NCBI GenBank assembly: GCA_027315385.1
Contig: DAHUYD010000124.1
Coordinates: 1-64,000, forward strand
Reading direction: 5' to 3'
Origin: Acidobacterium sp.
Lineage (GTDB): Bacteria > Acidobacteriota > Terriglobia > Terriglobales > Acidobacteriaceae
Length of the DNA stretch: 64,000 nt
Below the pieces are notes generated by a model. The model did no database searches. It was not told the origin of the DNA and saw nothing but the letters and a program-made list of their open reading frames with translations. Of the stretch, positions 1 to 64,000 are shown in pieces; position 1 is the first letter of the stretch; each line of letters begins with the position of its first letter. Position numbers and translations under genes: made by a program.

Positions 1-13
1 TGGCAGCCGTAAA

Positions 14-1234
14 ATGGGTCATCCCGCATCCGGAATGACACGCGCCCAGCCCCTTATCGTCGCCGGCCTTATGAGCGGCACCTCCGCCGACGGCGTCGAC
101 GTGGCGCTGGTGCGGATTTGCGAGCGAGCCCGGCGCACGAAAATCGAACTGCTCGCCCACCGCGCGTTTCCGTTTCCGCGCGCGCTGCGCGAGGCGGTTC
201 TCCGCGCCATGAACGCCAGTGCGATTTCCACCGCGGAACTGGCTCGCCTGAACTGGCGACTGGGCATGGCCTATGCCGAGGCAGCTCGCGCAACCGTGGA
301 TTCGACCCGCATCCAGCCGAACCTCATCGGCTGCCACGGCCAAACCCTCTTCCATCAGGGCGCGCCGGCGCTCTACGCGGGCCGCCGCTTCGCCTGCACC
401 TGGCAATTGGGCGAGCCGGCGCTGCTGGCCGCCGAAACAGGCGTCCCGGTCGTCTCGAATTTTCGTCCCGCCGATATGGCTGCGGGGGGGCAGGGCGCGC
501 CGCTGGTGCCGCTGCTGGATTACGTGCTCTACGCGCATCGACGCCGTGCGCGCATTCTGCAAAATATCGGCGGGATCGGGAACCTGACGGCGATTCCAGC
601 AGGCGCCGGTCAGGACCGGGTGATCGCCTTCGACACCGGTCCCGGGAACATGGTGATCGACGGTCTGATGCAGCAGCTTTTCGGCAAAGCATACGACCGC
701 AACGGGGGGATTGCCGCCGAGGGCAGGGTCCTGGAGCCGGTGCTGCGCGGCGCGCTGCGGGAGAAGTTCTTCCGGCAGAACCCTCCGAAATCCGCCGGGC
801 GCGAACAGTTTGGCCGCGAATACGCGGCTGCGCTGCTGGCCGCCTGCCGCAAGCTCAGCCGCAAGCTCAGCCGCAAGCCCGAAGATGCCGTTGCCACGGC
901 AACGGCGCTGACCTCGGCAAGTATTTGCGATGCCGTGGCGCGGTGGGTTCATCCGATGACCGCCGGGACTCCCATCGACTGCATCGTCTCCGGCGGAGGG
1001 GCGCGGAACGCGACGTTGCTGGCCTGGCTGCGCGAGGGTCTGGCGCCGCTGGGCTGCACGGTGGAGACGAGCGACGACTCCGGCATACCCGCGGAAGCCA
1101 AGGAAGCCGTGGCTTTCGCGCTGCTGGCCTATCGCACCTGGACCCACCAGCCCGGCAACGTGCCTTCGGCCACGGGCGCGGCGCGGCCCGTTATTCTGGG
1201 ATCAGTCACTTATGCAGGGCCTCCTTCCACCTAG
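14..1234 (+). CDS. anmK: Anhydro-N-acetylmuramic acid kinase
   Basis: This cytosolic enzyme of peptidoglycan recycling cleaves and phosphorylates 1,6-anhydro-MurNAc to MurNAc-6-phosphate using ATP. The 406-aa product has the family's N-terminal signature LMSGTSADGVDVALV (about residues 19-33), the CHGQT motif, the phosphate-binding stretch AFDTGPGNMVIDG near residue 210, the SGGGARN motif near residue 330 and the C-terminal EAKEAVAFALLAY block. Length is slightly above the usual 370-390 aa. The ATG at 14 adds a short tail before the conserved start, and an in-frame ATG at residue 8 is an alternative. The end overlaps the next gene by 23 nt. Family recognition is firm. Confidence 0.95.
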   Translation: MGHPASGMTRAQPLIVAGLMSGTSADGVDVALVRICERARRTKIELLAHRAFPFPRALREAVLRAMNASAISTAELARLNWRLGMAYAEAARATVDSTRIQPNLIGCHGQTLFHQGAPALYAGRRFACTWQLGEPALLAAETGVPVVSNFRPADMAAGGQGAPLVPLLDYVLYAHRRRARILQNIGGIGNLTAIPAGAGQDRVIAFDTGPGNMVIDGLMQQLFGKAYDRNGGIAAEGRVLEPVLRGALREKFFRQNPPKSAGREQFGREYAAALLAACRKLSRKLSRKPEDAVATATALTSASICDAVARWVHPMTAGTPIDCIVSGGGARNATLLAWLREGLAPLGCTVETSDDSGIPAEAKEAVAFALLAYRTWTHQPGNVPSATGAARPVILGSVTYAGPPST

Positions 1235-2765
1235 AGCCGGCCGCGTTTTTGCTGCGCTCTGCGCTCTGAGCTCTGTGCTCTGGTTTTCCGGCTGCGCCGC
1301 GCACAAGCCGCCGCCGGGCACCGTGACCATGCTGATCGAGAGCAGCCCCGCCAATCTCGATCCCCGCATCGGCACCGACGGACAGGCCGAGCACATCGAC
1401 GCGCTCATCTTCGATCCGCTGGTGTGGCGCGATGCGCACTTCGGCCTGCAGCCGGGGCTTGCCACGAGCTGGTCGAACCCGGACCCTCTGACGTGGATCT
1501 TTCATCTGCGCAGCGGCGTGCGCTTCTCCGACGGCCGCCCGCTCACCGCCCGCGATGTGAAGTGGACGATCGACTCGATCATGAACGGCACGGTGATCAG
1601 CGTGAAGGCAGGTTCGTATACGAGCCTCGCGGGCATCGAAACGCCGAACCCGACGACGGTGATCTTTCACCTGAAGACGCCCGATCCGTCGCTGCTGTTT
1701 AACCTCTGCGACGGCGCAATCGGGATCGTGCCTTATGGCAGCGGGCGCGATTTCTGGCGGAATCCGATTGGCAGCGGGCCGTTTGTCTTTGTCAGCCAGC
1801 AGGTGGATCGCGAGGTGACTCTGGCGCGGAATCCCAATTATCGGGGACCGAAACCCGCCATCGCGCGGATCGACTTTGAGGTAGTGCCGGACGCGACCAC
1901 GCGCGCGCTGGAACTGCAGAAGGGCTCAGCCGATGTGGAGAGCGACGCGCTGCCACCGGACATGGTGGATGCCCTGAAGCGCGATCCGCACCTGGCCGTC
2001 GACGAAGGCCCGGGCACCAACCTTTACTACATCGTCTTCAACCTGCACGATCCCATCCTGCGCGACGTGCGCGTACGGCGAGCCATCGCGATGGCAATCG
2101 ACCGCCCGCTGCTCATCCAGACCCTTTATCGGGGGCAGGCGCGCCCCGCCGAAAGCACACTGCCGCCCGAACACTGGGCCTGGACCGGCAACACGATGCA
2201 TTACCCCTTCGATGCCGCCGCGGCGAATGCCCTGCTGGCCGAGGCAGGCTACCGGCGCGGCCCGAATGGGGTGCGCTTCCACATCACGATGAAGATTTCG
2301 AACGCGGAAGAAGATGTGCGGGTGACGTCGGTAGCCATCCAGGCGATGCTGGCGCACGTGGGGATTGCGCTCGACCTGCGCAGCTATGAATTCGCAACGT
2401 TTTACGCCGATTTGACCCGCGGCGCGTTCCAGATGGCGCCATCGCGGTGGATCGGCGGCAACGCAAACCCCGACATCTTCCGCTACATCTGGACTTCGAA
2501 GGCGTTCCCGCCGCACGGCGCGAACCGCGGCTACTATTCCAACGCGGAGATGGATCGCCTGATCGCGGACGCCGCCCTGACCAGCAACAATCAGCAGAGG
2601 CTCGACGACTACGACCGCATCCAGCAGATCGCCCAGCGCGACCTGCCCGACCTGAACCTCTGGTACATGGACACTGTGATCGTGCATGATCGCCGCATTG
2701 GGAATATCCAGCTGGACCCGACCGGCACGTACGATTTTCTACGGACAGCGAAGGTAAAGAATTAG
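1212..2765 (+). CDS. ABC transporter substrate-binding lipoprotein, SBP family 5 (oligopeptide/dipeptide type)
   Basis: This is a probable periplasmic, lipid-anchored binding protein of a peptide or nickel type ABC importer. The 517-aa product starts with a positively charged n-region, a hydrophobic core and a lipobox ending LWFSGC, so lipidation at Cys28 is expected. Family-5 hallmarks follow: NLDPRIGTD, LATSW near residue 85, WIFHLRSGVRFSDGRPLTARDV near residues 95-116, and GSGPFVF. It overlaps the end of anmK by 23 nt, so it may be co-transcribed and could bind cell-wall peptides, but that substrate is inference. No permease or ATPase gene lies beside it, so its transporter partners must be elsewhere. 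Confidence 0.88.
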   Translation: MQGLLPPRAGRVFAALCALSSVLWFSGCAAHKPPPGTVTMLIESSPANLDPRIGTDGQAEHIDALIFDPLVWRDAHFGLQPGLATSWSNPDPLTWIFHLRSGVRFSDGRPLTARDVKWTIDSIMNGTVISVKAGSYTSLAGIETPNPTTVIFHLKTPDPSLLFNLCDGAIGIVPYGSGRDFWRNPIGSGPFVFVSQQVDREVTLARNPNYRGPKPAIARIDFEVVPDATTRALELQKGSADVESDALPPDMVDALKRDPHLAVDEGPGTNLYYIVFNLHDPILRDVRVRRAIAMAIDRPLLIQTLYRGQARPAESTLPPEHWAWTGNTMHYPFDAAAANALLAEAGYRRGPNGVRFHITMKISNAEEDVRVTSVAIQAMLAHVGIALDLRSYEFATFYADLTRGAFQMAPSRWIGGNANPDIFRYIWTSKAFPPHGANRGYYSNAEMDRLIADAALTSNNQQRLDDYDRIQQIAQRDLPDLNLWYMDTVIVHDRRIGNIQLDPTGTYDFLRTAKVKN

Positions 2766-2907
2766 AGTCGCGGGGCCCGGCTCCATCGAAAGGTGGATGC
2801 CAGCGGCGCCGGCGCACAGCTAGTATGCTTCTGCCGGACTCAGCGCAAAAGAGGCCGCCGGATCCGCACAGCCACAATATTATTCCGGAGAGCCGGAAGA
2901 GGCGTCG

Positions 2908-5760
2908 ATGAGACGATTTCTGATTGCTGGGGCCCTGAGCCTGGCCGGCAGCGCGATCTATCTGTTCGCGTTTCCGGGGGCGACTCTCTGGTACGAGGGC
3001 GCCGTGCTCTTCCATATAGTTGCGGGCGCGCTGTTTCTGGTGCTCGGGGCGCCGTGGATGGCGCGGCTGATGCGCGGCCGCGGCGTATGGGAGAAGATCG
3101 GCTGGGGAGTGCTGCTGCTGGGCGGAGTTCCCGGCGCGATCATCATCTATACCGGAGCGCGCCGGCCTATGTGGCCGGTTCTCTACACCCACGAAATTGT
3201 TTCTGTCCTCGGCAGCGCGGTGCTGTTGTTTGTGTGGGCCGGAGAGCCGGGGAAGCTTCGCGCACTACAGGGAACGCTCCCGCGGACCTCGGCGCGCCTG
3301 GCCTTGTGCCTGGCGCTTGCCGGAGCCATCGTGGGCGGGGCGTGGTGGGTGCGGACGGTGCCGTGGCAGCGCGCCTACGCGATTCATAATCCCTCGATCG
3401 CGCCGGGCTCGATGGATGAGGAAGGCGCGGGGCCGAAGAGCCAGTTCTTCCCGAGTTCGGCCGAGACGTCAACGGGCAAGACCGTTCCCGAGGATTACTT
3501 CGTCGACTCGGCCGCGTGCAGGCAGTGCCACGCCGACATCTATCGCGAGTGGGAAAGTTCCGCCCACCACTATTCGTCCTTCAACAATCAGTGGTACCGG
3601 CAGGCGATCGTCTACATGCAGGAGGTGGACGGAGTACAGGCATCAAAGTTCTGCGCCGGCTGCCACGACGCGGCGCTGTTTTTCCCCGGCAACTTCAACA
3701 CGCCGATCAAGAACCGCATCTTCACGCCGGCGGCGCAGGCCGGGATCGGCTGCGTGGTGTGCCACTCCATCCGGGCGGTGCGCAGCACGATGGGCAACGG
3801 CGCGTACACCATTGAATATCCGGCTCTGTTCAAGCTGGTCGACACAAAGAATCCATACCTGCGCAAGCTGATCGATTTTCTGATCGAAGAAGATCCGGAG
3901 CCGCACCGGCGCACCTTTATGAAACCGTTCATGCAGAACAATCCGGCCGAGTTCTGCTCGGCGTGCCACAAGGTGCATCTGGATGTTCCGGTGGATCATT
4001 ACCGCTGGATTCGGGGGTTCAACGATTACGACAACTGGCAGGCCAGCGGAGTCTCCGGCTTCGGGGCGCGCTCTTTCTACTACCCGCCGCACCCTGAAAA
4101 CTGCGTGGACTGCCACATGCCGCTGGTGCACTCGAACGACGCGGGAGAAGTGAACGGGTTCATCCACTCGCATCGCTTCGTCGCGGCGAATTTCGCATTG
4201 CCCTTTGTCAACAAGGACAAGAAGCAGCTCGACGACACGGAGCGCTTCCTGCAGGAGGGCAAGGTCAGCGTGGACATCTTCGCGGTATCGCCGGAGAGTG
4301 CCGGGACCGCGGTGATCCAGGGCGCGGCTGCCACGCCCATGCAGGCGGAAACGACGTTTGCGGTGGGTGAAGAGGCGGAGCGCGGGATCACGGGCATGAC
4401 CGGCGAGGTGAACGTCGCCCCAGTGACCGCACCTCTGAATCGCGTGCAGGGGACGGTGGTTCCTGGCGAAACCGCTCGCGTGGACGTAGTGGTGCGTACG
4501 CTTGGCGTCGGACATTTCTTTCCTGGCGGCACGGTCGATGCGGTGGACTGCTGGCTGGAACTGAAGGCCACCGACGATCAGGGCAAGGTTCTGTTCTGGA
4601 GCGGCATGGTTGAGGACCATGGCAAAGGGCCGGTGGATCCCGGCGCGGAATTCTACCGCGGGCTGGCCATCGACGCGCACGGCAATGCGACGGACAAGCG
4701 CAACGCGTGGGCGGACCGCGCCACCGTCTATGTGCACCTCATTCCGCCGGGAGCCGCGGACACTGTTCACTTCCGGCTGCAGATCCCGAAGAAAGCGCGC
4801 GGGCACATTCACCTGGTGGCGCGCCTGAATTACCGGAAATTCCCCTGGGTTCTCACCCAGTTTTCATTCGCGGGGAAGTTCATCAACACCAAGCCGAACG
4901 ATGTAACGCCTGCATACGACGACCGGAAGATGGTCTTCACGGCCAGCACCGCGGATGTTTCCGGCAAGATCAAGTCCATCCCCAACGTGCCCATCGTCGT
5001 GATGGGGCAATCCACCGCGGAACTGACGGTGCTGCCGGCGGGATCGCCGCAGCCCGCCGCGCAGGCAGCGACCGAGAAGGCCGACTGGCATCGGTGGAAC
5101 GATTACGGAATCGGGCTGTTTTTGCAGGGCGACCTGAAGGCGGCGGAAATGGCCTTCAACCGGGCGGCGCAATGCGATCCGGCGAATCCGGACAGTTGGG
5201 TGAACATCGGGCGTGTCCGGCTGCAGGAAGGAAACCTCGCGGGCGCAACGGTGGTGCTCGACAAAGCCCTCGAGCTCGCGCCCAATCTCGCGCGGACGCA
5301 TTACTTCCTGAGCCGCGTGCTGCGCCAGCAGGGCGATTACGCCGGAGCCATCGCGCAGCTCAGGTTCGTGATTGCGCAGTATCCGTACGACCGCGTGGTG
5401 CGCAACGATCTGGGCCGCGCGTATTTTCTTGAGAGGCGCTATGCGCCGGCGCGGGACCAGTTCCTCAGGGCCATTTCCATCGATCCGGAAGATCTGGAGG
5501 CGAACTACAACCTGATGCTCTGCTATACCGGTCTGGGCAACGACAAATTATCCGCAGCTTATGAGGAACGCTACATGCGCTTCAAGGAAGACGAGTCGGC
5601 GCAGACGCTGACCGGCCCATACCGCGAGAAGCATCCATTCGACAACCTGGAGCGCCAGCCGATTCACGAGCACGACTCGGTGCCGCTGGCCGAGGCGAAT
5701 GCGAACATCGGTCCTGATCTGAACCTGGTCCTGCCGCCCGCATCGGGGGGTGGCCGGTGA
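2908..5760 (+). CDS. Membrane-anchored pentahaem c-type cytochrome with C-terminal TPR repeats
   Basis: This 950-aa protein has three parts. Residues 1-150 form about five membrane helices, with histidines inside helices 2 and 4 (LFHIVAGALF, YTHEIVSVLG) that could ligate haem b. Residues about 195-420 carry five CXXCH haem-c sites: CRQCH 204, CAGCH 249, CVVCH 282, CSACH 350 and CVDCH 399. A beta-rich segment follows, and residues about 725-900 hold TPR repeats (e.g. PDSWVNIGRVRLQEGNLAGA). The haem part resembles cytochrome c554/c'-like multihaem proteins and implies periplasmic electron transfer. The start ATG has no strong Shine-Dalgarno. The stop overlaps the next gene (GTGA), so the two are translationally coupled. 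The electron donor and acceptor cannot be told from sequence. Confidence 0.85.
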   Translation: MRRFLIAGALSLAGSAIYLFAFPGATLWYEGAVLFHIVAGALFLVLGAPWMARLMRGRGVWEKIGWGVLLLGGVPGAIIIYTGARRPMWPVLYTHEIVSVLGSAVLLFVWAGEPGKLRALQGTLPRTSARLALCLALAGAIVGGAWWVRTVPWQRAYAIHNPSIAPGSMDEEGAGPKSQFFPSSAETSTGKTVPEDYFVDSAACRQCHADIYREWESSAHHYSSFNNQWYRQAIVYMQEVDGVQASKFCAGCHDAALFFPGNFNTPIKNRIFTPAAQAGIGCVVCHSIRAVRSTMGNGAYTIEYPALFKLVDTKNPYLRKLIDFLIEEDPEPHRRTFMKPFMQNNPAEFCSACHKVHLDVPVDHYRWIRGFNDYDNWQASGVSGFGARSFYYPPHPENCVDCHMPLVHSNDAGEVNGFIHSHRFVAANFALPFVNKDKKQLDDTERFLQEGKVSVDIFAVSPESAGTAVIQGAAATPMQAETTFAVGEEAERGITGMTGEVNVAPVTAPLNRVQGTVVPGETARVDVVVRTLGVGHFFPGGTVDAVDCWLELKATDDQGKVLFWSGMVEDHGKGPVDPGAEFYRGLAIDAHGNATDKRNAWADRATVYVHLIPPGAADTVHFRLQIPKKARGHIHLVARLNYRKFPWVLTQFSFAGKFINTKPNDVTPAYDDRKMVFTASTADVSGKIKSIPNVPIVVMGQSTAELTVLPAGSPQPAAQAATEKADWHRWNDYGIGLFLQGDLKAAEMAFNRAAQCDPANPDSWVNIGRVRLQEGNLAGATVVLDKALELAPNLARTHYFLSRVLRQQGDYAGAIAQLRFVIAQYPYDRVVRNDLGRAYFLERRYAPARDQFLRAISIDPEDLEANYNLMLCYTGLGNDKLSAAYEERYMRFKEDESAQTLTGPYREKHPFDNLERQPIHEHDSVPLAEANANIGPDLNLVLPPASGGGR

Positions 5761-7484
5761 GATTCTCGGGAGCCGCGCTCGTTCCCACCGCCGTGCTCGC
5801 GCTTGCCGGGCTCACGGTGCTGGCGGCGGTTGGCGGAACGGCTTCACGGCCGGCTGCTCCGCCGGAGCATATCCACTTCGCCGACATCACGCGGTCAGCC
5901 GGCATCCACTTCGTCCACAACAACGGCGCATTCGGCAAAAGATATCTGCCGGAGACGCTCGGGCCGGGCGTCGCCTTCATCGACTACAACAACGACGGCT
6001 GGCAGGACATCTTCTTCGTGAACGGGACGCGCTGGCCGGGGCATCCCGGCAGCGTGACCACGCCGGCGCTTTACCGCAATAATCACAACGGCACATTCAC
6101 CGATGTGACGAAGCAGGCGGGCCTGGCGATCCCCATGTACGGCGAGGGCGTGGCCGCCGGCGACTACCTGAATAACGGAAACGACGACCTCTTCGTGACG
6201 GCGTACGGCGGCAATCACCTCTTCCGCAACAACGGCAACGGCACCTTTACCGATGTGACGAAGGAAGCGGGGCTGGAAAAATCAGGCATGGCGGGTCTGA
6301 GCACCAGCGCGGCATGGGTGGACACCGACCGCGACGGACGTCTGGACCTGCTGGTGGCGAACTACGTGCAGTGGTCGCCGCAGGCGGACTTGTACTGCAC
6401 CATGGACGGCGTGCACAAGTCCTACTGCACGCCGGAGTCGTACAAAGGGGCGTCGCTGGAGCTGTGGCACAACAACGGCAACGGCACCTTTACCGACGTG
6501 ACAAAGCAGGCCGGACTCTACGATCCGAGCTCGAAGAGTCTGAGTATCGCGATTCTGGACGCCAACCAGGACGGCTGGCCCGACATCGCCGTGAGCAACG
6601 ACACGGAGCCCAATAAGCTCTACATCAACAACCGCAACGGCACGTTCACCGAGAAGGGGATTCCCGAGGGCATTGCCTACAGCGAAGACGGTGTGGCGCG
6701 CGCGGGCATGGGCATTGCCGCCGCGGACTACAACCAGTCCGGCTACCCGAGTCTCGTCATCACGAACTTTTCCAACCAGATGATCGCGCTCTATCAGAAC
6801 CAGGAGAACGGACTGTTTGTGGACCAGGCGCCCACATCCGCGATTGGTCACACCAGCCTGCTCACGCTCGGCTTCGGCTGCTTCTTCTTCGACTACGATC
6901 TCGACGGGTGGCCGGATATCTTCGTGGCCGACGGGCACCTGGATCCCACTATCGAAGCGATCCAGCGGCGCGTGAAATACGCCGAACCGCCGCACCTGTA
7001 CCACAACCTCGGCGGCAGGAATTTCGCGGACGTGGCTGCGCAGATGGGAGCGGCGTTCGATGCGCCGCGCGTGGCGCGGGGAGCGGCTTACGGGGACATC
7101 AACAACGACGGCGCGCCGGACATCGCGATCACGACGAACGGGGGGCCGGCGCAGCTTTTCGAGAATGAGGGCGGGACCAACCACGCGGTGCGCATCAGGC
7201 TGGTGGGAACGAAATCGAATCGAGACGGGATCGGATCGGTGGTGTGGGTGCAGTCGGACACCACGTCGCAGAAGCAGATGCTGACGAGCGGGTCGAGCTA
7301 TCTGTCAGCCAGCGAGCTGGTGCTGACCTTTGGACTGGGAACATCGACGCAAGCGAACGTCATCGAGGTTCACTGGCCGAGCGGCGCGGTGACGGAGCTG
7401 AAGAACGTCAGGGCAGATCAGATCCTGACCATTCGCGAAGGCTCGGGGATCATCCACGCGGAGCCGTTTGAGAAGCGGGGGTAA
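5757..7484 (+). CDS. ASPIC/UnbV (CRTAC1-like) FG-GAP repeat protein
   Basis: This 575-aa exported protein begins at a GTG that overlaps the previous stop by 4 nt. A hydrophobic N-terminus (residues about 5-30) looks like a signal peptide or anchor. Several FG-GAP/VCBS calcium-binding repeats follow, with acidic loops of the type DYNNDGWQD, DTDRDGRLD, DANQDGWPD, DYDLDGWPD and DINNDGAPD. These alternate with the phrase NNGNGTFTDVTKQAG and predict an integrin-alpha-like beta-propeller. The C-terminal part (GSSYLSASELVLTFGLG, VIEVHWPSGAVTEL) is the ASPIC/UnbV domain. Coupling to the multihaem TPR protein suggests a joint extracytoplasmic complex. The family's molecular function is not established. 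Confidence 0.9.
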   Translation: MRFSGAALVPTAVLALAGLTVLAAVGGTASRPAAPPEHIHFADITRSAGIHFVHNNGAFGKRYLPETLGPGVAFIDYNNDGWQDIFFVNGTRWPGHPGSVTTPALYRNNHNGTFTDVTKQAGLAIPMYGEGVAAGDYLNNGNDDLFVTAYGGNHLFRNNGNGTFTDVTKEAGLEKSGMAGLSTSAAWVDTDRDGRLDLLVANYVQWSPQADLYCTMDGVHKSYCTPESYKGASLELWHNNGNGTFTDVTKQAGLYDPSSKSLSIAILDANQDGWPDIAVSNDTEPNKLYINNRNGTFTEKGIPEGIAYSEDGVARAGMGIAAADYNQSGYPSLVITNFSNQMIALYQNQENGLFVDQAPTSAIGHTSLLTLGFGCFFFDYDLDGWPDIFVADGHLDPTIEAIQRRVKYAEPPHLYHNLGGRNFADVAAQMGAAFDAPRVARGAAYGDINNDGAPDIAITTNGGPAQLFENEGGTNHAVRIRLVGTKSNRDGIGSVVWVQSDTTSQKQMLTSGSSYLSASELVLTFGLGTSTQANVIEVHWPSGAVTELKNVRADQILTIREGSGIIHAEPFEKRG

Positions 7485-7493
7485 CGGCGGCGC

Positions 7494-7889
7494 TTACTTC
7501 CGGTTTTTCTCAACGGGCACGATGACCGGACGCCGCAGCGGCACCATCGCGGCGCTGGGCTCGCCGACTTTTTGCATGCGCGAGAGCATCTCGGTCCGCA
7601 CGTACTCGACGAAATCCTGCATTTGGCGGTTCATCGCCTCCATACGCCCGCGCATCTGGAGGATGATCGCGATGCCGGCGATGTTGACGCCGAGGTCGCG
7701 CGCCAGGTTCAGGATGAATTCCAGGCGCTCCAGGTCCTCGTCCGTGTAAAGGCGGGTGTTGCCCTCGGTGCGCGACGGCTTCAGCAGTCCTTCGCGCTCA
7801 TAGAGCCGCAGCGTTTGGGGATGGATATCGTACATTTCGGCCACCGCCGAGATCATGTACGCGCCTTTGGATTTGCGTTTGGTGGGCAT
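7494..7889 (-). CDS. hspR: MerR-family heat-shock repressor HspR
   Basis: This 131-aa DNA-binding protein carries a MerR-type helix-turn-helix in residues 11-60 (AVAEMYDIHPQTLRLYEREG, then LLKPSRTEGNTRLYTDEDL). A coiled-coil region follows (residues 75-105), and there is no cysteine metal site. The start MPTKRKSKGAYMISAVAE and the wing match HspR, which represses dnaK operons by binding HAIR sites, usually with DnaK as co-repressor. It is the last gene of the minus-strand run dnaK ... dnaJ ... hspR, an order seen with HspR in Actinobacteria. A HAIR-like inverted repeat lies upstream of dnaK (12333-12353), consistent with autoregulation. Confidence 0.85.
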   Translation of the reverse strand: MPTKRKSKGAYMISAVAEMYDIHPQTLRLYEREGLLKPSRTEGNTRLYTDEDLERLEFILNLARDLGVNIAGIAIILQMRGRMEAMNRQMQDFVEYVRTEMLSRMQKVGEPSAAMVPLRRPVIVPVEKNRK

Positions 7890-7910
7890 ATCCGTTGACC
7901 CTTTCTGTTC

Positions 7911-8372
7911 TCACAGAAACAGCCGGCACTCCGTTTCCTGCTCCGTGACGGGCTTGCCGATGGCGATGCGCCGCGGGAACAGGTTGCGGAGATGGCCGCC
8001 ATAAATCCGATATGGGACCGTCACCTGCATGGCGAAGCCGCCGGCAGCTTCAATCGTCATGTCGACGGCGTCGACGTAGCCTTCCGGGGAGGGCTCGGCG
8101 AGGCTGACATTCGCCCCCAGCGCGACGGCCTGGAGCTTGCCCTTGCGAGCGCGTTCGTTCACGTGGTCGGCCAGCAGCTTCCATTTTCGCGCGGGGTCCT
8201 GGGGAAGCCGAGGAATCTCGAGCACCACCCGGGCAATTTCTCCTTCCGGGCTCATGGAGAAGCCGAATGGCCCCAGCTCGCCGTAGCGCCGCAGGATAAG
8301 GCGCGCGTAGGTCATCGCCGCGTTCATGAGCTGCGTGGCCATGTGCCGGTTGCGATCGGCATCGCTGCTCAT
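7911..8372 (-). CDS. Conserved hypothetical protein in the dnaK-hspR cluster
   Basis: I do not recognise a named domain in this 153-aa soluble protein. Residues 1-45 look helical and the rest is mixed alpha/beta. Segments such as FGFSMSPEGEIARVVLEI and KWKLLADHVNERARKGKLQAVALGANVSL suggest a compact fold, and there is no signal peptide or membrane helix. Its ATG overlaps the stop of the upstream GNAT gene (ATGA at 8369-8372), so translation is coupled, and hspR follows 21 nt later. Position in the chaperone cluster hints at a stress role, but that is only context. Coding potential is supported by the overlap and by its place in the operon. Confidence 0.7.
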   Translation of the reverse strand: MSSDADRNRHMATQLMNAAMTYARLILRRYGELGPFGFSMSPEGEIARVVLEIPRLPQDPARKWKLLADHVNERARKGKLQAVALGANVSLAEPSPEGYVDAVDMTIEAAGGFAMQVTVPYRIYGGHLRNLFPRRIAIGKPVTEQETECRLFL

Positions 8373-8878
8373 TGCGCTCCCTCTCTCTCCACGCGATAGA
8401 CGCAGTGATCGTAGTCCCGCCAGAAGACCATCCGGTGGAGGGTGAGGCCGTTCTTTTCCGCAACGCGCCGAGAGGGGAGATTCTCGGGCCGGATGAGGGA
8501 GATCACGTGGCCGCAGCCCAGGGCCGCGAAGGCGTAGTCGCGCACGGCGCGCGCGGCCTCAGTGGCATAGCCGCGATTCCAGCAGTCCCTGCGCACGTGG
8601 TACCCGATCTCCACCTCGGGAGGGCCGTCGGGGTCGTGCCATACGGGGCCGCAGTCGCCAATCACTTCTCCGGTTTCCCTGAGCATCATGGCCAGCAGTC
8701 CGGTGCCGGAGGGATAGCGCTCCATCTGCTTCTCGATCCACACGTCCACTTCATCGCGAGTGAGCGCGCGCGGATACCAGCGCATCGCCTTCGGGTCGCC
8801 CCACACGTCGAACATCGCCGCCGCATCCTGGGGTATCATCTCGCGCAGCAGCAATCGGGGAGTCTCCAGCGAGAGCAT
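8369..8878 (-). CDS. GNAT-family N-acetyltransferase (RimJ/RimL-like)
   Basis: This 169-aa acetyltransferase transfers acetyl from acetyl-CoA to an amino group. The start LETPRLLLREM, the middle EIGYHVRRDCWNRGYATEAARAVRDYAFA (the acetyl-CoA loop being RDCWNRGYATEA) and the late NLPSRRVAEKNG motif are typical of the RimJ/RimL type that modifies N-termini or small molecules. I chose the ATG at 8878 because the alternative GTG at 8896 lies inside dnaJ. From 8878 the gene begins 2 nt after the dnaJ stop. It sits in the chaperone operon between dnaJ and the 153-aa protein. The substrate is unknown. Confidence 0.88.
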   Translation of the reverse strand: MLSLETPRLLLREMIPQDAAAMFDVWGDPKAMRWYPRALTRDEVDVWIEKQMERYPSGTGLLAMMLRETGEVIGDCGPVWHDPDGPPEVEIGYHVRRDCWNRGYATEAARAVRDYAFAALGCGHVISLIRPENLPSRRVAEKNGLTLHRMVFWRDYDHCVYRVEREGAQ

Positions 8879-8880
8879 GA

Positions 8881-10056
8881 CTAAACCTTCGCCCACAGGG
8901 CGCCGCGCGGGTCGTCCGGATTCAGCCTCGCAAACTCGCGCAGGATTTCCCGCGAGCGCTCGTCGCGCACCTGGGGTACGGCGACCTCCACGGTGACAAT
9001 CTGATCGCCGCGCACGCCTTCTTTCGTTGCCGAGGGTACGCCACGCTCGCGCATGCGCAGTTTCTGGCCGCTCTGGGTGGCCGGCGGAATGCGCAACTGG
9101 GCGCGTCCATCGATGGTGGGCACCTCAATGCGTCCGCCCAGGGCGGCTTCAGCGACCGTCACCGGAATCGTGAGCAGAATATCGTCGCCCTGGCGCGTGA
9201 ACACCGCATGGGCGCCGGTGCGGATGATGAGGTAGAGGTCGCCGGCCGCACCGCCATTTGTTCCGGCATTGCCTTTCCCCGCAAGCCGGATACGCTGGCC
9301 GTCGCGGGTGCCTGGCTTGATGCGGAACTCGAGCGGCTCGGTGCGATAGACGGTTCCTTCGCCGTGGCAGGTGGGGCAGGCGTGCTGCACCTTGCCCGAT
9401 CCGCCGCAGCGCGGGCACTGGATGTTGAACTTCATCTGCCCGCCCATCTGGGTGACCTGGCCGGTGCCGTGGCACTCGGGGCATGGCTGCGCGCCGCCGG
9501 TGGAGGCTCTTCCGTGGCAGGTGGGGCAAAGCTCCTGGCGCTGGATCTGGAGCCGCGCGGTGCCGCCGCGGATGGCTGTCCAGAAGTCCACGTTGACCTG
9601 GTATTCGAGGTCGGTGCCCGGATGGGGCCCCTGCTGCGCCCGCTGCTCGCGGTTGAACATGCCGGAGAAAATATCGCGAAAGCTGCCCCATCCCGCGCCG
9701 CCCGCGCCCGGTGCTTCCTCGCTGAAATCGAAGCCGCCGAAATCGAAGGGCACACCCTGCGCGTGGCCCGCGCCGCGACCCGCGCCCGCGCGCGCCGCCG
9801 CCTCGGCCGCCGCAGGGTCAATCTGGTCGGAGTAGAAGCCGAACTGGTCGTAGATCTTCCGCTTCTTGTCGTCGGAAAGAATGTCGTTGGCCTCGGAGAT
9901 TTCCTTGAATTTCTCCTCGGCCTTCTTATCGCCCGGATTGACGTCGGGATGATACTTGCGGGCCAGCTTGCGGAAGGCCTTGCGAATATCCTCCGTCGTG
10001 GCGGCCTTTTTCACCCCGAGCGTGGCGTAATAGTCTTTGTGCTGGGTCGGTGGCAT
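8881..10056 (-). CDS. dnaJ: Chaperone protein DnaJ (type I)
   Basis: This 391-aa co-chaperone stimulates DnaK ATPase and delivers unfolded substrates. The J domain occupies residues 5-75, with the HPD motif in [18 protein letters not shown] Gly-rich linker and Phe-containing segment follow (about 90-140). The zinc-finger region holds four CXXCXGXG-type repeats ([32 protein letters not shown]; about 183-245), and beta-sandwich client-binding domains follow. All four cysteine pairs are intact, so this is a full type I protein. It lies downstream of dnaK with a 56-aa gene between them. No grpE lies in this cluster. Confidence 0.95.
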
Positions 10057-10104
10057 GTTGTCTCAAACAGACTATTGCACTCGGCAGAAAAGCGTCCTCT
10101 GAAA

Positions 10105-10275
10105 TTAGTTCCAGACCTTCCAGGCATCAACCGGCTCAACACGCCACAGCAGGTCCGGCTCAAGCTCCTGCATCTTCAGGACGAAGGCGCTGGCCTGCTT
10201 TTCGGTGTCGAACAGGACCCGATTCGTGACTTTCCCTGCACGCAATTGTTCGCATTTCCACATTTTGTCGCTCAT
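10105..10275 (-). CDS. Small conserved protein between dnaK and dnaJ
   Basis: This 56-aa soluble protein (start MSDKMWKCEQLRAGKV) has no known domain. It has one Cys, a helix-like centre (DTEKQASAFVLKMQELEPDLL) and an aromatic end (WRVEPVDAWKVWN). I chose the ATG at 10275; a GTG at 10287 would add four residues. It lies in the same direction as dnaK and dnaJ, 69-81 nt downstream of dnaK and 48 nt upstream of dnaJ, so it is probably part of that operon. From memory, similar short proteins occur in other Acidobacteriota genomes, which I could not check here. Function is unknown. Confidence 0.6.
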   Translation of the reverse strand: MSDKMWKCEQLRAGKVTNRVLFDTEKQASAFVLKMQELEPDLLWRVEPVDAWKVWN

Positions 10276-10309
10276 CGTTGCGTCCACAATTGCGTCTGTG
10301 CCTAAACGC

Positions 10310-10333
10310 GGGGCGTTCCTCGCGGAACGCCCC
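10310..10333. other. Perfect 10-bp hairpin between dnaK and the 56-aa gene
   Basis: The arms GGGGCGTTCC (10310-10319) and GGAACGCCCC (10324-10333) pair perfectly around a TCGC tetraloop. On the minus transcript no U-run follows, so it is unlikely to be an efficient intrinsic terminator. It could be an mRNA stabiliser, processing site or partial attenuator that makes dnaK mRNA more abundant than the distal genes. The hairpin itself is visible; its role is inference. Confidence 0.6.
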
Positions 10334-10356
10334 CCTGAGCCCTGAGATCTGAGCCC

Positions 10357-12288
10357 TTATTTCTTCTCTTCCACATCCACGTACTCGGCGTCGATCACGC
10401 CTTCGTCCTTCTTCTGCTCGGTGGCGCCCTCGGCGGCGGCCGCGCCGTCGGTGGGCGGAACACCCGCGGCCCCGGCCGTCGCCGCGTTGGCCTTGTACAT
10501 GGCCTCGGCCAGCTTGTGCGACGCCTGCGTCAGCTTCTCGCGGGCGGCGTTCATCTCGGCCGGACTGGGGCTGCCTTCCAGCGTCTTCTTCGCCTCGGCC
10601 AGCGCCGACTCGACCTCGGCCTTCTCTGTGCCGCTGACCTTGTCGCCGCTCTCCTTCAGCATCTTCTCCATGTTGTAGACCAGGCCGTCGAGCTGGTTGC
10701 GCGCTTCGATCTCCTCGCGCTTCGTCTTGTCCTCGGCGGAGTGCGCTTCGGCTTCCTTCGCCATCCGCTCCACTTCTTCCTTGCTGAGGCCGGAAGACGA
10801 GGTGATGGTGATCTTCTGGTCCTTGCCCGTGGCATTGTCCTTGGCCGTTACGTTCAGGATGCCGTTGGCGTCGATGTCGAAGGTAACCTCGATCTGGGGC
10901 ACGCCGCGCGGCGCCGGAGGGATGCCGCTGAGCTTGAACTTGCCGAGTGTGCGGTTCTGCGCCGCCATCGGCCGCTCGCCCTGAAGCACGTGCACCTCCA
11001 CTTCCGTCTGGCTGTCGGCCGCCGTCGAGAAGGTCTCCGTTTTCTTCGTCGGAATCGTCGTGTTGCGCGGGATCATCGTCGTCGCCACGCCGCCCAGCGT
11101 TTCGATGGAGAGCGTCAGCGGCGTCACGTCCAGCAGCAGCAGGTCCTTCACCTCGCCGGCCAGCACGCCAGCCTGCACGGCCGCGCCTACGGCGACCACT
11201 TCGTCGGGGTTTACGCCCTTGTGGCCTTCCTTGCCGAACAGGTCTTTCACGAGCTGCTGGATGCGCGGCATGCGGGTCTGTCCGCCGACCAGCACGACTT
11301 CGTTGATCTTGTTCGCGTCCACGCCGGCGTCGGCCATCGCCTTCTTACAGGGCTCGACAGAACGCTGAATGATGTCCTCCACCAGCGATTCGAGCTTGGC
11401 CCGCGTGAGCTTCTTCACCAAGTGCTTCGGCCCGCTCGCGTCGGCCGTGATGAATGGCAGGTTGATCTCCGTCTCCATCGCCGTGGACAACTCGATCTTG
11501 GCGCGCTCGGCGGAGTCGCGCAGCCGCTGCAGCGCCATCTCATTGCCCTTGGCGCGCAGATCCAGGCCCTCGTCCTTCTTGAACTCTTCAGTGAGCCAGT
11601 CCACGATGCGCTGGTCGATGTTATCGCCGCCGAGGTGCGTGTCGCCGTTTGTGGACTTGACCTCAACGACGCCTTCGCCCACTTCGAGGATGGAGATATC
11701 GAAAGTTCCGCCGCCGAAGTCGTACACGGCGATGATCTCGTCCTTCTTCTTGTCGAGGCCGTACGCGAGCGCAGCGGCCGTGGGCTCGTTGACAATACGC
11801 TTTACATCGAGGCCGGCAATCTTGCCCGCGTCCTTGGTGGCCTGGCGCTGCGCGTCATTAAAATAAGCCGGGACCGTGATTACGGCTTCGGTCACGGCGC
11901 CGCCCAGATGGTCCTCGGCCGCCTTCTTGAGCTTCTGCAGGATCAGCGCCGAGATTTCCGGCGGGGTATAGAGCTTGCCCTGCGCCTCAATGGCAACGTG
12001 GTCGCCCTGCTGGACGACTTTGTAGGGAACCATCTTCATCTCGTCGTTGACTTCGTTAAAGCGGCGGCCCATAAACCGCTTGATGGAGTAAACGGTGTTC
12101 GCGGGATTGGTGATGGCCTGGCGTTTGGCGACCTGGCCCACGAGCCGCTCCCCGGACTTGGTGAAGGCCACCACGGAGGGGGTCGTCCGCCCACCCTCTT
12201 CATTGGCGATGACTTTGGGCTCGCCGCCCTCCATCACCGCGACGACCGAATTGGTCGTCCCCAAATCGATGCCGATAATCTTTGCCAT
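10357..12288 (-). CDS. dnaK: Chaperone protein DnaK (Hsp70)
   Basis: This 643-aa ATP-dependent chaperone has the N-terminal signature [19 protein letters not shown], the second signature [14 protein letters not shown] (near 195) and the third [17 protein letters not shown] (near 335). The linker [21 protein letters not shown] leads to the substrate-binding beta domain, and a helical lid ends in a Gly/Ala-rich tail with the acidic terminus [13 protein letters not shown]. It is the head of the gene run 56-aa protein, dnaJ, GNAT, unknown, hspR. A HAIR-like operator overlapping a TTGACA box sits 45-65 nt upstream of its start, so HspR control is likely. The product is complete and normal in length. 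Confidence 0.97.
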
Positions 12289-12332
12289 GGAAATCCTGCT
12301 CCTGAAATATGTGCCGCTTTATCACTCTGGCA

Positions 12333-12353
12333 CTTGAGTGACTTATTGTCAAT
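12333..12353 (-). promoter_or_regulatory. HAIR-like HspR operator upstream of dnaK
   Basis: On the plus strand the sequence reads CTTGAGT (12333-12339), a 7-nt spacer, then TGTCAAT. The HAIR consensus is CTTGAGT-N7-ACTCAAG. The left half is perfect and the right half matches four of seven positions at exactly the expected spacing. On the minus strand the imperfect half contains TTGACA, a consensus -35 box, but I see no good -10 at 16-18 nt. An hspR gene lies in the same cluster. Site and spacing are seen; binding is inferred. Confidence 0.6.
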
Positions 12354-12435
12354 TGATTTGATGCAGCAATACGCCACGGGGGTGCGTAGACTGGCTAAAT
12401 TGCTCCAAAGTATGGGTTTCTCCGCAGGCAGCGGA

Positions 12436-12960
12436 CTACCAGGATTCCACGATGTCGGCGACCGCAGCCTTGGCAAAGTCCTCCGCCAGCCGGTGCGTCG
12501 CCGCCGAGTCTTCCTGGATAAAGCTGGCCAGATCCTGGCTTTGCTCGTACTGCTGGCGGAAGAGGTAGTTGGAGTTCGCCCAGATCGTCTGGCCATGCCG
12601 GTCCACCAGGCTAAGGCTGGCGGTAATGGTGACGAGATAACTGGAGGTCTGGCCGGTGGTCGCGTCGTAGGTGAGGGGGACGATGCGGTAGCTGGTGATT
12701 GTGCCGAGCAGCGTGGCGTCGGCGGCTGAATCCCGGCCGGAAACGATGTGGCAGGAGGTGCTGTCGGTGAACTCGCGAATCACGGCCTGGGTAAAGGCGG
12801 CTTCAGTGCGATACGACTGCGTCGTGTTCCTGAAGGCTGGGATTGCCAGGGTCCGCGCATTGCTGGGCAGGTGTACCGCTCCGTTGAGGGTGTGATAGCC
12901 GCAGCCGCCCGCGAACAGCAGCGGCGTCAGCAGCAGACAAGCGGCCCAGCGCGAAATCAT
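12436..12960 (-). CDS. lptE: LptE-like LPS-assembly lipoprotein
   Basis: This probable outer-membrane lipoprotein partners with LptD in lipopolysaccharide insertion. The 174-aa product starts MISRWAACLLLTPLLFAGGC, a clear lipoprotein signal with a lipobox ending at Cys20, followed directly by the GYH motif (CGYHTL) typical of the LptE/RlpB family. A mixed alpha/beta domain follows with family-like phrases (LAIPAFRNTTQSYRTEAAFT, then IREF). The open frame extends upstream to 13125, but I chose the ATG at 12960 because the signal peptide begins there. It is upstream of and co-directional with dnaK, separated by 147 nt that contain the HAIR-like site. Confidence 0.85.
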   Translation of the reverse strand: MISRWAACLLLTPLLFAGGCGYHTLNGAVHLPSNARTLAIPAFRNTTQSYRTEAAFTQAVIREFTDSTSCHIVSGRDSAADATLLGTITSYRIVPLTYDATTGQTSSYLVTITASLSLVDRHGQTIWANSNYLFRQQYEQSQDLASFIQEDSAATHRLAEDFAKAAVADIVESW

Positions 12961-13087
12961 GCTGGATGTATTGTCGCAGAAGCCGGGAAGAAGCCGGGGA
13001 TATCGGCATCGCAGCGGGTTCGCTGCTGCGCGGGCAGGGCCGGCGATTTTTTGGAACTCAGCGGCTGCGGACTGCGTATGATTGCCC

Positions 13088-13846
13088 ATGAGCACTGCCG
13101 GCACACTCTCGTGGAATCTGGGCATGCTGGGAGTGCCGCGGATCGCTGCCCGTCCGGCGAAAGCGGGATCCTACGTTCGTGCCGGGGACGGCTGGCAGCG
13201 GACTTCGCCTGGGGCGGGAGAGCGCGCCCACGACCGAGTTCTGGAGAAACCCCTGGAAGCCGACGGGTCCATTCTGGTGGAGCGATGCCTGAAAGGGGAC
13301 TCGTTTGCCTGGACCGAGCTGGTCAGGGCACATCACCGGCGCGTCTACGGGCTTTGCTATCGGTTTACCGGATCGTCGGCGGACGCGGAAGACCTGACCC
13401 AGGAGGTATTCCTCAAGGTCTACGGCAATTTGGCGGCGTTCGATCTGGCGCGGGGCACCTTCCAGACCTGGATCACGACCATGACCCGCAATCTGCTGGT
13501 GGATCATTTCCGCCGGTCGCGGGCGCAGCGGGTCACCGATTCGATGGACGCAGGGTGGGAGGGGGATGGCGACGAGCTGCCGATGAACTCCCGGCTGGCC
13601 GACCAGGGGCCGACGCAACATGATCGCGCGGTACACCGCGAACTCGAGAAGATGGTGCAGGAAGCCCTGACCAGGATCTCCCCGGAGCTTCGGGAAGCGG
13701 TAATTTTGCGTGATTTGCAGGATCTGGACTATAAGGAGATCGCTCAGGTGCTGCGCATCCCCGAAGGTACCGTGAAGTCGCGTATCAGCCGGGGACGGGC
13801 GGAACTGGCCCGATTGCTGGAGCGTAACAACGAGCAGGTGGTCTGA
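13088..13846 (+). CDS. RNA polymerase ECF sigma factor (first gene of envelope operon)
   Basis: This 252-aa sigma-70 family factor of the extracytoplasmic-function type has region 2 at about residues 65-135 (LVERCLKGDSFAWTELVRAH, then SSADAEDLTQEVFLKVYGNL) and region 4 near the C-terminus (LREAVILRDLQDLDYKEIAQ followed by VLRIPEGTVKSRISRGRAEL). About 60 N-terminal residues before region 2 are not typical, so a later start is possible; I used the ATG at 13088. Two nucleotides separate its stop from the anti-sigma gene start. Together with the next four genes it forms a tightly packed unit, so it probably directs its own operon in response to an envelope signal. Confidence 0.88.
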   Translation: MSTAGTLSWNLGMLGVPRIAARPAKAGSYVRAGDGWQRTSPGAGERAHDRVLEKPLEADGSILVERCLKGDSFAWTELVRAHHRRVYGLCYRFTGSSADAEDLTQEVFLKVYGNLAAFDLARGTFQTWITTMTRNLLVDHFRRSRAQRVTDSMDAGWEGDGDELPMNSRLADQGPTQHDRAVHRELEKMVQEALTRISPELREAVILRDLQDLDYKEIAQVLRIPEGTVKSRISRGRAELARLLERNNEQVV

Positions 13847-13848
13847 CG

Positions 13849-14748
13849 ATGGCGGAGCAGAGCAAATTCGGGCAAAAGCCGGAGGGTAGTCCCGGCGGTC
13901 TCCGCTGCGAGGAATGGGAGGTGCTGCTGGCGGACAGCGTGGACGGGCTTCTGGGTCCGGCGCAGGCGGCGGCGTTTGCGGCGCACAGCGCGGGGTGCCC
14001 ATCCTGCGCCGATGTGCTGGCGCATGTGACGCAGGGGCGGGATTGGCTGGGCTATCTGCATTCCGAGCCTGAAGTTCCGGCAAACCTGCTGGCCCGCATT
14101 CTGGACAAGACCGCGGGTGCGGGCGCGGTTCCCGTGCTGGTGCTGGCCGGAGCGGGGCAGGGGACGGTCCCGGTTGCGGCAGCGATGCCCTGGCGGCGGA
14201 ATTTCCACGAGATGCGCCTGCTGATGACCGTGGCGATGGCGTTCTTTTCGATCGCGCTGACGCTCAATCTGGCGGGCATCAAGCTGTCGAACGTTCATAT
14301 GGCCGACCTGCGGCCCTCGAGCATTGGAGGCGCTGTTTCGCGGCAATTCTACGGAGCGCAGGGCTCGGTGGTGCGGTTCTACAACAACCTGCGGTTTGTT
14401 TATCAGCTGGAGTCGCGGATGCGGGAACTGCGCCACGACGTGGACACCACGCCGGCCACGCCCCACCAGCAGAAGAGCGCCCCGGCGAAACGGGGCGGGG
14501 GCAACGACGGACTACTCACTCCCGGGCCGGGCTGGGGCGTGGTGGTGAGGGCGCGCACATGGGCACGCAAGGTGTGCCCGGCGGGCGAAATGAACGACGC
14601 GGGACTGGGAGCAGGATTTCCGCGGCAAACGAATCACGAAGAAACAAAAACAACAGAGGCGAGTATTTTGAATTTCCCTGGGTCACAAACAGCCGGGCCG
14701 CGGCGGCTAGCTGGAGTCGCCGGGTGCGACGGAAGGAGCCTGGCATGA
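13849..14748 (+). CDS. Zinc-finger anti-sigma factor, single-pass membrane protein
   Basis: This 299-aa protein carries a putative zf-HC2 module at residues about 18-50. It includes a Cys in RCEEWEVLLADSVDG and the HXXXCXXC motif HSAGCPSC, the zinc motif of ZAS-type anti-sigma factors. One membrane helix follows at about 122-144 (MRLLMTVAMAFFSIALTLNL). The extracytoplasmic part holds a short coiled segment. The last 80 residues are low in family likeness, and their DNA (about 14620-14700) is visibly AT-richer than the surroundings, so the tail may be poorly conserved. Its TGA overlaps the next ATG (ATGA at 14745-14748). It should bind and inhibit the sigma factor encoded just upstream. Confidence 0.82.
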   Translation: MAEQSKFGQKPEGSPGGLRCEEWEVLLADSVDGLLGPAQAAAFAAHSAGCPSCADVLAHVTQGRDWLGYLHSEPEVPANLLARILDKTAGAGAVPVLVLAGAGQGTVPVAAAMPWRRNFHEMRLLMTVAMAFFSIALTLNLAGIKLSNVHMADLRPSSIGGAVSRQFYGAQGSVVRFYNNLRFVYQLESRMRELRHDVDTTPATPHQQKSAPAKRGGGNDGLLTPGPGWGVVVRARTWARKVCPAGEMNDAGLGAGFPRQTNHEETKTTEASILNFPGSQTAGPRRLAGVAGCDGRSLA

Positions 14749-15818
14749 ACTGCGTAAATCATCCTGAAGCGGCGGTAACGGCTTATTGCCAGAATTGCGG
14801 AAAGGGAATGTGCAGCGCGTGCGTGCGCGCCGTGGGCCAAAGTGTGTACTGCGAGCCATGCCTCGCTGCGCGATACCCGGCAGGGCCCGGGGTTCCTCCG
14901 GTCTCGATGGGGCCAAGTCCCGGCCTGGCGACGCTGCTGGGGTTCATTCCCGGAGTTGGCGCGATGTACAACGGGCAGTACATTAAGGCGCTGGTCCACG
15001 TAATCGTCTTCGTGGTGCTCGTGGGGCTCTCAGGGCACTTCTGGTTTTTCGGCCTGCTGATAGGGTTCTGGGTGCTGTACCAGGTCTTCGACGCGCACCA
15101 GACAGCGAAAGCGCGCCGCGACGGACTGCCCCTGCCCGATCCCTTCGGCCTGAATGAACTGGGCAACGTGTTGGCAAATCAGGCTGCGCAGCGTGGAGCA
15201 GCTCCGCCGGGAGTTCCTCCAGTGCCGCCACCGGGGGCGCCGGGGGCAACAGGTACGCCGCCGCCTCCGGGCGACTGGGCGCAGAACTTTGGCCGCCAGG
15301 TGGAGTACCACGCCAAAGCTTTTGGCGAACAGGCCGAGCAGTGGGGCGAGCATCTGCGCCAGCGCATTGTCGAGGAGCCTTCACGAGCGGGCTATCCACC
15401 GCCGCCGCCCCCTCCGCCAAACTGGGGCGCCGGACCCACAAGCTCAGGATTCGTTCCTGGGGCCGGCTACGCGCCCCCTCCGCCTCCTCCGGGAGCATGG
15501 AGCGGGTCGATTCCCCCTGTTCCACCGCCGATTCCGCCGGAAATGGAGCTGGAGCGCGCCCGCCGGGAGCCGATCGGGGCGATCATCCTCATCCTGCTCG
15601 GCATGCTGTTCCTGTTCAATACCATGGGCTTCTTCAGCTTCGGCTGGATCCATCATGGGTGGCCTTTTGTGGTGATCGCGATCGGCGTATGGCTGCTGAT
15701 TCGCACCGGCGCCGGAGGGGCCTTCCACTTCGCGCCGCACACGCCGCCGCCTGGCGTCACACCCGAGAACCGGGACAACAGCGGTCCCACGCAGCCGCCT
15801 GCCGGAGGTGCGCAATGA
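14745..15818 (+). CDS. B-box zinc-finger protein with membrane helices and DUF5668-like C-terminus
   Basis: This 357-aa protein begins with a B-box-type zinc finger (CVNHPEAAVTAYCQNCGKGM, then CSACVRAVGQSVYCEPC, residues 3-42). Two or three membrane helices follow (about 60-125; LATLLGFIPGVGAMYNGQYI). A long Pro/Gly-rich linker (about 145-265) leads to two C-terminal helices (PIGAIILILLGMLFLFNTMG and GWPFVVIAIGVWLLIRTG) of the LiaF/DUF5668 type. I chose the ATG at 14745, preceded by GGAAGGAGCC, over upstream in-frame starts because it couples to the anti-sigma stop. The MYNGQYIKAL segment resembles the TM2 domain. It is probably a cytoplasmic-face sensor or scaffold; function is unproven. Confidence 0.8.
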   Translation: MNCVNHPEAAVTAYCQNCGKGMCSACVRAVGQSVYCEPCLAARYPAGPGVPPVSMGPSPGLATLLGFIPGVGAMYNGQYIKALVHVIVFVVLVGLSGHFWFFGLLIGFWVLYQVFDAHQTAKARRDGLPLPDPFGLNELGNVLANQAAQRGAAPPGVPPVPPPGAPGATGTPPPPGDWAQNFGRQVEYHAKAFGEQAEQWGEHLRQRIVEEPSRAGYPPPPPPPPNWGAGPTSSGFVPGAGYAPPPPPPGAWSGSIPPVPPPIPPEMELERARREPIGAIILILLGMLFLFNTMGFFSFGWIHHGWPFVVIAIGVWLLIRTGAGGAFHFAPHTPPPGVTPENRDNSGPTQPPAGGAQ

Positions 15819-16135
15819 ACCAATACATGCTGCTGCGGCGGATGTTCTGGCCGATCATGCTGCTCGTTTTCGGAGTCACGGCGATCCTTAACGAGTACAC
15901 CGGGATCGATTACAACAAGAGCTGGCCGATTTATGTCATCGCCTGGGGCATCCTGAAGCTGGCTGAGAACGCGGTGCTTGCGCAGAATCCTCCGCCGGCA
16001 CCTCCGCCGTACCCCGGCTACCCACCGGCGCCGGGCTATGGCACGACGCCAGGATCGACTCCAGGATCGTTCTCCGGCCCCACAGGACCGACGACCACCT
16101 CTATCGTTTCCTCGAACGGCGAAGAAGGGCGGTAA
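15815..16135 (+). CDS. Small membrane protein of the sigma/B-box operon
   Basis: This 106-aa protein starts at an ATG overlapping the previous stop (ATGA, 15815-15818). It has two short hydrophobic helices (MFWPIMLLVFGVTAILN at about 10-26 and WPIYVIAWGILKLAENAV at about 36-53) and a Pro/Gly/Tyr-rich tail (PPPYPGYPPAPGYG) ending in a Ser/Thr segment. The helices resemble the DUF5668/LiaI-LiaF transmembrane unit found in both neighbours. Two nucleotides separate it from the DUF4097 gene. It is likely a membrane partner of the neighbouring proteins; no catalytic motif is visible. Confidence 0.75.
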   Translation: MNQYMLLRRMFWPIMLLVFGVTAILNEYTGIDYNKSWPIYVIAWGILKLAENAVLAQNPPPAPPPYPGYPPAPGYGTTPGSTPGSFSGPTGPTTTSIVSSNGEEGR

Positions 16136-16137
16136 CG

Positions 16138-17688
16138 ATGAGCACGCCTCCCTATCAGGATCCCCGGTGGCAGGCCAGGCAGGCGCGATGGGCCGCGAAA
16201 GCGGCGCGCCGCCAGGCCAGGGCACAGTGGCACGCCCAGAGGCAGTATTACCGCAGCTACTGGCGCGGCTGGCGCCGGCCCACATTTGTCGGCCCGGTGA
16301 TTTTGCTGGGCATTGGCGTGATCGCGATGCTGATGGAAGCGGGCCGCCTCAACCCGGTCGATTTCTGGGGATGGTACGCCCACTGGTGGCCCCTGCTGCT
16401 GATCGGCCTTGGGGGCCTGCTGCTGCTCGAGTATTTGCTGGACTGGAGCCGGCCCGGAATCGGACATCGGCCGGCCGGCGGGCTGGTGTGGCTGGTGATC
16501 CTGCTTATTTGTCTCGGCTGGATCTCCCGCAACGGCCGTCTGGTTGGCCCCTTCGCGTGGCAGTTCAACGACAACAACGACTTCCTGAGGTGGATGGGTC
16601 CGGAGCACGATAAGGACCTGCAGATGAACTATGTGCTGACGGCCGCGAAGCCGACGGTGACGATCAACGATCCACGCGGCGACGTGACTCTCGGCACCTC
16701 GACGGACGGCCAGCTGCACGTGAATGCGCATGAGGTCGTGCATCGCAGCTCCGACCGGGAGGCGCAGCGCATCTTTGGCGAGGTGAAACCGAAGGTGGAG
16801 CTCTCCTCTGGCGGAGCCGTGATCACGGTTCCGGAGAAGGACGGCACAAACGTCGATCTGACCGTGCAGATGCCGGCGGCGTCATTCGTCAGCGTGACCA
16901 GCAACCACGGCGACATTGTGGCGGAGGGCCTGGGCTCAGTGCAGGTGACGGGCAACCAGGGAGACGTGAAGTTCGACGACATCGGCGGCAATGCGCAGGC
17001 GCACATGAACCACGGCGACTTCTCCGCACGTGCCGTGCAGGGCAGCGTGATGGTAAGCGGTACCGGCAACGACGTTGCCCTCTCGGAGATCGAGGGCTCC
17101 GCAACCATCGACGGCGAGTTTTACGGCGACATCGATCTGGAGGAGATCGGGGGCGCGGTTCAGTTCCACTCCAGCCAGACCCTGGTGAACATCGCGCACC
17201 TTGCCGGCGCGCTCACGCTCGACAGCGGGGATTTGAATGTGAGCAAGGCGTCCGGGCCGATACAGATATCAGCGAAGTCCAAGGACATTGAACTGACTCA
17301 GATCGCGGGCGACGCCAATATCGAGGACAGCAATGGCGATGTGAATCTGGTGGCCGCCGCTCCGCTGGGCAACGTGCAGGTGACGGACCGCACTGGCGAC
17401 GTGGTCGTGACTATGCCGGAGAGCGCAAGCTTTACCGTGACGGGTACGGCCAGCAGCGACGAAGATGTCCACACCGATTTCCCGCTGCAGGTCTCGCGGC
17501 AGGGTGGCCAGCAGACGCTCGAAGGGACCGTGGGCGGCGGCGGTGTGCAATTGCAACTGCATGCCGAACACGGCGACCTTGAACTGCGCAAAGGCGCGGA
17601 TGTCACGCTGGCTACCACTCCGCCACCGGCGAACGCGAAGCATTTCCATGTCCGCGCGGGCACCAGGCCGAAGACGTCGGAGGAGTAG
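16138..17688 (+). CDS. DUF4097 family beta-solenoid membrane protein
   Basis: This 516-aa protein has a basic N-terminal tail and three membrane helices between residues about 48 and 135 (PVILLGIGVIAMLMEAG, WPLLLIGLGGLLLLEYLL, LVWLVILLICLGWI). From residue 160 on it has repeated short beta units of the type NHGDIVAEGLGSVQVTGNQG and NHGDFSARAVQGSVMVSGTG, the DUF4097/putative adhesin right-handed solenoid. The helices match LiaF-type DUF5668 units. It is last in the coupled sigma, anti-sigma, B-box, small-membrane operon and probably exposes the solenoid outside the inner membrane. Convergent rmuC ends 13 nt downstream. The role is unknown; in Firmicutes, related Lia proteins modulate envelope-stress signalling. 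Confidence 0.82.
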   Translation: MSTPPYQDPRWQARQARWAAKAARRQARAQWHAQRQYYRSYWRGWRRPTFVGPVILLGIGVIAMLMEAGRLNPVDFWGWYAHWWPLLLIGLGGLLLLEYLLDWSRPGIGHRPAGGLVWLVILLICLGWISRNGRLVGPFAWQFNDNNDFLRWMGPEHDKDLQMNYVLTAAKPTVTINDPRGDVTLGTSTDGQLHVNAHEVVHRSSDREAQRIFGEVKPKVELSSGGAVITVPEKDGTNVDLTVQMPAASFVSVTSNHGDIVAEGLGSVQVTGNQGDVKFDDIGGNAQAHMNHGDFSARAVQGSVMVSGTGNDVALSEIEGSATIDGEFYGDIDLEEIGGAVQFHSSQTLVNIAHLAGALTLDSGDLNVSKASGPIQISAKSKDIELTQIAGDANIEDSNGDVNLVAAAPLGNVQVTDRTGDVVVTMPESASFTVTGTASSDEDVHTDFPLQVSRQGGQQTLEGTVGGGGVQLQLHAEHGDLELRKGADVTLATTPPPANAKHFHVRAGTRPKTSEE

Positions 17689-17701
17689 GGACAGGCGCGG
17701 G

Positions 17702-19084
17702 TTAGCCAGGATCGCGTTTGGGGCCCTTCTCAGCGGCTGCGGCAAGGGCGAGTTGACCGTTCTCGGGTGACCAGTCGTCAGCGCGCAACTCTCGCGGTTC
17801 GAGACTTAGCAGATCGACGGTCTCAATCTCGTTATCACCGACCCCGAGTTCCCTGAGCTTCCGCGCGTGGGAGAAGACTCCACCGCGGCCTTCCACGATG
17901 CCCACCAGGTCGTCGTAAGCTTTAGCGGCATTACGAATCCCCTTGCCGACACTCTCGATGTGATCGTGGGCTCTGCCCAGCTTTTTGTAGAGCGCGAGAC
18001 CAGTTTCCTGAATCAGTCGCGCATTTTCGGTGAGCTTTGACTGCTGCCAGCCAATGGCAACCGCCCTGAGCAGTGAAATCAGGGTGGTCGGAGTCGCCAG
18101 GACGACGTTGTCCTTCACCCCGAACTCGATCAGATTCGGGTCCGCTTCCAGGGCCGCGCTGAAAAGCACCTCGCTGGGGAGAAAACACACAACAAAATCC
18201 GCAGCATGCTCCAGACGCTCCCAGTAGCGTTTTTTCTGGAGCTGCTCCAGGTGTTTTCTGACCTGCATGGCGTGCAGCTTCAGCTTGTCCGCACGCACGG
18301 TCTCGTCTTCCGTGGACATGGCCTCCATGAACGCTTCAAGGGGCGTCTTCGCGTCGATGATGATGCAGCGCTGATTCGGCAGCTGCACGACAACATCCGG
18401 CCGTTGACTGTCCTCTCCGTCGGAAGTGCCGGCAACATAAACCTCTTTGTCAAAGGTGCAGTGCTCGACCATGCCGGCGAACTCGATACATTTGCGGAGC
18501 TGGAGTTCGCCCCAGCTCCCGCGGGTTTTTGGGGCGCGCAGCGCTTGAATCAGCTGCGCGGTTTCGCGGCGGAGATCGCCATGCGTCTTTTGAAGGTTCT
18601 CAATTTCCTGGTGGACCTTTGCATAGGCCTCGCCACGCTGCTTTTCGAGTTCGCGCGTCTCTGTCTCGAGCTTTTTCAGCGTCTCACTCACTGGTTCCAG
18701 CAGAGTCTTGATTGCGGTTTCCTTAGCTGTCAGTGCGGCTTCGCCCTCATTTTGCTGTGCTTCCAGCTTTTGTTTCGCGAGATCCAGAAATACCTGGTTG
18801 TTGTTCCTGAGAGCGGCGGACGCGAGCGACTCAAACTTTTCGCCGAGTGCCCGCCTAGCCTCTTCTAGCGCCGATTTCTCCCCTTCGAGTGCGGCCTTGG
18901 CCTTCTCTGCGTCATTTGCGCGCCGACGTTCCGCGTCGAGATCGCTTGCCTTTTGCCCGAGTTCGGCGGTTAAGCGCGCTGCTTGCTCACTCGCGGCAGC
19001 AACCCGACTCTTTGCCACGATCCACGCAAACAAAGCACCGGCAGCGAGCCCGGCGAGCAGAAGCGCCCATTCCATTGGAAGCAT
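17702..19084 (-). CDS. rmuC: DNA recombination protein RmuC
   Basis: This 460-aa RmuC-family protein limits inversions at short inverted repeats in E. coli. It has an N-terminal membrane helix (WALLLAGLAAGALFAWIVAK, residues 6-25) and then a long coiled coil (about 30-175, rich in Glu, Ala and Lys). The conserved nuclease-like domain follows, with GSWGELQLRKCIEFAGM, then QRPDVVVQLPNQRCIIIDAK, then FVVCFLPSE and LISLLRAVAIGWQQ. Length is normal. It is convergent with the DUF4097 gene and divergent from acpP. I see no operon partner. Confidence 0.93.
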   Translation of the reverse strand: MLPMEWALLLAGLAAGALFAWIVAKSRVAAASEQAARLTAELGQKASDLDAERRRANDAEKAKAALEGEKSALEEARRALGEKFESLASAALRNNNQVFLDLAKQKLEAQQNEGEAALTAKETAIKTLLEPVSETLKKLETETRELEKQRGEAYAKVHQEIENLQKTHGDLRRETAQLIQALRAPKTRGSWGELQLRKCIEFAGMVEHCTFDKEVYVAGTSDGEDSQRPDVVVQLPNQRCIIIDAKTPLEAFMEAMSTEDETVRADKLKLHAMQVRKHLEQLQKKRYWERLEHAADFVVCFLPSEVLFSAALEADPNLIEFGVKDNVVLATPTTLISLLRAVAIGWQQSKLTENARLIQETGLALYKKLGRAHDHIESVGKGIRNAAKAYDDLVGIVEGRGGVFSHARKLRELGVGDNEIETVDLLSLEPRELRADDWSPENGQLALAAAAEKGPKRDPG

Positions 19085-19344
19085 GGCATGAGTCTACCGC
19101 TCCGGGGCCTGTCAGGGGATGATCTCTCCGCGCGGTCTGTGGAACCCGTGCAGGCTCCGTGGCGCCGGGGGCGCAAACCTCTTTTTCCCAGCCGCTTTAC
19201 ACCACCAGGCACCCTCAGTAGACTTGGAATTTCGGGGCCAGGCGGGCGTGTGTCCCAACCGTCCCCGACGTCTTGATCGCGGAAGCATCGCATCCCGCTC
19301 TTCCGCTTTCTGCATCCACTGAACGCAGTACACAGGAGATACGC

Positions 19345-19593
19345 ATGGCATCAGGTGTGGAAGAAAAGGTCAAACAGATTATCGTCGAGCAGCTTCAGGT
19401 AGACGAAGCCGAAGTCACTCCTACCGCTTCTTTCCAGGAAGATCTCGGCGCCGACTCTCTCGACGTAGTCGAGCTGGTCATGCAGTTCGAAGAGGCCTTC
19501 GATCTCGAGATTCCCGACGAGGACGCCGAGAAGATCAAGACGGTGAAAGACGCCATCGATTACATCGAAAAGAACGCGAAAGGCGGCAAGTAA
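19345..19593 (+). CDS. acpP: Acyl carrier protein
   Basis: This 82-aa acidic carrier holds growing acyl chains in fatty-acid synthesis. The phosphopantetheine attachment Ser lies in [13 protein letters not shown] (about residue 38), and the flanking helices [17 protein letters not shown] and [19 protein letters not shown] are typical. I chose the ATG at 19345, preceded by a good CAGGAGAT ribosome site, over in-frame upstream codons that give non-family sequence. Its stop is 2 nt before the TTG start of fabF, the usual acpP-fabF order, so the pair is co-transcribed. Confidence 0.97.
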
Positions 19594-19595
19594 CT

Positions 19596-20840
19596 TTGCG
19601 GAGGCGCGTCGTTGTCACCGGTCTGGGTCTGATCTCCGCTGTCGGCAACACCGCGCCGGAGATCTGGACCAATCTGCTGGCTGGCCGCAGCGGCATGGCT
19701 CCCATCACGCATTTCGACACGACCAGCTTTGCGGTCACCTTTGCCGCCGAGGTGAAGAATTTCGACCCTTTGCAATTCGTGGACAAGAAGGAAGCGCGCA
19801 AGATGGGGCGCTTCATCCACCTGGCGCTGGCGGCCACCCAGGAGGCGATGGAGAGCTCCGGCCTCGAGGTGACGGAGGCGAATCGCGATCGGGTGGGGGT
19901 CTTCATCGGCTCGGGCATCGGCGGGTTCGATGTGATCGAGCGCGAGCACAGCAATTATCTGCAGGGCGGCCCGCGCAAGATTTCTCCGTTTTTCATTCCC
20001 GCTGCCATCATCAATCTGGCCGCCGGGCAGGTGAGCATCCGCTACGGGGCGCGCGGCCCCAATGAGGCGACGGCGACGGCCTGCACCACCAGCGCGCACG
20101 CCATCGGCGATGCCTACCGCATCATCGAGCGCGGCGACGCCGATGTGATGATCGCGGGCGGCTCAGAAGCGTCCATTACGCCCATGGGTGTCGGCGGATT
20201 CGCCGCCATGCGCGCGCTGTCCACGCGCAACGACGATCCGCAGCATGCGTGCCGGCCCTTCGACCGCGACCGCGATGGTTTTGTTGTCGGCGAAGGCTCA
20301 GGGATCGTGATCCTCGAAGAGCTTGAGCATGCGAAGGCCCGGGGCGCGAAGATTTTGGCCGAGATCGTTGGCTACGGGATGAGCGCCGACGCGCACCACA
20401 TCACCGGCATGCCCGACGATGGCGACGGCTGCTACCGCGCCATGAAGAATGCCCTGCGGAGCGCCGGGCTGGAGCCGCACCAGGTGGATTACGTGAATGC
20501 GCACGCCACTTCGACGGCGCTGGGGGATACTACGGAATCCAAGGCGATGGAGCGGCTGTTCGGCGAGCATGCCACGAGCCACAAGCTCATGATCAGCTCG
20601 ACGAAATCGATGACCGGGCATCTGCTGGGCGGCGCTGGTGGACTGGAAGCGGGCATCACCATCCTGGCGCTGATCAACCAGACCGCACCACCGACGGCGA
20701 ACCTCGAGAACGTGGACCTGGAGTGCACACTGAACTATGTGCCGAACCATCCGCAGCAGAGTCCGATGCACGTGGCGCTGTCGAACTCGTTCGGCTTCGG
20801 CGGGACGAACGGCTCGCTGATCTTCCGGCGCTGGGAGTAA
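19596..20840 (+). CDS. fabF: 3-oxoacyl-ACP synthase II
   Basis: This 414-aa condensing enzyme elongates acyl-ACP with malonyl-ACP in the cytosol. The N-terminus RRRVVVTGLGLISAVGNTAP, the active-site Cys in ATACTTSAHAIGDAYR (about 165), His in YVNAHATSTALGDTTE (about 305) and His in STKSMTGHLLGGAGG (about 342) form the Cys-His-His triad. The C-terminal NSFGFGGTNGSLIFRRW is also typical. The start is a TTG 2 nt after acpP, with AGGCGG just upstream, and no ATG fits the conserved N-terminus. Length is normal. Confidence 0.97.
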   Translation: MRRRVVVTGLGLISAVGNTAPEIWTNLLAGRSGMAPITHFDTTSFAVTFAAEVKNFDPLQFVDKKEARKMGRFIHLALAATQEAMESSGLEVTEANRDRVGVFIGSGIGGFDVIEREHSNYLQGGPRKISPFFIPAAIINLAAGQVSIRYGARGPNEATATACTTSAHAIGDAYRIIERGDADVMIAGGSEASITPMGVGGFAAMRALSTRNDDPQHACRPFDRDRDGFVVGEGSGIVILEELEHAKARGAKILAEIVGYGMSADAHHITGMPDDGDGCYRAMKNALRSAGLEPHQVDYVNAHATSTALGDTTESKAMERLFGEHATSHKLMISSTKSMTGHLLGGAGGLEAGITILALINQTAPPTANLENVDLECTLNYVPNHPQQSPMHVALSNSFGFGGTNGSLIFRRWE

Positions 20841-20896
20841 CGCAGAGCGCCGAAATTCTCTGGCGAAGCGCGCGGTGTTGACCCTGCACTGGCTCA

Positions 20897-21310
20897 GTGA
20901 ATCGAAGAGATTTGCAGAACCTAAGCAGCCTCCGCGTTCGGGAGGCCCAGATTCTTTTCAGGCAGAGACCGTACAGCGGCGCCTATTACCTTGCCGGCTA
21001 TGCCGTTGAGTGCGCTTTGAAGGCCTGCATCGCGAGGCGAACGAGGCGTTTTGAATTTCCTGATAAAGGGATCGTCCAGAATTCGTATACACACGATCTG
21101 GAAAAGCTGGCGGGGATTGCAAAGGTTGAAGAAACGCGCCTTCAGCGCGCTAATCAGGATAAAATTTTCGGCAAAAACTGGGCGCTGACCATCTTGTGGT
21201 CAGAGGAGAGCCGCTATCGAACGACGGATCGGGCGTCGTGCGACGCTTTTCCAAGTGCCATAATAGAAGGACAGCACGGAGTGCTTCCATGGCTAAAGCA
21301 ACTTTGGTAG
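20897..21310 (+). CDS. HEPN-domain protein
   Basis: This 137-aa helical protein shows the HEPN core phrase YYLAGYAVECALKACIARR (about residues 29-47), a later THDLEKLAG helix start, and the common C-terminal pattern EGQHGVLPWLKQLW. HEPN domains are often RNases or nucleotidyltransferase partners. The catalytic RX4-6H motif is not evident, because no Arg lies 4-6 residues before the only candidate His (in THDLEKL). The start is a GTG with no strong Shine-Dalgarno. It overlaps by 22 nt the start of the next, frameshifted gene, and the two form a probable two-gene module. The GTG start and fabF spacing (56 nt) leave open whether it has its own promoter. Confidence 0.72.
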   Translation: MNRRDLQNLSSLRVREAQILFRQRPYSGAYYLAGYAVECALKACIARRTRRFEFPDKGIVQNSYTHDLEKLAGIAKVEETRLQRANQDKIFGKNWALTILWSEESRYRTTDRASCDAFPSAIIEGQHGVLPWLKQLW

Positions 21311-21671
21311 ACATCGACCTGAAGAAAGCCGGGAAGGTGGTGTCCGCGCTGGAAAAGACCGCCTTCCGGTGGCCGCGGCCTTGTGGGTTCATTTCCCCGA
21401 GTACGAGGATTGGCGGCTTGTGCTGGCATCAAAGAGGCTGGATACTCTGAGCCCGAGCGACGCGTATCTCCGAGTGAACCGCACGTTGGATCAGGCAGGC
21501 CTGACCGTCTGGGATACCCCTTGCATCTTTATCATGAAGACGACCGACCCGTTTGTGCGCGCCTTGCGCAAGGTGTTTGGGAAGACCGCCAGCGTCGAGG
21601 GCATGCGTCTGGGCGGGCAAAGCTGGGGAGACAGATACGTGGACGACGCCTATGCTCTGAAGATTGCCTGA
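21289..21671 (+). pseudogene. Frameshifted partner protein of the HEPN gene
   Basis: Translation from the ATG at 21289 gives MAKATLVDIDLKKAGKVVSA and then LEKTAF in one frame. The natural continuation, AALWVHFPEYEDWRLVLASK and onward to DDAYALKIA, lies in the next frame and runs to 21671. The switch falls at about 21366-21372, where TTCCGGTGGCC would need one extra C (TTCCCGGTGGCC) to read through as AFPVAAALW. The repaired product would be about 127 aa. The first frame alone stops at 21450 after missense residues. This is either a true one-base deletion or a sequencing error. I do not recognise a named domain, and no nucleotidyltransferase motif is visible. It shares 22 nt with the HEPN gene. 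Confidence 0.7.
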
Positions 21672-21695
21672 CCCATTCAGGCTATGCCCGCGCCC

Positions 21696-21735
21696 AACAA
21701 AAACGCCATCCTCTGCGGATGGCGTTTTTGTTTTT
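21696..21735. terminator. Strong bidirectional intrinsic terminator
   Basis: A 16-bp perfect stem (21696-21711 with 21717-21732) encloses the loop TCTGC. The arms begin with A-rich and end with T-rich runs, so both strands end in a U-tract. It sits between the HEPN-partner unit on the plus strand and the end of rpsA on the minus strand (21749), and should stop transcription from both sides. Confidence 0.92.
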
Positions 21736-21748
21736 CTGGTCTGCGTTC

Positions 21749-23599
21749 TTACTTTTCCCGCTTCCAGTTGACCAGGTCGCCCAGCGTTGTGGTCGAGCTG
21801 GAAACCACCGGCTGCTTGTAGGCTTCCACGTCGGCGCGGCTGGCTTCTTCGCCGCTGACGGCTCGCACGCTGAGCGCGACCTTCTTTTCCTCCGGATTCA
21901 TCCGGATGATCTTGAACTCGCGCTCGTCGCCCTGCTCGAGCTTGACGGGCGCGCCATGGCCATCGGTCGCTTCGGATACATGGCACAGACCCTCGACGCC
22001 CTCGGCGACTTCCACGAAGGCTCCGAACTGCGCCGTCCGCAGCACCTTTCCGTGCACCACATCGCCCACGCGGTGCTGCGCGAAGAAGGTTTCCCAAACA
22101 TCGGGCTGAAGCTGCTTGATGCCGAGCGACAGCCGGCGGTTCTCGGGCTCCACGCCCAGCACCACCGCGCGCACCTTCTCGCCCTTCTTCAGGACTTCGG
22201 AGGGGTGCTTAACGCGCTTGGTCCAGCTCAGATTGCTGACGTGGACGAGGCCGTCGATGCCGTCCTCGATCTCGATAAAGGCGCCGAAGTCGGTCAGGTT
22301 GCGGACGCGGCCTTCGACCGTTCCGCCGATGGGGTACTTGTCGCCCAGGTGCTCCCAGGGATTGTCGAGCAGCTGCTTCATCCCCAGCGAGATACGGCGG
22401 TCCGCCGGATTGACCTGCAGGATGACAGTCTCCACTTCCTCACCCGGCTTGACGATCTTCGATGGATGCTTCATCCGCTTGGACCAGGTCATCTCGGAGA
22501 CGTGCACCAGGCCTTCGATGCCCTGTTCCAGCTCCACGAAGGCGCCGTAGTCGGTGACGCTGAGCACGCGGCCGCGCACATGAGCTCCGATGGGATAGCG
22601 CTCGGCGGCGTCCAGCCAGGGATCGGGGGTGAGCTGCTTAAAGCCAAGCGAAACCCGCTGCTTTTCTTTGTCGAACTTCAGCACCTTCACCTGGATTTCG
22701 TCGGCGACGTTCACGAGGTCGCGCGGATGGGTCAGCCGCCCCCAGGACATATCGGTGATGTGGAGCAGTCCGTCGATTCCGCCCAGGTCCACGAACGCGC
22801 CGTAGTCCGTGAGGTTTTTCACCGTGCCGGTGAGCACCGCACCCTCTTCGAGGTGCTCGAGGGTTTGCGAGCGCCGCTCGGACTGCTCTTCCTCGAGGAT
22901 CTCCTTGCGGGAGACCACTACGTTGCCGCGCTTCTTGTTCAGCTTGATCACGCGGATCTGAATCGGCTGGCCGATGTAGGCGTCCAGGTTGCGCACGGGG
23001 CGCAGCTCAAGCTGAGAGCCGGGCAGAAACGCCTTGATCCCGATGTCGACCGTCAGGCCGCCCTTCACGCGGCCCACCACGGTGCCGGTGAGGGGAGTCT
23101 TCTCGTTGTGCGCCTTCTCGATGGTGTCCCACACGCGCAGGCGCTGGGCCTTTTCGTAGCTCAGCAGGTAGCCGCCCTCAGGCTCCTCGCGTTCGATGAC
23201 CACTTCCACGGCATCGCCGGGGTGCAGCCTGGGCGTGCCGGTGTGATCCACCACCTGCTCGATGGGAATCAGCCCTTCGGACTTCATGCCCACGTCGACC
23301 ACAACATGCTTGTCGGTGAGCTTGATGACCGTGCCGGAGGTAATCGCGGAATCGTCGAAAGCCTGTGCGGCGGCTTCGGCGGCCTGCTCGCGGTCGAACG
23401 ATTCGAGCGCGGCGGCAAAGTCTTCCATGCTCAGATCGGGCTCATCCTGGTGATCGACGGGCGTGGAGGCGGATTCCGGCGTGGAGTGGGTTGTGGTGGA
23501 CGGCTCATTGGACTCAGCCGCGGCTTCAAGCGTTGGGGTTTCAAGTTCGGTGTTCAGAGGAGTGCTCTCGGTTTGTTCAGGATTGAGGACGTGTGCCAT
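21749..23599 (-). CDS. rpsA: 30S ribosomal protein S1
   Basis: This 616-aa protein recruits mRNA to the 30S subunit. After an acidic N-terminal extension of about 100 residues, six S1 RNA-binding repeats can be read: VVVDVGMKSEGLIPIEQV, LTVDIGIKAFLPGSQLE, YGAFVDLGGIDGLLHITDM, YGAFVELEQGIEGLVHVSEM, FGAFIEIEDGIDGLVHVSNL and FGAFVEVAEGVEGLCHVSEA. I chose the ATG at 23599 (MAHVLNPEQTES). The frame stays open upstream to a GTG at 23815, but that stretch (Arg/Gly-rich) does not look like S1. A near-consensus promoter lies at 23915-23943, leaving a leader of about 309 nt. A strong terminator follows the gene. Confidence 0.96.
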   Translation of the reverse strand: MAHVLNPEQTESTPLNTELETPTLEAAAESNEPSTTTHSTPESASTPVDHQDEPDLSMEDFAAALESFDREQAAEAAAQAFDDSAITSGTVIKLTDKHVVVDVGMKSEGLIPIEQVVDHTGTPRLHPGDAVEVVIEREEPEGGYLLSYEKAQRLRVWDTIEKAHNEKTPLTGTVVGRVKGGLTVDIGIKAFLPGSQLELRPVRNLDAYIGQPIQIRVIKLNKKRGNVVVSRKEILEEEQSERRSQTLEHLEEGAVLTGTVKNLTDYGAFVDLGGIDGLLHITDMSWGRLTHPRDLVNVADEIQVKVLKFDKEKQRVSLGFKQLTPDPWLDAAERYPIGAHVRGRVLSVTDYGAFVELEQGIEGLVHVSEMTWSKRMKHPSKIVKPGEEVETVILQVNPADRRISLGMKQLLDNPWEHLGDKYPIGGTVEGRVRNLTDFGAFIEIEDGIDGLVHVSNLSWTKRVKHPSEVLKKGEKVRAVVLGVEPENRRLSLGIKQLQPDVWETFFAQHRVGDVVHGKVLRTAQFGAFVEVAEGVEGLCHVSEATDGHGAPVKLEQGDEREFKIIRMNPEEKKVALSVRAVSGEEASRADVEAYKQPVVSSSTTTLGDLVNWKREK

Positions 23600-23908
23600 G
23601 ACATCCAGCTCCGGGATTCTACAGGCGGCTCCCGATGTCCGCCCCGTGGCCGATCCTGCCCGCCTGCGCGGGTCTCGAACATGACCGCGGCTTTCTTCGC
23701 CGTCAGCGTCGGGCGGGCTGCGCCCCGCGGTTCTCAGCGAAGTTCGGGGATCGTCATCTCTTCCCGCTTTATTTCCGAACGGAGCACCCCACAGGAGACG
23801 GCACGCAACGCGCACATTCTGTCTCCATCAGGATCGTCCGGCAGGAAGGAATCGGCAGGAGTGGCGATCATGGGCCAACGCAACGAATCCCGAACGCGCA
23901 GACCCTCT
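23600..23908 (-). other. Long 5' leader of rpsA
   Basis: Between the predicted transcription start (about 23908) and the rpsA ATG lie about 309 nt with no convincing gene. The rpsA frame is open through 216 of these nucleotides. S1 autoregulates translation through its leader in E. coli, so a structured regulatory leader is plausible. I see no recognised riboswitch in it. Confidence 0.5.
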
Positions 23909-23914
23909 GTTGAA

Positions 23915-23943
23915 ACTATAGAGCCGCGCCAGGGGCATGTCAA
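23915..23943 (-). promoter_or_regulatory. Sigma-70 promoter of rpsA
   Basis: On the minus strand the -35 box TTGACA (23938-23943) is perfect. It is separated by exactly 17 nt from the -10 box TATAGT (23915-23920). The predicted start is near 23908. This is the closest match to a housekeeping promoter that I found in the window and fits the high expression of S1. The remaining 130 nt up to the Spy-like gene (23944-24073) hold nothing I can name. Confidence 0.85.
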
Positions 23944-24073
23944 TGAAAGATGCGTGGTCTCCGCACCGTTGGCACGGTACTTTCGCACGATTCTGGCGCG
24001 ATTGAAACAGAAGTGGCCCTTCCCCAGGGCTGGCATCCACAGCCGAGAGCGAGACTTCGCTCCGCATCCGCCC

Positions 24074-24724
24074 CTACTGCTGCGGCTGCGGGGGCGGGGC
24101 CTGAGCGTCTGGCGGCGGGGGCGCCTGGTTCTGCGGGGCCTGAGGCGGCTGAGCCTGCGGGGGCGCCGGCTGAGCGCCAGGCTGGCCCTGCCCTGGGTGC
24201 CCGTGCCGCCATCCCATGGGCCGATCAGGGCCGCCGGGCTGCGCCATCCGGTGTCTCCAGCGCAGGGCCTTGAGCTTCTGCCACTGATCGGGCGTAAGCG
24301 TCTCGCGGATCGCAAACAGCATGTGCGCGTTCTCGCGCTCCAGGGCCGCCCTTGCGTTGACCACCGCGTCAATTTGCGCCAGGGTTTTTGCCTGATCCGG
24401 ATTGCTCGACGCGACCATCGGCTCCAGCAGGACCTGCTGCTTTTGCAGGTTCGCGTTCAGATCGATGAGGTGCAGTTTGTACTGCTCGTAAATCCCGTCC
24501 ATTTTCTGCTTCTGATCGGGGGCGATATTCAGTTTCTGAGCCAGCACCGGATTGTTCCACCAGCGTCCGAAATGCCGGTCGTGAAAGGCCCGGACCATCG
24601 GCGGACCGCCGAAGCCCATTTGCCCGTTGTCGTGTCCGGGACCGTCCCAGCCCTGGGCGGACGCGAACCCGCAGAGCACGAAACCAACCAGTGCCGCAAG
24701 GGCGAAGCTATTTCTGCGAAACAT
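24074..24724 (-). CDS. Spy/CpxP-like periplasmic LTXXQ-family protein
   Basis: This 216-aa exported protein has a signal peptide (SFALAALVGFVLCGFASAQG, cut probably after ASA near residue 23). A helical domain holds two heptad-like motifs, NIAPDQKQKMDGIYEQYK (about 67-84) and ETLTPDQWQKLKALRWR (about 141-157), which match the LTXXQ repeat of Spy/CpxP chaperones and metal-stress proteins. The last 50 residues are a Pro/Gln-rich tail. It overlaps the anti-sigma gene by 17 nt and is third in a sigma, anti-sigma, Spy operon. This suggests a periplasmic sensor or chaperone, as CpxP is for CpxA or CnrX for CnrH. Confidence 0.82.
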   Translation of the reverse strand: MFRRNSFALAALVGFVLCGFASAQGWDGPGHDNGQMGFGGPPMVRAFHDRHFGRWWNNPVLAQKLNIAPDQKQKMDGIYEQYKLHLIDLNANLQKQQVLLEPMVASSNPDQAKTLAQIDAVVNARAALERENAHMLFAIRETLTPDQWQKLKALRWRHRMAQPGGPDRPMGWRHGHPGQGQPGAQPAPPQAQPPQAPQNQAPPPPDAQAPPPQPQQ

Positions 24725-25166
24725 TGTTATTCTCCGTAGTCGTAGATTGTGTTGCCGCCTGCTCGCTTAGCTGCGCCAGCGGCTCGAGCGCGTCCGGCAC
24801 ATCTTCGGAAACGTCGCTGTCGACCTGGTTCATCAGCACGGTATCGTTGACGCTGGCGCGTGCCTCCGTGTCGTTCTGTGCTGCCGGCGCGGATCTCCGC
24901 GCCGCGGTTTCTCCTCGATGAAAATGACTCCATGCCGGCACCGCCAGCGCCAGTGCCACTGCCAGGGCCACTGCCGGAGCCAGGAGCAGCCGCAGGCGCG
25001 GCGACGGCGTCCGCCTGGCCTGGGGGAACTGCGCCCGCACTTCCATCCGGGCGGCGCAGCGATCCGCCATGTGCCGCATCGCCGATCCAAACAGACTCAG
25101 CGCTTCGGCCATTTCGCGCACGTCTTCCGTCGTCTCCGCTCCCGCTGCCTTATCGCGCAATTTCAT
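24708..25166 (-). CDS. Single-pass membrane anti-sigma-like protein
   Basis: This 152-aa protein starts at an ATG that overlaps the sigma stop (ATGA, 25163-25166). The cytoplasmic N-terminus (about 1-55, MKLRDKAAGAETTEDVREMA) has no zinc-binding HXXXCXXC motif. A membrane helix lies at about 62-80 (LLLAPAVALAVALALAVPAW). The periplasmic part is short and acidic and ends TTTENNNVSQK. Position directly after an ECF sigma gene and before a Spy-like gene suggests an anti-sigma or signal-transducing role, with a non-zinc fold. The identification rests mainly on context. Confidence 0.65.
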   Translation of the reverse strand: MKLRDKAAGAETTEDVREMAEALSLFGSAMRHMADRCAARMEVRAQFPQARRTPSPRLRLLLAPAVALAVALALAVPAWSHFHRGETAARRSAPAAQNDTEARASVNDTVLMNQVDSDVSEDVPDALEPLAQLSEQAATQSTTTENNNVSQK

Positions 25167-25780
25167 TGCTTCCTCTCCATGCGCTCGCGCACGATCGCCA
25201 GCGCCCTGTACAAATGCGATTTCACGGTGCTCAGGTTCATGCCCAGCGTGTCCGCGATCTCGTCGAGCTCCATCTCTTCCACAAAGCGCAGCGAGAAAAC
25301 CGTTCGCTGCTGCGCCGATAAGTTCTCCACGGTCCGCCAGACCGCCGCGACCTTCTCCCTGGCCAGCGCAAGGCTCTCCGGCGAACTGCGCCCGTCGGGA
25401 ACCCAGTCGCAGATATCCATGGGATCGAGCGCCGCCCCGCGGTTCTTCCGCCAGAACCGGAGGCTTCGGCTGCGCAGATGGTCCCGCAGCAGGTTGACCG
25501 CGATCCGCGTGAGCCAGGTCGCGACGCTCGACTCGCCACGAAAATGCTGCCGTGCGTTCCACGCCTTGAGAAAGCACTCCTGGGTGAGGGACTCGGCCGC
25601 GTCGCGGTCCGTCAGCGAGCCCAGGAGGAAGCGCAGGATCCGCGGCCGGTAGACGCGCACGACTTCGTCGAAGTCGGCCAGCTCCAGCACGGCCTGTTCC
25701 TGTTTCTCCAGGGCGAACTCGTTGCCGGGTCCGGCCCCCCCGCGGATCATGCTCGCCGGGGTGGTGACGATTTCGTCCAT
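25163..25780 (-). CDS. RNA polymerase ECF sigma factor
   Basis: This 205-aa sigma factor has region 2 at about 35-100 (VVRVYRPRILRFLLGSLTDR, then DAAESLTQECFLKAWNARQH and ATWLTRIAVNLLRDHLRSR) and region 4 at about 140-195 (QRTVFSLRFVEEMELDEIAD, then TLGMNLSTVKSHLYRALAIV). I chose the ATG at 25780; a GTG at 25804 would add eight residues, and neither has a clear ribosome site. It heads a three-gene minus-strand unit with the membrane anti-sigma-like protein and the Spy/CpxP-like protein. It likely answers an envelope or metal signal. Confidence 0.9.
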   Translation of the reverse strand: MDEIVTTPASMIRGGAGPGNEFALEKQEQAVLELADFDEVVRVYRPRILRFLLGSLTDRDAAESLTQECFLKAWNARQHFRGESSVATWLTRIAVNLLRDHLRSRSLRFWRKNRGAALDPMDICDWVPDGRSSPESLALAREKVAAVWRTVENLSAQQRTVFSLRFVEEMELDEIADTLGMNLSTVKSHLYRALAIVRERMERKQ

Positions 25781-25957
25781 GCAGCGAGATAGACGGTGTT
25801 TCACGCGGCAAGTTTACAAAACGCAAAAAAATGCGGAGGATCGGGAATCGCGACCCTCCGCAGCCATGGAGAATACCTCATCGTTCCGGCCGGATCGCCT
25901 GCGGCCTGCGATCTTCACCCCGCCGCCTTGCAGGCTGCCTCGCCGGCCGCCTGCTGC

Positions 25958-26929
25958 TCAACGAGCACCAGCGCCATTCCGAGCGGGGCCGAAGGCGCGT
26001 GGCAGCGCGCAGTTCTTCCCGTCGGCCTTGGCATCGGCGAGAGCGCGCTCGGCCTCGCGCAGCACGACCAGCGGAGAGCGCCCGGCGCTGCCCGCGACGC
26101 CGAAGCTGGCGGTGAGGGTGCTGGCGTGGCCGTTCACCGCGAAGGGACGCGAAAGGATCGTTTGCTTCACGCGTTCCGCCAGCGCCATCGCGTTTTCGGG
26201 GTTGCATCCGGGAAGCGCCAGCAGGAATTCGTCCTCCCCGCAGCGTCCCACCAGATCGTAGCTGCGCAGGTGGCGCCGGAACCGGTTGCCCAACTCCGTC
26301 AGCACCCGGTCGCCCGCGTCGTAGCCGTATTCGTGGTTGAGCCGGGAAAAATCGTCCAGGTCCATCAGCAGCAGGCTCAGCGGCGTTTTCATCCGCTGCA
26401 CGCGATCGGTCTCCTGGAAGATGAGGCTGACCAGGGCTTCGCGGTTCAGCAATCCGGTGAGCCCGTCGTGGGTAGCCCGGTATCGCAGTTCGGCCGACTG
26501 CCGTTGCACCTGATGCTGGAGGGCCACGACGCGCTCCGCCACGCGCAAATGCACTTTCAGATCGTCGGGGTCGGGCGGGATGACCAGATAATCGTCACAG
26601 CCGGCATCCAGCGCCGCGCGCATCCGGTCCCTGCCGGGCTGGTCGCTCAGCAGGACGATCCAGGAGCGCATCGCGCCCTGGCTCCGCCGTACGGCCCAGG
26701 TAATCTCGACCCCGCCGGGGGTGGCCAGGCCGATGTCGAGCAGCGCAATGCCCGGAGCGTCCGCGTTCAGCATCCGCCGCTGCGCAGCCACCCCGCTCTC
26801 AGCCACTTCCACCTGGTAGCGCCAGCTCTCCAGCACCTCGGTCAGATGCCTGACCAGGCCGGGGTCGGAACAGGCGAGCAATACCGTGGGACTGGTCTGG
26901 GTGGAAATTGGAATCGTCGCAGCCATCAC
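25958..26929 (-). CDS. Diguanylate cyclase with degenerate receiver domain
   Basis: This 323-aa protein has an N-terminal receiver-like domain (about 15-130). The candidate phospho-Asp is in IALLDIGL, but the conserved Lys is lost: DYLVIPPDPDDL stands where DYLxKPxxxxEL is usual. A short helix leads to a GGDEF domain (about 155-315) with YRATHDGLTGLLNREAL and LLLMDLDDFSRLNHEYGYDA. The active-site loop is RCGEDEF instead of RYGGDEF. An RXXD inhibitory site (RSYD) lies five residues before it, as in product-inhibited cyclases. It probably makes cyclic di-GMP, but the second Gly to Glu change leaves activity open. It stands alone, ending about 180 nt beyond the start of the minus-strand ECF sigma unit. 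Confidence 0.85.
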   Translation of the reverse strand: MMAATIPISTQTSPTVLLACSDPGLVRHLTEVLESWRYQVEVAESGVAAQRRMLNADAPGIALLDIGLATPGGVEITWAVRRSQGAMRSWIVLLSDQPGRDRMRAALDAGCDDYLVIPPDPDDLKVHLRVAERVVALQHQVQRQSAELRYRATHDGLTGLLNREALVSLIFQETDRVQRMKTPLSLLLMDLDDFSRLNHEYGYDAGDRVLTELGNRFRRHLRSYDLVGRCGEDEFLLALPGCNPENAMALAERVKQTILSRPFAVNGHASTLTASFGVAGSAGRSPLVVLREAERALADAKADGKNCALPRAFGPARNGAGAR

Positions 26930-27235
26930 GTCCCCCTGCCACGATCCATCGGCCGCGCATTAGCATTCTTTAAGAATCTTTAAGAATATCCACTAGCTTT
27001 GTGAGCTAGAATTTCCACAAGCGAGGTCGGCACCGGCAACCTTTGTCCGGCCTGCCGCATCGACTTTATCAGTAGCTGACGCAATCGGTGCGCCCTGCCT
27101 TGTGCATGGCTTTGCAAGTCGACGATCAGGAACCCTCGGCCTCTAACGCTGGCCGCTGGACCGAGTGAAATCGAAAAGCACACCCCAAGGCGTTCGGGAC
27201 TCACCCATCGCGGCTCTTTCCGAGGAGAGTAAGCG
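26930..27235. other. Intergenic region upstream of small ORF
   Basis: These 306 nt hold no convincing gene; minus-strand open frames here have no family likeness. The stretch just ahead of the GGDEF gene (about 26960-27000) is AT-rich and could hold its promoter. The plus-strand part ends with a good ribosome site (GAGGAG) for the small gene at 27236. Several short complementary stretches are visible, but I could not match a known riboswitch. Confidence 0.4.
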
Positions 27236-27448
27236 ATGAATCCTTCTGTTAAGACGACTCATGTGATTCCCAGCCAGCTTCCCCCGGTGCGCACGGGGAA
27301 ACTGGCTACGCTTCTGGTTTGCCGCTTCTGCATGAGCACGCTCGGCGCGTACTCAACCACGGCGGAAAAGCTGCGGATTGAAAGGAAGCACGTATGCCCG
27401 GAGCAAATGGCTCTGGGGAAACCTGCAGCCTCCGTTCCCTTTAACTAA
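27236..27448 (+). CDS. Possible small protein with CXXC motif
   Basis: This 70-aa frame is preceded by a strong ribosome site (GAGGAG, about 10 nt before the ATG). It has a CRFC pair and a third Cys in KHVCPEQM, but no signal peptide, and I recognise no family. The frame is isolated, with more than 300 nt without genes on each side. Coding status rests on the ribosome site alone. The upstream and downstream sequence could instead belong to a non-coding transcript. Confidence 0.4.
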   Translation: MNPSVKTTHVIPSQLPPVRTGKLATLLVCRFCMSTLGAYSTTAEKLRIERKHVCPEQMALGKPAASVPFN

Positions 27449-27775
27449 GCGGCCAGGGCAGTCACCGTTTGGAGCCGCGAAGGACTCTGAGCGCGCCTGA
27501 AGAGGCGGCTGGAGCCGTTTTGTGCCCCGTCCGGCTCATCTCGTCCGGCCCATCCCGCTGTTCATAACCGACGAATTTGCCTGAAGAGGATTTCTCGAGG
27601 CCGCCGTTTTTGCGCGGACTGTATCAAAACGCGGCATAGCGGCGGATCAGGTCCCGCCGGATCGGTCCCGCTGAAAGCTGTGCCCCTCCGCGGCACGAGG
27701 CTCGCCGGCAACGGGCGGCCATTTTTTAGGCATGCGATTTGCAATCCAGCGCCAACCGCGATCTCCTATTGAACA
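27449..27775. other. Intergenic region upstream of thiE
   Basis: These 327 nt hold no gene I can support. A short hairpin, CGGCT-GG-AGCCG (27506-27517), followed by TTTT (27518-27521) could terminate the small upstream gene weakly. I looked for a TPP riboswitch before thiE (the CUGAGA and ACCUGAUCUGG segments) and did not find it. A T-run at about 27722-27727 follows a GC-rich stretch but does not form a clean stem. Confidence 0.4.
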
Positions 27776-28480
27776 GTGCCCCCCAAGAACAATCTTTCTT
27801 CCCGATCCTCGTCTTCGGCCGGAGCCGCGAATCACCCCCGTTTCCCGGTGGTCTATCCGATCCTCGATGCCGGTCTCGCCCTTGCAGGCTGCGATCCGGG
27901 CAGCGAAGCCCGCTGGTCCCGGCTGCGCGCCCTGGTCCGTGAACTGGCTCGGGCTGGCGCAGCGATCCTGCAGTACCGCAACAAGTTCGACGACGACGTG
28001 CTGGTGGCGCAGGATGCTCTGGCCATGCGCGAGGCCGCGCCCGGTTTGCGCCTGATCCTCAACGACCGTCCCGCGCTCGTGGCTCCCGCGGGTTGGGACG
28101 GGGTTCATGTTGGCCAGACCGATCTGTCTCCGTCGTACGCGCGGACGCTCCTCGGCCGCCGCGGCATCGTGGGGCTCTCCACGCATACGGACGAGCAGGT
28201 TTTTGCCGCGGATCGCGAGCCGGTCGACTACATCGCTATCGGGCCCATCTACTCCACGCTCACGAAGTCCGATACCAGCCCGGTGATCGGGATCGAGGGC
28301 GTCATGCGCGCGCGCTCGATAACGCAGAAACCTCTCGTCGCTATCGGCGGCATTACGGCGGACAATGCCCCGGCCGTCTACGACGCCGGCGCGGACTCGG
28401 TTGCCGTGATCTCGGCGATTTTTGGTGCGGGCGTCTCTCCTGGGAAATCCGTGAGAGACTTTCTCGCAATTTTCAAGTAG
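27776..28480 (+). CDS. thiE: Thiamine-phosphate synthase
   Basis: This TIM-barrel enzyme joins HMP-pyrophosphate and thiazole phosphate to give thiamine phosphate. The 234-aa product shows AAILQYRNKFDDD (substrate-binding QyRnK), LILNDRPALVAPAGWDGVHV, then GQTDLSP, VGLSTHTDEQV, DYIAIGPIYSTLTKSD, and LVAIGGITADNAPAVYDAGA, all ThiE hallmarks. The GTG at 27776 gives about 23 residues before the barrel; a later GTG at PVVYPIL is possible. No other thi gene is nearby. The next gene, an APC permease, starts 13 nt downstream. Confidence 0.88.
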   Translation: MPPKNNLSSRSSSSAGAANHPRFPVVYPILDAGLALAGCDPGSEARWSRLRALVRELARAGAAILQYRNKFDDDVLVAQDALAMREAAPGLRLILNDRPALVAPAGWDGVHVGQTDLSPSYARTLLGRRGIVGLSTHTDEQVFAADREPVDYIAIGPIYSTLTKSDTSPVIGIEGVMRARSITQKPLVAIGGITADNAPAVYDAGADSVAVISAIFGAGVSPGKSVRDFLAIFK

Positions 28481-28493
28481 AACTGAAAGACGC

Positions 28494-30068
28494 GTGAGTT
28501 CCCCAGCCGAAACCGTCTCCTCGGGTGGGCCGACGAAAACCGGACTGGTGGCCTCCCTCGGGCTCTTCAGTGCCACGGCGATCGTGGTCGGCTCCATGAT
28601 CGGATCCGGGATTTTTATCGTCCCCGCCGATATCGGCCGCAACGTCGGCTCGCCCGCGCTGCTTATCGGCGCGTGGCTGGTGACGGCGGCGATGACGATC
28701 ATCGGCGCGCTCAGCTACGGGGAACTGGCCGCCATGATGCCCAAAGCCGGCGGGCAGTATGTCTATTTGCGCGAGGCGCTGGGGCCGATCTGGGGGTTTC
28801 TCTTCGGCTGGACGCTATTTCTGGTGATCCAGACGGGAACCATCGCCGCAGTCGCCGTTGCCTTCGGCAAGTTCCTCGGCGTGTTCTTTCCCTCAATATC
28901 CTCCGACCACTGGATCTGGCACATGGCTCACGTGCCGTCCTGGCACATCGGGCCCATGGTTCTCGGCAACATGGACATCGGGCTGAACACCGCGAATCTG
29001 ACGGGCCTGGCGATCATCGTTGTGCTGGCCGTCGTGAACATCTTCGGTGTAAGGACCGGGGCGCTGGTGCAGAACATCTTCACGACCGCAAAAACCGCAG
29101 CGCTGCTGGGCCTGGTCTTCATCGGATTTCTTTTCTGCCGAAGCTTCGCCGCCATCCGCGCGAATTTTGGCGCGAATTTCTGGCGGGGGGCCAGCTGGCA
29201 CACGCTGCATCCGGTGCAGGTGGGCATGGGCGGCCCGGTTGCGATGGTGGGCATCTTCACCATCCTCGCCGTCGTGCAGACCGGATCGCTGTTTTCCGCG
29301 GACGCGTGGAACAACGTCACGTACACGGCGGGGGAAGTCCGCAACCCGCGGCGCAATCTGCCGCTCTCGCTGGCGATGGGCACGAGCCTGGTGCTGGGAC
29401 TCTACATTCTCGCCAACTTTGTTTACCTTGTGGCGCTGCCGCTGCATGGCGACGCGCACGGGACTACAGTTTCCGCGCGGGGAATTCAGTTCGCCTCAGA
29501 CGATCGGGTGGCAACAGCGGCTCTGCAGATCGGATTTTCCCGAACCGGCGCCTTTCTGATGGCCGCTGCCATTCTGGTCTCCACGTTCGGCTGCGCCAAC
29601 GGGCTCACCCTCGCCGGGGCGCGTGTTTACTATGCCATGAGCCGCGATGGCCTGTTCTTCAAGGCGGCGGGCCGGCTGCATCCGCGGTGGCACACACCGG
29701 TCGCCGCGCTCGCCGTGCAGGCGGTCTGGACCTGCTTCCTGTGCCTTTCGGGCTCTTACAGTCAGCTGCTCGACTACATCATTTGCACCGAGCTGATTTT
29801 CTACATTCTGACGATTCTCTGTCTCTTCGTCCTGCGCGTGCGGCGCCCGGATGCCGAGCGCCCCTATCGGGCCATCGGATACCCTGTCCTGCCCGCAATC
29901 TATATCGTGATGGCCGCCTGGATCTGTATTGTGTTATTGCGCTATAAACCGCAATACACCTGGCCCGGACTGGTGATCGTGCTGCTCGGCATTCCCGTCT
30001 TTGCCGTGTGGTCGCGCCGCGGGGCTTCCGCGGCGGAAATATCTGGAGGAACAGCCGATCATGGCTAA
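28494..30068 (+). CDS. APC-family amino-acid permease (L-type-like)
   Basis: This 524-aa inner-membrane transporter has about 12-14 hydrophobic helices. The first, LGLFSATAIVVGSMIGSGIF, carries the unwound GSMIGSGIF substrate-binding motif of the APC superfamily. A second family block is GALSYGELAAMMPKAGGQYV. It starts at a GTG 13 nt after thiE and ends 8 nt inside the next permease gene, so the two permeases are coupled. Substrate cannot be told; the LAT-like pattern suggests neutral amino acids and exchange. The large loop around the residues encoded at 28900-28960 has several His and Trp and is unusual. Confidence 0.88.
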   Translation: MSSPAETVSSGGPTKTGLVASLGLFSATAIVVGSMIGSGIFIVPADIGRNVGSPALLIGAWLVTAAMTIIGALSYGELAAMMPKAGGQYVYLREALGPIWGFLFGWTLFLVIQTGTIAAVAVAFGKFLGVFFPSISSDHWIWHMAHVPSWHIGPMVLGNMDIGLNTANLTGLAIIVVLAVVNIFGVRTGALVQNIFTTAKTAALLGLVFIGFLFCRSFAAIRANFGANFWRGASWHTLHPVQVGMGGPVAMVGIFTILAVVQTGSLFSADAWNNVTYTAGEVRNPRRNLPLSLAMGTSLVLGLYILANFVYLVALPLHGDAHGTTVSARGIQFASDDRVATAALQIGFSRTGAFLMAAAILVSTFGCANGLTLAGARVYYAMSRDGLFFKAAGRLHPRWHTPVAALAVQAVWTCFLCLSGSYSQLLDYIICTELIFYILTILCLFVLRVRRPDAERPYRAIGYPVLPAIYIVMAAWICIVLLRYKPQYTWPGLVIVLLGIPVFAVWSRRGASAAEISGGTADHG

Positions 30069-31557
30069 ACTGTTTGCGACTAAGGCGCTTTCCGCGTGTC
30101 ACGAGGAGGCGGCCGCCGAAGGCGAGCACACCCTCAAGCGGTCGCTCGGCCCTATCAATCTGATCACGCTGGGCATTGGCGCCATCATCGGAGCCGGTAT
30201 TTTCGTGCTCACGGGAACGGCGGCCGCCCAGTTCGCCGGCCCCGCCATTGTCCTTTCGTATGTGATTGCGGGCGGTGGCTGCGTCTTTGCCGGCCTCTGC
30301 TATGCCGAATTCGCCGCCATGATCCCGATCGCCGGCAGCGCCTACACGTACGGGTACACCACACTCGGCGAACTTGTTGCCTGGATCATCGGCTGGGCTC
30401 TCTGCCTCGAATACGCCTTCGGCGCGGCCACCGTCGCCGTCGGCTGGAGCGGCTATGTTTCCAGCATGCTCGGCTTCTTCGGCGTGCACCTGCCCTTCAA
30501 CGCCACGCCTTCGATCGCGATCACCGCCTTTGGCCATCCACTAGCGGCAAAAGTCGACATCTTCGCGCTCTGCGCCATCATCGTCGTCACCGTCGTTCTG
30601 GTCGTCGGAGTCCGCGAGTCCGCGAACTTCAACAGCGCCGCCGTCATGGTTAAAGTCTCCGTGGTGCTGATCTTCGTCGGCCTCGCGACCGCCTTCGCCT
30701 TCACGCACTGGCACCACATGATGGTCAACTGGCATCCGTTTATCCCGAAGAACCGCGGCGCGTTCGGCGAATACGGCATATCCGGCGTCATGCGCGGGGC
30801 TACAGTCGTTTTCTTCGCCTACATCGGCTTCGACGCCGTCTCCACCGCCGCCCAGGAAGCTCGCAATCCCCAAAAGGATCTTCCCTTCGGTATCCTCGGC
30901 TCGCTGATTATTTGTACTATCCTCTACATCGTTGTCAGCGGGCTGCTGACGGGAATAGTTCCGTTCGCCAAGCTCGATACTCCGGCGCCCGTCGCTGACG
31001 GAGCTGTAGCCGTGGGCGCGGCCTGGGGCGTCTTCCTCATCGATCTCGGCGCCATCGCCGGCCTCGCCTCCGTCATGCTCGTCATGATCCTCGGCCAGAC
31101 CCGCGTTCTCTACACCATGGCTCATGACGGCCTGTTGCCGAAGTGGGTCAGCGACATTCACCCTCGCTTCCGCACGCCGTGGCTTGTCACCATCGCCGTC
31201 GGCGTCCTGGTGGCTTTTCTCGCCGCTTTCTTCAACATCAATTTCCTCGGCGAACTGGTCAGCCTCGGCACGCTGCTGGCCTTCACCATCGTCTGCCTGG
31301 GCGTGATGGTGATGCGCAAGCGGCAACCGGATGCGCTTCGCCCCTTCCGTACGCCGTGGGTTCCCTTCGTGCCCATCGGGGGTATGATCGTCGCCGTGGC
31401 CCTGATGGTTTCCGCCGATACTCCCGCCAAGATCGGCTTCTTCAGCTGGCTCACCATTGGCTTGTTCATTTACTTCGGCTACTCGCTGCGTCACAGCAAG
31501 GTACAGGCCGCGGTGCGTTTTTCCGAAGTTCCGCGGCAACCCCGCGCGACTCTGTAA
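30061..31557 (+). CDS. APC-family amino-acid permease (CAT/YfnA-like)
   Basis: This 498-aa transporter starts at an ATG inside the end of the previous permease (8-nt overlap). The phrase LKRSLGPINLITLGIGAIIG and then AGIFVLTG, the block CYAEFAAMIPIAGSAYTYGY, and the VFFAYIGFDAVSTAAQEARNP helix are typical of the cationic amino-acid transporter (CAT) branch. About 12-14 membrane helices are visible. A cationic or broad amino-acid substrate is expected from the family. Two different APC types in tandem suggest uptake and exchange of related amino acids. Confidence 0.9.
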   Translation: MAKLFATKALSACHEEAAAEGEHTLKRSLGPINLITLGIGAIIGAGIFVLTGTAAAQFAGPAIVLSYVIAGGGCVFAGLCYAEFAAMIPIAGSAYTYGYTTLGELVAWIIGWALCLEYAFGAATVAVGWSGYVSSMLGFFGVHLPFNATPSIAITAFGHPLAAKVDIFALCAIIVVTVVLVVGVRESANFNSAAVMVKVSVVLIFVGLATAFAFTHWHHMMVNWHPFIPKNRGAFGEYGISGVMRGATVVFFAYIGFDAVSTAAQEARNPQKDLPFGILGSLIICTILYIVVSGLLTGIVPFAKLDTPAPVADGAVAVGAAWGVFLIDLGAIAGLASVMLVMILGQTRVLYTMAHDGLLPKWVSDIHPRFRTPWLVTIAVGVLVAFLAAFFNINFLGELVSLGTLLAFTIVCLGVMVMRKRQPDALRPFRTPWVPFVPIGGMIVAVALMVSADTPAKIGFFSWLTIGLFIYFGYSLRHSKVQAAVRFSEVPRQPRATL

Positions 31558-31567
31558 CCCGTCCGTG

Positions 31568-31586
31568 GGGGCGATACAATCGCCCC
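31568..31586. promoter_or_regulatory. Perfect inverted repeat abutting the HIT-gene start codon
   Basis: Arms GGGGCGAT (31568-31575) and ATCGCCCC (31579-31586) are perfect 8-bp complements around ACA. The right arm ends directly before the GTG start at 31587. In RNA this hairpin would mask the ribosome-binding region; in DNA it could be an operator. A TACAAT hexamer lies in the centre (31575-31580). The repeat is seen; its role is inference. Confidence 0.55.
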
Positions 31587-32180
31587 GTGGACTATCTCTG
31601 GACTCCCTGGCGCTACAACTACGTCACGCAATCCGACAAGCAGCAGCGCCAGGGCATTGCCGAGGAACTCAGTGCCTGGCCGGGAGACACGGGCTGCGTC
31701 TTCTGCAACATGATCGCGGCCACCGACTACGCCGTCGCTCACGGCATGGATCGCACCGCGGCCGAGCGATCAAGCGGCATCGTTCTCCGCGCCCGCCACA
31801 ACTACATCTGCGTCAACCGCTATCCCTACACCTCCGGGCACGTGATGGTGGTTCCCTACGGCCACCAGAGCGCCCTTGGCACGCTGGCAGCCGATGCCGC
31901 CCGCGAAATGATGGATCTCGCCCAGAGCATTGAGCGCGCGCTCTCGGTTCTCTACCATCCCGACGGCTTCAACATCGGCCTGAACCTCGGCAAGGCCGCG
32001 GGTGCCGGCGTCGCGGGACACCTGCATCTGCATGCGCTGCCCCGCTGGTTCGGCGACACAAACTTTCTCACCACCGTGAGCGAAAGCCGCCTGCTGCCGG
32101 AAGACCTGAGCACCACCTGGGAGCGGGTTCGCGGCGCGCTGGCCGCGGACACGCTCAACCCGCAAACCGCAACACCATGA
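31587..32180 (+). CDS. HIT-family nucleotide hydrolase/phosphorylase
   Basis: This 197-aa protein of the histidine-triad family (Ap4A phosphorylase-like branch) has GCVFCNMIAA (about 34-43), RHNYICVNRYPYTSGHVMVV (about 72-91), GFNIGLNLGKAAGAGVAGHL and the triad HLHLHALPRW (about 150-159). The triad His attacks the nucleotide alpha phosphate. I chose the GTG at 31587 because VDYLWTPWRYNYV is the conserved start of this branch, although a strong hairpin precedes it and no clean ribosome site is visible. Its stop overlaps the DUF6314 start (ATGA). Confidence 0.9.
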   Translation: MDYLWTPWRYNYVTQSDKQQRQGIAEELSAWPGDTGCVFCNMIAATDYAVAHGMDRTAAERSSGIVLRARHNYICVNRYPYTSGHVMVVPYGHQSALGTLAADAAREMMDLAQSIERALSVLYHPDGFNIGLNLGKAAGAGVAGHLHLHALPRWFGDTNFLTTVSESRLLPEDLSTTWERVRGALAADTLNPQTATP

Positions 32181-32650
32181 GGCCCATCGACGCAATGACA
32201 TCATCCGCGCAACACATTCTCGAACGATTGCAGGGGGAGTGGAAGTTCGTGCGCGAAGTCCCCGGCAAAGCCACCATGACCGGCCGCGCGCACATCGCTG
32301 CCACCAGCGCCGACCGCGCGCGCTACGACGAAACCGCCAACGTCCGGCTGGCCGACGGAACCAGGCTCACTGGCAGCCAGAGCTACCGCTACAAGCGCCT
32401 AGCGTCTCCCGCCAACGGATTCGAAGTGCTGTTCGCGGACACGGGCGATCTCTTCGAGCGACTGGATTTTCACTCCTTGCCGGACGGTAGCCTGCGCGCC
32501 AACGCGGAGCATCTGTGCGGCTCCGACCGGTACGTGTCGCAATTCGTCCTCGACGCTCACGATCAACTCCACGTCGAGCACAAAGTCACCGGCCCGGGCA
32601 AGGACTACGTCGTTCGCACCACCTACCGCCGCGCCAGCCGCACCTCCTGA
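32177..32650 (+). CDS. DUF6314 lipocalin-like protein
   Basis: This 157-aa soluble protein is predicted to be all-beta. It has the pattern LQGEWKFVREVPGKATMTGR at the start, a mid-part with GSQSYRYKRL and FEVLFADTGDLFERLDF, and the end HKVTGPGKDYVVRTTYRR. This is the DUF6314 arrangement, a small beta-barrel-like family of unknown function. Its ATG overlaps the HIT stop by 4 nt, so the pair is translationally coupled. The thioesterase gene is convergent. Function is not known. Confidence 0.7.
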   Translation: MRPIDAMTSSAQHILERLQGEWKFVREVPGKATMTGRAHIAATSADRARYDETANVRLADGTRLTGSQSYRYKRLASPANGFEVLFADTGDLFERLDFHSLPDGSLRANAEHLCGSDRYVSQFVLDAHDQLHVEHKVTGPGKDYVVRTTYRRASRTS

Positions 32651-32733
32651 TCGCCCTGGGCAGTTGGGGGAAGGCATGGTCCGACAGCTGAGGGAAGGTC
32701 TGCTTTGTGGCGGCGAACGGCACTCTGCGGGAC

Positions 32734-33198
32734 TCAGGTTGCAGAGCCGAAATTGTCCGGTATCTGAACAGCGACAACTTCCCCGCGCGCGGTGGCGACT
32801 CCTTCGGCGTAAACCGTGGACTCGACCACCACTTTGCGTCCTCTGATTTCCCTGACGCGCGCGCGAATGGTGAGCGGAGGCCCGAGTGGCGTAGGTCTGA
32901 GGTAATCGACGCGCAGCGACGCGGTGACAAAGCGAAACGGCGGCTCGGTGCCGGGTTCACGTCCCGCGGCACGATACGCGGCGGCGGCCGCCGTGCCCGT
33001 AGAGTGGCAATCAACGAGCGAGGCAATCACTCCGCCGTAAACAAAGCCAGGAACGGCGATGTGCCACGGCTCAGGGGTGAAGGCAGAAACCGTTTCATCC
33101 CCATCCCAATCCGTGCGGATGTGGTGGCCGTGCTCGTTCAGTCGCCCACAGCCGAAACAATGGGCGAGGCTTTCGGGGTAAAAATCCTGGACCGCCAT
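32734..33198 (-). CDS. PaaI-like hotdog-fold acyl-CoA thioesterase
   Basis: This 154-aa protein has the hotdog core, with VPGFVYGGVIASLVDCHSTG as the substrate-binding helix (about 50-69), FVTASLRVDYLRPTPLGPPL as the central strand, and VVVESTVYAEGVATARGEVV near the end. The N-terminal HCFGCG is shared by a PaaI/4HBT subgroup. It probably hydrolyses small or medium acyl-CoA esters in the cytosol; the exact substrate is not visible. It is a single minus-strand gene convergent with the DUF6314 gene. Confidence 0.88.
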   Translation of the reverse strand: MAVQDFYPESLAHCFGCGRLNEHGHHIRTDWDGDETVSAFTPEPWHIAVPGFVYGGVIASLVDCHSTGTAAAAAYRAAGREPGTEPPFRFVTASLRVDYLRPTPLGPPLTIRARVREIRGRKVVVESTVYAEGVATARGEVVAVQIPDNFGSAT

Positions 33199-33443
33199 GA
33201 TGCTGACAGTCTATGCTCATGGCCTCGCCGGTCTTCGGTGAATCCGGTCAGCCGCGAGGGCGTGACGTTGTGAGAATACTTGCTGATTGAACCCCTCTGC
33301 CGGCCCCGTTTAGCCAACCCGAAAATCACCCGATTCCACTGCCAAACCCAGTCACACGCACCGATTACTTTAGTCATGGCCGGCAGGCCGATTCCTTCGT
33401 TCACCCACGTCGTCCGGCGCACAATACCCTCGGGAGGAAAAAC

Positions 33444-33581
33444 ATGGGCGAACCTCTCGCAATCTTCGGCCTTTTTGTGTTCTTCGCGGTGATCTTTGGG
33501 ATCTGCGTTCTTTGGGCGACGCACGGGCATCCGTCCGACGCCGACAATGAAGATCTCGGAGTCGTGGCCAAGGACCACTAA
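33444..33581 (+). CDS. 45-residue single-helix membrane peptide
   Basis: This short frame (46 codons with stop) starts at an ATG preceded by a strong ribosome site, GGGAGGAAAAAC. The product has one hydrophobic helix (about residues 5-24, LAIFGLFVFFAVIFGICVLW) and a hydrophilic, acidic, His-containing tail (ATHGHPSDADNEDLGVVAKD). This is the build of small membrane subunits or regulators. It has the same direction as the tRNA-Leu and secG behind it, with about 100 nt to the tRNA. I do not recognise its family. The strong ribosome site and the clean amphipathic-to-membrane layout support it as a gene. Confidence 0.65.
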   Translation: MGEPLAIFGLFVFFAVIFGICVLWATHGHPSDADNEDLGVVAKDH

Positions 33582-33632
33582 AGCACGCCGGAATTCAGAC
33601 TTGCGCATGACGGGAGGTGCCTGTTTGCCCGC

Positions 33633-33660
33633 TTGTCCGGCTCGGCGCCCCTGCTATACT
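33633..33660 (+). promoter_or_regulatory. Promoter of tRNA-Leu
   Basis: A TTGTCC -35 box (33633-33638) and TATACT -10 box (33655-33660) are separated by 16 nt. The predicted start is near 33667, about 16 nt before the mature tRNA. The -10 is strong and the -35 is two mismatches from consensus. Confidence 0.7.
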
Positions 33661-33682
33661 TTTCAAAAGGTTCGTCTCCCGT

Positions 33683-33768
33683 GCGGAAGTGGTGAAATTG
33701 GCAGACACACCATCTTGAGGGGGTGGCGCCCAAAAGGCATGGGGGTTCAAGTCCCCCCTTCCGCACCA
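33683..33768 (+). tRNA. tRNA-Leu (anticodon GAG)
   Basis: The acceptor stem is GCGGAAG (33683-33689) with CTTCCGC (33758-33764), discriminator A at 33765, and an encoded CCA at 33766-33768. The anticodon loop TTGAGGG has GAG at 33717-33719 and a 5-bp stem CCATC/GGTGG. A long variable arm (GGCGCCC...) marks a type II tRNA. The T-arm is GGGGGTTCAAGTCCCCC. It reads CUC/CUU leucine codons. secG starts 33 nt downstream. Confidence 0.96.
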
Positions 33769-33800
33769 AAAATTCCGCCGCGCCCTGAGGTTCAACCAGC

Positions 33801-34091
33801 GTGATTTACGTTCTCATTGCCGTCCACATCATCGTTTGCCTGCTGCTGATCGTGATCGTACTGCTGCAGCAAGGCAAGAGCGCCGACCTTGCCGCCGCCT
33901 TCGGCGGGCAGGGCTCCCAGACGGCCTTCGGCCCGCGGTCGGCCTCCAATCTCCTCACCAAGGCCACAGCGTGGCTGGCGGTGATTTTCTTCATTACGTC
34001 GATGACGCTGACCGTGATGTACCAGCACCAGACCGCGCACTCCAGTTCGGTGCTGTCGGGGTCATCGCAGAGCGCTCCGGCAAAGAAATAG
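33801..34091 (+). CDS. secG: Preprotein translocase subunit SecG
   Basis: This 96-aa inner-membrane protein has two helices (residues 1-22 and about 50-72) separated by the loop VLLQQGKSADLAAAFGGQGS, the SecG hallmark. The tail is Ser/Gln/Lys-rich. It helps SecYE with protein export. The start is a GTG at 33801, 33 nt after the tRNA-Leu, an arrangement common in bacteria where secG and tRNA-Leu are neighbours and may share a transcript. An intrinsic terminator follows (34114-34145). Confidence 0.93.
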   Translation: MIYVLIAVHIIVCLLLIVIVLLQQGKSADLAAAFGGQGSQTAFGPRSASNLLTKATAWLAVIFFITSMTLTVMYQHQTAHSSSVLSGSSQSAPAKK

Positions 34092-34113
34092 GTTCTCCTC
34101 CAGAACCCACAGG

Positions 34114-34145
34114 CGGGCGGGCTTCAGGCCTGCCCGTTTTGTTTG
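34114..34145 (+). terminator. Intrinsic terminator after secG
   Basis: A 9-bp stem (CGGGCGGGC at 34114-34122 with GCCTGCCCG at 34128-34136, one G-T pair) and loop TTCAG are followed by TTTTGTTTG. It ends the tRNA-Leu/secG unit. The next 220 nt before the hydrolase gene hold only weak open frames with no family likeness. Confidence 0.85.
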
Positions 34146-34366
34146 CTCGTCGGGCGTGCACTTCGTCCGCGGGTGCGGGCGCCGGGGGTGCCGGGGCCGC
34201 CGTGGGCGCCCTGCGCGGGGCGAACAGGAGCACCAGCACCGCCGCGTAATCCAGTCCGGACGAACTCCTGCTCCGGAGTGGCCGGCGGCATCTGGGAAGG
34301 GAACGAATCATCCTACGACGCGCGAAACGGCTGTCAAGGGGAATTTGAGGGCAACCGGAATTTAAG

Positions 34367-35017
34367 ATGATAAGGATGATCCTCGAAAGCTTCCCCGTGG
34401 GCCCGCTCGCGTGCAACTGCACGCTTTTGGGCGACCAGCCCGGCGGCGAGGCCATGGTGGTCGATCCCGGCGACAACATTCCGGAGATCCTGGCGCGCCT
34501 GGCCGAGCACCGGCTAACCCTCAAGCAGATTGTCGTGACCCACGGCCACATCGACCACGTGGGGGGAGCGTTGCGCCTGAAGCGAGCGACGGGAGCGCCG
34601 ATCCTGCTGAACCAGAACGATCTGCCGCTGCTGAAGATGATGGACATGCAGGCCGGCTGGCTGGGCATCGCCACGCCCGAGGTTTCTCCGCCGGACGATA
34701 GCGCGGAAGAGGGGCAGATCGTGGGACTGGCCTCGCATCCGGCCCGGGTCCTCCATACCCCGGGCCACACCCAGGGGAGCATCTGCCTCTACTTCGAGCC
34801 AGATGACCTGCTGCTCGCCGGCGACACGCTCTTTGCCGGATCGATTGGCCGCACCGACCTGCCCGGCGGCGACTCGCGCCAGATTCTGCGCTCGCTGCAC
34901 GATCGGCTGCTGCCGCTGCCGGATGCAACGCGGGTGATTCCAGGGCACGGGGAGGAGACGACCATGGGACAGGAGCGGGCGACGAATCCGTTTCTGCAGG
35001 CGAGCGTGCGGATCTGA
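34367..35017 (+). CDS. MBL-fold metallo-hydrolase (glyoxalase II-like)
   Basis: This 216-aa zinc hydrolase has the metal-binding THGHIDHVGG (about 59-68), HTPGHTQGSICLY (about 128-140), LLAGDTLFAGSIGRTDL (about 149-165) and VIPGHGEETTMGQE (about 196-209). This is the full set of MBL ligands, of the short YcbL/GloB2 type lacking the long C-terminal substrate domain. It probably hydrolyses S-lactoylglutathione or a related thioester. ATG at 34376 (three codons later) is an alternative start. The gene is monocistronic or leads the next small gene. Confidence 0.9.
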   Translation: MIRMILESFPVGPLACNCTLLGDQPGGEAMVVDPGDNIPEILARLAEHRLTLKQIVVTHGHIDHVGGALRLKRATGAPILLNQNDLPLLKMMDMQAGWLGIATPEVSPPDDSAEEGQIVGLASHPARVLHTPGHTQGSICLYFEPDDLLLAGDTLFAGSIGRTDLPGGDSRQILRSLHDRLLPLPDATRVIPGHGEETTMGQERATNPFLQASVRI

Positions 35018-35074
35018 TGGTTACCACGTGCTGGTAACGTTTGAGGCGGTCGGCCGCCCTGGTATCATCGAACC

Positions 35075-35359
35075 ATGACGCAGCTCGATGTCCTCTACCG
35101 GTACGAAGGCCATCCCACGGAGACCGCCATGTCCGCGCTCGGCAACGTGCGCGAGGTGTATGGCATCCGCCGCATCCAGCTCAACGAAGAGTGGAAGACC
35201 ATTCGCGTCGAATACGACGCGACCCGCCTGACGCGGCCCATCGTCATCCAGTTGCTGCGCGGAGCGGGCATCCAGGTAGTCGAGGAACTGCCTCTTATCC
35301 CGCCGCAGGAAGCGCCACCTGCTGCCGAAGCCACACCGGCCGCGACGGTCCCGAAGTAG
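35075..35359 (+). CDS. Conserved small protein with ferredoxin-like/HMA-like fold
   Basis: This 94-aa cytosolic protein has no CXXC metal motif. It shows a beta-alpha-beta pattern: LDVLYRYEGHPTETAMSALG, VYGIRRIQLNEEWKTIRVEY, then the second helix RPIVIQLLRGAGIQVVEELP. This pattern resembles heavy-metal-associated folds. The C-terminal tail is Pro/Ala-rich. It lies 57 nt after the hydrolase and 29 nt before the dehydrogenase, so it is probably in one transcript with them. Function is unknown; the fold is inferred. Confidence 0.62.
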   Translation: MTQLDVLYRYEGHPTETAMSALGNVREVYGIRRIQLNEEWKTIRVEYDATRLTRPIVIQLLRGAGIQVVEELPLIPPQEAPPAAEATPAATVPK

Positions 35360-35388
35360 CCGCGGCGAGTGGGCGCATCCTACCGAGT

Positions 35389-36279
35389 ATGCCCCGACAC
35401 GCAGCTCACCCGCATCCCAAGGAAGCCGAGCCGAAGCCACCGTTTTCAGCCGAAAAGCAGCCGCCGCCGGGCAAAACCGGCAGAATGGCCCCCCAACCGG
35501 ATCACGGCGAGGACAGCTACGCCGGCAACGGAAAACTGCGGGAAAAAGCCGCCATCATCACCGGCGCCGACAGCGGCATCGGCCGAGCCGCAGCCATCGC
35601 GTTCGCTCGAGAGGGCGCCGATCTGGTGCTGAGCTACCTGCCAGAAGAAGAAGACGATGCGCGCGAAACCGCGCGGTGGATTGAGCAGGCCGGCCGCAAA
35701 GCTGTGCTGGCGCCCGGCGACGTGGGGAAGAAGAAATACTGCGAGAAGCTGGTGGAGACGGCGACGAAGAGGCTGGGCAAGCTGGATATCGTGGTGAACA
35801 ATGCCGGCTTCCAGCGCACCTACGACAACATCGCCGACGTCCCCGAGGATGAGTTCGAGCGGACGTTCCGCACCAACGTTTTTGGGACATTCTTTCTGTC
35901 GCAGGCAGCCTCGGAGAAGCTGCCGAAGGGAGGATGCATCATCAACACGTGCTCGATCCAGTCGTTCGAACCGAGCGCGAATCTGGTGGCTTACGCACCG
36001 ACCAAGGCCGCGCTGGTGAGCCTGACGAAGCTCATGGCGAAGGCTCTGGGGAAGAAGCAGATACGTGTTAACGGCGTGGCGCCTGGGCCGGTGTGGACTC
36101 CGCTGATTCCATCCACAATGCCAAAGGAGCGGGTGAGAGAGTTCGGCAAGAACACGGTGTTCGGGCGGGCGGCACAGCCAGCTGAACTGGCGCCCATCTT
36201 TGTCTTCCTGGCATCGGAGGATGCGACCTATGTGACGGCCGAGATTTACGGCGCAACGGGTGGACGAACTCCGTACTAG
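35389..36279 (+). CDS. Short-chain dehydrogenase/reductase (YghA/glucose-dehydrogenase-like)
   Basis: This 296-aa NAD(P)-dependent oxidoreductase has the cofactor motif TGADSGIGRAAAIAFAREGA (about 58-77), the NNAG motif (IVVNNAGFQRTYDN), the catalytic Ser in INTCSIQSFEPSANLVAYAP and the YXXXK motif YAPTK. The N-terminal 45 residues are basic and Pro-rich, as in the YghA branch. I chose the ATG at 35389, in the middle of an open frame that extends upstream only into the previous gene. The substrate is unknown. It is convergent with the phosphoesterase gene, 21 nt away. Confidence 0.9.
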   Translation: MPRHAAHPHPKEAEPKPPFSAEKQPPPGKTGRMAPQPDHGEDSYAGNGKLREKAAIITGADSGIGRAAAIAFAREGADLVLSYLPEEEDDARETARWIEQAGRKAVLAPGDVGKKKYCEKLVETATKRLGKLDIVVNNAGFQRTYDNIADVPEDEFERTFRTNVFGTFFLSQAASEKLPKGGCIINTCSIQSFEPSANLVAYAPTKAALVSLTKLMAKALGKKQIRVNGVAPGPVWTPLIPSTMPKERVREFGKNTVFGRAAQPAELAPIFVFLASEDATYVTAEIYGATGGRTPY

Positions 36280-36300
36280 AGGAGGGCCGAGTACGCGCGG

Positions 36301-39195
36301 CTACTCTCCGTCGCCATCCTTATCCTTCGCCGCCTGGTTGCCGCGGGGCGCGAAAGGGTGGAGCAGCAGCCAGGGGAGGGGCTTATTGCCCATCGCATCC
36401 CTCCACAGGATGATGTTGAGCTCGCGAGCCGGGGCGCGGTCCTCATGCGTGAAGTCCATGCGCGCGGACTCCTTCGCGCCGTACGCCTTTGGTGTGTTGG
36501 CTGTGTAGATGAGGCCGTTCTTCTGGTTGCGATAGTCGGCATTGTAGGCGGGCTGATCGCCTGCGCCGCTGAATTCCGGCGACTCGAGCGGGGCCAGCGC
36601 ATCATTGTTGTTCATCGGCGGAGCGCCGAGCAGCGTGAGGATCGTGTGGACGGTGCTGACGGTGGTGTAGAAGCGGCTGTCCACGAGAGGCGTGGCGCGG
36701 TGCGGCGCGTATTTGCTGATCACCAGCGCGAGCGAGCGGTGCGCGTCGACGTGATCGGCCCCATCCTGGGCATCGTCTTCAAGGATGAAGATCGCCGTGG
36801 ATCCCCAGTAGGGGGAGTGCGAGACGACATCGGCGACGCGGCCCACAGCAAGGTCGTTATCGGCGACGGAGGCTTTCGGCGTTGGCCAGCCGGGACGCGT
36901 GCCGGCGGTGTGGTCGTTGGGCAGGCGCAGCATCACGAACGCCGGCATGGTGTCATGCCCCGCCTTCAGATCGGCAGTCCAGCGATGGAAGTAGTTGAGG
37001 AATTCGTTCACGCGAAGCTGATCGGGGAAGTCGAGGCCAAAGTCCGGATAGTCGGGATCGAAGTGGCCCACGAGCGCGGGTTTGGTGGCGACATCTCTGT
37101 AGATCAGCGGAATGTTCCACGGATAGCGGCTGATGCCGCCGCCGTACCGGGACGGAATGGGATCGCCGAGGCGAATATAGGGATGGGAGCATTCATGGAC
37201 GCCCTCCGGCGTGCCGCCCTGCTGGGGCAGCATTTGTCGGGGAGCATCGCCCTGCGCGTTGCAGTACTGGGTGGAGATGTACTCGGCGAAGTGGAGGTAG
37301 GAGATGCGGTGCTTCGCGAGATCGGTCCAGATGTAGCCGCTCTCCGGCTCGTTGACGTCCGGGATGTGCTCGAGGAGGGGGAAGCCCTCTTCGACGACGC
37401 CCTCAAAGTCGTAGGGGCGCTGGCCGCCACGGTAGTTGATTTGCCAGGTGCGTTCCAGGTAGTCGCTGTTGATGGCCGCTGTGGACCACACGTGGCCGTC
37501 GCCGGAGACTTCGCCGGAATCGTAGAAGTTGTCGAGAACGCCGAACTGGCGGGCCAGCTCATGTTCGTTCGGCGTAATGTCATCGCCGTACATGGTGAGC
37601 GAGGAATCGCCGTTGCCCACGCCGAGATCGCCGAGGATCTGATCATAGGTGCGGTTCTCTTTGATGATGTAGATCACGTGTTTGATCGGATCGCCGCCGT
37701 TTCGGAAACGGACGGTCTTCTGTGCGGCGTTCATCAGATTGCTCCGCATCACTTCGTCCGTCAGCCTGGGGAGCTGGGCGCGCGCCTCGGCGATGTCGAT
37801 GCTGGCCAGCGAGCCGTGGAGCATGGCCGCAATGTAGGTGTGCGGACGGCGCACGGCTCGCCGAATGGTGGGCGGAGGATTGGCCGGAATCGGCTGAGGA
37901 GCGGCGTTCGGCCCGGTGCCTTCGCCTTTGGCCGTCGCCACGAACAGGCGGGCAGGTCCGGCAGCAACTGCCGTTGGATACCACTGGGTGGGAATGAAGC
38001 CCAAAGGCTTGCCGAAGAGGTGCGGTTGGAGGGGCTTGCCGAGATCGAAGAGCGCGACGGCATCGGAGCCGGAATTGGCGGCGAACAGCGTCTGGCCATC
38101 GGGTGAAACCGCGACGGCATCGGGCATGGCGCCGAAGTATGTCTGTCCCGGCAGCCGCGTGTCATAGAATCCGGCGAGCCGCATCCGGCGGCCGGACACG
38201 CGCACGGCGGCAACGGCATCCCGGTTGGCCAGGGCGATGTAGAGTGTCCTGCAATCGGGGCTGAGCGCCATGTCCACCGGATGGGAGCTGGGGTCAACGT
38301 CGCGGGCAGGCGGGAGCAGGGGGAGCCTCTGGAGGACTTTGCCGGCGCGGAGATCGAGCTCGGCGACGGCGGAGCCGTTCCACAGCGATACCCAGGCGCG
38401 GCGTCCCCGCGGGCCTGCAACGACCGCGACGGGATAGGTGGAGGGAATCAGCGGGCCGGAAGCGATGTCGAAGCGGGTCAGCAGGTGACCGGTCTTGGCG
38501 TCGAGAAGCACCGCATCATCGGAATACTCATCGGCGACGAGCAGCTTCTCGCGATGACCGGGCACGATGGCGAGGCCGGCAGGCGCGGGGATGGCTTCAT
38601 TTTCAGGAAGATCGAGCGGACCGTGGTGCTGGAACTGAGCGCCGGTGAGACCGCGGAGTGGAATGCGAATCAGGCGCTCGGGCGTGAGCAACGGCGGGGA
38701 GCCGCTGGAGCCCGGGGTGAAGCTGTAAACGGCGACGCCATTCCCGGTCGCGGGTGGACGATTGTTCCCGCGAGGGGCTCCGCCGGCCGCTTTTTTCAGC
38801 GGGACGCCATCGGGCTCGGTGAGCGAGTCAAAGCTCACGTAGAGACGCCGGCCATCCCGAGAGAAGGCAATGCCGGAGTACATGGTCTGCGGAGCGAACA
38901 GAATGGTGCGGGGATCGGGGAAGTCGGTGAGGCGGCCGGTGACCGTATCGAGGATGGCCACGGACTGCTCGTAGTTGGATTCAACAGTGCCGTAGCCGGC
39001 GTTCACCAGCGCCAGGTAGCGATGGCTGGGCGACCATGCCGCGGTCATTGGCAGGCTGTTCAGCGCGCGGGGCGAGCCAGGAACCGGCGGCAGGATCTCC
39101 TTGCTGGAGGGCAGATGGATGGTCTGTCCGAGGCAAAGAGCAGCGGCAAGAAGCGGAATCGACGAAAGAGCAGCGGCGGCCATGTGGTTTTTCAT
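36301..39195 (-). CDS. Secreted YncE-like beta-propeller fused to a phosphoesterase (AcpA/PLC family)
   Basis: This 964-aa exported protein has a signal peptide (AAAALSSIPLLAAALCLGQT, residues 5-24). Residues about 35-440 are a beta-propeller of YncE/lactonase type with repeats such as YLALVNAGYGTVESNYEQSV, RRLYVSFDSLTEPDG and GQTLFAANSGSDAVALFDLG. The C-terminal part (about 510-930) is a phosphoesterase of the PF04185 type, beginning IKHVIYIIKENRTYDQILGD, which resembles acid phosphatase and phospholipase C. It should act in the periplasm or outside. The pairing of propeller and phosphoesterase is known in Acidobacteriota-type genomes; the substrate is unclear. Confidence 0.85.
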   Translation of the reverse strand: MKNHMAAAALSSIPLLAAALCLGQTIHLPSSKEILPPVPGSPRALNSLPMTAAWSPSHRYLALVNAGYGTVESNYEQSVAILDTVTGRLTDFPDPRTILFAPQTMYSGIAFSRDGRRLYVSFDSLTEPDGVPLKKAAGGAPRGNNRPPATGNGVAVYSFTPGSSGSPPLLTPERLIRIPLRGLTGAQFQHHGPLDLPENEAIPAPAGLAIVPGHREKLLVADEYSDDAVLLDAKTGHLLTRFDIASGPLIPSTYPVAVVAGPRGRRAWVSLWNGSAVAELDLRAGKVLQRLPLLPPARDVDPSSHPVDMALSPDCRTLYIALANRDAVAAVRVSGRRMRLAGFYDTRLPGQTYFGAMPDAVAVSPDGQTLFAANSGSDAVALFDLGKPLQPHLFGKPLGFIPTQWYPTAVAAGPARLFVATAKGEGTGPNAAPQPIPANPPPTIRRAVRRPHTYIAAMLHGSLASIDIAEARAQLPRLTDEVMRSNLMNAAQKTVRFRNGGDPIKHVIYIIKENRTYDQILGDLGVGNGDSSLTMYGDDITPNEHELARQFGVLDNFYDSGEVSGDGHVWSTAAINSDYLERTWQINYRGGQRPYDFEGVVEEGFPLLEHIPDVNEPESGYIWTDLAKHRISYLHFAEYISTQYCNAQGDAPRQMLPQQGGTPEGVHECSHPYIRLGDPIPSRYGGGISRYPWNIPLIYRDVATKPALVGHFDPDYPDFGLDFPDQLRVNEFLNYFHRWTADLKAGHDTMPAFVMLRLPNDHTAGTRPGWPTPKASVADNDLAVGRVADVVSHSPYWGSTAIFILEDDAQDGADHVDAHRSLALVISKYAPHRATPLVDSRFYTTVSTVHTILTLLGAPPMNNNDALAPLESPEFSGAGDQPAYNADYRNQKNGLIYTANTPKAYGAKESARMDFTHEDRAPARELNIILWRDAMGNKPLPWLLLHPFAPRGNQAAKDKDGDGE

Positions 39196-39430
39196 CGCGG
39201 CTTCAGGATCTCCGGGAGGGATTCAAGCAGGTTGAAAGCGCACGCGGGGCGCGGCTTCGGGGCACAGGGGCTTCGCCGTCAGGGTACCACTTCGGCCGGC
39301 TTACAAAAGTGTTACAGCGGCGGCGCGGCCCGGCATGAAAAGATGAAAGGAGTCCCGCACCGTACTGCGTGAACGCCCCGGAACAGACGCAAGTACGGCG
39401 GCCCTAATCCAATACCTGAAGCGACATTTC

Positions 39431-40369
<939 letters not shown>

Positions 40370-40397
40370 GATCTGCGACTACGGGACGCGACACCAG

Positions 40398-40427
40398 AAG
40401 CGCCTGCGCGAGCGGGCGCTTTGCTTT
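40398..40427 (+). terminator. Intrinsic terminator after the desaturase (copy 1 of a duplicated hairpin)
   Basis: A 10-bp stem AAGCGCCTGC (40398-40407) with GCGGGCGCTT (40412-40421), one T-G pair, closes a GCGA loop, which is a GNRA tetraloop. A T-rich tail (TGCTTTT) follows. The same 27-nt sequence recurs at 42833-42859. Confidence 0.85.
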
Positions 40428-40533
40428 TGCGGGCCAACAGCAATGCGGGGAACCAAATCCGGATCTTCTTCGTATCTATCCAGTGAGCAGACCGCTGTTT
40501 CGACAGCGTGGCTTCGTATTCTCCGGAGGGCTC

Positions 40534-41487
40534 ATGGCAACCGCTGTCTCCCCGGCCTCCGCCGGGACTGCACAGCCGATTGCGATTGACGGTTTCGTCA
40601 AGCGATTCGGCGCACACGCAGCGGTGGATGGAGTCTCGCTCGCGGTACAGGCAGGGGAGTGCCTGGGCCTGCTGGGGCCGAACGGCGCCGGGAAAACGAC
40701 TCTCATTCGTGGAATAGCCGGGCGGATGACGCCCAATGCCGGCTCCATCCGTATTTTTGGCGCTTCCGCGGGAACGCCAGCCGCTCACCGCGTCCTCGGC
40801 TGGGTACCGCAGGAACTGGCCATTTATCCGCGGCTCACCTGCCGCGAGAACCTGAATTCCTTTGGACGATACCAGGGGCTTTCCGGAAGGGAACTCGACG
40901 AGCGGGCGGCGTGGTGTCTGGACTGGGCGGCGCTGGCGGATCGTGCGGGCGCACCCGCCCATCATCTTTCCGGTGGGATGAAGCGGCGGCTGAACATGGC
41001 CGCGGGGATCATTCACCGCCCCAGCGTGGTGTTGATGGACGAGCCGACGGTCGGCGTGGATCCGCAGTCGCGCATCCGGATCTTCGAGATGATCGAAGCG
41101 CTGCGCGAGCAAGGCACGTCGATCCTGTACACGACGCATTACATGGAAGAGGCAGAACGGCTGTGCAGCCGAATCGCGGTGATCGATCACGGACGGATAA
41201 TCGCGGAGGGGACGCATGAGGAGTTGGTGCGCAGCGTCTTCGGCAGCAGCACACAGGTGGTGGCGCGGTTCAGCGGACCCGCGGACGGAATAGCCGCATG
41301 GGTGACCGCGCGCGGCGGCAGGGTGACCGATGGCGCGGCGCATTTTACGATCGAGCGGCCGGCGGAGATTGCCGCCATGCTGGACAGCGCCACGCAGGCC
41401 GGCTTTGAACCGGCGGATGTCCTGTTGCGGCGGCCCAATCTGGAAGCCGTCTTTCTGCAACTGACGGGAAGGGAGCTACGCGATTGA
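40534..41487 (+). CDS. ABC-2 type exporter, ATP-binding subunit
   Basis: This 317-aa ATPase has Walker A GPNGAGKTT (about 49-57), the Q-loop WVPQELAIYP, the signature LSGGMKRRLNMAAG (about 145-158), Walker B VVLMDEPTVGVDPQSR (about 165-180) and the switch His in YTTHYMEEAERL. This is the pattern of DrrA/CcmA-type exporters. The start ATG at 40534 follows a GGAGGG ribosome site; the upstream in-frame sequence is not family-like. Its stop overlaps the permease start (TTGA, 41484-41487), so the two form one exporter. The substrate is unknown; homologues export drugs, lipids or polysaccharides. Confidence 0.93.
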   Translation: MATAVSPASAGTAQPIAIDGFVKRFGAHAAVDGVSLAVQAGECLGLLGPNGAGKTTLIRGIAGRMTPNAGSIRIFGASAGTPAAHRVLGWVPQELAIYPRLTCRENLNSFGRYQGLSGRELDERAAWCLDWAALADRAGAPAHHLSGGMKRRLNMAAGIIHRPSVVLMDEPTVGVDPQSRIRIFEMIEALREQGTSILYTTHYMEEAERLCSRIAVIDHGRIIAEGTHEELVRSVFGSSTQVVARFSGPADGIAAWVTARGGRVTDGAAHFTIERPAEIAAMLDSATQAGFEPADVLLRRPNLEAVFLQLTGRELRD

Positions 41488-42788
41488 TTTCCGCCATTGT
41501 TCGCACGGCGATCACCGGGCTGCGGCGCGACCGGGCGGCGCTGGCGCTCTCCTTCGTGCTGCCGATCGCATTCTTCTCCATTTTCGCCATGGTCTTCGGC
41601 AGCGAGCACGACACCATACCGCGCGTTCACCTGATTGTGGTGGACGAGGATCGGAGCTCCGCGTCGCGGGATCTGGTTCGGGCGCTGGAGAGGGAAGGCT
41701 CGCTGGTGGTCAGCACGCATTCGGATGCCAAGCGCGGGCAGGCCACTCCCGCCGATTACACCGCCGCATCCGCCGAGGCCGCCGTGAAGAAGGGCGACGT
41801 GCCGGTGGCACTGATCATCCCCGCCGGATGGGGTGCGCACCCGATGGCCTTCGGTCCGGGCAATCAGGAGGCGGCAAAGATTGAGTTGCTGAACGACCAA
41901 AGCGACGCCATTGCGCCGCAGATCGTGAATGGCATGCTGCAGAAGGCCGCGATGATGGCCATGCCGGCCTCCATGGCCCGGGAGGGCATGCAGTACACAG
42001 AGAAATATCTGGGGACCTTTACGCCGCAGCAGCGGAAAAGGTGGCAGAGCAACCTCGCCTACCTCGATCAGCTCCAGAAGGATCGCGACACGGAGCCGGC
42101 GGCGCACTCCGCGTCCTCTTCCGGCTTTGCCAGCGGGGGAATTATTGCTGTGGAGACACGGGCGGTGGTGGGCGAGCATCAAAACAAGTCGCTGATTTCC
42201 TTTTATGCGGCGGCGATCGGGGTAATGTTCCTGCTGTTCACCGCCAGCGGCTCGTCCGGCTCGCTGCTGGATGAAGCGGAGAGCGGCACGCTCGACCGTG
42301 TGCTGAGCTCGCGGGTAACCATGACCACGCTGCTGGCAGGCAAGCTGACGTTCAACACGCTTCTGGCGTTCGCTCAGCTGGTGCTGATGTTCCTGTGGGG
42401 TTGGGCTGTCTTCGATCTGGACTTCTTCAGCCACATCCCGGGTTTTATCGTGATGGGCCTGTGCACAGCTTTTGCCGTGGCTGCCTTTGGCATGCTGCTG
42501 GCCAGCCTGTGCCGGACGCGCGGCCAGCTGGGCGCCACGTCGACCCTGCTGATTCTGGTGATGTCGGCGATGGGGGGCAGCATGTTCCCGAGGTTCATGA
42601 TGCCGCAGGCTATGCAGAAGGCGGGGCTGTTTACGATCAACGCGTGGGCGATCGATGGGTTCACAAAGGTCTTCTGGCGCGATCTGCCGCTGGCCTCGCT
42701 GTGGCCGCAGGTCTCAGTTCTGCTTGCGACCGGGATTGTGCTGTTTGCGTTTGCGCGGCGCGTCGCCCGCCGGTGGGAGTTTTCGTAA
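41484..42788 (+). CDS. ABC-2 type exporter, permease subunit
   Basis: This 434-aa inner-membrane protein starts at a TTG overlapping the ATPase stop by 4 nt. It has one N-terminal helix (about 13-33), a large extracytoplasmic domain (about 40-230), and a C-terminal bundle of about five helices (LISFYAAAIGVMFLLFTASG, LTFNTLLAFAQLVLMFLWGW, FIVMGLCTAFAVAAFGMLLA, LGATSTLLILVMSAMGGSMF and LWPQVSVLLATGIVLFAFAR). This is the DrrB/YhgE-like ABC-2 layout. It pairs with the ATPase encoded just before. The second copy of the duplicated hairpin terminator follows. Confidence 0.92.
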   Translation: MISAIVRTAITGLRRDRAALALSFVLPIAFFSIFAMVFGSEHDTIPRVHLIVVDEDRSSASRDLVRALEREGSLVVSTHSDAKRGQATPADYTAASAEAAVKKGDVPVALIIPAGWGAHPMAFGPGNQEAAKIELLNDQSDAIAPQIVNGMLQKAAMMAMPASMAREGMQYTEKYLGTFTPQQRKRWQSNLAYLDQLQKDRDTEPAAHSASSSGFASGGIIAVETRAVVGEHQNKSLISFYAAAIGVMFLLFTASGSSGSLLDEAESGTLDRVLSSRVTMTTLLAGKLTFNTLLAFAQLVLMFLWGWAVFDLDFFSHIPGFIVMGLCTAFAVAAFGMLLASLCRTRGQLGATSTLLILVMSAMGGSMFPRFMMPQAMQKAGLFTINAWAIDGFTKVFWRDLPLASLWPQVSVLLATGIVLFAFARRVARRWEFS

Positions 42789-42834
42789 AGCGGGGGTTGT
42801 TGTGCGGACCGGTCGCGAAGACCTGAGAGAATAG

Positions 42835-42864
42835 AAGCGCCTGCGCGAGCGGGCGCTTTTGCTT
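42835..42864 (+). terminator. Intrinsic terminator after the ABC exporter (copy 2 of a duplicated hairpin)
   Basis: Stem AAGCGCCTGC (42835-42844) with GCGGGCGCTT (42849-42858) and loop GCGA, then a T-rich tail. It is identical over 27 nt to the hairpin at 40396-40422. The histidine-kinase ATG at 42868 starts directly after it. Confidence 0.85.
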
Positions 42865-42867
42865 TGC

Positions 42868-43812
42868 ATGCGAATCAGCGGACGAAGACGCAACATGGTG
42901 CTGTTCACGCTATTGGGCGTGCTGCTGGTCGGGGTCGCGGTCGTGCTGAACGTGAGCTGGATCGTGCTCAACTGGCGGCGCGTTCTGCCCATGGCACTGG
43001 GGATTCCGTTTTTCCTGCTGCTGATTGCGGGGGTGGCGCTGAATACCATTTTTCTGGTGCGTGAGGTGCGGCGCAACGAGCGCCACGACGCCTTTCTGAG
43101 CGCGGTCACGCACGAGCTGAAGACGCCGGTAGCCTCGATCCGGCTGTATCTGGAAACCCTGCAGCGGCGGCCCATGGAGGAGGCGCAGCGCGGCGAGTTC
43201 TACGCGCGGATGATGGAAGACAGCGAGCGGCTGATGGGCACCGTGGAACAAGTGCTGAAGGCCGGGGAAGTGGGCCAGCGCGCGCGGTCCAATGTGCGAG
43301 TTCCCGTGGAGATGAGATCGCTGGTGCAGGAATGCGTGCGCACGACGCTGGCGCGGCATCATCTGGAGGCGGAGGCGATCACGATCGACGTGGAGGACAC
43401 CGGGCTGCCTATGATGGTGCGCGGGGATCCGGAAGAATTGCAGACGGCGCTCGTGAATATCCTGAACAACGCGGTGAAATACTCGCCCGACGGCCCGGAA
43501 GTGAGGGTGACGCTGAGCGTGGACCGCGATGCATGGGTGCGGGTGAGCGTTGCGGACCACGGCATCGGGATTCCACCGGCCCACCTGAAGCGGATTTTCC
43601 GGCGCTTCTACCGCGTGCCCGTGCGCAGCGTGCTGCGAACCAAGGGGACAGGCCTGGGACTTTATCTGGTTCGGACGATTGCGAGACAGCATGGCGGGGA
43701 CGCAATTGCGGAGAGCCCAGGCGAAGGGCGCGGTGCGACGTTGAGCCTGCAACTGCCCAGGATTCTGGCTGTGCGTGAGGCGGAATTGGGCGAACAGGAG
43801 ATGCGGGGCTGA
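42868..43812 (+). CDS. Sensor histidine kinase, short intramembrane-sensing type
   Basis: This 314-aa kinase has two membrane helices (about 12-30, TLLGVLLVGVAVVLNVSWIV, and about 43-63, PFFLLLIAGVALNTIFLV) with only about ten residues between them, so no real periplasmic sensor domain. The H box is SAVTHELKTPVASIRLYLET (phospho-His near residue 83). It is followed by the N box NNAVKYSPDG, G1 DHGIGIPP and G2 GTGLGLYLVR. I chose the ATG at 42868, which starts right after a terminator; ATG at 42895 is an alternative. One nucleotide separates it from the response-regulator gene. It probably senses a membrane or partner-protein signal. Confidence 0.9.
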   Translation: MRISGRRRNMVLFTLLGVLLVGVAVVLNVSWIVLNWRRVLPMALGIPFFLLLIAGVALNTIFLVREVRRNERHDAFLSAVTHELKTPVASIRLYLETLQRRPMEEAQRGEFYARMMEDSERLMGTVEQVLKAGEVGQRARSNVRVPVEMRSLVQECVRTTLARHHLEAEAITIDVEDTGLPMMVRGDPEELQTALVNILNNAVKYSPDGPEVRVTLSVDRDAWVRVSVADHGIGIPPAHLKRIFRRFYRVPVRSVLRTKGTGLGLYLVRTIARQHGGDAIAESPGEGRGATLSLQLPRILAVREAELGEQEMRG

Positions 43813-43813
43813 G

Positions 43814-44542
43814 ATGGCGCGAATTCTGATTGTTGAGGACGAGGCCCATTTGGCGCAGGGTCTGCAGTTCAACCTGCAGGCGGAAGGCCATGAGGCAGCC
43901 CTCGCGGTCGATGGGGAAGCCGCGCTGGAAGTGTTGCGGGGCGGGGGCTTCGATGCGGTGGTGCTGGATGTGATGCTGCCGGGGAAGAACGGCTTTGCCG
44001 TGGCGAGGGAGCTGCGGGCCGCGGGCAACTTCGTACCCTTGCTGATGCTGACGGCGCGCAGCCGCGCGGAAGACGTGGTGCAGGGATTCGCGGCGGGGGC
44101 AGACGATTATCTCGCCAAGCCCTTCGATCTGGCGGTGCTGCTGGCGCGTTTAAACGCGCTGCTCCGGCGCATGACATGGCCGCATCCGGCGGGGGCGGCG
44201 GGAACCGGAGCGCAGGGTGAGCAGGCGGAGTTCGGGTTTGGGGGGCGGCGCATCGACTTTGACGCGCTGGAACTGGAAGCTCCGGAGCGCAAGGTGCGGC
44301 TCACCCTGATGGAGGCCGATCTGCTTCGGTATCTGGTGAAGAACCGGGAGCGGATCGTTTCGCGCAAAGAGCTGCTGGAGCAGGTTTGGCACGTGCGGGA
44401 GGACACGGACACGCGGGCGATCGACAATTTTATTGTGCGGCTGCGGCGATATATCGAAGACGATCCGTCGAATCCCCGGTACCTGCAGACGGTGCGGGGC
44501 GTCGGTTACCGGTTCGCGCCGAATCCAAAGGACGAGGGCTGA
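43814..44542 (+). CDS. OmpR-family response regulator
   Basis: This 242-aa regulator has a receiver domain (about 1-120) with the acidic pair in IVEDEAHL, phospho-Asp in VVLDVMLPGKNGF, Thr in LMLTARSR and Lys in DDYLAKPFDLAVL. The C-terminal winged helix is of the OmpR/PhoB type (LTLMEADLLRYLVKNRERIV, then SRKELLEQVWHV and RYLQTVRGVGYRF). It is the cognate partner of the kinase upstream, with 1 nt between them. A 93-aa membrane protein gene follows after 22 nt and then the copper genes, which may be among its targets. Confidence 0.95.
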   Translation: MARILIVEDEAHLAQGLQFNLQAEGHEAALAVDGEAALEVLRGGGFDAVVLDVMLPGKNGFAVARELRAAGNFVPLLMLTARSRAEDVVQGFAAGADDYLAKPFDLAVLLARLNALLRRMTWPHPAGAAGTGAQGEQAEFGFGGRRIDFDALELEAPERKVRLTLMEADLLRYLVKNRERIVSRKELLEQVWHVREDTDTRAIDNFIVRLRRYIEDDPSNPRYLQTVRGVGYRFAPNPKDEG

Positions 44543-44564
44543 ATCATAGACAGCAGAGGCCGGA

Positions 44565-44846
44565 ATGAAACGAGCAATTCATGCGCATCCGATGGCCACA
44601 GCGGGCCTGGCGATTCTGGGCATGGGCTGGTTGTGGCTTGGAATGCTGCTCGCGTCGCACTTCAACCTGCGCTATGCGGCGCAGTGGTGGGTGGAAGGCG
44701 CGGCCTACGTGTGCTATATGTTTTCGCCGGTGGCGCTGCTGCTGGGGATCGGCGGGCTGATTTGGGAAGACGAGAAGCGCTTTGCGTGGTGGGCGGTCGT
44801 GCTGAGCCTGGCGAGTCTGGCTATGGTGTTATGGAGCCGCCCGTGA
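44565..44846 (+). CDS. Small membrane protein downstream of the two-component system
   Basis: This 93-aa protein has three hydrophobic helices (about 13-30, GLAILGMGWLWLGMLLAS; about 44-66, AAYVCYMFSPVALLLGIGGL; and about 73-90, WWAVVLSLASLAMVLWS). There are no recognised catalytic or metal motifs beyond a single Cys. It lies 22 nt after the response-regulator gene in the same direction and 60 nt before the copper chaperone gene. It may be a target or accessory of the two-component system. I do not recognise its family. Confidence 0.65.
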   Translation: MKRAIHAHPMATAGLAILGMGWLWLGMLLASHFNLRYAAQWWVEGAAYVCYMFSPVALLLGIGGLIWEDEKRFAWWAVVLSLASLAMVLWSRP

Positions 44847-44906
44847 CTTTGGGAATGCGTCCTCCGGGAAGCTGCCGCATCTAGATGGTACAGGGAGGTG
44901 TCCAGC

Positions 44907-45116
44907 ATGCGGGAAGTGACGTTGCGGATCGGCAACATGCATTGCGATGCGTGCGTTCGGCGGGTGAGCCAGGCGCTCGCGAATGTGAAAGGCGTGCAGG
45001 TGGGGGAAGTGCGCGTGGGCGCGGCGCGGGTCCAGGCGCCGGAGGATTTGCCGGACGAATCCCTGGCGGGCGCGGTGGAAAAAATGGGCTATCCGGTTAT
45101 CGGCGTGGAGAAGTAA
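44907..45116 (+). CDS. copZ: Heavy-metal-associated (HMA) copper chaperone
   Basis: This 69-aa cytosolic protein has the HMA fold with the metal site MHCDACVRRV (MXCXXC, about residues 8-17) and the pattern LANVKGVQVGEVRVGAARVQ. It should bind Cu(I) and hand it to the CopA ATPase encoded next. The ATG at 44907 follows a good CAGGGAGG ribosome site; a GTG at 44898 overlaps that site and is less likely. Its stop abuts the next ATG (TAAATG), so translation is coupled. Confidence 0.85.
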   Translation: MREVTLRIGNMHCDACVRRVSQALANVKGVQVGEVRVGAARVQAPEDLPDESLAGAVEKMGYPVIGVEK

Positions 45117-47372
45117 ATGGCTGCGAGCAGCGTGAAAAGGCCGGCAGCCGGTGCGGCGAAAGGCGGGGACATGCGCACGGTGACGCTGCCGGTGACCGGC
45201 ATGAGTTGTGCGGCCTGCCAGGGTCATGTGGAGCGCGCCCTGCGGGGAACCACAGGGGTGCGCGAAGCCAATGTCAATCTGCTGACGAATTCGGCGAGGG
45301 TCAGTTTCGATGCGGCTTTGGCCAGCCCCGAGACGCTGATCTCGTCTGTCCGCGAAGCGGGCTATGACGCGGCGATGCCGGCTGAATCGGGCGCGGCGGC
45401 CGAAGACCAGCCCGGCAACGAAGGGAATCTGCGCACCAAGGCGATCCTGACTCTCGCGGCGGGCGCGATTGTGATGGCGCTGGCGAACGCGCCGCAATGG
45501 CTGGGGTCCGGGCAGGTTCCGAATCGCGCCTGGGAATGGCTGATGCTGGCAATCACGCTCCCCGGAATGATCTGGGGCGGCGGGATTGTCTACCGCCAGG
45601 CGTGGAGCGCGGCAATCCATCGCGGCACGAACATGAATACGCTGGTGGCGCTGGGCACCGGCGCAGCCTTTGTCTATTCACTGGCCGCGACGGTGGCACC
45701 CGGCGCGTTTCTGCGCCATGGCCTGCGGCCGGACGTGTACTACGACGCGGTCCTGCTGATTATCGGCTTTCTCCTGCTGGGGCGCTGGCTTGATGCCCGG
45801 GCGAAGCGGCGGACGCTGGATGCCCTGCACGAATTCATGCGACTGCAGCCGCAGCAGGCCCGGGTGTTGCGCGGCGGACAGGAACTGGATATGCCGCTGG
45901 CCGAGGTGGTCGGCGGCGACGTGGTGATCCTGAGGCCCGGTGAGCGCGTGCCCGTAGATGGCGTGGTGATAGCCGGCGTCAGCTCTATCGATGAGTCGCT
46001 GATCACGGGCGAGTCGGTGCCGGTGGTGCGGCAAGCCGGCGACCGTGTGATCGGCGGATCGCTGAATTTCGAGGGGGCTCTGGAGTATCGGGCGACTTCA
46101 GTGGGGGCGGACAGCGTGCTGGGCCAGATGATGCGCCTGGTCGAGGAAGCACAGGGCTCGCGCGCGCCCATGCAGCAACTGGCGGACCGTGTGAGCGCGG
46201 TGTTCGTGCCCACGGTTCTGGGGCTGGCGCTGCTCACCTTTGCCTTGTGGATCGCATTCGGCGGCGGGGCGGGGCGCGCGTTTGCAGTGTCAGTCGCGGT
46301 GCTGGTGATTGCGTGCCCATGCGCGATGGGGCTGGCGGTTCCCGCGGCGCTCACGGTCGCGATTGGCCGCGGCGCGCAGCTGGGTGTGCTCTTCAAGGGC
46401 GGCGAAAGCCTGGAGCGCGTGGCGCGTATCGATATGGTGGTATTCGACAAGACCGGCACGCTGACGGAGGGTAAGCCGGTGGTTACGGCGGTGCATCCGG
46501 CCCCGGGATACCGTGAGGACGATGTGCTGACGCTGGCTGCGGCGCTGGAGCAGCGGTCGGAGCATCCGCTGGCGCGCGCGATCGTCCGCGCGGCGGAGGA
46601 GCGCGGCCTTCTGGCGCCGGCGGCCGAGTCTGTACGCGCGATCCCGGGCAAGGGTATTCAGGGTGTGGTGGAAGGCCACAGCGTCGCCGCAGGCAATGAG
46701 GCCCTGCTGCGCGAAACCGGCGTGGCGCCCGGTGGAACCGGAGAGCCGCAACCCGGCACCACGCGCATGTTCGTCACGCGCGACGGCGCTCTGGTGGGCA
46801 CGATCGAGGCGCGGGATACTTTGCGCGCATCGGCGGGAGAGGCGATTGCCGGGCTGCGGCGGCTTGGCATCCGGACGGCGATGCTGACCGGCGATACCGC
46901 GGCGACGGCGCACGCGATCGCGCAGGCAGCGGGGATCGACGAGGTCTGGGCGGGGCTGCTGCCGGAGCAGAAACTCGACAAGATTCGCGAACTGCAAAGT
47001 CAGGGCCGGCGGGTGGCCATGGCCGGGGACGGCATCAACGACGCAGCTGCCATTTCGCAGGCAGACGCAGGATTGGCGATGGGCACGGGCGCCGATCTGG
47101 CGCGCGAGGCGGGCGACGCGATCCTGCTGCACGGCGAGCCGAGACAGATGCTCGAAGCCGTGCTGCTGGCCCGGCGCGCCCTGCGGACCATGCGGCAGAA
47201 TCTGGGCTGGGCCTTCGGCTATAACCTGCTGGGCATCCCGATTGCGGCGGGAGTTCTCTATCCGGCCTTTGGCATTCTCTTGAACCCGGCCATTGCGAGC
47301 GCGGCGATGGCGCTCAGCTCCGTCAGCGTGCTGGCGAACAGTCTCCGGCTCAGAAGATTCGCACCGTCGTAA
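45117..47372 (+). CDS. copA: Copper-translocating P-type ATPase
   Basis: This 751-aa P1B-type ATPase has one N-terminal HMA domain with GMSCAACQGHVER (about 28-40). Eight membrane helices follow, with the ion-path motif VIACPCAMGLAVPAALTVAI (about 397-416), the phosphorylation site DKTGTLTEG (about 444), the HP motif EHPLARAI and the hinge GDGINDAAAISQADAG (about 637-652). Its family exports Cu(I) from the cytosol. The start ATG directly follows the chaperone stop. The two-component system encoded upstream may regulate it. All key residues are present. Confidence 0.96.
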   Translation: MAASSVKRPAAGAAKGGDMRTVTLPVTGMSCAACQGHVERALRGTTGVREANVNLLTNSARVSFDAALASPETLISSVREAGYDAAMPAESGAAAEDQPGNEGNLRTKAILTLAAGAIVMALANAPQWLGSGQVPNRAWEWLMLAITLPGMIWGGGIVYRQAWSAAIHRGTNMNTLVALGTGAAFVYSLAATVAPGAFLRHGLRPDVYYDAVLLIIGFLLLGRWLDARAKRRTLDALHEFMRLQPQQARVLRGGQELDMPLAEVVGGDVVILRPGERVPVDGVVIAGVSSIDESLITGESVPVVRQAGDRVIGGSLNFEGALEYRATSVGADSVLGQMMRLVEEAQGSRAPMQQLADRVSAVFVPTVLGLALLTFALWIAFGGGAGRAFAVSVAVLVIACPCAMGLAVPAALTVAIGRGAQLGVLFKGGESLERVARIDMVVFDKTGTLTEGKPVVTAVHPAPGYREDDVLTLAAALEQRSEHPLARAIVRAAEERGLLAPAAESVRAIPGKGIQGVVEGHSVAAGNEALLRETGVAPGGTGEPQPGTTRMFVTRDGALVGTIEARDTLRASAGEAIAGLRRLGIRTAMLTGDTAATAHAIAQAAGIDEVWAGLLPEQKLDKIRELQSQGRRVAMAGDGINDAAAISQADAGLAMGTGADLAREAGDAILLHGEPRQMLEAVLLARRALRTMRQNLGWAFGYNLLGIPIAAGVLYPAFGILLNPAIASAAMALSSVSVLANSLRLRRFAPS

Positions 47373-47391
47373 ACTGGCATAGGAAGTACCT

Positions 47392-49710
47392 GTGCGGATC
47401 CTCACCCGATACATCCTGAAGGAAGTCCTGTCGCACGCGCTCATCGGGGGCGTGATCTTTACCTTTGTGCTTTTCATCCGGTATTTGCCGGAACTGCTGG
47501 ATCTGGTGGTGCGCAACAGCTCATCGATGGGCGCAGTTGCGGCCATTGTGACCTTCCTTCTCCCGGACATCCTGATCTTCACCATTCCCATGGCGGTGCT
47601 CGTGGGCATCCTGCTGGGGCTGAGCCGGCTGGCGTCGGACAGCGAGATCACGGCCATGCGCGCGTCGGGGATCGGCGTGTGGAGCTTTGTCCGCATCGTG
47701 GGAGTGGTGGCTGTTGGGGCATGGCTGCTGAGCCTGGCCAATACGATGTATTTCGCGCCGAAGGCAACAGCGGCCATGATTCGCAACGAGAACTCGCTGG
47801 CCAGCGCGCAGGCATCCTTCGAGGTGCAGCCGCGAGTCTTCTACGAAGATTTCAGAGACTACGTTCTCTACGTGGAGGATGTGCGCGCCGCCAAACACGC
47901 GGCACAGTGGCGAGGCGTATTTCTGGCCGACGTGACCGATCCGAACGAGCCGAAGGTGACGACGGCAGCGAACGCGACGGTGGTGAACGGTCCGAACCAG
48001 ACGATTACGATGCGCCTGCGCAATGGCGCGGAGCACGAAACCACGCCTGGCCAGCCGAATAACTACACCGTTTCCACCTTCGCGCGGACGGATCTGCCGC
48101 TTCGGACGGGATCTCAGTCGGAAGTGCGTCTGGGGCACAGCGATACGCCAATTCTGGCGATGAACAACAGGGAACTGCTGGCGCACACGCGCGGGAAGAA
48201 CGGCCGGCTGTACCAGATCGAGTTCGACAAGCGGCTGGCTTATCCGGCAGCGTGCCTTGTGCTGTTGCTGGTGGGTGTGCCACTGGGGATCGGGTCGCGG
48301 CGGGGAGGCAAGAGCGCGGGGTTCGTGCTGACCATCGGCCTGGTATTTGTCTACTACTTCCTGTCGCTGACGGGAACGTCACTGGCGAAACAGCACAAGA
48401 TCCCGCCGTGGATGGGGGTGTGGGAAGCGAACATAGTTTTTGCGGTCTGCGGCATTATTCTGCTGCGGCAGATGGCCCAGGGCGGCGCGGCGGTGACCGC
48501 GCTGCAGTCGTTGGGCAATCGCCTGCGGCTGCGAGCGGACCGGGCGACAGAGGCGGCGGGCCCGGCAAAGGCCGCCGTGCGGCGACGCGCCCCGCGAGGC
48601 AGATTCCCCCTGATCGTCGACGAGTACGTGCTTCGGGAGTTTCTGCGCACCTTCACAATGGTCCTGGTCAGTTTCGTGATGCTGATGCTGGTGTTCACCT
48701 TCTTCGAACTGCTCAGCGACATTATCAAAAACCGGACGCCGCTGGTGACGGTGGGCGAATACCTTATGGACCTGACGCCGAGCATGATTTACCTGATCAC
48801 GCCTCTGAGCGTACTCATCGGCGTGCTGGTGGTCTTCGGCGTGATGAACCGCAACAGCGAGATCACGGCCATGAAGGCGACCGGCATCAGCCTTTACCGG
48901 ATCGCCGTGCCGGTGCTGACCATCGCGGCCATCCTCTCGATCTCCCTGTTTGCCTTCGACGAGTTATATCTGCCTCAGGCGAATCGGCGGCAAGAGGCGC
49001 TACGGGACACGATCAAGGGCAAACCTCCGGAAAGCGTCGAGCATCCCGGGCGGCGATGGATCTTCGGCCAGCCGGAAAAGGACCAGCCCGCGCGGATTTT
49101 CTACTATGAATACTTCGATCCGGATATCGATACCTTCGGCAATCTCACGGTGTTCGAGTTCGCGCCCGGCTCGTTTCGGATCGAGAAGCGGATTTTTGCC
49201 TCCACAGCTCAGTGGGAGCCACATCTGAATACGTGGGTATTCGAGGACGGCTGGGTGCGGACGTTTTCCGGTGACGAGATCGCGAACTATCAGCCGTATT
49301 CCGTGAGCACATTCCCTGAGATTCACGAGCCGCCAGCGTATTTCACCCGGGAGGTGCGGCAGTCCTCGGAGATGAGCTTCAGTCAGCTGGACGGATACAT
49401 CCGTTCACTGCGGCAGAGCGGGTTCAACACCGTTCCACTGCGGGTGCAGCTGAACCATAAACTCGCCTATCCGCTGATCACGCTGGTCATGGGCATCCTG
49501 GCCATCCCCTTCGCACTCTCGATGGGGCGCCGCGGCTCCCTCTCCGGCATCGCGGTGGCCATCGGTGTGGCGATTGCATATTTCGTTGTGTCAGGATTTT
49601 TCGAGGCAATGGGCAACGTGAGCTGGCTTCCCCCGGTGCTGGCCGCATGGTCTCCGGATTTCCTGTTCGGCCTGGCCGGAGCCTACCTGCTGCTGCGAAC
49701 GCCAACGTAA
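47392..49710 (+). CDS. Fused LptF-LptG lipopolysaccharide export permease
   Basis: This 772-aa inner-membrane protein contains two YjgP/YjgQ (LptF/LptG) units in one chain. Residues 1-370 start MRILTRYILKEVLSHALIGG. Residues about 405-772 repeat the layout (IVDEYVLREFLRTFTMVLVS, then IKNRTPLVTVGEYLMD). Each unit has N-terminal helices, a beta-jellyroll periplasmic part (e.g. RIFYYEYFDPDIDTFGNLTV) and C-terminal helices (FDKRLAYPAACLVLLLVGVP; LNHKLAYPLITLVMGILAIP). The linker is Arg/Ala-rich. In most bacteria these are two genes forming a heterodimer with LptB2. The start is a GTG. An MsbA-like exporter gene follows, matching a role in lipid A/LPS transport. Confidence 0.92.
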   Translation: MRILTRYILKEVLSHALIGGVIFTFVLFIRYLPELLDLVVRNSSSMGAVAAIVTFLLPDILIFTIPMAVLVGILLGLSRLASDSEITAMRASGIGVWSFVRIVGVVAVGAWLLSLANTMYFAPKATAAMIRNENSLASAQASFEVQPRVFYEDFRDYVLYVEDVRAAKHAAQWRGVFLADVTDPNEPKVTTAANATVVNGPNQTITMRLRNGAEHETTPGQPNNYTVSTFARTDLPLRTGSQSEVRLGHSDTPILAMNNRELLAHTRGKNGRLYQIEFDKRLAYPAACLVLLLVGVPLGIGSRRGGKSAGFVLTIGLVFVYYFLSLTGTSLAKQHKIPPWMGVWEANIVFAVCGIILLRQMAQGGAAVTALQSLGNRLRLRADRATEAAGPAKAAVRRRAPRGRFPLIVDEYVLREFLRTFTMVLVSFVMLMLVFTFFELLSDIIKNRTPLVTVGEYLMDLTPSMIYLITPLSVLIGVLVVFGVMNRNSEITAMKATGISLYRIAVPVLTIAAILSISLFAFDELYLPQANRRQEALRDTIKGKPPESVEHPGRRWIFGQPEKDQPARIFYYEYFDPDIDTFGNLTVFEFAPGSFRIEKRIFASTAQWEPHLNTWVFEDGWVRTFSGDEIANYQPYSVSTFPEIHEPPAYFTREVRQSSEMSFSQLDGYIRSLRQSGFNTVPLRVQLNHKLAYPLITLVMGILAIPFALSMGRRGSLSGIAVAIGVAIAYFVVSGFFEAMGNVSWLPPVLAAWSPDFLFGLAGAYLLLRTPT

Positions 49711-49726
49711 AGGGGAACACAAATCG

Positions 49727-51490
49727 ATGTGGATGAAGCTCAAACCGCTGTTTCCCTACATGCGCAGGTACTGGCGTGGATATCTGGTGGGCATGCTGTG
49801 CACGGTGGTGGCCAACGCAGTGCGCGTGCAGATTCCGCGGATCATCGGCGCGGCCGGGCACGACATGCTGAAGGCGGGCGTCAGCTGGGAGAAGATCTAT
49901 CATTACGCCGGAAAACTGATTGCCGTTGCCATCGTTTACAGCATTCTGCTTTACCTGATGCGCTGGATCCTGATCGGCATCTCGCGCGATATCGAGTTCG
50001 ATCTGCGGAACGATCTGTTCCGGCATCTGGAGAAGCAATCCGCCTCGTACTACCAGGAGCACCGCACCGGCGACATCATGGCGCGGATGACGAACGACCT
50101 GAGCGCGGTGAGGATGCTGCTGGGGCCGGCCATCATGTATACCGCGAATACGGTGGTGTTCTCGGCGGCGGCGCTGTACTACCTGCTTGGGATCAGCCCG
50201 TTGCTGACCCTGGCCGCGCTGGCGCCCATGCCGCTCGTCAGCATTCTCATCCAGTACATGGGCCGCAAGATTCACGAGCGGTTCGAGCGCATCCAGGCCA
50301 TGTTTTCCGACATCTCGGCCCAGGCGCAGGAAAACTTCTCCGGAGCGCGGCTGGTGCGCGCCTTTGCCCAGGAAGAAGCCCAGATCGGGGCATTTGAGCG
50401 GTCGAACCGGGAATACATCCGGCGCGCGCTGCGGCTGGTGCGGCTGATGGGAATGCTGTGGCCGACACTTGAGTTTATGCTGGGCCTCTCGATGGTGATC
50501 TCGCTGCTGGTGGGCGGGCACGAGGTGCTCTCGCACCGGATCGGCATCGGGCAGTTCATCACGTTCACGATCTTCATGTATATGCTGATGTGGCCGGTCA
50601 TCGCACTGGGCTACGTCATCAATCTATTCGAGCGAGGCACCGCCTCGGTGGTGCGCATCCAGGAGCTGCTGACGGCCGAGCCGAGCATCGACGACCGGGG
50701 GGCGACTGTCCAGGAGGGCACGGAAATTCGCGGCGAGGTGGAATTCCGCGATTTGCGATTTGCGTATCCGGCGGAGACCGGCGAGCCGGTCGAAATATTG
50801 CACGGAATTTCCCTGAAGATTCCGGCCGGAACAAGTCTGGCGCTGGTGGGACCGACCGGGTCGGGCAAGTCGACGCTGGTGAGCCTGATTCCGCGGCTCT
50901 TCGACGCGCCACCGGGGAGCGTGCTGGTGGATGGAAGGCCGATCCGCGCCTATCCGCTGGACACCCTGCGGGGCGCGGTCGGTCTGGTGCCTCAGGAGAC
51001 TTTTCTGTTCAGCACGACGATCCGCGAGAACATCGCCTTCGGCGCGGACAATGCGGAGATGAGCGACGTTCTGCGCGCTGCCGAGGCCGCGCATATCCGT
51101 GAAGAATTCGAGGTATTCCCGCGCGGATTCGAGACCATGGTGGGTGAACGAGGTCTGACGCTGTCCGGCGGGCAGAAGCAGCGGACGGCTCTCGCTCGCG
51201 CGGCGATGCGCGATCCGAGGATTCTGATTCTGGATGACGCGCTGGCCAGCGTCGACACGTATACCGAGGAGCGGATACTGGAGGAGCTGCGCCGGGTGAT
51301 GGAAGGCCGAACGACGATTCTGATTTCGCACCGGATTTCGACTGTGCGGAATGCCGACCGCATCGCGGTGCTGGTGCGGGGCCGCATCGCCGAACTGGGC
51401 ACGCACGACGAGCTGCTGGCGCTGAACGGTTATTACGCGGGGCTGTTCCAGAAGCAACTGCTGGAAGAAGAACTGGCGGTCTCGGGATAG
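49727..51490 (+). CDS. MsbA-like ABC exporter (permease fused to ATPase)
   Basis: This 587-aa half-transporter has six membrane helices (about 20-310) and a C-terminal nucleotide-binding domain with Walker A GPTGSGKSTL (about 374-383), the Q loop VPQETFLFS, the signature LSGGQKQRTALARAAM (about 476-491), Walker B RILILDDALASVD (about 496-508) and the H-loop ISHRISTV. It forms a homodimer. Location 16 nt after the LptFG fusion suggests lipid A or phospholipid flipping, as MsbA does, but drug export is possible. It is convergent with fliS, 6 nt away. Confidence 0.9.
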   Translation: MWMKLKPLFPYMRRYWRGYLVGMLCTVVANAVRVQIPRIIGAAGHDMLKAGVSWEKIYHYAGKLIAVAIVYSILLYLMRWILIGISRDIEFDLRNDLFRHLEKQSASYYQEHRTGDIMARMTNDLSAVRMLLGPAIMYTANTVVFSAAALYYLLGISPLLTLAALAPMPLVSILIQYMGRKIHERFERIQAMFSDISAQAQENFSGARLVRAFAQEEAQIGAFERSNREYIRRALRLVRLMGMLWPTLEFMLGLSMVISLLVGGHEVLSHRIGIGQFITFTIFMYMLMWPVIALGYVINLFERGTASVVRIQELLTAEPSIDDRGATVQEGTEIRGEVEFRDLRFAYPAETGEPVEILHGISLKIPAGTSLALVGPTGSGKSTLVSLIPRLFDAPPGSVLVDGRPIRAYPLDTLRGAVGLVPQETFLFSTTIRENIAFGADNAEMSDVLRAAEAAHIREEFEVFPRGFETMVGERGLTLSGGQKQRTALARAAMRDPRILILDDALASVDTYTEERILEELRRVMEGRTTILISHRISTVRNADRIAVLVRGRIAELGTHDELLALNGYYAGLFQKQLLEEELAVSG

Positions 51491-51496
51491 ATTGCA

Positions 51497-51979
51497 TCAG
51501 GCAGTCCAGCTGGAGCCCGCGCCATCCCCCGGCGCGCTCGCGGCCGCAATAACCTGAGGCGGCGCGGGCTGGCTTCCTCCGAGCAGACGCAGAACTTCAG
51601 GGTCGCGGGCGGCGACGCTCCAGGCTTCGCGCACGTCGCGGACACAGCCAATGGCCTCCTTGAGGCGCGCCGTGGAATCCAGGCGCGAACCCTCGAGACA
51701 CAGCGCGAAGATGGAAGCGTAGAACTCGGAGAGCGCTTTAGCGGAATTTCCTCCCACATCCGTGCGCAGGCGTGACTGCAGGTGCATCAGGATTTCAAGC
51801 ACACGGCCCACGGCGATGCGCCGCTGGGCGGGGTCGCGTTGCTCGATGGCGGCGATCGCCCGGTAAAGGAATCGCACCATGCCGTCGTAAAGGGCGACGA
51901 TCAGTTCAACCGGGTTCATGCCGGCCAGAGTCTGCTGCTGATAATTCATTGGTCGCAGGGGCTGGTCCTCGTCAGCCAT
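51497..51979 (-). CDS. fliS: Flagellar export chaperone FliS
   Basis: This 160-aa cytosolic helical chaperone for flagellin has the FliS pattern of an N-terminal NYQQQTLAGMNPVELIVALY then DGMVRFLYRAI, later QRRIAVGRVLEILMHLQSRL and LSEFYASIFALCLEGSRL. A non-conserved Pro/Ala-rich tail of about 30 residues follows. It binds FliC to stop early polymerisation. Its ATG lies 8 nt inside the end of fliD, so translation is coupled. It is last in the minus-strand fliC, fliD, fliS run. Confidence 0.9.
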   Translation of the reverse strand: MADEDQPLRPMNYQQQTLAGMNPVELIVALYDGMVRFLYRAIAAIEQRDPAQRRIAVGRVLEILMHLQSRLRTDVGGNSAKALSEFYASIFALCLEGSRLDSTARLKEAIGCVRDVREAWSVAARDPEVLRLLGGSQPAPPQVIAAASAPGDGAGSSWTA

Positions 51980-53399
51980 TAAGGTTCTGGTTATAGCCAG
52001 TGATGGCGCTGTAGAGCTGGTTGACTTCGTCGATCTGCTGCGGGATGGCCTGAAGAGTGTAGTTTGCCTCGTTCAGTTCCGTGGTCAGCTGCGTCTGTTG
52101 CGCGGTGATGAGGGTGTTCTGGTTGGCGATGTTGGTATTCAGGTCGGTTTCCTCGGAGGAATTCTGCTTCAGGGCAAGATAGACCAGGCCGTCAGGCCCG
52201 GTATTGCCGACGCCGCCGAGTGCGGTGGTAAGGCCGGCGCCGAAACTGCCGTCCGCCTGGAAGAAGTTCACCACATCCTGGTAATTGCCGGTGAGCATGG
52301 TGCTGAGGGTGCTGCTGTCGAGCGTAAGCGTGCCGTCATTATTAGCTGTGACGCCCAGTTGGGAGAGCGAGGTGACCGCTCCGGAGGACTGCACGGAGCT
52401 GATGGCCTGCTGCAACTGTTCCTGCATCATGGACAGGTTAGGATTGCCGTACAGCGGCTCGGGATTGCCGGAAGAGTCGCTGCCCTCCTGAGCATTGAAG
52501 TCGCCCACCACCTTGTTGTAGGCACTCACGAACGAGCTGACGACGGACTCGACGTTGGTATTGTCGGTGGCGATCTCGACCTGCACGGATTCGGATGGCG
52601 CGGCCTGCAGCAACTGCATGGAAACGCCGGGAATAGCGGTGGTGACGGTGTTCGAAGCGCTGGACATGGAGATGCCGTCGAGACTGAACTGGGCGTCCAT
52701 GCCCTGCTGCTGCTGGCTGAATGCGACCGCGGAGCCGGTGGTGGCGTCGGTGAAACTGCTGGAGTCGATGGTGACGGCGCCGGAGGCTCCACTGGTGCCG
52801 CTGAGGAGTGCCAGTTGCGAGCCGGAGGAGCCGGGGACCACTGTGGCGGTGACGCCGTAACTGCCGGCGTTGATATACGAGGCCAGTTGGGAAAGCGTGT
52901 TGTTCTGCGGGATGATGTTGCCGTTCGAGTCCGTGGCGGTTCCGTCGGAGATGGTGATGGTCTTGCCGTTGATGCTGAGGCTGCCGCTGAGGGTGTCGGT
53001 GGAGGCGACGGGGGCGCCGGCATAGGAGTAGGTCTGGGCGAGATTGCCGACAACCATCGTGTAAGTGCCGGCGACCGCGCCGACGTTTGCGGAAAGCAAC
53101 TGGACGACAGAGTTATCGGAACTGGCGCCCTGCATCTGGGAAAAGGCGCCGTCGAGCTGGGTGAGCGAACTGAGCGCGGTGGAGAGGCTGCTGAGGTCGG
53201 TGCCGATCGACGTAAGCGCCGTATCCTGCGACTGGAGCGCGGTGAGCTGAGTTTTCCAGGGGGTCTCAATGGCCTGCAGATTCGCCACCATCGCCGAGAC
53301 GGTGGTCGCGACATCGAACCCCTGGCCGCTGGTGGGAGATCCGAAGGAAATGCCGACATTGCTCATGGAAACGTTATCGTCGCTTTCCGGGCGGGACAT
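51972..53399 (-). CDS. fliD: Flagellar filament-capping protein FliD
   Basis: This 475-aa cap protein assists flagellin assembly at the filament tip. It has the FliD N-domain pattern SGQGFDVATTVSAMVANLQA and the C-domain (NLSMMQEQLQQAISSVQSSG, then LGVTANNDGTLTLDSSTLST), plus a terminal heptad helix. The ATG at 53399 gives MSRPESDDN; an in-frame ATG at 53366 (MSNVGISFG) better matches the family start, and neither has a clear ribosome site. A sigma-28-like GACGATAA (53374-53381) lies between the two ATGs. It is downstream of fliC past a strong terminator, and overlaps fliS by 8 nt. Confidence 0.92.
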   Translation of the reverse strand: MSRPESDDNVSMSNVGISFGSPTSGQGFDVATTVSAMVANLQAIETPWKTQLTALQSQDTALTSIGTDLSSLSTALSSLTQLDGAFSQMQGASSDNSVVQLLSANVGAVAGTYTMVVGNLAQTYSYAGAPVASTDTLSGSLSINGKTITISDGTATDSNGNIIPQNNTLSQLASYINAGSYGVTATVVPGSSGSQLALLSGTSGASGAVTIDSSSFTDATTGSAVAFSQQQQGMDAQFSLDGISMSSASNTVTTAIPGVSMQLLQAAPSESVQVEIATDNTNVESVVSSFVSAYNKVVGDFNAQEGSDSSGNPEPLYGNPNLSMMQEQLQQAISSVQSSGAVTSLSQLGVTANNDGTLTLDSSTLSTMLTGNYQDVVNFFQADGSFGAGLTTALGGVGNTGPDGLVYLALKQNSSEETDLNTNIANQNTLITAQQTQLTTELNEANYTLQAIPQQIDEVNQLYSAITGYNQNLNG

Positions 53400-53460
53400 T
53401 ACCCCAAAAAGAGAGGCGAGCAGATGAGCAGCCGTGGCCGGGAGAGGAGGTTAGAGGAAA

Positions 53461-53512
53461 CAAAGAAAGAAGCGGGGAGCCAGGGGCGTTGCGGCCTGGA
53501 AGGGCTCCCCGC
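53461..53512 (-). terminator. Intrinsic terminator after flagellin
   Basis: A 10-bp perfect stem (53472-53481 with 53503-53512, GCGGGGAGCC/GGCTCCCCGC) has a further inner pairing CCAGG/CCTGG. On the minus transcript it is followed by UUCUUUCUUUG. It ends fliC transcription before fliD, so fliD needs readthrough or its own promoter. Confidence 0.88.
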
Positions 53513-53526
53513 GTGTTGGAGGAAGG

Positions 53527-54831
53527 TTACTGGAGCAGCTTGGTGACCATCTGCTGTGTGCTGTTGGCCTGGGCCAGAGCGGAGATGCCGGTCTGGGTCA
53601 GGATTTCGAACTTCGACATGTCGGAGGTGGCCGCCGCGTAATCGGTTTGGCTGATGTTGTTCTGCGCCGACTGCACGTTGGTTTCTTCCGCGCTGGCGAT
53701 GTTGGAAGCCGCGCTGAGGGTGTTGATGTTGGCGCCCACCTGGCCGCGCTGGTAGGCGACGGCGCTGATGGCGTTGGTGACGGTTTGCAGGGCGGCTTCA
53801 GAGTCGGCCTGGTTGTCGAGCTTCGTGCCGGTGAGGCTGGTGCCCGTGCCCGCGCCCGCGGTGGTGCCGCCGGTGCCGGTTTGCGAACCTACGGTGACGC
53901 TGACCGCCCCCCCCGCCGCGGAGCTGCCGTCGGAACTGCCGACGTTGGCGTCGGTGAGGATGCCGGTGGTGACCAGGTAGTTGTAGCTGCCGTTCGAGGT
54001 GCCGTCGCTGGTATAGATGTTGACGGCGCTGGCGCTCGCCGGGGTTTCGGAGGCGTTGCTGGCGGTGACGGAGAGCACTTCGTTCGCGCTGCCGCCGCCG
54101 CTGGTGGCGATGGAAAGGACACCGGCTGCGACCGATGCCGTGTAGGTGGAGCCGGTAGCGGCACCGAGGCTGGCATTCAGGGCGGTGGTGAGCGCGGTGG
54201 CTGCAGCGTTGGCGATGGACTGGTTCTCGCTGGCCAGGCCGCTGTAGCTGCCCAGGTTGACGATCTGCGTTCCGGCGGTGGTTCCACCCGTGGAGTTGAT
54301 GGTGATGGAGCCGCTGAGCGTATCGCCCTGAGTCAGGGTGACCTGGAGCGGATCGCTCTTGGCCGCCTGGGTGAAGGCACCGGGCGCCAGATTCGTGGCC
54401 GAGCCGCTGCCCGAGGTGAAGACCTGGATCCCGTTGTACTCGGTGGTGCTGCCGATGGTGCCGATCTGGGTCAGGATGTCCTGATACTCCTGATTGGCGG
54501 CGCTGAGCTGCGAGTTGGACAGGGTGCCGCCGCCGGCTTCGGTGGCCAGGGTGACGGCGCGGTTGAGAAGGTTGGTGACCTGCGAGAGGGCTCCGTCGGC
54601 GACCTGCAGAAAGCCGACGCCCGCGCTGGCGTTGCTGGAAGACTGGGTGAGGGCCGAGGAGTTGGCCTGCAGGCCGTTGGCGATGGAAAGGCCGGCGGCG
54701 TCGTCGGCTCCGGAGTTAATGCGGGAACCGGAAGAGAGCTCCTGGAGGGTTTTCTGCAGGCTGCTCTGGGTCTGGTTCAGGTTGTTCTCGGCGTAGACGG
54801 CCGAAATGTTGTTCAGGACTCCCAATGCCAT
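53527..54831 (-). CDS. fliC: Flagellin
   Basis: This 434-aa filament protein has the conserved D0/D1 ends. The N-terminus is MALGVLNNISAVYAENNLNQ, then QSSLQKTLQELSSGSRINSG and AGLSIANGLQAN. The C-terminus has ALQTVTNAISAVAYQRGQVG and SALAQANSTQQMVTKLLQ. The central part is Ser/Thr/Gly/Ala-rich and variable. I chose the ATG at 54831, which follows a strong ribosome site (AGGAGATATC); longer in-frame ATGs lack this. A sigma-28 promoter lies upstream (54921-54947), leaving a leader of about 83 nt. A terminator follows. Confidence 0.95.
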   Translation of the reverse strand: MALGVLNNISAVYAENNLNQTQSSLQKTLQELSSGSRINSGADDAAGLSIANGLQANSSALTQSSSNASAGVGFLQVADGALSQVTNLLNRAVTLATEAGGGTLSNSQLSAANQEYQDILTQIGTIGSTTEYNGIQVFTSGSGSATNLAPGAFTQAAKSDPLQVTLTQGDTLSGSITINSTGGTTAGTQIVNLGSYSGLASENQSIANAAATALTTALNASLGAATGSTYTASVAAGVLSIATSGGGSANEVLSVTASNASETPASASAVNIYTSDGTSNGSYNYLVTTGILTDANVGSSDGSSAAGGAVSVTVGSQTGTGGTTAGAGTGTSLTGTKLDNQADSEAALQTVTNAISAVAYQRGQVGANINTLSAASNIASAEETNVQSAQNNISQTDYAAATSDMSKFEILTQTGISALAQANSTQQMVTKLLQ

Positions 54832-54920
54832 AAAGATATCTCCTGTTCTGAAGTTGGGTTCCTGAACGAAGCGGCGAACCTCCTGGCCGCCGCTCCCGGG
54901 AACCGCTTGACTCAGTGGCA

Positions 54921-54947
54921 TCATCGGCGCGGGGCCTGGGGGCTTTA
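54921..54947 (-). promoter_or_regulatory. Sigma-28 (FliA) promoter of fliC
   Basis: On the minus strand TAAA (54944-54947), a 15-nt spacer and GCCGATGA (54921-54928) match the flagellar sigma-28 consensus TAAA-N15-GCCGATAA with one mismatch. The predicted start is near 54914, and the flagellin ATG is about 83 nt downstream. Confidence 0.78.
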
Positions 54948-54964
54948 CAGGCCGGGGGGAAGTT

Positions 54965-54979
54965 TGGCACGTGACATGC
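54965..54979 (+). promoter_or_regulatory. Sigma-54 type promoter of flbD-motA-motB
   Basis: TGGCACG at 54965-54971 and ATGC at 54976-54979 give GG-N10-GC, the invariant -24/-12 spacing of sigma-54 promoters, and six of six bases match in TGGCAC. The predicted start is near 54991, about 115 nt before flbD. It lies only 17 nt from the divergent sigma-28 box. No enhancer site is identified. Confidence 0.6.
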
Positions 54980-55105
54980 GCAGCAGCCAGATGTCAGCGC
55001 CTGGCCGCCGGGGGTCAGGCGTCAGACGCCGGCGATCCGCAGTCTGGCTCAATGGAGAACCGGTTTGCGCCGATAACTATGCTGACGGCGCGGGGGCACC
55101 GGGGC

Positions 55106-55390
55106 ATGATCCAGCTGACACGGCTGAATGGAAATCCGCTGGTGGTCAACAGCGACCTCATCAAATACGCTGAAGCGTCTCCGGATACGGTGCTGACGCT
55201 GGTGAACGGAGAAAAAATCGTGGTGCTGGAGAACTGTGCGGAAGTGGTGCGCCGCACTGTGGAGTACCGGGCGGAGGTCTTCGGGGCGGCGGCCGCGGCG
55301 TGGCTTCCGTCGATTGAAGCGGCGCGCGCCGCAGGCTCCACGGAGAGCGCGCGCAAGGACTCCCGAAACGCAGGCGGCGCGCGGGACTGA
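55106..55390 (+). CDS. flbD: Flagellar protein FlbD
   Basis: This 94-aa protein has the FlbD core at residues 1-60: MIQLTRLNGNPLVVNSDLIK, then YAEASPDTVLTLVNGEKIVV and LENCAEVVRRTVEYR. The usual family length is 60-75 aa, and the extra 30 residues are a Ser/Ala/Arg tail. The ATG at 55106 gives the canonical MIQLTRLNG start; upstream in-frame codons give non-family sequence. It is a small motility accessory of unclear mechanism that is often encoded before motA, as here (15 nt later). The operon is expected to be driven by the upstream sigma-54 type promoter. Confidence 0.88.
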   Translation: MIQLTRLNGNPLVVNSDLIKYAEASPDTVLTLVNGEKIVVLENCAEVVRRTVEYRAEVFGAAAAAWLPSIEAARAAGSTESARKDSRNAGGARD

Positions 55391-55405
55391 AACGGGACGG
55401 GACCT

Positions 55406-56176
55406 ATGGACGCAGGCAGTCTCGGAGGAATTCTGCTGGCTCTGGCCGGCATTTTGGCGGGCCTTCTGCTGGAGGGCGGGCATCTGGGCCAGGTGCTGCA
55501 GCCCACGGCCGCGATGATCGTCTTCGGCGGCACGCTGGGCGCGGTCATGCTGCAGTTTCCTTTGAAGACGGTAGTGGCGGCCGGGCAGCGCCTGGCGCGG
55601 CTCTTCCTGCACGGCCCGGACGAAGGTGCGGCCCTGCTGCACCAGATCGTCGGGTTTGCGAATAAGGCGCGCAGGAACGGGATCATTTCCCTGGACGGGG
55701 ACCTGGAGCAGGTCCACGACCCATTCCTCCGCCAGGCGCTGACGCTTGCCGTTGACGGAACGGAGCCTGCCGAGCTGCGGCGCATCATGGAAGTGCAGAT
55801 GGAAAACGCCACCGAAAACGAGGCGCGCATTCCGGCGGTCTTCGAGTCGGCGGGAGGATTTTCTCCGACCATCGGCATCATCGGAGCGGTGATCGGGCTG
55901 ATCCAGGTGATGCAGCGTCTGGACCGCATGGCCGAAGTGGGGCGCGGCATCGCAGTTGCGTTTGTGGCCACAATATACGGCGTGGGCTCGGCGAACCTGT
56001 TCTTTCTGCCGGCGGCGGGCAAGCTGCGGCAGCGCGCGCGCGACGAGCAGCGGCTGAAGGAGATGGCGCTCGAAGGCGTGGTCTCCATCATCGAGGGGAT
56101 GAACCCGCGCATGATCGAGGTGAAGCTTGCGGGCTTCCGGCCGGGCAGCGCGAAGGAAGCGGGGCAGCGGACATGA
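55406..56176 (+). CDS. motA: Flagellar motor stator protein MotA
   Basis: This 256-aa stator subunit has four membrane helices (about 6-24, 32-52, 148-168 and 180-202). The cytoplasmic loop carries charged motifs (LLHQIVGFANKARRNGIISL, then DPFLRQALTLAVDG). Helix 3 is SAGGFSPTIGIIGAVIGLIQ and helix 4 FVATIYGVGSANLFFLPAAG, where conserved Pro and Gly line the ion path. It forms the ion channel with MotB. Its end overlaps the motB start by 4 nt (ATGA). It is in the flbD-motA-motB operon. Confidence 0.95.
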   Translation: MDAGSLGGILLALAGILAGLLLEGGHLGQVLQPTAAMIVFGGTLGAVMLQFPLKTVVAAGQRLARLFLHGPDEGAALLHQIVGFANKARRNGIISLDGDLEQVHDPFLRQALTLAVDGTEPAELRRIMEVQMENATENEARIPAVFESAGGFSPTIGIIGAVIGLIQVMQRLDRMAEVGRGIAVAFVATIYGVGSANLFFLPAAGKLRQRARDEQRLKEMALEGVVSIIEGMNPRMIEVKLAGFRPGSAKEAGQRT

Positions 56177-56967
56177 AGAGGAAACATCACGATTCCGAGC
56201 ATGGACACCGGGATCGCTGGCTGGTCTCCTACGCGGATTTCATCACTCTGCTTTTTGCGTTCTTCGTAGTTCTGTACGCAAGTTCCCAGTCGGACCAGAA
56301 GAAGCAGGTCCAGATCGCGCATTCCATTGCGCAGGCGTTTCAAACGCTGGGGCTGTTTCCCGCGTCGATTCCTTCCGCGAACAAATCCGCGGCGCTGGGG
56401 GATTCGCATGAACCGGCGGCGCCGGTCGACGTGGTACTGGGCGAGGATCTCTCCGCATCGCCCCAGGTGCAGCATGACCTGCGGGAGCTCCAGGCGAAGC
56501 TGACGGGGCTGCTGTCGAATGAGATGGCGGAACATGTAGTCGCGATGCGGCTGGGGCGAGATGGGCTGACCATCTCCCTGCGGGAGGCAGGGTTTTACGA
56601 CAGTGGTTCAGCCGTGCCGCACGCCTCGTCGCAGGCGACTCTGGCCAGGATTGCGACTGCCCTGGCGGCGGAGCCGTACGACCTGCGCATCGAGGGGCAC
56701 ACGGACAACGTGCCGATCCACACGGCCCAGTTTGCCTCCAACTGGGAGCTCTCCACCGCGCGGGCAACGGAGATGGCGAAGCTGTTGATCGTCGAGCACG
56801 GCATCGCGCCGGGCCGTCTTTCCGCCGCAGGCTATGCCCAGTACCATCCCGTGGCCGGCAATGACACAGCGGAAGGGCGGGGCGAGAACAGGCGCGTGGA
56901 CATCATTGTGCTGCCAAGGATCAGCGTCCTCCCGGCGAAACAGCGCGCGCAACAGCCGATTAGCTGA
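56173..56967 (+). CDS. motB: Flagellar motor stator protein MotB
   Basis: This 264-aa stator subunit has one membrane helix near the N-terminus (LVSYADFITLLFAFFVVLYA, about 17-36), with the essential ion-binding Asp in YADFIT. A plug/linker follows, then a C-terminal OmpA-like peptidoglycan-binding domain (LRIEGHTDNVPIHTAQFASN, then WELSTARATEMAKLL and AEGRGENRRVDIIVLP). The ATG overlaps motA (ATGA). The gene ends 8 nt inside the convergent aldo/keto-reductase gene. Confidence 0.95.
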   Translation: MKRKHHDSEHGHRDRWLVSYADFITLLFAFFVVLYASSQSDQKKQVQIAHSIAQAFQTLGLFPASIPSANKSAALGDSHEPAAPVDVVLGEDLSASPQVQHDLRELQAKLTGLLSNEMAEHVVAMRLGRDGLTISLREAGFYDSGSAVPHASSQATLARIATALAAEPYDLRIEGHTDNVPIHTAQFASNWELSTARATEMAKLLIVEHGIAPGRLSAAGYAQYHPVAGNDTAEGRGENRRVDIIVLPRISVLPAKQRAQQPIS

Positions 56968-57958
56968 AGCCCAGCACCGGGTGCGGCGCATACGGTTCTT
57001 CCAGCGAGGCGATCTCCTCGGGTGTCAGCTTCACATCGAGCGCCGCCACGGAGTCATCGAGATGATGCGGTTTCGTGGCGCCGACGATCGGCGAATCGAC
57101 GCCGGGCTTCGCCAGCATCCAGGCCAGCGCCAGCGTGGCCTGCGCGTTGCCGCGCTTTTTTGACAGGTCCGCGAGCCGATCGACAACTTTGCGGTCGGTC
57201 TCCTCCGTCTTCGCATACATGCGATTGCCGAAGACATCCGTCTCCCCCCGTTTCGTCTGCTCGCTCTGCCAGGGCCGCGCGAGGCGGCCGCGCGCCAGAG
57301 GACTCCAGGGAATGAGGCCAATGCCTTCCGCGCGGCACAGGGGAATCATCTCGCGCTCCTCCTCCCGATAGATGAGGTTGTAGTGGTTCTGCATGGAGAC
57401 AAAGCGGGTCCATCCATGCAGATCGGCGAGGTACAGCGCTTTTGCAAATTGCCAGGAGTACATGGACGATGCGCCGATATAGCGTACTTTGCCGGCCTTC
57501 ACCACGTCATGGAGCGCTTCCAGCGTCTCTTCAATGGGCGTTTCGTAGTCCCAGCGATGGATCTGATACAGGTCGACGAAGTCAGTTTGCAGGCGGCGAA
57601 GGCTTTCATCCAGTTCGTGAAAAATCTCCTTGCGGGAAAGGCCTTTGCCGTTGGGCTCATCGCGCATCAGGCCATTGACTTTCGTGGCAATCACGACCGA
57701 TTCGCGCGGGACTCCGGCTTTCCTGAGGAACCGGCCGAGGACCTCTTCGCTTGCCCCGCCGGAGTAGACGTTCGCTGTGTCGAAGAAGTTGATGCCATGG
57801 TCGAGCGCCTGGCGGAAGAAGGGATCGCTTTGCTGCTCGTCGAGGGCCCAGGCCTGGCGTCCGGGCTTCAGGTCGCCGATTGGCGCGCCGTCGCTCATGC
57901 AGCCGAGGCAGATGCGGGAGACTTTGAGGCCGGTTTTGCCGAGATTCACGTAGTCCAT
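56960..57958 (-). CDS. Aldo/keto reductase
   Basis: This 332-aa NADPH-dependent oxidoreductase has the catalytic tetrad Asp and Tyr in FFDTANVYSGG, Lys in VIATKVNG and His in YQIHRWDYETP. The cofactor end contains AWMLAKPGVDSPIVGATKPH. It begins MDYVNLGKTGLKVSRICLGC, the common start of the YghZ/YajO branch. I chose the ATG at 57958, which follows AGGAG; the open frame extends upstream to 58375 with unrelated sequence. The substrate is unknown. It overlaps the motB end by 8 nt in the opposite direction. Confidence 0.93.
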   Translation of the reverse strand: MDYVNLGKTGLKVSRICLGCMSDGAPIGDLKPGRQAWALDEQQSDPFFRQALDHGINFFDTANVYSGGASEEVLGRFLRKAGVPRESVVIATKVNGLMRDEPNGKGLSRKEIFHELDESLRRLQTDFVDLYQIHRWDYETPIEETLEALHDVVKAGKVRYIGASSMYSWQFAKALYLADLHGWTRFVSMQNHYNLIYREEEREMIPLCRAEGIGLIPWSPLARGRLARPWQSEQTKRGETDVFGNRMYAKTEETDRKVVDRLADLSKKRGNAQATLALAWMLAKPGVDSPIVGATKPHHLDDSVAALDVKLTPEEIASLEEPYAPHPVLGFS

Positions 57959-58095
57959 GACGGCTCCTGAAGAGAAAGAATCAGACGAATGATGGTAGCG
58001 CACACGGGCGAGCCGCTTGTTTGCGGCTTCTTTTGATAAGAGGCGCGCAGCCGCCCAGGCGATTCGAAACCTGGGGCATTTTAAAATCGACAGGA

Positions 58096-58833
58096 ATGGC
58101 GGCGCGAAAAGGCACCCAAGACAAAAGACGTCCCGGTCAGATGGAGGCGAAGCGGCTGCGCAAAATCTATAAGCGGCTGGTGAATCGGTTCGGCCCGCAG
58201 CAGTGGTGGCCGGCGAAGAGCGCCTTTGAGGTCGTCCTGGGGGCGTATCTGACGCAGAATACGGCCTGGACGAGCGTGGAGCGGTCGATTGCGAATCTGG
58301 AGGCGCGGCGTGCGCTGGCGCCGGCAGGCTTGCGAGCGATCGACGAAGTGGAGCTGCGCGAACTGATTCGGCCATCGGGCTTCATGCTGCGCAAGGCAGC
58401 GGCCCTCAAGGCTTTCGTCGCGTTTCTGGACACGAGTTACGGCGGGAATATGGAGCGGCTGCGCCAGGCGGCGGCCGCGGACCAGCCGCGAGTTCGCGAA
58501 GAGTTACTGGCGCTGCCCGGCGTCGGCAACGAGACGGCGGATGCGATTCTGTTGTACGCGCTGGGAGCGCCGGCGCTGGTGGTCGACGAGTATTTGCGGA
58601 GGGTCACCGTGCGGCACGGCCTTCTGCCGGAGAAGGCGAAGTACGCCGAGATCCAGGCGCTGGCGGAGCAAGCCTTCGCGGAGGACATCGAGCGCGAGAG
58701 CCGGGAAGAACTGGCGCGCCACTACAACGAGTTCCACGCGCTCATCGTTCAGGTGGGCAAGGCGCATTGCGGGCGCGTGGCGCGGTGCGAGGGCTGCGCG
58801 CTGGAGGGGGATCTGAAGAAGCGAACAAGCTAG
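58096..58833 (+). CDS. Endonuclease III-like (MagIII-type) DNA glycosylase
   Basis: This 245-aa HhH-GPD protein for base-excision repair has LGAYLTQNTAWTSVERSIAN (about 42-61), the helix-hairpin-helix LPGVGNETADAILLYALG (about 136-153) and the catalytic Asp in LVVDEYLRRVTVRHG (about 156-170). The position of the bifunctional lyase Lys (Nth GRKTA) is Glu (GNETA), so it is probably a monofunctional glycosylase. The iron-sulphur loop C-X5-C-X2-C (HCGRVARCEGCALEG) lacks the fourth Cys. The start ATG at 58096 was preferred over the longer frame. It overlaps the next, convergent gene by 4 nt. Confidence 0.85.
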   Translation: MAARKGTQDKRRPGQMEAKRLRKIYKRLVNRFGPQQWWPAKSAFEVVLGAYLTQNTAWTSVERSIANLEARRALAPAGLRAIDEVELRELIRPSGFMLRKAAALKAFVAFLDTSYGGNMERLRQAAAADQPRVREELLALPGVGNETADAILLYALGAPALVVDEYLRRVTVRHGLLPEKAKYAEIQALAEQAFAEDIERESREELARHYNEFHALIVQVGKAHCGRVARCEGCALEGDLKKRTS

Positions 58834-59192
58834 CGGAGCCGCGTCACAACCTCGGGGCGAATGAGGTAGAGGAAGAGAATTCCGTTGATCAGGACCATCA
58901 TGATCCAGTCGATCTGGTGGACGTGGATCATGGTCCAGAGACCCCACAGGCCGGAGAGAAATACAGTAGCCAGCGTGAGCGCCCAACCCCAGCGGCGCAG
59001 GCGGATCAGCCCGTGACCAGCCAGCGCGAAAGCCACGCAAAATATCAGAAAGACGTGCGGGAGCCTGTGCATGCTGACGCCCAGCAGGCACAGCAGACAG
59101 AGCAGAAACATCCAGAGGCCGATGGCGGCGAGGCCGGGCAGAATTTTCGCGCGCTTTTCAGGGTCCGGCGCGGGCTGGTTGTCCGGGCTCAT
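58830..59192 (-). CDS. Four-helix membrane protein
   Basis: This 120-aa protein has four hydrophobic helices: about 18-39 (ILPGLAAIGLWMFLLCLLCL), 46-62 (VFLIFCVAFALAGHGLI), 68-88 (WGWALTLATVFLSGLWGLW) and 94-112 (IDWIMMVLINGILFLYLI). The N-terminal 15 residues are hydrophilic and Pro-rich. The pattern resembles small uncharacterised membrane proteins of the DUF2127 or DoxX-adjacent kind, but I cannot assign it firmly. It lies in the same direction as dacB and the cytochrome gene upstream of it, which ends 39 nt before its start. No catalytic motif is visible. Confidence 0.72.
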   Translation of the reverse strand: MSPDNQPAPDPEKRAKILPGLAAIGLWMFLLCLLCLLGVSMHRLPHVFLIFCVAFALAGHGLIRLRRWGWALTLATVFLSGLWGLWTMIHVHQIDWIMMVLINGILFLYLIRPEVVTRLR

Positions 59193-59231
59193 GGAGCGAC
59201 GCCGGCGAGATGGAGTGGGGTCACAACAGAA

Positions 59232-59591
59232 TCATAACGTGTGCAAATAGGCGAGCAGGTTCTGGAGCTGCTGCCGGCTGATCTGATTGCCGAACCCCGG
59301 CATGATGCCGTGGCCGTCCATGATTGTTGCCGAGACGCGATCGTCGTTGGCGGGCGCTCCGCTGGGCAAATACTTCTTTTGATACATCGCAAACAGGCTG
59401 GGGCCATGCAGGTCGCCCGTGTGGTCGGCGTAGTGGCAACTGGCGCAATCCTGCTGATACACCTGATATCCGCGGAATTCCCGGGGATTGAGCTGGCTGA
59501 CGGGTTTGGCCGGCGGGTACGAGGGCTTGCATCCCGCCAGCAGAGCGGCGGCGGCGATCAGCGCGAGAGGAAATATCTGCTTCCGAATCAA
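59232..59591 (-). CDS. Lipoprotein cytochrome c (class I, monohaem)
   Basis: This 119-aa exported cytochrome has a lipoprotein signal (LALIAAAALLAGC, lipid Cys at about 21) and one haem site, CASCH (about 49-53), with the axial Met probably in HGIMPGFGNQIS (about 94-105). This resembles cytochrome c551/c6-like domains. The start is a TTG at 59591, preceded by an ideal AGGAGG ribosome site about 6 nt away, and no ATG fits. It shuttles electrons at the outer face of a membrane; its partner is unknown. It is near but not coupled to the four-helix membrane protein gene. Confidence 0.85.
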   Translation of the reverse strand: MIRKQIFPLALIAAAALLAGCKPSYPPAKPVSQLNPREFRGYQVYQQDCASCHYADHTGDLHGPSLFAMYQKKYLPSGAPANDDRVSATIMDGHGIMPGFGNQISRQQLQNLLAYLHTL

Positions 59592-59669
59592 TGTGTTCCT
59601 CCTGCTGCAAGCCGCCAGTGGCTGGGTCCTTGTTGTCGATCCCGGAACTGAATACCGTACACCCCGTTC

Positions 59670-61286
59670 TTACTCGCGCTCTGCGATGGCCGTCACAATT
59701 TTGTCGATCGCCTGTTCAGCATGGGCGGATGGATTGTGGGTATCGCAAAGGATCGAAAACACAAGCGTGCGCCCGCTGCGCGCGATCAGGTATCCGCTGA
59801 ACGTGCTCGCTTCGCCCAGCGTACCGGTCTTGGCGAAAACGCGGCCGTGCAACGGACCATGAGTGAAGCGATCGGCGAGGGTCCCATCCACGCCGCCGAT
59901 GGGCAGCGAGTCGCGATAGACCTGGGCCCAGGGCTGGTGGGAGGCGTACACCAGCAGCGTGGTGGCCGCGCGCGGGGTGATCAGATCGGCGCGCGACAAG
60001 CCGGAGCCGTCGAAGAAAACGAGATCGTCGGGATTGATCCCCGCGTCCTGGGTAAGAAACGCGCGCACCACACGAGCACCCTGAACAATGGAGCCGTCGT
60101 CCCCTTCAAGGCGGCCCAACAGGCGTAAATACAGCTCGGCATGCAGATTCTGGCTCACCTTGAGGGTTACTTTCACGTCCTGGCTGAGCGGCGGCGAGAC
60201 GTGTGTGGCCAGAACGCGCAGGCCGGTTTCCGGCTGGCGAATGGTGGCCAGGTCGAGTGGATGCAACACGACCGGTAGATCGAGTTCGGTATTGAAATCC
60301 TGGGTATCGATGTCTTCGCGATGTTGCGCCATCGCCTTTCCGCTGATTTGCACCCCGCGGGCCAGCAGCATCTGGCGCAGAGCGATCGCTGCGAACTGCG
60401 CGGGGTCCTGGATCGCCAGCCGTTCATGCAGGCCTTTCTGGTTGATCGAGCCGTAGAGGCGGATCGTCGTGCTGCCCACGGCGCGATCCATGCCGTAGCT
60501 TGCGTGCTGGTCGCCTGGCACGGTGGTCAGCGAATTTTCGAGGCTGTAGTACGGGACGTTGGGGTCCCAGGTGACCGCGGTGGGCACCCCCGGCGCCGAA
60601 GGCATGACGTTCAGGAAAACGATATTGTCGTTGACAGTGAGCGCGGAGATGGGCGCGCCGTAGTCCCATTGCAGATCGTCCCAGGTCCAGTCGCCGGGGT
60701 ACGGCTCCCAGGGAAACCAGCTGTCGTTGCCGATGACGTCGCCGTCGATCTGATGAATGCCGGCGGCCACCATCTGGTCGGCCATGCTTTGCAGCGCCTG
60801 GAGGGGTGGATTCGGGCGCTCGGTGCGGCCCACATAGGGGTACTGTCGACCGGACATGGTGGGATCGCCGACGCCGAGGATCTCCACATTGCCGTGCACC
60901 GTGCCGTCCTGTACCGTGCCGGCGGTGACGACGTCGGTCGTCCAGGTCACGTTCGAGGGCAGCAGCGACAGCGTGGCCGCGGTGGTGAAGAGCTTGAAGT
61001 TCGAAGCCGGCTGAAAGTACTGGCCGTCATTCAGCGCATACACGGGATGCCCCTTGGCCGTCACAACCGATATGCCGAAATGCGCTCGGGAAATGGCGGG
61101 ATCGGAGACGATAGCGCGGATTAGCTTCGCGAGAGAGCCGTGAGGATGATGGCGGTGACGATGAAAAGCCGCGCTGGCAGGAGCGACCTCCAGGAGAGCG
61201 AGGGTCAGAAGCAGACCCGGACGAAGGGCAGCAGAAAGGATGCGCTGGGGTGCGGATAAGTATCGCAATTTCCTGGAGTGTAGCAT
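59670..61286 (-). CDS. dacB: D-alanyl-D-alanine carboxypeptidase/endopeptidase (PBP4 type, S13)
   Basis: This 538-aa periplasmic enzyme trims peptidoglycan peptides. It has a signal peptide ([19 protein letters not shown], about 19-37), the active-site SXXK SNFK (Ser95-Lys98), the SXN motif [15 protein letters not shown] and the KTG triad in [19 protein letters not shown]. The long insert between SXXK and SXN is as usual for class C PBP4. The ATG at 61286 starts [17 protein letters not shown]; a nearer TTG (61268) is possible. It is divergent from folP, the two start codons being 7 nt apart. Confidence 0.9.
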
Positions 61287-61293
61287 CGCGGAT

Positions 61294-62208
61294 ATGGCTT
61301 TTGCTCGGCGTCCGCGGGCGAACTGGGGATTGCGTACGCGCTCGCTTGAACTGGGCAGGCACACGCTGGCGATGGGCGTGCTGAATGTCACACCGGATTC
61401 GTTTTCCGACGGCGGTGCGTTCCTGGGCGCGAAGGCGGCCGTGGAGCGCGCGCTGACGATGCTCGACGAGGGCGCCGCGATCCTGGACATCGGCGGCGAA
61501 TCCACGCGGCCGGGCGCTCAGCAGGTGAGCGCGCAGGAAGAAGTGGATCGCGTAGTGCCGGTGATCGAGACTGTGGTGCGGGCGCGTCCCGGCTGCGTCA
61601 TTTCCGTGGACACGTACAAGGCCGCAACAGCGGTTGCAGCGGTGCAGGCCGGCGCGGAGATCGTCAACGACGTCAGCGGCCTCGTGTGGGATCCGGAGAT
61701 GGCAGCCGCCTGCGCGGAGCTGCGCTGCGGGGTGGTGCTGATGCACACGCGCGGAAGGCCGGCCGACTGGAAGACGCAGCCTCGGCTTCGGCGGGATGAG
61801 GTGGCGCCACTGGTGCGCAGGGAGTTGAATCGTTCGCTGGATCGGGCCGTGGCCGCGGGTGTGGAACGGGAGAGGATCGTGCTCGATCCAGGTTTCGGCT
61901 TCGGCAAAACAGGAGAGGAGAACTATCCTTTGCTGGCGCAGATGGAAGAGCTGCTCTCGCTGGGCCGGGCTCTGGTTGCCGGCTTGTCGCGAAAGTCGTT
62001 TTTAGGACTGACCGCAGCAGGCCCCGGGGGGGCGGCGCTGCCGGCGCTGGAGCGAGGGAATGCCACCCTGGCCGCGACCACAGCCGCAATCCTGGCCGGA
62101 GCGAGCGTGGTGCGGGTGCACGACGTCCGCCCAGCTCTTGAAGCGGCACGCATCGCGGATGCAATCCTGGTGGCGGCCAACCCCGGCGCCGCCAAGCAGA
62201 GCCGCTGA
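61294..62208 (+). CDS. folP: Dihydropteroate synthase
   Basis: This 304-aa TIM-barrel enzyme of folate synthesis joins para-aminobenzoate to dihydropterin pyrophosphate. It shows [17 protein letters not shown] (about 29-45), the DHPS signature [17 protein letters not shown] (about 66-82), INDV-type [12 protein letters not shown] (about 128-139), the [12 protein letters not shown] loop and [15 protein letters not shown] (about 197-211). The ATG at 61294 gives about 28 residues before the first motif, which is normal. It is the divergent neighbour of dacB, and its promoter must lie within the dacB 5' coding end. Confidence 0.95.
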
Positions 62209-62219
62209 CCGCGCCCGCG

Positions 62220-62477
62220 TCAGGCCACGACCTTGAACGTCACTTTCGAGTCGCCGCTCCCGGCAGGCGAGTGCTCATCGTGTGCTGCTGCGAGATTTTG
62301 ATCGTCCGGCTCGGGCAAGGGACCTTCTGCCTCGGCCTTTTCATCGCCGGTCTCGGGCTCGTCTTCTCCGGCCGGAACTTCCTCAACAAACCTGCGCCGC
62401 CGCTGGGCGGAGTTTTGCCAGGAGGGATTGGCATTGCCGTCCAGCCCGTCGATGCGCCAGATGCGATCCACTTCCAT
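62220..62477 (-). CDS. Small acidic hypothetical protein
   Basis: This 85-aa frame (MEVDRIWRIDGLDGNANPSW start) has an Arg-rich patch (AQRRRRFV) and then a strongly acidic middle (EEVPAGEDEPETGDEKAEAE). It has no signal, no membrane helix and no family I recognise. The codon bias matches the neighbours and the start is an ATG, but there is no ribosome site I can call strong. It lies between folP and mutL on the opposite strand. It may be a genuine small gene; about even odds. Confidence 0.5.
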   Translation of the reverse strand: MEVDRIWRIDGLDGNANPSWQNSAQRRRRFVEEVPAGEDEPETGDEKAEAEGPLPEPDDQNLAAAHDEHSPAGSGDSKVTFKVVA

Positions 62478-62631
62478 GGCCGCAGCCTCCGTCTACAGGG
62501 GACTTCGGCGAGGCTCAGGGGGACTTGAGGCGATCCGGCGCAAACCAAGGGCCAACTTCCCCCAGTGTGTCCGGATGCTGAACATTTCGTGTTCGCGCGA
62601 TGCGGGTATTCTGGAGCGGGCGTTCACTCTC

Positions 62632-64000
<1,369 letters not shown>

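Follow-up and report, generated by a model that had tools for sequence, protein, structure and literature searches.

The window analysed here (64,000 nucleotides, positions 1 to 64,000 of contig DAHUYD010000124.1 in the Acidobacterium sp. assembly GCA_027315385.1) carries two overlapping genes, encoding a membrane multihaem cytochrome with TPR repeats and an FG-GAP/ASPIC beta-propeller protein, which together form a genuine unit that is old and widely distributed in Acidobacteriota. In the favoured reading, a quinone-linked protein that combines cytochrome b with pentahaem c has a TPR arm in the periplasm, and this arm cooperates with the propeller, a secreted subunit; a probability of roughly 0.58 was assigned to this reading, within which we infer the haem b, the quinol chemistry, the direction of electron flow and the physical docking. 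An earlier proposal made from the window alone (the first-pass annotation) was that the two proteins form an extracytoplasmic electron-transfer unit. This is strongly supported by the conservation of the pair, the co-inheritance of one ASPIC clade with the cytochrome, membrane histidines of the cytochrome b type and a match to a pentahaem fold. No description of the gene pair was found in the literature on UnbV, CRTAC1 and FG-GAP proteins with multihaem proteins.

Anatomy of the gene pair

The cytochrome had been described as a 950-aa chain with about five transmembrane (TM) helices, five CXXCH sites (at 204, 249, 282, 350 and 399) and C-terminal TPR repeats, and all of these features were recovered by open reading frame (ORF) prediction, Pfam searches and AlphaFold modelling. 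The GTGA overlap with an FG-GAP/ASPIC-UnbV propeller gene was likewise confirmed. Features are given below in window coordinates.

2908-5760, + strand: cytochrome ORF, ATG start, 950 aa
2908-3378, + strand: five-TM domain, putative cytochrome b, residues 1-157 (AF2 helices, pLDDT about 89)
3013-3015, + strand: H36 codon (TM2), putative haem b ligand, invariant in 69/69
3190-3192, + strand: H95 codon (TM4), putative haem b ligand, invariant in 69/69
3475-4257, + strand: pentahaem c domain, residues 190-450 (PF13435; Foldseek match to 5ze8)
3517-3531, + strand: haem c motif 1, residues 204-208 (CRQCH), 113/113, CX4CH in some relatives
3652-3666, + strand: haem c motif 2, residues 249-253, 113/113
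3751-3765, + strand: haem c motif 3, residues 282-286, 113/113
3955-3969, + strand: haem c motif 4, residues 350-354, 113/113
4102-4116, + strand: haem c motif 5, residues 399-403, 113/113
4420-5037, + strand: Ig-like beta domain, about residues 505-710 (beta strands in the AF2 model, at about 515-708)
4513-4515, + strand: H536 codon in GHFFPGGT, candidate distal haem ligand, invariant in 113/113
5089-5526, + strand: TPR repeats, residues 728-873 (PF07719/PF14559 and others, E down to 2.5e-16)
5590-5673, + strand: conserved C-terminal tail ...NLERQxIHEH, residues 895-922
5757-5760, + strand: GTGA stop/start overlap of the cytochrome and ASPIC genes
5757-7484, + strand: partner ORF, GTG start, 575 aa; FG-GAP/ASPIC (CRTAC1-like) beta-propeller with N-terminal signal or anchor (PF13517, PF07593)
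7227-7430, + strand: UnbV_ASPIC domain, residues 491-558 of the partner (PF07593, E 1.8e-19)

The domain anatomy and the two-gene unit are well supported. Chance ORFs or a wrong start were ruled out by conservation across dozens of genera. Cytochrome_C554 (PF13435) was placed by Pfam at residues 203-287 of the cytochrome, and TPR families were placed at about residues 740-870. In the partner, FG-GAP_3 (PF13517) was found in eight stretches (166.8 bits), and UnbV_ASPIC (PF07593) scored 67 bits, above its cut-off of 23.4. Several partner proteins start with signal-peptide-like or lipoprotein-like sequence, and among solved structures, human CRTAC1 (9etn, E 1e-17) is the nearest to the partner. 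The partner resembles CRTAC1/ASPIC-UnbV proteins in its FG-GAP repeats with DxDxDG motifs and in its ASPIC domain; what sets it apart from those in the literature is the association of its clade with a membrane cytochrome of the multihaem type. We know of no settled function for the ASPIC/UnbV family, which is conserved up to human CRTAC1. A CRTAC1-family FG-GAP gene has been reported beside hydrazine-synthase homologues, among periplasmic multihaem proteins of which some have c554 domains (PMC12758564); the haem protein of that cluster is a different one, and its description mentions neither a cytochrome b domain nor a TPR arm.

The window genome encodes one such cytochrome and eight ASPIC genes. 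The neighbours of the pair in the window, a solute-binding protein upstream and MerR, DnaJ and DnaK genes downstream, are apparently unrelated to it; the downstream genes (7494-12288, - strand), in which the MerR-family regulator is HspR-like, form an ordinary heat-shock cluster.

Conservation of the pair within Acidobacteriota

In-depth coverage was of Acidobacteriota genomes. A scan of GTDB contigs, using search patterns that reach close relatives only, returned 76 loci, all titled Acidobacteriota, and a phylum sample of 199 genomes contained 61 with a match. Genes that were rarely neighbours had been named as the result that would speak against a unit, and the opposite was found: the ASPIC gene lies directly after the cytochrome in 83/86 loci with enough downstream sequence (some genomes counted twice), and in the phylum sample alone, 18/20 testable genomes with full-length cytochromes have the pair. 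Among the 83 pairs, the intergenic gap is -4 in 38, -1 in 21 and 0 in 9. The pair is also kept in relatives from other families with only 30-40% identity (L118-L122 and L124), and in one further locus (L123) the ASPIC gene lies 1.9 kb further on. The fusion order, which had looked unusual in a single window, is widespread within the phylum. Two genomes (L133 and L134) encode the cytochrome but have no ASPIC gene in its vicinity, so the partner is not an absolute requirement.

In a tree of 124 ASPIC proteins, all 63 paired proteins fall in one clade with only four labelled as unpaired inside it, and one of these four (L053) is a broken copy behind its own cytochrome. The outermost branch of this clade is weakly supported, and the next branch inwards (61/63 paired) is fully supported. 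As judged from the tree, the cytochrome and the paired ASPIC clade are inherited together. An ASPIC clade exclusive to the cytochrome was ruled out, with relatives at about 50-56% identity found in other contexts, beside two-component systems or other FG-GAP genes. Near relatives of the partner in L148-L151 adjoin response regulators and apparent sensor kinases, and three of these proteins have NRR-F-like N-termini (possible Tat signals). ASPIC lipoprotein-like genes were also seen in another conserved cluster (L139-L142), which also encodes a protein of about 286 aa and a second FG-GAP protein and contains more FG-GAP genes.

A third gene, encoding TPR, FG-GAP and ASPIC domains, follows the pair in 31/43 loci with room for it. 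The window genome has a gene of this type unlinked to the pair, on another contig (C115, L138 3403-6882; 1159 aa). At one locus (L107 10586-15235), the ASPIC partner is naturally fused with the downstream third gene in a 1549-aa ORF. A wider conserved operon was considered and rejected, since, on clustering of flanking ORFs, no consistently linked genes emerged beyond the cytochrome, its ASPIC partner and the third TPR-ASPIC gene.

Pentahaem and putative cytochrome b domains

All five CXXCH sites are kept as haem c motifs throughout the 113 homologues. Foldseek with residues 1-725 returned a single significant match, the pentahaem cytochrome c552 of Thermochromatium tepidum (5ze8; E 8.9e-11, prob 1.00, TMt 0.62), and profile comparison matched the T. 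tepidum c552/PHC pentahaem fold (E 1.5e-8) and reached cytochrome c554 and MccSep as well. The NCBIfam ExtKL model NF040886 was matched by 28/31 members, far under its cut-off (23.6 bits against a curated 250), which leaves the protein outside that equivalog. By its fold and profile matches, the haem domain falls into the pentahaem (PHC) family of ExtKL and c552, a placement that the first-pass annotation had not foreseen. ExtKL, Gsu2801 and the cable-bacteria PHCs have been grouped as pentahaem plus Ig-like proteins, with c552 as a structural homologue (PMC11976967). The window protein shares the order of a pentahaem domain followed by an Ig-like domain with this family (ExtKL and Gsu2801 of Geobacter, cable-bacteria sPHC/lPHC, T. 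tepidum c552 and MccSep). Unlike the described PHC proteins, which are extracytoplasmic cytochromes, it adds an N-terminal five-TM domain with ligand-like histidines, C-terminal TPRs and an overlapping ASPIC gene.

Beyond the CXXCH motifs, H220, H422 and H536 are invariant in the 113 sequences, H333 is present in 108 and H357 in 96; these five extra conserved histidines would be enough for bis-His ligation of five haems. The GHFFPGGT stretch with H536 in the Ig-like domain aligns with GHSIPDG-Sec of MccSep, giving a GHxxPxG loop in line in both proteins, a weak but suggestive correspondence.

The pentahaem domain could instead be an enzyme in which an open haem position reduces a small substrate, with haem b feeding in quinol electrons and the ASPIC protein as an accessory subunit. 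Pentacoordinated hemes have been noted in PHC proteins, which are counted as potential catalysts (PMC11976967), and the loss of H333 or H357 in some relatives could leave one haem open there. The loop shared with MccSep, which bears Sec in that protein, points the same way, but the alignment is weak by itself and the window protein has no selenocysteine, with Thr at the aligned position. All five candidate distal histidines are kept in the window clade, and neither a substrate nor a catalytic lysine was seen: all five motifs end in His, with no NrfA-type CXXCK, and PF02335 (NrfA) was matched by only 1/31 members (E 0.056). An enzymatic role is regarded as unlikely, and the preferred reading of the pentahaem domain is that of an electron conduit.

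The AlphaFold model of the cytochrome places high-confidence helices at residues 2-21, 27-54, 60-82, 86-111 and 124-156. The buried histidines noted in the first-pass annotation correspond to H36 and H95, and across the 69 members with the five-TM domain, in which mean column identity is 24%, H36, G40 and H95 are invariant. Positive loop charges, judged by inspection, suggest an N-in/C-out orientation with the haems outside, in which case H36 and H95 would sit at the ends of TM2 and TM4 that face the periplasm.

In distant members, TM2 carries Hx17H and TM4 carries Hx13H, the four-His layout of dihaem cytochromes b. Each of the 13 proteins examined from the sister clade shows both spacings exactly, as do further distant members, and both appeared in about 1% of residue shuffles of one sister-clade protein. 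The window protein has one such pair (H36/H95), where the relatives have both with exact spacing. Since only this pair is kept, the window clade would be a reduced one-haem form; it looks as if the periplasmic haem b was kept and the cytoplasmic one lost.

Profile searches gave matches at the margin. One relative (L128) matched prokaryotic cytochrome b561 at E 9e-4 (19.5 bits, under the curated cut-off of 30.1), another (L129) matched DUF4405 at E 1.2e-4, also under its curated cut-off, and the membrane domain of the window protein matched no cytochrome b profile. The NapC/NirT/CymA profile (PF03264) scored 15.8 bits, below its cut-off of 24.1. In a Foldseek search with the membrane domain, the top four matches were all NarI, a quinol-oxidising cytochrome b that likewise has five TM helices, at non-significant E values of 0.5-1.1 and with low TM-scores. 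NarI differs from the window protein in binding two haems and in lacking a fused haem c part.

CbcL unites, in a single polypeptide, a membrane part that presumably binds haem b and a periplasmic multihaem c part. The window protein is similar to the CbcL/MtrH/MtoC family by analogy of architecture, with a putative haem b membrane part fused to multihaem c, and no sequence match of the cytochrome to this family was found. It differs in that its membrane domain comes first, is smaller and has one His pair, and in that its haem c part is of the PHC type with Ig-like and TPR regions. The CbcL/MtrH/MtoC family of quinone-linked cytochromes has been surveyed previously (PMC6295460).

Cytochrome b is the probable identity of the membrane part, an assignment absent from the first-pass annotation. 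This part may alternatively be a mere anchor, with H36 and H95 as ligands of a metal or of quinone and with electrons arriving from soluble periplasmic carriers. Members without the five-TM domain (L115, L118, L119 and L125-L127), which have a single anchor or a signal only, keep the haem/TPR part, and the missing profile match of the window's own membrane domain is also in line with an anchor. Against this stand the exact dihaem-type His spacing of the relatives, the b561 match of L128 and the invariance of H36 and H95 in an otherwise variable domain, and a plain anchor is judged improbable. L118 and L119 still have an ASPIC neighbour.

The TPR arm and the propeller in a proposed complex

Haem c attachment takes place outside the cytoplasm. 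From residue 157 to the end of the modelled part of the cytochrome, no TM helix was predicted and the TPR region is soluble, which would place the TPRs on the same side of the membrane as the haems. Four cytochrome c assembly homologues were found in the window genome.

In 92 loci, the cytochrome carries the TPRs and its ASPIC partner is without them. In the sister clade, the cytochrome ends after the Ig-like domain and has no TPRs; they are found instead at the C-terminus of the ASPIC partner (L128, L129, L153, L154 and L161) or on the next downstream gene (L155, L156, L158, L159 and L160). In the remaining members, L157 runs off its contig, no TPR was seen in L162 and no ASPIC gene was seen in L163. 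Such varied gene arrangements of cytochrome, TPR and propeller modules are as expected for parts of one complex. Because TPR-ASPIC fusions are common in the phylum, this argument is strong for a functional unit and moderate for direct contact. The suggestion that the TPRs may dock the propeller gained indirect support from the placement of TPRs on the propeller protein or the next gene where the cytochrome is without them.

The C-terminal tail contains H920 and H922, which are invariant in 73/73 close members and kept in 98/113 overall. The HxH tail was rejected as an ASPIC-docking motif, as it is kept without an adjacent ASPIC gene and is absent in L121, L122 and L124, which have one.

Co-expression without contact was also considered, in which both are envelope proteins, the TPRs act on others (for example, the product of the third gene) and the propeller works at the cell surface as a protein in its own right. 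The frequent third gene offers such an alternative partner, and the two genomes without an ASPIC neighbour and the near ASPIC paralogues in unrelated contexts, such as two-component systems, are compatible with separate roles. The near-universal immediate overlap of the genes, the single ASPIC clade that tracks the cytochrome and the presence of TPRs on the ASPIC gene exactly where the cytochrome is without them all argue for a joint role, and of the alternatives weighed here separate action is held to be the least probable.

Under the preferred reading of a quinone-linked cytochrome with a docked propeller, the five-helix domain would be a reduced cytochrome b, derived from or sister to a dihaem cytochrome b, in which H36 and H95 bind a single haem b close to the periplasmic side of the membrane. 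With its five haems c, the protein would then carry about six haems in total. The membrane domain would exchange electrons with the quinone pool, and electrons, most likely moving from quinol outwards, would pass to the pentahaem c / Ig-like domain fused to it in the periplasm, which would act as a wire. The periplasmic C-terminal TPR arm would hold the secreted ASPIC propeller subunit and may in this way bring the haem chain close to the acceptor or stabilise the complex. The broader proposal, that these proteins constitute a new quinone-linked cytochrome b/c class across Acidobacteriota in which a CRTAC1-type propeller is a structural subunit on a TPR arm that moved between genes, is put forward tentatively, as a possible generalisation.

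By inspection, the window genome also encodes alternative-complex-III-like genes. On a further contig (C29, L135 1-5695), multihaem ORFs with 8, 11 and 5 CXXCH motifs and a putative membrane cytochrome b ORF lie directly before cytochrome bd oxidase-like genes, possibly a further electron-transfer cluster. Neither gene group is linked to the pair; together, they would provide several possible onward electron routes.

ASPIC/UnbV propellers are numerous in Acidobacteriota, and the near-universal operon with the cytochrome gives one clade of them a concrete, testable role in electron transfer. The pair also supplies a candidate quinone-linked multihaem cytochrome for a major soil phylum about whose respiration little is known. 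If the propeller is indeed a subunit of a respiratory complex, this would be the first bacterial role assigned to the ASPIC/UnbV family.
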